From contig NVTL01000006.1 of the NCBI GenBank assembly GCA_002401565.1, forward strand, positions 10,451 to 20,695: 10,245 nucleotides of DNA, written 5' to 3'. A program made the position numbers and the translations under genes. Numbering within the stretch: position 1 is the stretch's first letter; each line of letters starts with the position of its first letter. The notes beneath the pieces were generated by a model. The model was not told the DNA's origin. It worked only from the letters and a program-made list of their open reading frames with translations, and did not search any database. The stretch comes from Rhodospirillaceae bacterium (lineage in GTDB: Bacteria > Pseudomonadota > Alphaproteobacteria > Rhodospirillales > Magnetovibrionaceae). Below are positions 1-10,245 of the stretch, in pieces.

Positions 1-313
1 CTTCCGCGCGCAACACGCCTTCTCTGTCTTCGGGGTGAAGGGCATTGCAAAACAACTCATAAGACGGTGTGACCTCGCCCAAACGATACCCAAACATGGC
101 GTAAATTTCGTCGGACCAAAACAAGACGTTGTTTTGCAGGGTCCACTCCCATGTGCCAATGCGCGCAAATTCCTGACTTCTGCGGTACCGTTCTAAGGTT
201 TGTGCATTCACGTTTTTCTTTACACCAGAACGGGCACGCAAACGCCCCCAGACAATGGTCAAAACAACCCCCGCCAGAAAGCTAAATCCAATCAAAATAA
301 TCTTAAACAGCAT
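1..313 (-). CDS. Membrane-anchored PAS-domain signalling protein, N-terminal part
   Basis: The open frame starts at ATG 313-311 and runs off the left window edge, so only the first 104 residues are visible. Residues 2-22 form one hydrophobic segment (LFKIILIGFSFLAGVVLTIV) followed by an Arg-rich stretch, which fits an N-terminal membrane anchor with the rest in the cytoplasm. From about residue 49 the sequence is a typical PAS fold of the PAS_3 kind: RIGTWEWTL, then LFWSDEIYAMFGY, then LHPEDRE. PAS domains sense small ligands, redox state or light and pass the signal to an attached output domain. The output (histidine kinase, GGDEF or EAL) lies outside the window and cannot be called. The methyltransferase gene ends 42 bp upstream on the same strand with no terminator visible between them, so the two may be cotranscribed. 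The ribosome binding site is weak. Confidence 0.8.
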   Translation of the reverse strand, partial: MLFKIILIGFSFLAGVVLTIVWGRLRARSGVKKNVNAQTLERYRRSQEFARIGTWEWTLQNNVLFWSDEIYAMFGYRLGEVTPSYELFCNALHPEDREGVLRAE

Positions 314-355
314 TCAAATCAATTCTTAAAAGTTATCATACCTGAATCTTACACC

Positions 356-982
356 TCATTTTGGTTTTCGCCAAACGGTCGCCAGCCACGGCTGTTGGGC
401 GCGCGGCAAACCTTTGGGTCTGTAATAATGGTGAAGCTCTTTGAACCCCACGGCCTGAACAAATCCCCGCCATGCTGTTAAGTCATGGTAACAACAATAC
501 CGTTCGCCTTGAAAACCTTCTTGGTTGTCGCCGCGGGGATTGGATGCAAACAACACGCCGCCATTTTTTAAACTGTCATACAGCTCGCCCAAGACCCGCG
601 GCAGTTCTGCGCTCGGCACATGAAACAAAGTCGCGTTGGCAAAAATACCATCAAAGCGATTTTCACCCAGATCGAGTTCTAAGAAATTTTGGTGCAACAC
701 TTCACAGCCTGTCTCGAGCCGCGCCATGTTGACAAATTCCAGACTGCCCTCCAAGCCCACGGCTTGGATACCTTGGGCTTTAAAATAAGCCAGGTCCCGC
801 CCCGGCCCGCAGCCAAAATCCAAAACGATATGCGGAGCTTCACCTTCAAGAGCCTCAAGCAGCGCCTGATAATTTTGCGTCACATCATGATCCCAAGTGC
901 CGCTGCGAAAACCTTCGGCAGTACGGCTATAATGGCTCAGCGTGCGTTTGGTGGTGTGAAATAAATCAGGTTTGGACGACAT
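356..982 (-). CDS. Class I SAM-dependent methyltransferase
   Basis: This is a 208-residue protein with a Rossmann-type methyltransferase core. Motif I (SAM-binding glycine loop) is LDFGCGPGRD at residues 54-63. The acidic residue that binds the SAM ribose is probably E78 in GLEGS. The motif II/IV region is FDGIFANATLFHV at 110-122, and GGVLFASNPRG at 141-151 follows as the usual post-strand loop. The C-terminus (HHYYRPKGLPRAQQPWLATVWRK) is the sort seen in small standalone methyltransferases of proteobacteria. The substrate cannot be deduced. The protein is soluble, with no signal peptide or membrane segment. The ATG at 982-980 is preceded by a modest AAGAG-type ribosome binding site, and the length is normal for a single-domain enzyme. 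The PAS-protein gene follows 42 bp downstream on the same strand, so cotranscription is possible. The class is certain and the reaction is unknown. Confidence 0.85.
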   Translation of the reverse strand: MSSKPDLFHTTKRTLSHYSRTAEGFRSGTWDHDVTQNYQALLEALEGEAPHIVLDFGCGPGRDLAYFKAQGIQAVGLEGSLEFVNMARLETGCEVLHQNFLELDLGENRFDGIFANATLFHVPSAELPRVLGELYDSLKNGGVLFASNPRGDNQEGFQGERYCCYHDLTAWRGFVQAVGFKELHHYYRPKGLPRAQQPWLATVWRKPK

Positions 983-1088
983 TGTGCGTACTCTTACAGA
1001 TATTCAAATGCCCCCACTCCATAAAGTCTAGCCTGTAAGCGCAAGAATTACATCGTCCATAAAATTTAAATTAAAAGTCTCACAAGCC

Positions 1089-1117
1089 GGGGCAGTGGCC
1101 GAGTGGCTGAGCTGGAG
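1089..1117 (+). other. tRNA-Ser-like 5' fragment (doubtful)
   Basis: Just beyond the yaeQ stop codon, the stretch GTGGCCGAGTGGCTGAG resembles the acceptor/D-arm start of a serine tRNA (conserved GCCGAGTGG). The match breaks off inside the D-arm, and no anticodon arm, variable arm or T-arm follows, so it is not a functional tRNA. It may be a relic of an old integration into a tRNA gene or a chance match. The rest of the 147-bp gap between the methyltransferase start and the yaeQ stop shows nothing else I can name. Confidence 0.2.
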
Positions 1118-1129
1118 TAAGCCTGACGC

Positions 1130-1678
1130 TCAATGATCAGTACTTTTCCATTTGACCGGGGTAACGTAAACGATATTGTCATCAACACTGACCATCACAT
1201 CGCCGTCCTGAATATTAACCTGAATCTTCATCAAGCGACGGGCCTGTTTTCCCAGTTCGCGGGTGTCCTTTTGTGAAAAATTTATCACCTGAAGGTTATC
1301 AAACCGGGTGGTGGTGTCTTTGATTTTCGCCCACCACACCTCAGCTGGACTTCCGCCGTAACAATAGACAATCACTTCGTTGGCCTTGCCACACGATTGA
1401 CGAACAAACTTCTCAGTCGGCAGTCCCAACGCCACCCACAACTCATGTTCGCCGCTCAGGCTTTTCTGCCAAATGTCAGGCTCGTCACCCGTTGAAATGC
1501 CCTTGGTAAATTCCAATTGCTCATGGGCATTCAGCGCAAAAGCGAGAAGACGCACCATTAACCGTTCATCCGTTTCCGAAGGATGTTTGGCAACGGTCAG
1601 ATTATGGGTCTCGTAATAATGACGATCCATATCAGCAACGGAAAGTTCAACTTTATAAATGGTGGCTTTTTGCGCCAT
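1130..1678 (-). CDS. yaeQ: YaeQ family protein
   Basis: This 182-residue protein matches the YaeQ family over its whole length, and the family is normally about 180 residues. Recognisable blocks are KATIYKVELSVADMDRHYY at the N-terminus, HPSETDERLMVRLLAFALNA at residues 32-51, DEPDIW, LWVALGLP, VIVYCYGG and a VNIQDGDVMVSVDDN tail. YaeQ proteins have a fold related to PD-(D/E)XK nucleases; their cellular role is not settled, and an old proposal links E. coli YaeQ to transcription antitermination or RfaH suppression. It is soluble and cytoplasmic. The ATG at 1678-1676 is preceded by AGGGAT at a good ribosome-binding distance. A near-perfect extended -10 lies about 95 bp upstream, so the gene is likely transcribed on its own. 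It appears to be backbone DNA next to the accessory region that begins to its right. Confidence 0.93.
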   Translation of the reverse strand: MAQKATIYKVELSVADMDRHYYETHNLTVAKHPSETDERLMVRLLAFALNAHEQLEFTKGISTGDEPDIWQKSLSGEHELWVALGLPTEKFVRQSCGKANEVIVYCYGGSPAEVWWAKIKDTTTRFDNLQVINFSQKDTRELGKQARRLMKIQVNIQDGDVMVSVDDNIVYVTPVKWKSTDH

Positions 1679-1773
1679 GATTTATCCCTGAATAATGAAG
1701 ATAGGGATGTTTTAAGGTGTCTGGCGACATTGTGAAAGCATAAAACAACAGACAGACCAATGAAATCAGAGAG

Positions 1774-1782
1774 ATTATATCA
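1774..1782 (-). promoter_or_regulatory. Extended -10 promoter for yaeQ
   Basis: On the minus strand the sequence reads TGATATAAT, a perfect TATAAT hexamer with the TG of an extended -10 one base upstream. No good -35 box sits 16-18 bp further upstream, which is usual for extended -10 promoters. It would start transcription roughly 88 bases before the yaeQ start codon. No other gene on this strand is close enough to be its target. Confidence 0.5.
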
Positions 1783-1818
1783 TCAACCACTGTTCGCTAG
1801 GTGGGCAAAAATGCGGGC

Positions 1819-1856
1819 AAAACCAAAAGAGGCCCTGCAATCGCTTGCAGGGCCTC
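1819..1856 (-). terminator. Rho-independent terminator, minus strand
   Basis: A perfect 12-bp inverted repeat, GAGGCCCTGCAA (1829-1840) and TTGCAGGGCCTC (1845-1856), is closed by a 4-base loop. Read on the minus strand the hairpin is followed by TTTTGGTTTT (1828-1819), a suitable U-rich tail. The plus-strand side has no T-run, so it acts mainly for minus-strand transcripts. No intact gene sits directly upstream on that strand. The sequence before it looks like the 3' end of a tRNA, so it may be the leftover terminator of a tRNA gene used as an integration target. Confidence 0.75.
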
Positions 1857-1860
1857 AGTT

Positions 1861-1890
1861 ATTGGCGGTGGACACAGTCTGATGCGAACC
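1861..1890 (-). other. tRNA-3'-end-like remnant, candidate attachment site
   Basis: Read on the minus strand this stretch contains GGTTCG, like a T-arm, followed by GTCCACCGCCA, like an acceptor 3' strand ending in CCA. It stops 4 bp before the terminator hairpin, which is the usual layout of a tRNA gene end. The T-stem does not pair properly and no D-arm or anticodon arm lies upstream, so it is not a working tRNA. Directly beyond it come CAGGGAA repeats and a tyrosine recombinase remnant, the normal order at an attachment site of an integrated element. This is inference from layout. Confidence 0.35.
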
Positions 1891-1904
1891 AGTCTCTGCT
1901 GGAA

Positions 1905-2071
1905 TCCCTGATAAACAGGGAAAATACAGGGAATTTTTCTCCTTATTGGCCCTATTAACTCATCAACCCTCTTTAAGCCCCCTGAATGCATGCCTTTTTA
2001 AAGAAATTCCCTAAAAAAATAACAGGGAAATAATTCAGCAGAGTAGGGATTAATATGAAAACATCAGGGAG
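1905..2071. repeat. CAGGGAA repeat cluster resembling integrase arm sites
   Basis: The heptamer CAGGGAA occurs at 1916-1922, 1927-1933 and 2023-2029, with an imperfect copy (CAGGGAG) at 2065-2071. Inverted copies are TCCCTG at 1905-1910 and TTCCCT at 2007-2012. The first two direct copies are 11 bp apart, one helical turn, and 1905-1922 forms an inverted pair around ATAAA. Clusters of short direct and inverted repeats beside a tyrosine recombinase gene are typical arm-type binding sites. Together with the terminator and the tRNA-like piece, these account for most of the roughly 400 gene-free bases between yaeQ and the recombinase fragment. A 64-codon minus-strand frame here (1797-1991) has no protein-like features. 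Confidence 0.5.
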
Positions 2072-2077
2072 TTGATT

Positions 2078-2401
2078 GTTGTTTTAGCCAAGATCAAATG
2101 CACTCCGGATTACCCCTACGTCATTTTAGGCACGTTCGAGGGCCAACACTTAAAAGACCTGTAGCGCCCTTGGCGGCGTATCTGTGGGAAAGCTGAATTA
2201 GGTGATTTGCGCATTCATGACTTGAGGCATTCGTTTGGATCGTTTGGTTTGGCGAGCGGGTTAAGTTTTGCTGAGATTGGAAAGCTACTTGGGCATTCTC
2301 AAGTGCAGACTACAGTACGTTATGCACATTTAGCAGAGGAAATCTCTACGGATGCCGCGAATAAGACCGTTAAATACATTGGGATCGCAATCGACAAATA
2401 A
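2078..2401 (+). pseudogene. Tyrosine recombinase (phage-type integrase) C-terminal remnant, broken by an amber codon
   Basis: One continuous frame reads VVLAKIKCTPDYPYVILG, then GQHLKDL, then a TAG at 2162-2164, then RPWRRICGKAELGDLRIHDL and RHSFGSFGLASG. Integrases of this type have a coding residue (often Q, CAG) at the point of the TAG, so one base change explains the break. The catalytic core of box II is kept: the H and R of HDLRH, the H of LLGHS, and the presumed nucleophilic tyrosine of RYAH near residue 40 of the distal part. The N-terminal arm-binding and core-binding domains and the first catalytic arginine are missing, since a full-length protein has about 400 residues. The piece therefore cannot recombine DNA. 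It marks the next-door module as part of an integrated, now immobile element. A TTG at 2207 could restart translation but would give only the last 64 residues. Confidence 0.85.
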
Positions 2402-2454
2402 TCGCAGAAAATATTTACCTAGACACTTACCACAATAACACTTGACCGATTGCG

Positions 2455-2466
2455 CTGATCGATCAG
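2455..2466. promoter_or_regulatory. 12-bp perfect palindrome upstream of the GHKL ATPase operon
   Basis: CTGATCGATCAG is a perfect palindrome centred about 60 bp before the start codon at 2521. A TTGACC hexamer (2442-2447) lies just to its left as a possible -35 box; AT-rich TAATACATAT (2481-2490) lies to its right, but spacing to that hexamer is too long for a standard promoter. The palindrome may be an operator for a regulator outside the window. The ribosome binding site before 2521 is weak (ACGGGT). The call rests on symmetry and position only. Confidence 0.3.
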
Positions 2467-2520
2467 ACTCACATTACAACTAATACATATGTAGCCGACA
2501 AACAAATTTTACGGGTTATC

Positions 2521-3705
2521 ATGATTAAAATTAATACTGACTACTCTTTTGCTGATTGCGAGAAACTTATCGAGCTTTGTGGAACCTCTCAGTCGCAGAA
2601 TGCCGAGTTAGAACTCGCAACAAATATTCGCCTAGCTCAATATCCAGGAGGAGCTACATCACTAGCACAAGCACTTATCACCTGGGCGCGCCGACACGAA
2701 TCACCACGGCTGGTCATTTATGCCGGGGCAAAAGGAGGTGAGGCCACTATTCGAAAATTTACGGATCGGCTACACGGTTTAGTCGCTACGATGATGGCAT
2801 CAGAAGTACTCGCCACAGACCGCCAGACTTCCGTCCGGAAAGTTGCTTATTCGGATGCCCGTCACCGAATTGAGAACATGAACGACGGGAAGTTATCCGA
2901 AACAGCGCGAGGTGTAGGTACTAGCCTTATATGTGTTGACCACAGCTCAATGGGCTACCTTCGCCCTTTATATCATAATGCTGAGGTCGAGAACCGCCTA
3001 CGCGGCGAGAGTGACTTCTTTGATTTGACACAGAAAATCCTAAATGCTTCCGTACCACAGCCCCATTGCAAAAAAATCACGCATCAGGACACCACAGCCA
3101 TTGCAGCAATCCTGAAAGAATTGTTTTCTAATACCCACGACCATGCACGACACGATTTTAACGGAAGATTCTATAAGAAATCAGTCCGTGGCATACACAC
3201 AGTATTTCATTACGTTGACCCTGATCGTATCGACGAGGTCGCTTGTGGGTTGCCAATGCTTGCGGCCTATCTGAAGCAGCACATCAATGGTTGGCGTGGA
3301 CAACACTTACAGTTCCTCGAGCTTTCAGTATTTGACAGCGGTCCTGGCCTTGCTACTAGGGCATTGCAAAAACCGCTTGTCGACCTTTCTCTGGAAGAAG
3401 AAATCTCTGCAGTTAAAAGATGTTTCCTAAAGCATGTATCATCAAAGGAGAGGTCAACAGATGGCCTTGGCTTGTATCGGACTATGGGACTCCTGAAAAA
3501 TAGGCTCGGGTATATTCGCCTTCGGACAGGCCGACTATCGTTGTGCAAATCCTTTCCCCCAGAAAGTGGAGGATCGACTGAGACAGAACTCTTACCTGAA
3601 GACTTGCAACTCGTTGATGGCACGAATGGTAATGACGAACCTGAGGAAATGCCTTCGGTTGATGGCGTAGTTGTGACTATCCTCTTACCGATTGGGAGAG
3701 CGTAG
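2521..3705 (+). CDS. GHKL-type (histidine-kinase-like) ATPase, first gene of a two-gene module
   Basis: This 394-residue soluble protein carries a GHKL ATP-binding fold in its second half. The N box is LKELFSNTHDHA at residues 198-209 (E200 as likely general base, N204 as Mg-binding Asn). The G1 box is DSGPG at 272-276 and the G2 box is DGLGL at 314-318, followed by a LGYIRLRTG strand at 329-337 and a closing VVVTILLPI strand near the end. An insert of about 60 residues separates the N and G1 boxes. Residues 1-180 match nothing I know. No DHp helix with a phospho-accepting His precedes the ATPase, and there is no receiver, HAMP or membrane part, so this is not a classical sensor kinase. It is closer in layout to standalone GHKL ATPases (Hsp90, MutL, MORC-like). 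The second gene starts 2 bp after its stop, so the two are translationally coupled and their products probably work together. An acidic Gly/Ser-rich linker (345-380) precedes the last strand. Function unknown. Confidence 0.8.
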   Translation: MIKINTDYSFADCEKLIELCGTSQSQNAELELATNIRLAQYPGGATSLAQALITWARRHESPRLVIYAGAKGGEATIRKFTDRLHGLVATMMASEVLATDRQTSVRKVAYSDARHRIENMNDGKLSETARGVGTSLICVDHSSMGYLRPLYHNAEVENRLRGESDFFDLTQKILNASVPQPHCKKITHQDTTAIAAILKELFSNTHDHARHDFNGRFYKKSVRGIHTVFHYVDPDRIDEVACGLPMLAAYLKQHINGWRGQHLQFLELSVFDSGPGLATRALQKPLVDLSLEEEISAVKRCFLKHVSSKERSTDGLGLYRTMGLLKNRLGYIRLRTGRLSLCKSFPPESGGSTETELLPEDLQLVDGTNGNDEPEEMPSVDGVVVTILLPIGRA

Positions 3706-3707
3706 GA

Positions 3708-5924
3708 ATGAGCACTTTATTTCATTTCCGCTTTAAACCCGAAGGGTCCACACAGGCCTCCGCCCTCGTTATATTTTGTCCTCAAGAAGACATTGTGGAG
3801 CAGGACCTCTGGGATGCAATTAACGAGGATGTCGGCGTGAACCTGCGGCCAGACCTCGTGTACTTTTTCGTTAGAGGGGATCACTTCGATAAAGTACGTG
3901 ATCAAATGCGAGAACTTGCATCCAACAAAACACAATGGCGTATAGATCCGAGCACCACCCCGATAGGAGTGATCTCCTTCGACAAGCACGGTCAGTTGGC
4001 CAAATCAAAGCGGCTCCTTGATCTCGGACCAGACATGTCAAAAGCGACGTTCGATTCCATCAAAAAAGATGGGGTTCTAGACGTTTTCGTAAAACGAAAC
4101 GGTCTCTTATGCCCCGGCAAGACAGTGCATTACATCCATCCATCGGGCCGTCATTCTCGCGGTTTTATGCGTACTGCGAATATTCTCATCCACGGTCCTG
4201 AAGTAACATTTTTAGCAATGTGTCTATTGCAACATCTTGGGAACCTTTGTCATTACCTTTGGATTGACACGTCTTCGATTGCCAGTATTCCCTACGCAAT
4301 GATCACTCTTCGCCAAGGCATGGACTCAAACTTCAAGGTGCCTACTGTTAATAGCTTTTCATCGTACGATGGCTTAGATAAAACAAGGTTCGAGCGTCAG
4401 GAAGGATCTCTCGTTCTTATTTCTGCCACAACCAGCGGCAATCTTGCACGGCGCATGATAGAAAAAGGATTTCAAACGACAAATGTCGTGACGCTGTTTT
4501 CTCTTGCATTAAACTCCACTGGCTTAACCCTACTCTGTGACCTTTCCAACGAGAAAAAAATAAACCCGTTGGGAGAATTTTCTGCCACTAAAGAATTCAC
4601 GGCTGCAGACTGCCCAATGTGTCAAGAAGGCTCTAAGCCTATGAGGTTTGTCGGTGACCAGTTCCTCGCAGACGCAATTTCTTATGAGCCTTACACGATC
4701 CTTGCAGCAGATTCACCGCTAGGTTTGAGCAAGTTGATGGACAAATACTCAGGACAAAATATATTCCAAATCAAGGCGTCCAATCATGGTGATGACTCTG
4801 CCAACAAAATTTGGGTCGACTTATTGAAACTTTGTAGCATGAACACCTTTCAAGATGAAATTACTCTATTTGCAGACAGGTATGTTCCTCTTTCAACATC
4901 TTTAATTGTGCACTTGGATACCCCCGGATGTAGTCAACTCGCGGAAAATATCCGTGACCATCTTGGAAAAAATTTAACTTCCCCTCCCACCGTCAAGGCA
5001 TCTAAAGATATCTCAACGCTTAAATCAGAAGATTACCCAGGTGGTGTCGTAATCGTGTCCAGTTGCATCGGCTCAGGCGCAAGCCTTCAGAGTGTAAGCC
5101 AAGACTTGAGAGCCCTCTTCAAAACTCAACCTCGCGTATACATGGCTCCTTTTTCTAAATATTCTCATACTCTCCGTTACCAAACTCTCACTAAAGACCT
5201 CAAGCATAATAGCCCAAGTTTTAATCACGAAGTAGCAGTACTGAATCGTCTAGTCCTACCAAAACTACCAATCAACTCTTCATGGGCGCGTGAACGCGCT
5301 TTTCTTTTAAAGTGGATGGAAAAACTTGAAATTTCATCACAAGACGAAACTCTTGCTAAAGTAGGTGACCGGATTGAAACACTATCAAACCTTGCCACGG
5401 GTGCTGCCAACAAGCTATTTTGGCCATCTCTTGAGTGGAATGAGCTTCATCTGGAACCGACATTTGCATTCTGGTCTACGTTCAATTATGCGGATCGCCA
5501 AATTTCACAAGCTGACGTATTTATCACAATCTCAAGTGTTCTTGAAAACTTGAGAGCTGGAAAAACCCCTAAGGTTCATCATACGAGTGCCTATCAAACA
5601 CTGCTTTCGCCAGCCTGCTTCGGACGCTTCAATGATGGCGTAATCCAGGCTTCGTTGTTACGTATTGCATTGCCACAAGAACTCAACTACGGCGCAACCA
5701 CGGTAATTAGCGAGGATATGGCAAACCTAATAGATAAAATGATAAAGAACTGGAACAATTCTCAAGGCGAAGCTTGCATAGAATTTCTTATTGCACTTGG
5801 AACAAAAAACATGACATTAGCACCGGAACACCTTCACAGAATTCTCATCACACCCAATGGGGCACCGCAATTACTAACGGAACTTATAAACTTTTGCCAT
5901 GAGACCCTACTGCCCGCTCCCTAG
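3708..5924 (+). CDS. Large protein with tandem phosphoribosyltransferase-like regions, second gene of the module
   Basis: This is a 738-residue protein I cannot place in a named family. Two regions look like type I phosphoribosyltransferase (PRTase) folds. In the first, SGRHSRGFM (146-154) resembles the substrate loop of orotate PRTase, and SLVLISATTSGNLARRM (234-250) sits where the PRPP loop would be. In the second, GVVIVSSCIGSGASL (446-460) has the same pattern of a hydrophobic strand and a Gly/Ser/Thr-rich loop. In both, the acidic pair of active PRTases (as in VVVDDVxTTG) is replaced (SA and SS), suggesting ligand binding without standard transfer. A CPMC pair (302-305) lies between them and may bind metal, though no clear second Cys pair follows. 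Residues about 520-738 look helical with no known motif. There is no signal peptide or membrane segment. The ATG at 3708-3710 is preceded by GGGAGAG inside the end of the upstream gene. The PRTase call rests on motifs only and should be tested by fold prediction. Confidence 0.65.
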   Translation: MSTLFHFRFKPEGSTQASALVIFCPQEDIVEQDLWDAINEDVGVNLRPDLVYFFVRGDHFDKVRDQMRELASNKTQWRIDPSTTPIGVISFDKHGQLAKSKRLLDLGPDMSKATFDSIKKDGVLDVFVKRNGLLCPGKTVHYIHPSGRHSRGFMRTANILIHGPEVTFLAMCLLQHLGNLCHYLWIDTSSIASIPYAMITLRQGMDSNFKVPTVNSFSSYDGLDKTRFERQEGSLVLISATTSGNLARRMIEKGFQTTNVVTLFSLALNSTGLTLLCDLSNEKKINPLGEFSATKEFTAADCPMCQEGSKPMRFVGDQFLADAISYEPYTILAADSPLGLSKLMDKYSGQNIFQIKASNHGDDSANKIWVDLLKLCSMNTFQDEITLFADRYVPLSTSLIVHLDTPGCSQLAENIRDHLGKNLTSPPTVKASKDISTLKSEDYPGGVVIVSSCIGSGASLQSVSQDLRALFKTQPRVYMAPFSKYSHTLRYQTLTKDLKHNSPSFNHEVAVLNRLVLPKLPINSSWARERAFLLKWMEKLEISSQDETLAKVGDRIETLSNLATGAANKLFWPSLEWNELHLEPTFAFWSTFNYADRQISQADVFITISSVLENLRAGKTPKVHHTSAYQTLLSPACFGRFNDGVIQASLLRIALPQELNYGATTVISEDMANLIDKMIKNWNNSQGEACIEFLIALGTKNMTLAPEHLHRILITPNGAPQLLTELINFCHETLLPAP

Positions 5925-6017
5925 GCCGATGTTTTTTGCGCATATTAACAGTTACTCAGCCTGATTTAATCAATTTATGACACTTCTTTTTGCCTGAAAA
6001 TCACATTACTAAAAATC

Positions 6018-6187
6018 TGGCAAGCCCCCAATTTTCCAGACGCCTTGGGCCTTCAATTTTTGTGATCTTTAAAATCTATTGGCGACAACATTCCGTTGTT
6101 ACCATTCTTTCTTTTTGGGTTGTAGAGAAGCTCAATATAATCGAACACATCTTGACGCGCATCTTTGCGGGTTGCGTATAACAGCGT
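6018..6187 (-). mobile_element. IS3-family insertion sequence remnant (one end plus transposase tail)
   Basis: The piece holds the last codons of an IS3-family transposase on the minus strand and, about 13 bp after its stop codon, a terminal-repeat-like sequence. Read on the plus strand that end is TGGCAAGCCCCCAATTTTCC followed by AGACGCC, with the TGxxx..CCCC style of IS3-family ends. The other end and most of the transposase are gone, and no matching repeat is visible on the sbcC side, so the element is immobile. It occupies most of the 303 bp between the PRTase-like gene and sbcC. The rest (5925-6017) is AT-rich and shows no clear terminator hairpin or gene. Confidence 0.65.
6053..6187 (-). 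pseudogene. IS3-family transposase (OrfB) C-terminal fragment
   Basis: The frame reads YATRKDARQDVFDYIELLYN, then PKRKNGNNGMLSPIDFKDHKN and a TGA at 6055-6053. The DVFDYIExxYNxxRxHxxxGxxSPxxF pattern is the hallmark C-terminus of IS3-family DDE transposases (the part just after the last catalytic residues). Here the usual H after KRK is N. Only about 44 codons remain. The same frame stays open upstream into sbcC, but residues there are not transposase-like, so the junction is near 6187. It cannot be active. Confidence 0.75.
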
Positions 6188-6227
6188 CGGCAAAGGCTGG
6201 ACTATATTAAGGGTCTGATTGAGACGG

Positions 6228-9200
6228 CTACCTTGTGAGCACATGACTGCCATTGACTGACTTTTCAATCTGAAACCCATTGGGAATGATTTGTTGGACA
6301 AGCTCAACATGAGAAATCAGGCCAACAGCACGACTTTGCCCAACTAAATCTTGAAGTGTCTGTAGTGCTTGATCCAGCGTTTCGGAATCCAGAGTACCAA
6401 AACCCTCATCAATGAAAACGGTATCGAGGTGGATGCCCCCGTTGAGACTTTCTACGACATCAGATAGGCCAAGAGCCAACGCGAGTGCCGCTAAAAAAGT
6501 CTCGCCACCAGACAGCGATGACGTGTCGCGGGAGCGACCTGTATGAATATCGTGCACCGCAATCCCTAGTCCACGTCGGCCGGATCCCTTTGTATCATCT
6601 TGCGCGCGTTCAAGTGTATATTGTCCACTCGTCATAGGTCTGAGACGGAGGTTGGCTGCGTCGAGTACCCGATCAAACATTGAAGCAATCGCAAATGTTT
6701 CAAGTTCGACTTTTTCATCATTGTGTCCGTTAAATGATGAAGCAACGGCCCCAAGGGGGGCGAATGCAGCTTCAGCTTCTTGGATCTTCTCGAGTGTGTC
6801 TGCAATACTTTCTTCCACACTAACTAAATGATCAGTGCTCGCCATTTTTTGTGCAACATCTCTAGAGGCCTGTTCCTTAGTTTCAATGGCTTGTTCGTTT
6901 GCGGCTTTAAGACCTTCTATATTCGGTCGGGTGGTATCTTTGATTGCTGACTTGGCGCGCTTGATCCTGTCCTTGGCTGCGGCGACATCATCATTGTAAC
7001 TGCGTATTGCTTGCTCCAGTGATTGGATGTCCGGGATATGTGCTTTATGCGCCTTGTACTGCTCGAGCGTCAGACCATTATCTTTGAGTCGCTGAGCAAG
7101 GACTGTTTCAGCTGACACAAGGGCTTCATGAGCTTTCCGATGATTGTTCTTAGAGCTTTCCTCGTCTTTGTTTGCTGAAATCACGGCCTCACGAGTTTTT
7201 TGTTCAGCCTCGACAGCCTCTTTGTGCGCAGTCTCTCGTTTCTCAATGTCATCATCGACGGCCTTTAGAGCCGTTTCTAAAGCCATATGGCTTCGAAGTG
7301 CTTCAGGAACCGAAGTCAAATGGCTTTCATAGGCTTGCTTTGCGACAGCAGCATCTGTTTTGAGTTTGTCTCGGTTCGTGCGCGTGGCTTCAAGATTTAT
7401 TGAGGAATCGGCAATCCCTCTTTCTAGAGCATCAATAGCTTCGGCTAATTCTTTAGCATCTACGATGGGTCCAAGCGCTATTAGCTGCCCATGTACACTG
7501 GCCAGTTTGCTTTCGAGATCCTCAACAGAATCCTCCGGCTTAACTAGCAGCTGAAGTGCGGCTTGACGTTCTGTGAGAGTTGCTTGTGCAGCTGAAAGGT
7601 CACAGTTTGCTTCGCTTTCATTTTGTTGTGCCTCTTCAAAGTCATCCCTTGCACTTTCGAACGCTTGGTTGAGCCCAGCACTTTGCGCATTGCCTTTCGC
7701 GGGGGTTGGGTGCTCGGATGATCCGCATACAGGACAAGGATCTCCAGATGAAAGTTTCTCCGCAAGGTGCAGTGCTTGAATGTTGGCGAGAGCCGCCTCT
7801 GCGAGATCGTATTCGATCTTAGCAGCTTCGACGGATTCAACCGTGGTCTCCTGATCTATTTCTGCTTCGTGGACAGCATTTGTACCCTTGGTGAGATTAT
7901 TTGACGCTGCTTCGTGTTCGCGGGCTTTAGTAAGAGCATCCTTAACTTCACCCAGTTGTTTCGACAGGTGATCGTGTTGCGTTTTATTCTCTTCAGCAGT
8001 TTTTAATGTGGTCTGCTTGCTGGCAAGGTCCAGCGCCGCATTTTCATGTTCCCTTGCCGCTGATGCATAAACATCCTCAGCAGTATTGGCATCATCTTCG
8101 GTAGCCACCACGGCCGCATTCAGTTTTTTTGATTGTTCCAATGTCGCTTGGTGTCGCTTTAAAGCACCACGACGTTCTCGCAAAGTTTCCATCTCATGTG
8201 CTTTGCCCCGCTCCTGTGAAAGGGACTGGGCAGCGGCATTCGCGGTGGATTTAGCAATGCCATGAGCCGTAATTGCCTCTTGTTCTTCATGTTCGCTGGA
8301 TTTGACGACCTCTCGCGCTACTTCGGTTGCGTTGTCAACATCGACAATGGTTTGGGCCAGTTTTGCACCGCCAAGTTTGATGTCGATTTCATGCATCTCG
8401 GTCGTTTTGGCTTCAAGCTCTCGTAAAACTTTTCCTGCGGTGCCATGTTCAATAAATGCCTTTTCTGTGTCCAGTGCGTTAGCTAACTGTTTTTCGGTGA
8501 AAAGTGCCTTGCTTTGCGCCTCCTTGGCGGTTTTTTCGCTTGCTTCCTGTTCGACCCTTGCCATTGCGATGCCTTCGATCAGGGCATCTGTCGTTTCAAA
8601 GCCATGGTGCTCGAGACTGCTCTGACAGGCGCGCCGATCAGCCAGAATTTTATCCTCTACGGCTTTCGCGTCTTCCTTCATCTTTTGGGCAAGACGTTTG
8701 TACAGAGATACATCGAACAACTCGCGCAGGATTGCCAAACGCTCATTGGTTTTCGCCGTTAGGAAGGTTTCGAATTTCCCCTGAGGTAGCAGAACGATTT
8801 GTCGGAATTGTTCCGCTCCATAACCAAGCCGTTGAGAAAGTTCCTCCTGAACATCCTTTGTCTTTTTCTCAGCAATAATCTTTCCGGTGTTCTCAGATGA
8901 AATTTCATCAACGGAAATGCCGGTTACATCGAACAACCAGGCACTGTGTCTTTCCTTCGTCTCACCGTCACCCTTTAAGGCTTTTCTCATTTGTTCTGGT
9001 CGACGACGAACAAGGTATCGCTTTGTGCCAATTTCGAATACGAGCTCGACTTCAGTCATGAGGTCAGGATGAGCATGGTGCGATCGAAATGTTGTAGGGT
9101 CCTGCCCACCTTTCGCCGACTCTCCGAAAAGTGCAAATGACATTGCACTGAAGATCGATGACTTTCCCGATCCCGTAGGGCCATAAATTCCAAAGAGCCC

Positions 9201-9284
9201 GGCCTCAAGGGCCTCTCTCAGATCCACGACTTCACGTTCCGCATAGGGGCCGAAGGCCTGCATGGTCAGTCGCAAAGGTCTCAT
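6228..9284 (-). CDS. sbcC: SbcC, ATPase subunit of the SbcCD nuclease
   Basis: This 1018-residue SMC/Rad50-type ATPase powers the SbcCD complex, which opens and cleaves DNA hairpins and processes double-strand ends in the cytoplasm. The Walker A motif is GPTGSGKS at residues 35-42. A QIVLLPQGKFETFL Q-loop region follows at 162-175. Two long Ala/Glu/Lys-rich coiled-coil arms flank a zinc hook CPVCGSSEHP at 517-526, close to the middle of the protein as expected. The ABC signature is LSGGE at 924-928, Walker B is DTVFIDE at 954-960 and the D-loop follows at FGTLD (962-966). Length and order are complete for the family. The ATG at 9284-9282 overlaps the sbcD stop as ATGA and is preceded by a strong AGGAGG, so translation is coupled to sbcD. 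The gene ends about 40 bp from the IS3 remnant and runs convergent to the two-gene module. Confidence 0.97.
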   Translation of the reverse strand: MRPLRLTMQAFGPYAEREVVDLREALEAGLFGIYGPTGSGKSSIFSAMSFALFGESAKGGQDPTTFRSHHAHPDLMTEVELVFEIGTKRYLVRRRPEQMRKALKGDGETKERHSAWLFDVTGISVDEISSENTGKIIAEKKTKDVQEELSQRLGYGAEQFRQIVLLPQGKFETFLTAKTNERLAILRELFDVSLYKRLAQKMKEDAKAVEDKILADRRACQSSLEHHGFETTDALIEGIAMARVEQEASEKTAKEAQSKALFTEKQLANALDTEKAFIEHGTAGKVLRELEAKTTEMHEIDIKLGGAKLAQTIVDVDNATEVAREVVKSSEHEEQEAITAHGIAKSTANAAAQSLSQERGKAHEMETLRERRGALKRHQATLEQSKKLNAAVVATEDDANTAEDVYASAAREHENAALDLASKQTTLKTAEENKTQHDHLSKQLGEVKDALTKAREHEAASNNLTKGTNAVHEAEIDQETTVESVEAAKIEYDLAEAALANIQALHLAEKLSSGDPCPVCGSSEHPTPAKGNAQSAGLNQAFESARDDFEEAQQNESEANCDLSAAQATLTERQAALQLLVKPEDSVEDLESKLASVHGQLIALGPIVDAKELAEAIDALERGIADSSINLEATRTNRDKLKTDAAVAKQAYESHLTSVPEALRSHMALETALKAVDDDIEKRETAHKEAVEAEQKTREAVISANKDEESSKNNHRKAHEALVSAETVLAQRLKDNGLTLEQYKAHKAHIPDIQSLEQAIRSYNDDVAAAKDRIKRAKSAIKDTTRPNIEGLKAANEQAIETKEQASRDVAQKMASTDHLVSVEESIADTLEKIQEAEAAFAPLGAVASSFNGHNDEKVELETFAIASMFDRVLDAANLRLRPMTSGQYTLERAQDDTKGSGRRGLGIAVHDIHTGRSRDTSSLSGGETFLAALALALGLSDVVESLNGGIHLDTVFIDEGFGTLDSETLDQALQTLQDLVGQSRAVGLISHVELVQQIIPNGFQIEKSVNGSHVLTR

Positions 9285-10245
9285 GAGTGCTCCTCCTGAG
9301 CCGTCAATTCTGTCAGGCTCTCGCTAATGAGGTTCAGTTCTTTTGTGCTTGCCTCTTCTCCTCGCACATGTGCAAAAAAGTCATGTATGACCTCCATGGG
9401 GTCGTCCAAACTGGCTTGCGTAGAGCCAGTCGTTTTCAACTGCGATCCTTGTTCGTCGCGCTCATAAGTTAGCTTTAAGGCATGGGGGTAATTCTCACGA
9501 ATTCGGCCCATGGGATCAATCAGGGCCCCCTTATCGGTCAGTACGATCTCGATGAAATCATCTGACGGTGCTTCTGCCGCCTTAGCAGCGAGTTCTGCAA
9601 GAGACCCTTTCAAGGTTCGTACGGCTCGCAGCGGTTTGAATGGCAATTGCTCCGTAGATAACGATCCATCGGAGGCTAGTTCCACGAGCGTCATGGACTT
9701 TTCGGTTTCAGCCTCATCAAAACCGAAGGCAAGCGGAGAACCGCTATACCTAATATGATCTGAACCTGCATGTTGGGGGCTATGTAGATGACCAAGAGCC
9801 ACATAATGAGCACCATCAAAAGCATTGGCTGGAACAGTTTCAACACCACCAACGGCTAGACGTCTCTCACTTTCGCTCGGATAGGCGTTGGTGACAAATG
9901 CATGAGCAATAATAACCCATCTTGCGTTGCTCGGCACATGGGGACGAGCCGCACTTATTTGTGCAGCAAGCACATCGGCAGGGGTGGAAATCTTGGTGTC
10001 ACCAAAACATTCACGGGCTGAAAACTCATTGCCGAACGGCAAGGCTGAAAAGGCAACGGGGCCATGCTCGTCGTCAATGATCAAAGGCGTTTCGTATGCG
10101 TTCAATGGTCCTCTGATCAACACCCTATTTCGGTCTGCAAGGGCAGCATTGGAGGCTATCCGGTCGCCAGAGTCATGGTTGCCTGCAATAAGCACAATCG
10201 CGCAACGCGTTTCAGAATAGACTTTTTGAATGAATGCATTGAACT
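9281..10245 (-). CDS. sbcD: SbcD, nuclease subunit of SbcCD, 5' end outside the window
   Basis: This is a calcineurin-like metallophosphoesterase, the Mre11-type exonuclease/endonuclease partner of SbcC. The frame is open to the right edge, and the visible part has 320 residues. Reading in from the edge, it begins FNAFIQKVYSETRCAIVLI, directly followed by AGNHDSGDR, which holds the GNHD metal-binding motif. Further motifs are WVIIAHAFV (metal-binding His) and the GHLHSPQ motif near the family's GHxH. The first motifs (the DxH of the N-terminal DWHLG block and GDxxD) are missing because they lie beyond the window, not because the gene is damaged. A GTG at 10195-10193 is an internal Val, not the start. 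The C-terminus is normal and overlaps the sbcC start by 4 bp (9281-9284), giving a sbcDC operon. The promoter is outside the window. Confidence 0.95.
   Translation of the reverse strand, partial: FNAFIQKVYSETRCAIVLIAGNHDSGDRIASNAALADRNRVLIRGPLNAYETPLIIDDEHGPVAFSALPFGNEFSARECFGDTKISTPADVLAAQISAARPHVPSNARWVIIAHAFVTNAYPSESERRLAVGGVETVPANAFDGAHYVALGHLHSPQHAGSDHIRYSGSPLAFGFDEAETEKSMTLVELASDGSLSTEQLPFKPLRAVRTLKGSLAELAAKAAEAPSDDFIEIVLTDKGALIDPMGRIRENYPHALKLTYERDEQGSQLKTTGSTQASLDDPMEVIHDFFAHVRGEEASTKELNLISESLTELTAQEEHS

Follow-up and report, generated by a model that had tools for sequence, protein, structure and literature searches.

A mobile GHKL ATPase and tandem PRTase-like gene pair belonging to the phage defence candidate PDC-M65

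Introduction

Several anti-phage systems pair a PRTase protein with a second component. An anti-phage system composed of DprA and a PRTase has been described, in which the PRTase is the probable effector (PMC9122126), and retrons are likewise reported with a PRTase as probable effector (PMC12548924), in both cases as given in the accessible text of these sources. Further systems are catalogued as sequence models under the prefix PDC, which stands for phage defence candidate in the accessible parts of PMC11514479 and PMC12548924. Such systems are termed unpublished candidates, and other PDC candidates have proved equal to named systems, according to the available portion of PMC11811056. One of them, PDC-M65, is listed in PADLOC-DB 2.0 as a candidate, and its library entry carries no description. 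Because other PDC candidates matched named systems, PDC-M65 may already bear a name as well; the string PDC-M65 was not found in the literature searched, nor was a phage experiment on any PDC-M65 member.

Here, we analysed a 10,245-nucleotide stretch of DNA from a Rhodospirillaceae bacterium (the window), which carries a coupled pair of genes, A and B. The pair belongs to a kind that is catalogued but, as far as our searches went, uncharacterised, and its anatomy makes the mechanism testable.

Results

Identification of the gene pair

Gene A (window positions 2521..3705, plus strand) encodes a PDC-M65A-like GHKL ATPase of 394 aa, and gene B (3708..5924, plus strand) encodes a PDC-M65B-like tandem PRTase-like protein of 738 aa, assigned by its match to the PADLOC model PDLC04765 and by an AlphaFold2 model. 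The genes are separated by 2 nt, which confirms the layout reported in an earlier sequence-only reading of this DNA. By HMM library both component models of PDC-M65 were matched: PDC-M65A by residues 2–392 of 394 of A (E = 1.3e-42), and PDC-M65B (PDLC04765) by residues 1–716 of 738 of B (E = 1.3e-133). All ten further relatives tested against these models (five A and five B) also match over nearly their whole length. The components are adjacent on the same strand in the window, adjacency as the candidate's rule being our assumption. Since window B scores 445 bits against PDC-M65B, compared with 761–1024 for nine genomes with Bacteroidota records, it lies on a distant branch of PDC-M65.

The same reading had proposed a possibly undescribed system. 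Both genes have models in PADLOC-DB 2.0, so that the module is already on record, although we found no description of its function. Among the papers listed by our literature search on GHKL or HATPase together with PRTase and defence, none was recognised as describing the A-B pair; HATPase and PRTase are named in figure legends of DefensePredictor (PMC13092281), whose accessible text does not allow them to be identified with the pair. Neither DprA nor a reverse transcriptase was present among the six window proteins scanned, and no retron RNA matched Rfam above gathering score in the window; two Rfam matches far below their gathering scores were read as chance. For PRTase-CE, no Pfam match was obtained for B or six relatives, the presence of PRTase-CE in that library being unconfirmed.

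Conservation of gene order and co-inheritance

Relatives were fetched with B from named genomes, and the best 80 of 92 loci were used. Judged by record titles, most belong to Proteobacteria and Bacteroidota, and Actinobacteria, Acidobacteria and others are represented singly. In 77 of these 80 loci, A is the immediate upstream neighbour of B and shares its strand; of the remaining three, L004 and L055 begin at contig ends, and B of L053 is shortened. In 73/77 loci a possible B start is no more than 30 nt from the A stop, the commonest junction being a 4-nt overlap (34/77). When A (E ≤ 1e-5) and B (E ≤ 1e-3) were searched separately in 385 genomes of the class, each matched the same five genomes, own included, with the two genes adjacent. 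Additionally, genome searches by locus covered 42 of the 80 loci, and in these 42 genomes, chosen by B, B adjoins every A match, second copies included. Rare co-occurrence of the homologues, which the sequence-only reading had named as a refutation, is thus not observed: A and B co-occur without exception in both samples. The trees of A and B, built from 72 of the 78 pairs, those in which both proteins are near full length, correlate with r = 0.87, and none of 2000 permutations was as high, in a comparison without correction for species relatedness. Together, A and B form a co-inherited, tightly coupled unit.

A third gene was sought as a system component by clustering 437 flanking proteins, and no family occurred in more than three loci. 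A separate search for thyX in that role placed it at 4/80 loci, all in one order, and it was likewise rejected.

Gene A has the sites of a GHKL ATPase

Alignment of 78 sequences located three GHKL boxes in A, all on the plus strand. The N box (residues 200–209, with E200 and N204; 3118..3147) has E in 77/78 and N in 78/78 sequences. In the G1 box DSGPG (residues 272–276; 3334..3348), D272, G274 and G276 are each found in 78/78, as are G315, G317 and L318 of the G2 box GLGL (residues 315–318; 3463..3474). The superfamily motifs (N box E and N, G1 DxGxG, G2 GxG) are therefore present in 77 or 78 of 78 sequences, and the clear boxes noted from the sequence alone are borne out. A confident predicted model gives A the GHKL (Bergerat) fold, with SpoIIAB as the nearest solved fold; these fold assignments, and the matches listed for them, cover the GHKL domain of A and the PRTase domain or domains of B. 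No significant Pfam match and no NCBIfam match was obtained for A, and two weak sequence matches to the PDB (E = 0.09 and 0.26) were set aside. The best-supported reading is that A would act as an ATP-binding switch of the SpoIIAB or GHL-ATPase kind.

Gene B contains tandem PRTase-like domains without the acidic pair

The AlphaFold2 model of B has a pLDDT of 92.8, and the nearest solved fold is orotate PRTase. B is divided, on the plus strand throughout, into domain 1 (residues 131–295; 4098..4592), a linker, domain 2 (residues 336–520; 4713..5267) and a C-terminal region (residues 521–738; 5268..5921) that is helical in the predicted model. Domain 1 is orotate-PRTase-like by profile: it matches a PyrE profile with P = 8e-6 (8 PyrE, 55 columns) and P = 0.0017 in a larger set (30 PyrE, 131 columns), which points to a domain of PRTase nature with weak similarity to PyrE. 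Domain 2 adopts the PRTase fold in the confident predicted model; its comparison with the PyrE profile was not significant (P = 0.066), and that between domains 1 and 2 was borderline (P = 0.017, with 1/40 shuffles lower). The two PRTase-like regions first noticed in the letters of B are thus supported as a tandem arrangement. The linker carries a CxxC (C302, C305) and a GDQF (316–319) motif (4611..4664), with C302 and C305 each in 79/81 sequences and F319 in 81/81. In the C-terminal region, 22/218 columns are conserved at 90% or more.

Across 81 diverse sequences, 14 positions of B are invariant, of which seven lie in domain 1 (H141, F153, D187, F217, S219, S239 and A240) and five in the C-terminal region. 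Specifically, the PRPP-loop-like segment of domain 1, LVLISATTSGNLA (4410..4448, plus strand), has its acidic pair replaced by an invariant Ser-Ala: S239 and A240 are found in 81/81 sequences, and D or E in none at those positions. The corresponding segment of domain 2 (5049..5087, plus strand) is degenerate and also lacks the acidic pair, D or E occurring at residues 451 and 452 in 1/81 and 4/81 sequences, respectively, and at both together in 0/81. In the predicted model B has the fold of a type I PRTase, without a PRPP loop bearing the acidic pair, and loss of this pair in both domains rules out an ordinary PRTase. That B alters PRPP, as had been suggested, is unlikely, since none of the 81 sequences has the pair in either domain; the other suggestion, sensing of a nucleotide-like ligand, may hold. 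Conservation and weak profile similarity suggest that domain 1 may keep a ligand pocket.

B gave no significant Pfam match (one at E = 0.12) and no NCBIfam match, and the Pfam PRTase family matched neither B nor six relatives. No nuclease, NADase or pore domain was recognised in B in a Pfam search for effector domains, and no PDB sequence matched at E ≤ 1. Foldseek matches to Brr2 and viral helicases have an rmsd of about 16–30 over long gapped alignments; an SF2 helicase was rejected, and we read these matches as probably reflecting two tandem alpha/beta domains, not homology.

Mobility and distribution

The pair is flanked by two relics, as the sequence-only reading had observed. Upstream lies the C-terminal piece of a tyrosine integrase with an in-frame stop (2081..2401, plus strand), recognised in the translation and, after the stop, by Pfam PF00589 (E = 3.8e-10); downstream lies the C-terminal piece of an IS3-type transposase (6053..6310, minus strand; Pfam rve_2, E = 1.5e-5). 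The pair was found in 3/199 genomes of the order and 5/385 of the class, own included in both, and in none of the 4 further genus members and 13 further family members searched, several of which are incomplete genomes. On the left side, collinearity of the own contig with relative G554 (84.6% identity) breaks off at window position 982. Beyond this stretch G554 has a tRNA-Leu and then another gene, whose counterpart stands at the very start of contig C4 of the own genome (90% identity). On the right side, relative G591 shares at 95% identity a 12-kb block, made up of sbcC, sbcD, a WYL gene and jetABCD, that stops at window position 6241. An ARAGORN scan of the window was negative for tRNA genes. 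The pair was likely inserted beside a tRNA gene; this is likely rather than proved because the assembly breaks there.

Relatives also occur in 12 plasmid records, of which ten, from eight genera, carry at least 60% of B and were inspected; the remaining two match 10–14% of B. Sporadic distribution, plasmid copies, collinearity breaks and flanking relics all support the earlier suggestion that the pair is mobile. Carriage by phages was considered and rejected, as a tblastn search of 50,697 phage records with B came back empty. A limited test with one DNA query (Pantoea eucrina B) gave no match in E. coli.

Genomic neighbourhood

In the own genome, a complete Wadjet JetABCD begins 5.4 kb beyond gene B (JetA, E = 2.6e-141; JetB, 9.3e-62; JetC, 1.5e-287; JetD, 6.6e-108). 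PADLOC context was surveyed with the two nearest genes per side at 70 loci. Ten of the 80 loci were left out: seven near-duplicates, judged by eye from titles and coordinates (L010, L027, L030, L034, L070, L072 and L074), and the three in which no A was detected (L004, L053 and L055). At E ≤ 1e-10, the flanking genes match 219 (130 proteins) and 283 (131 proteins) PADLOC families, compared with 32 for the 131 control proteins; these tallies are of families, not proteins, and are inflated, as one HsdM can match many models. The count of 130 instead of 131 reflects one dropped edge ORF of L080. A simple greedy rule rather than a gene finder delimited the flanking ORFs, and it overlooked thyX in L006. 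The controls were 131 of 160 candidate ORFs, sampled at random at distances above 50 kb on the same contigs, in 40/42 genomes. Among the 25 flanking families listed per set are type I restriction-modification, mad, Aga_TIR, GajA, LmuB, ThsA, SoFic and AriA; the 25 control families listed are largely helicase-type models (BrxHI, Dpd, Cas3, HamB) and mad models.

In 6/42 genomes HsdM (PF02384, E ≤ 1e-15) is encoded no more than 10 kb from the pair, compared with 0.21 expected (Poisson P = 9e-8, with rounded genome sizes), and the other 36/42 have none within that distance. By product names, four of ten annotated plasmid loci have defence-type neighbours and six have none within 10–12 kb. Qat genes lie directly downstream of the pair on the Pseudomonas plasmid pBJ86. 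On Rhizobium NZLR1 p3 the pair has TIR, dGTPase and multiubiquitin/ThiF neighbours, on an Agrobacterium plasmid multiubiquitin/ThiF/UvrD genes, and on a Spirosoma plasmid ThiF and nuclease genes. The PADLOC families above control, HsdM above expectation and the nearby Wadjet agree with the defence-island setting foreseen from the sequence.

thyX adjoins the pair at 4/80 loci (two of them near-duplicates) and at 3/10 plasmid loci, all in Hyphomicrobiales. It was found in 0/40 control loci, which are shorter, mostly from other orders and include few Hyphomicrobiales, and a search of the initial 60 kb of the own contig gave none. This adjacency could point to pyrimidine metabolism.

Discussion

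The pair probably has an anti-phage function. Against a defence reading stand ordinary neighbours at many loci, the lack of a recognised effector domain in B, the weak similarity of domain 1 to PyrE and the negative searches of phage records and, with one query, of E. coli. In the mechanism we propose, for which the chances seem about even, the pair is a mobile two-gene anti-phage system of the PDC-M65 kind in which A is an ATP switch and B its obligate, ligand-sensing partner. B would bind a ligand, most likely a phosphorylated ribose or nucleotide whose level or form is altered during infection; domain 1 may offer the conserved pocket and a phosphate-binding-like loop for it, though not the acidic pair essential to a PRTase. 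By binding or hydrolysing ATP, A would set or reset B between silent and active states, and the active A-B complex would then halt phage growth or the host. The physical complex, the ligand, the trigger and the outcome are all parts of this proposal. In a more specific form, held tentatively, PDC-M65 is an immune system in which the GHKL ATPase sets a tandem pseudo-orotate-PRTase that reads pyrimidine or PRPP status as a sign of phage takeover. If so, a dead salvage-enzyme fold would serve as an infection sensor, or as an effector with new chemistry in an invariant pocket.

Other explanations have to be weighed against this mechanism. The pair may be a toxin-antitoxin or an addiction module of a plasmid or island, in which B is toxic, is silenced by A and persists by stabilising its mobile element. 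Typical antitoxins are not known to have intact GHKL boxes, whereas those of A are intact; moreover, proteins of 394 and 738 aa are long for such a pair, and defence genes cluster around it. We regard this explanation as unlikely, even with two coupled genes, some copies on plasmids, and the probable effector role reported for PRTases with DprA and in retrons in the accessible text of PMC9122126 and PMC12548924; it and abortive-infection defence are not exclusive and can both hold.

Quite unlikely, in our judgement, is a stress or nucleotide-metabolism regulator, acting for instance by SpoIIAB-like partner switching on pyrimidine or thymidylate status and standing in variable regions incidentally. 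The nearest solved folds, SpoIIAB and orotate PRTase, and thyX beside the pair in Hyphomicrobiales would suit it, but occurrence in 5/385 class genomes and 0/17 family relatives (several incomplete) is unlike a housekeeping regulator, and the defence-gene enrichment also speaks against it. B might instead be an active transferase with new chemistry, in which H141, D187 and S239-A240 replace the acid pair and which needs licensing by A before modifying a nucleotide, protein or nucleic acid. The 14 invariant positions in 81 diverse sequences, seven in domain 1 and five C-terminal, favour such an enzyme, but no solved structure or family matched by sequence provides a precedent and the likeness of domain 1 to PyrE is weak, so that we consider it improbable.

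The anti-phage mechanism proposed here, if true, would explain the composition of a widely scattered candidate and provide its first testable mechanism, an ATP switch acting with a nucleotide-enzyme fold stripped of catalysis. Other defence systems also contain PRTase proteins, whose mode of action is left unexplained in the accessible text of PMC9122126. Its invariant residues and missing catalytic acids could make the PDC-M65B family a means of telling whether defence PRTases sense or make nucleotides.

Compared with known systems, the pair resembles the DprA-PRTase system and type III retrons in placing a PRTase protein beside a regulatory partner in a defence setting, as far as the accessible text of PMC9122126 and PMC12548924 describes them, but the partner of B is a GHKL ATPase, not DprA or a reverse transcriptase. 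PyrE and other type I PRTases lack the tandem domains and long extra regions of B, which in turn lacks their PRPP-loop acidic pair. Similarly, the extra N-terminal alpha/beta part of A (about residues 1–130) falls outside its matches to the anti-sigma factor SpoIIAB, CckA and other histidine kinase CA domains, and the partner of SpoIIAB- or CckA-type proteins is a sigma factor or response regulator, whereas that of A is B. The closest relative is PDC-M65 itself, whose two models span nearly the full length of A and B and whose relatives keep the order and spacing of the genes; PDC-M65 is the sequence model of a candidate, and the window pair is a distant branch of it.

Composition of the island around the pair

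The pair of GHKL ATPase gene A and tandem PRTase-like gene B is followed by a 12-kb block comprised of sbcC, sbcD, a WYL gene, and the Wadjet genes jetABCD (contig C2:16691–28715, loci L152–L153), the left part of which occupies window positions 6241–10245. This block shares 95% identity with that of the same-genus genome G591, whereas the methyltransferase of the window shows only 59% identity to its best G591 match. The block looks like a defence block that was exchanged recently. The sbcC gene (window 6228–9284) is commonly regarded as a housekeeping gene; here it seems to belong to the variable region, since it was detected in only 2 of 17 other family genomes, several of which are incomplete (90% identity in one and 41% in the other).

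On the left side, YaeQ (window 1130–1678) is followed by a hairpin-like stretch of 33 bases (window 1819–1851), which matches the relative genome G554 at 91%, there lying between the methyltransferase and tRNA-Leu genes. This match suggests that YaeQ was gained or lost independently of the remaining island.

Other copies of the pair and their neighbors

In the Pseudomonas aeruginosa plasmid pBJ86 (L165:10839–20821), annotated Qat anti-phage genes directly follow the pair, and integrase genes flank the locus on either side. Maribacter aquimaris carries two copies on separate contigs (L028 and L030), identical at 3329 of 3426 bases. Additionally, thyX, encoding an FAD-dependent thymidylate synthase, adjoins the pair in 4 of 80 loci (the best 80 of 92 relatives), all from Hyphomicrobiales and two of them near-duplicates (L005:7894–8832 and L074:7894–8823; the others are L006:7880–8815 and L002:12278–13195), as well as in 3 of 10 plasmid loci (L163, L166, and L167), again from Hyphomicrobiales. 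It lies upstream of the pair, except in L002. None of 40 control loci, which are shorter than the pair loci, contained thyX.

Comparison of B with helicases

The Foldseek search with the predicted model of B (window 3708–5924) returned SF2 helicases among its matches, with very high r.m.s.d. values; the likeness probably reflects merely a common layout of two tandem α/β domains.
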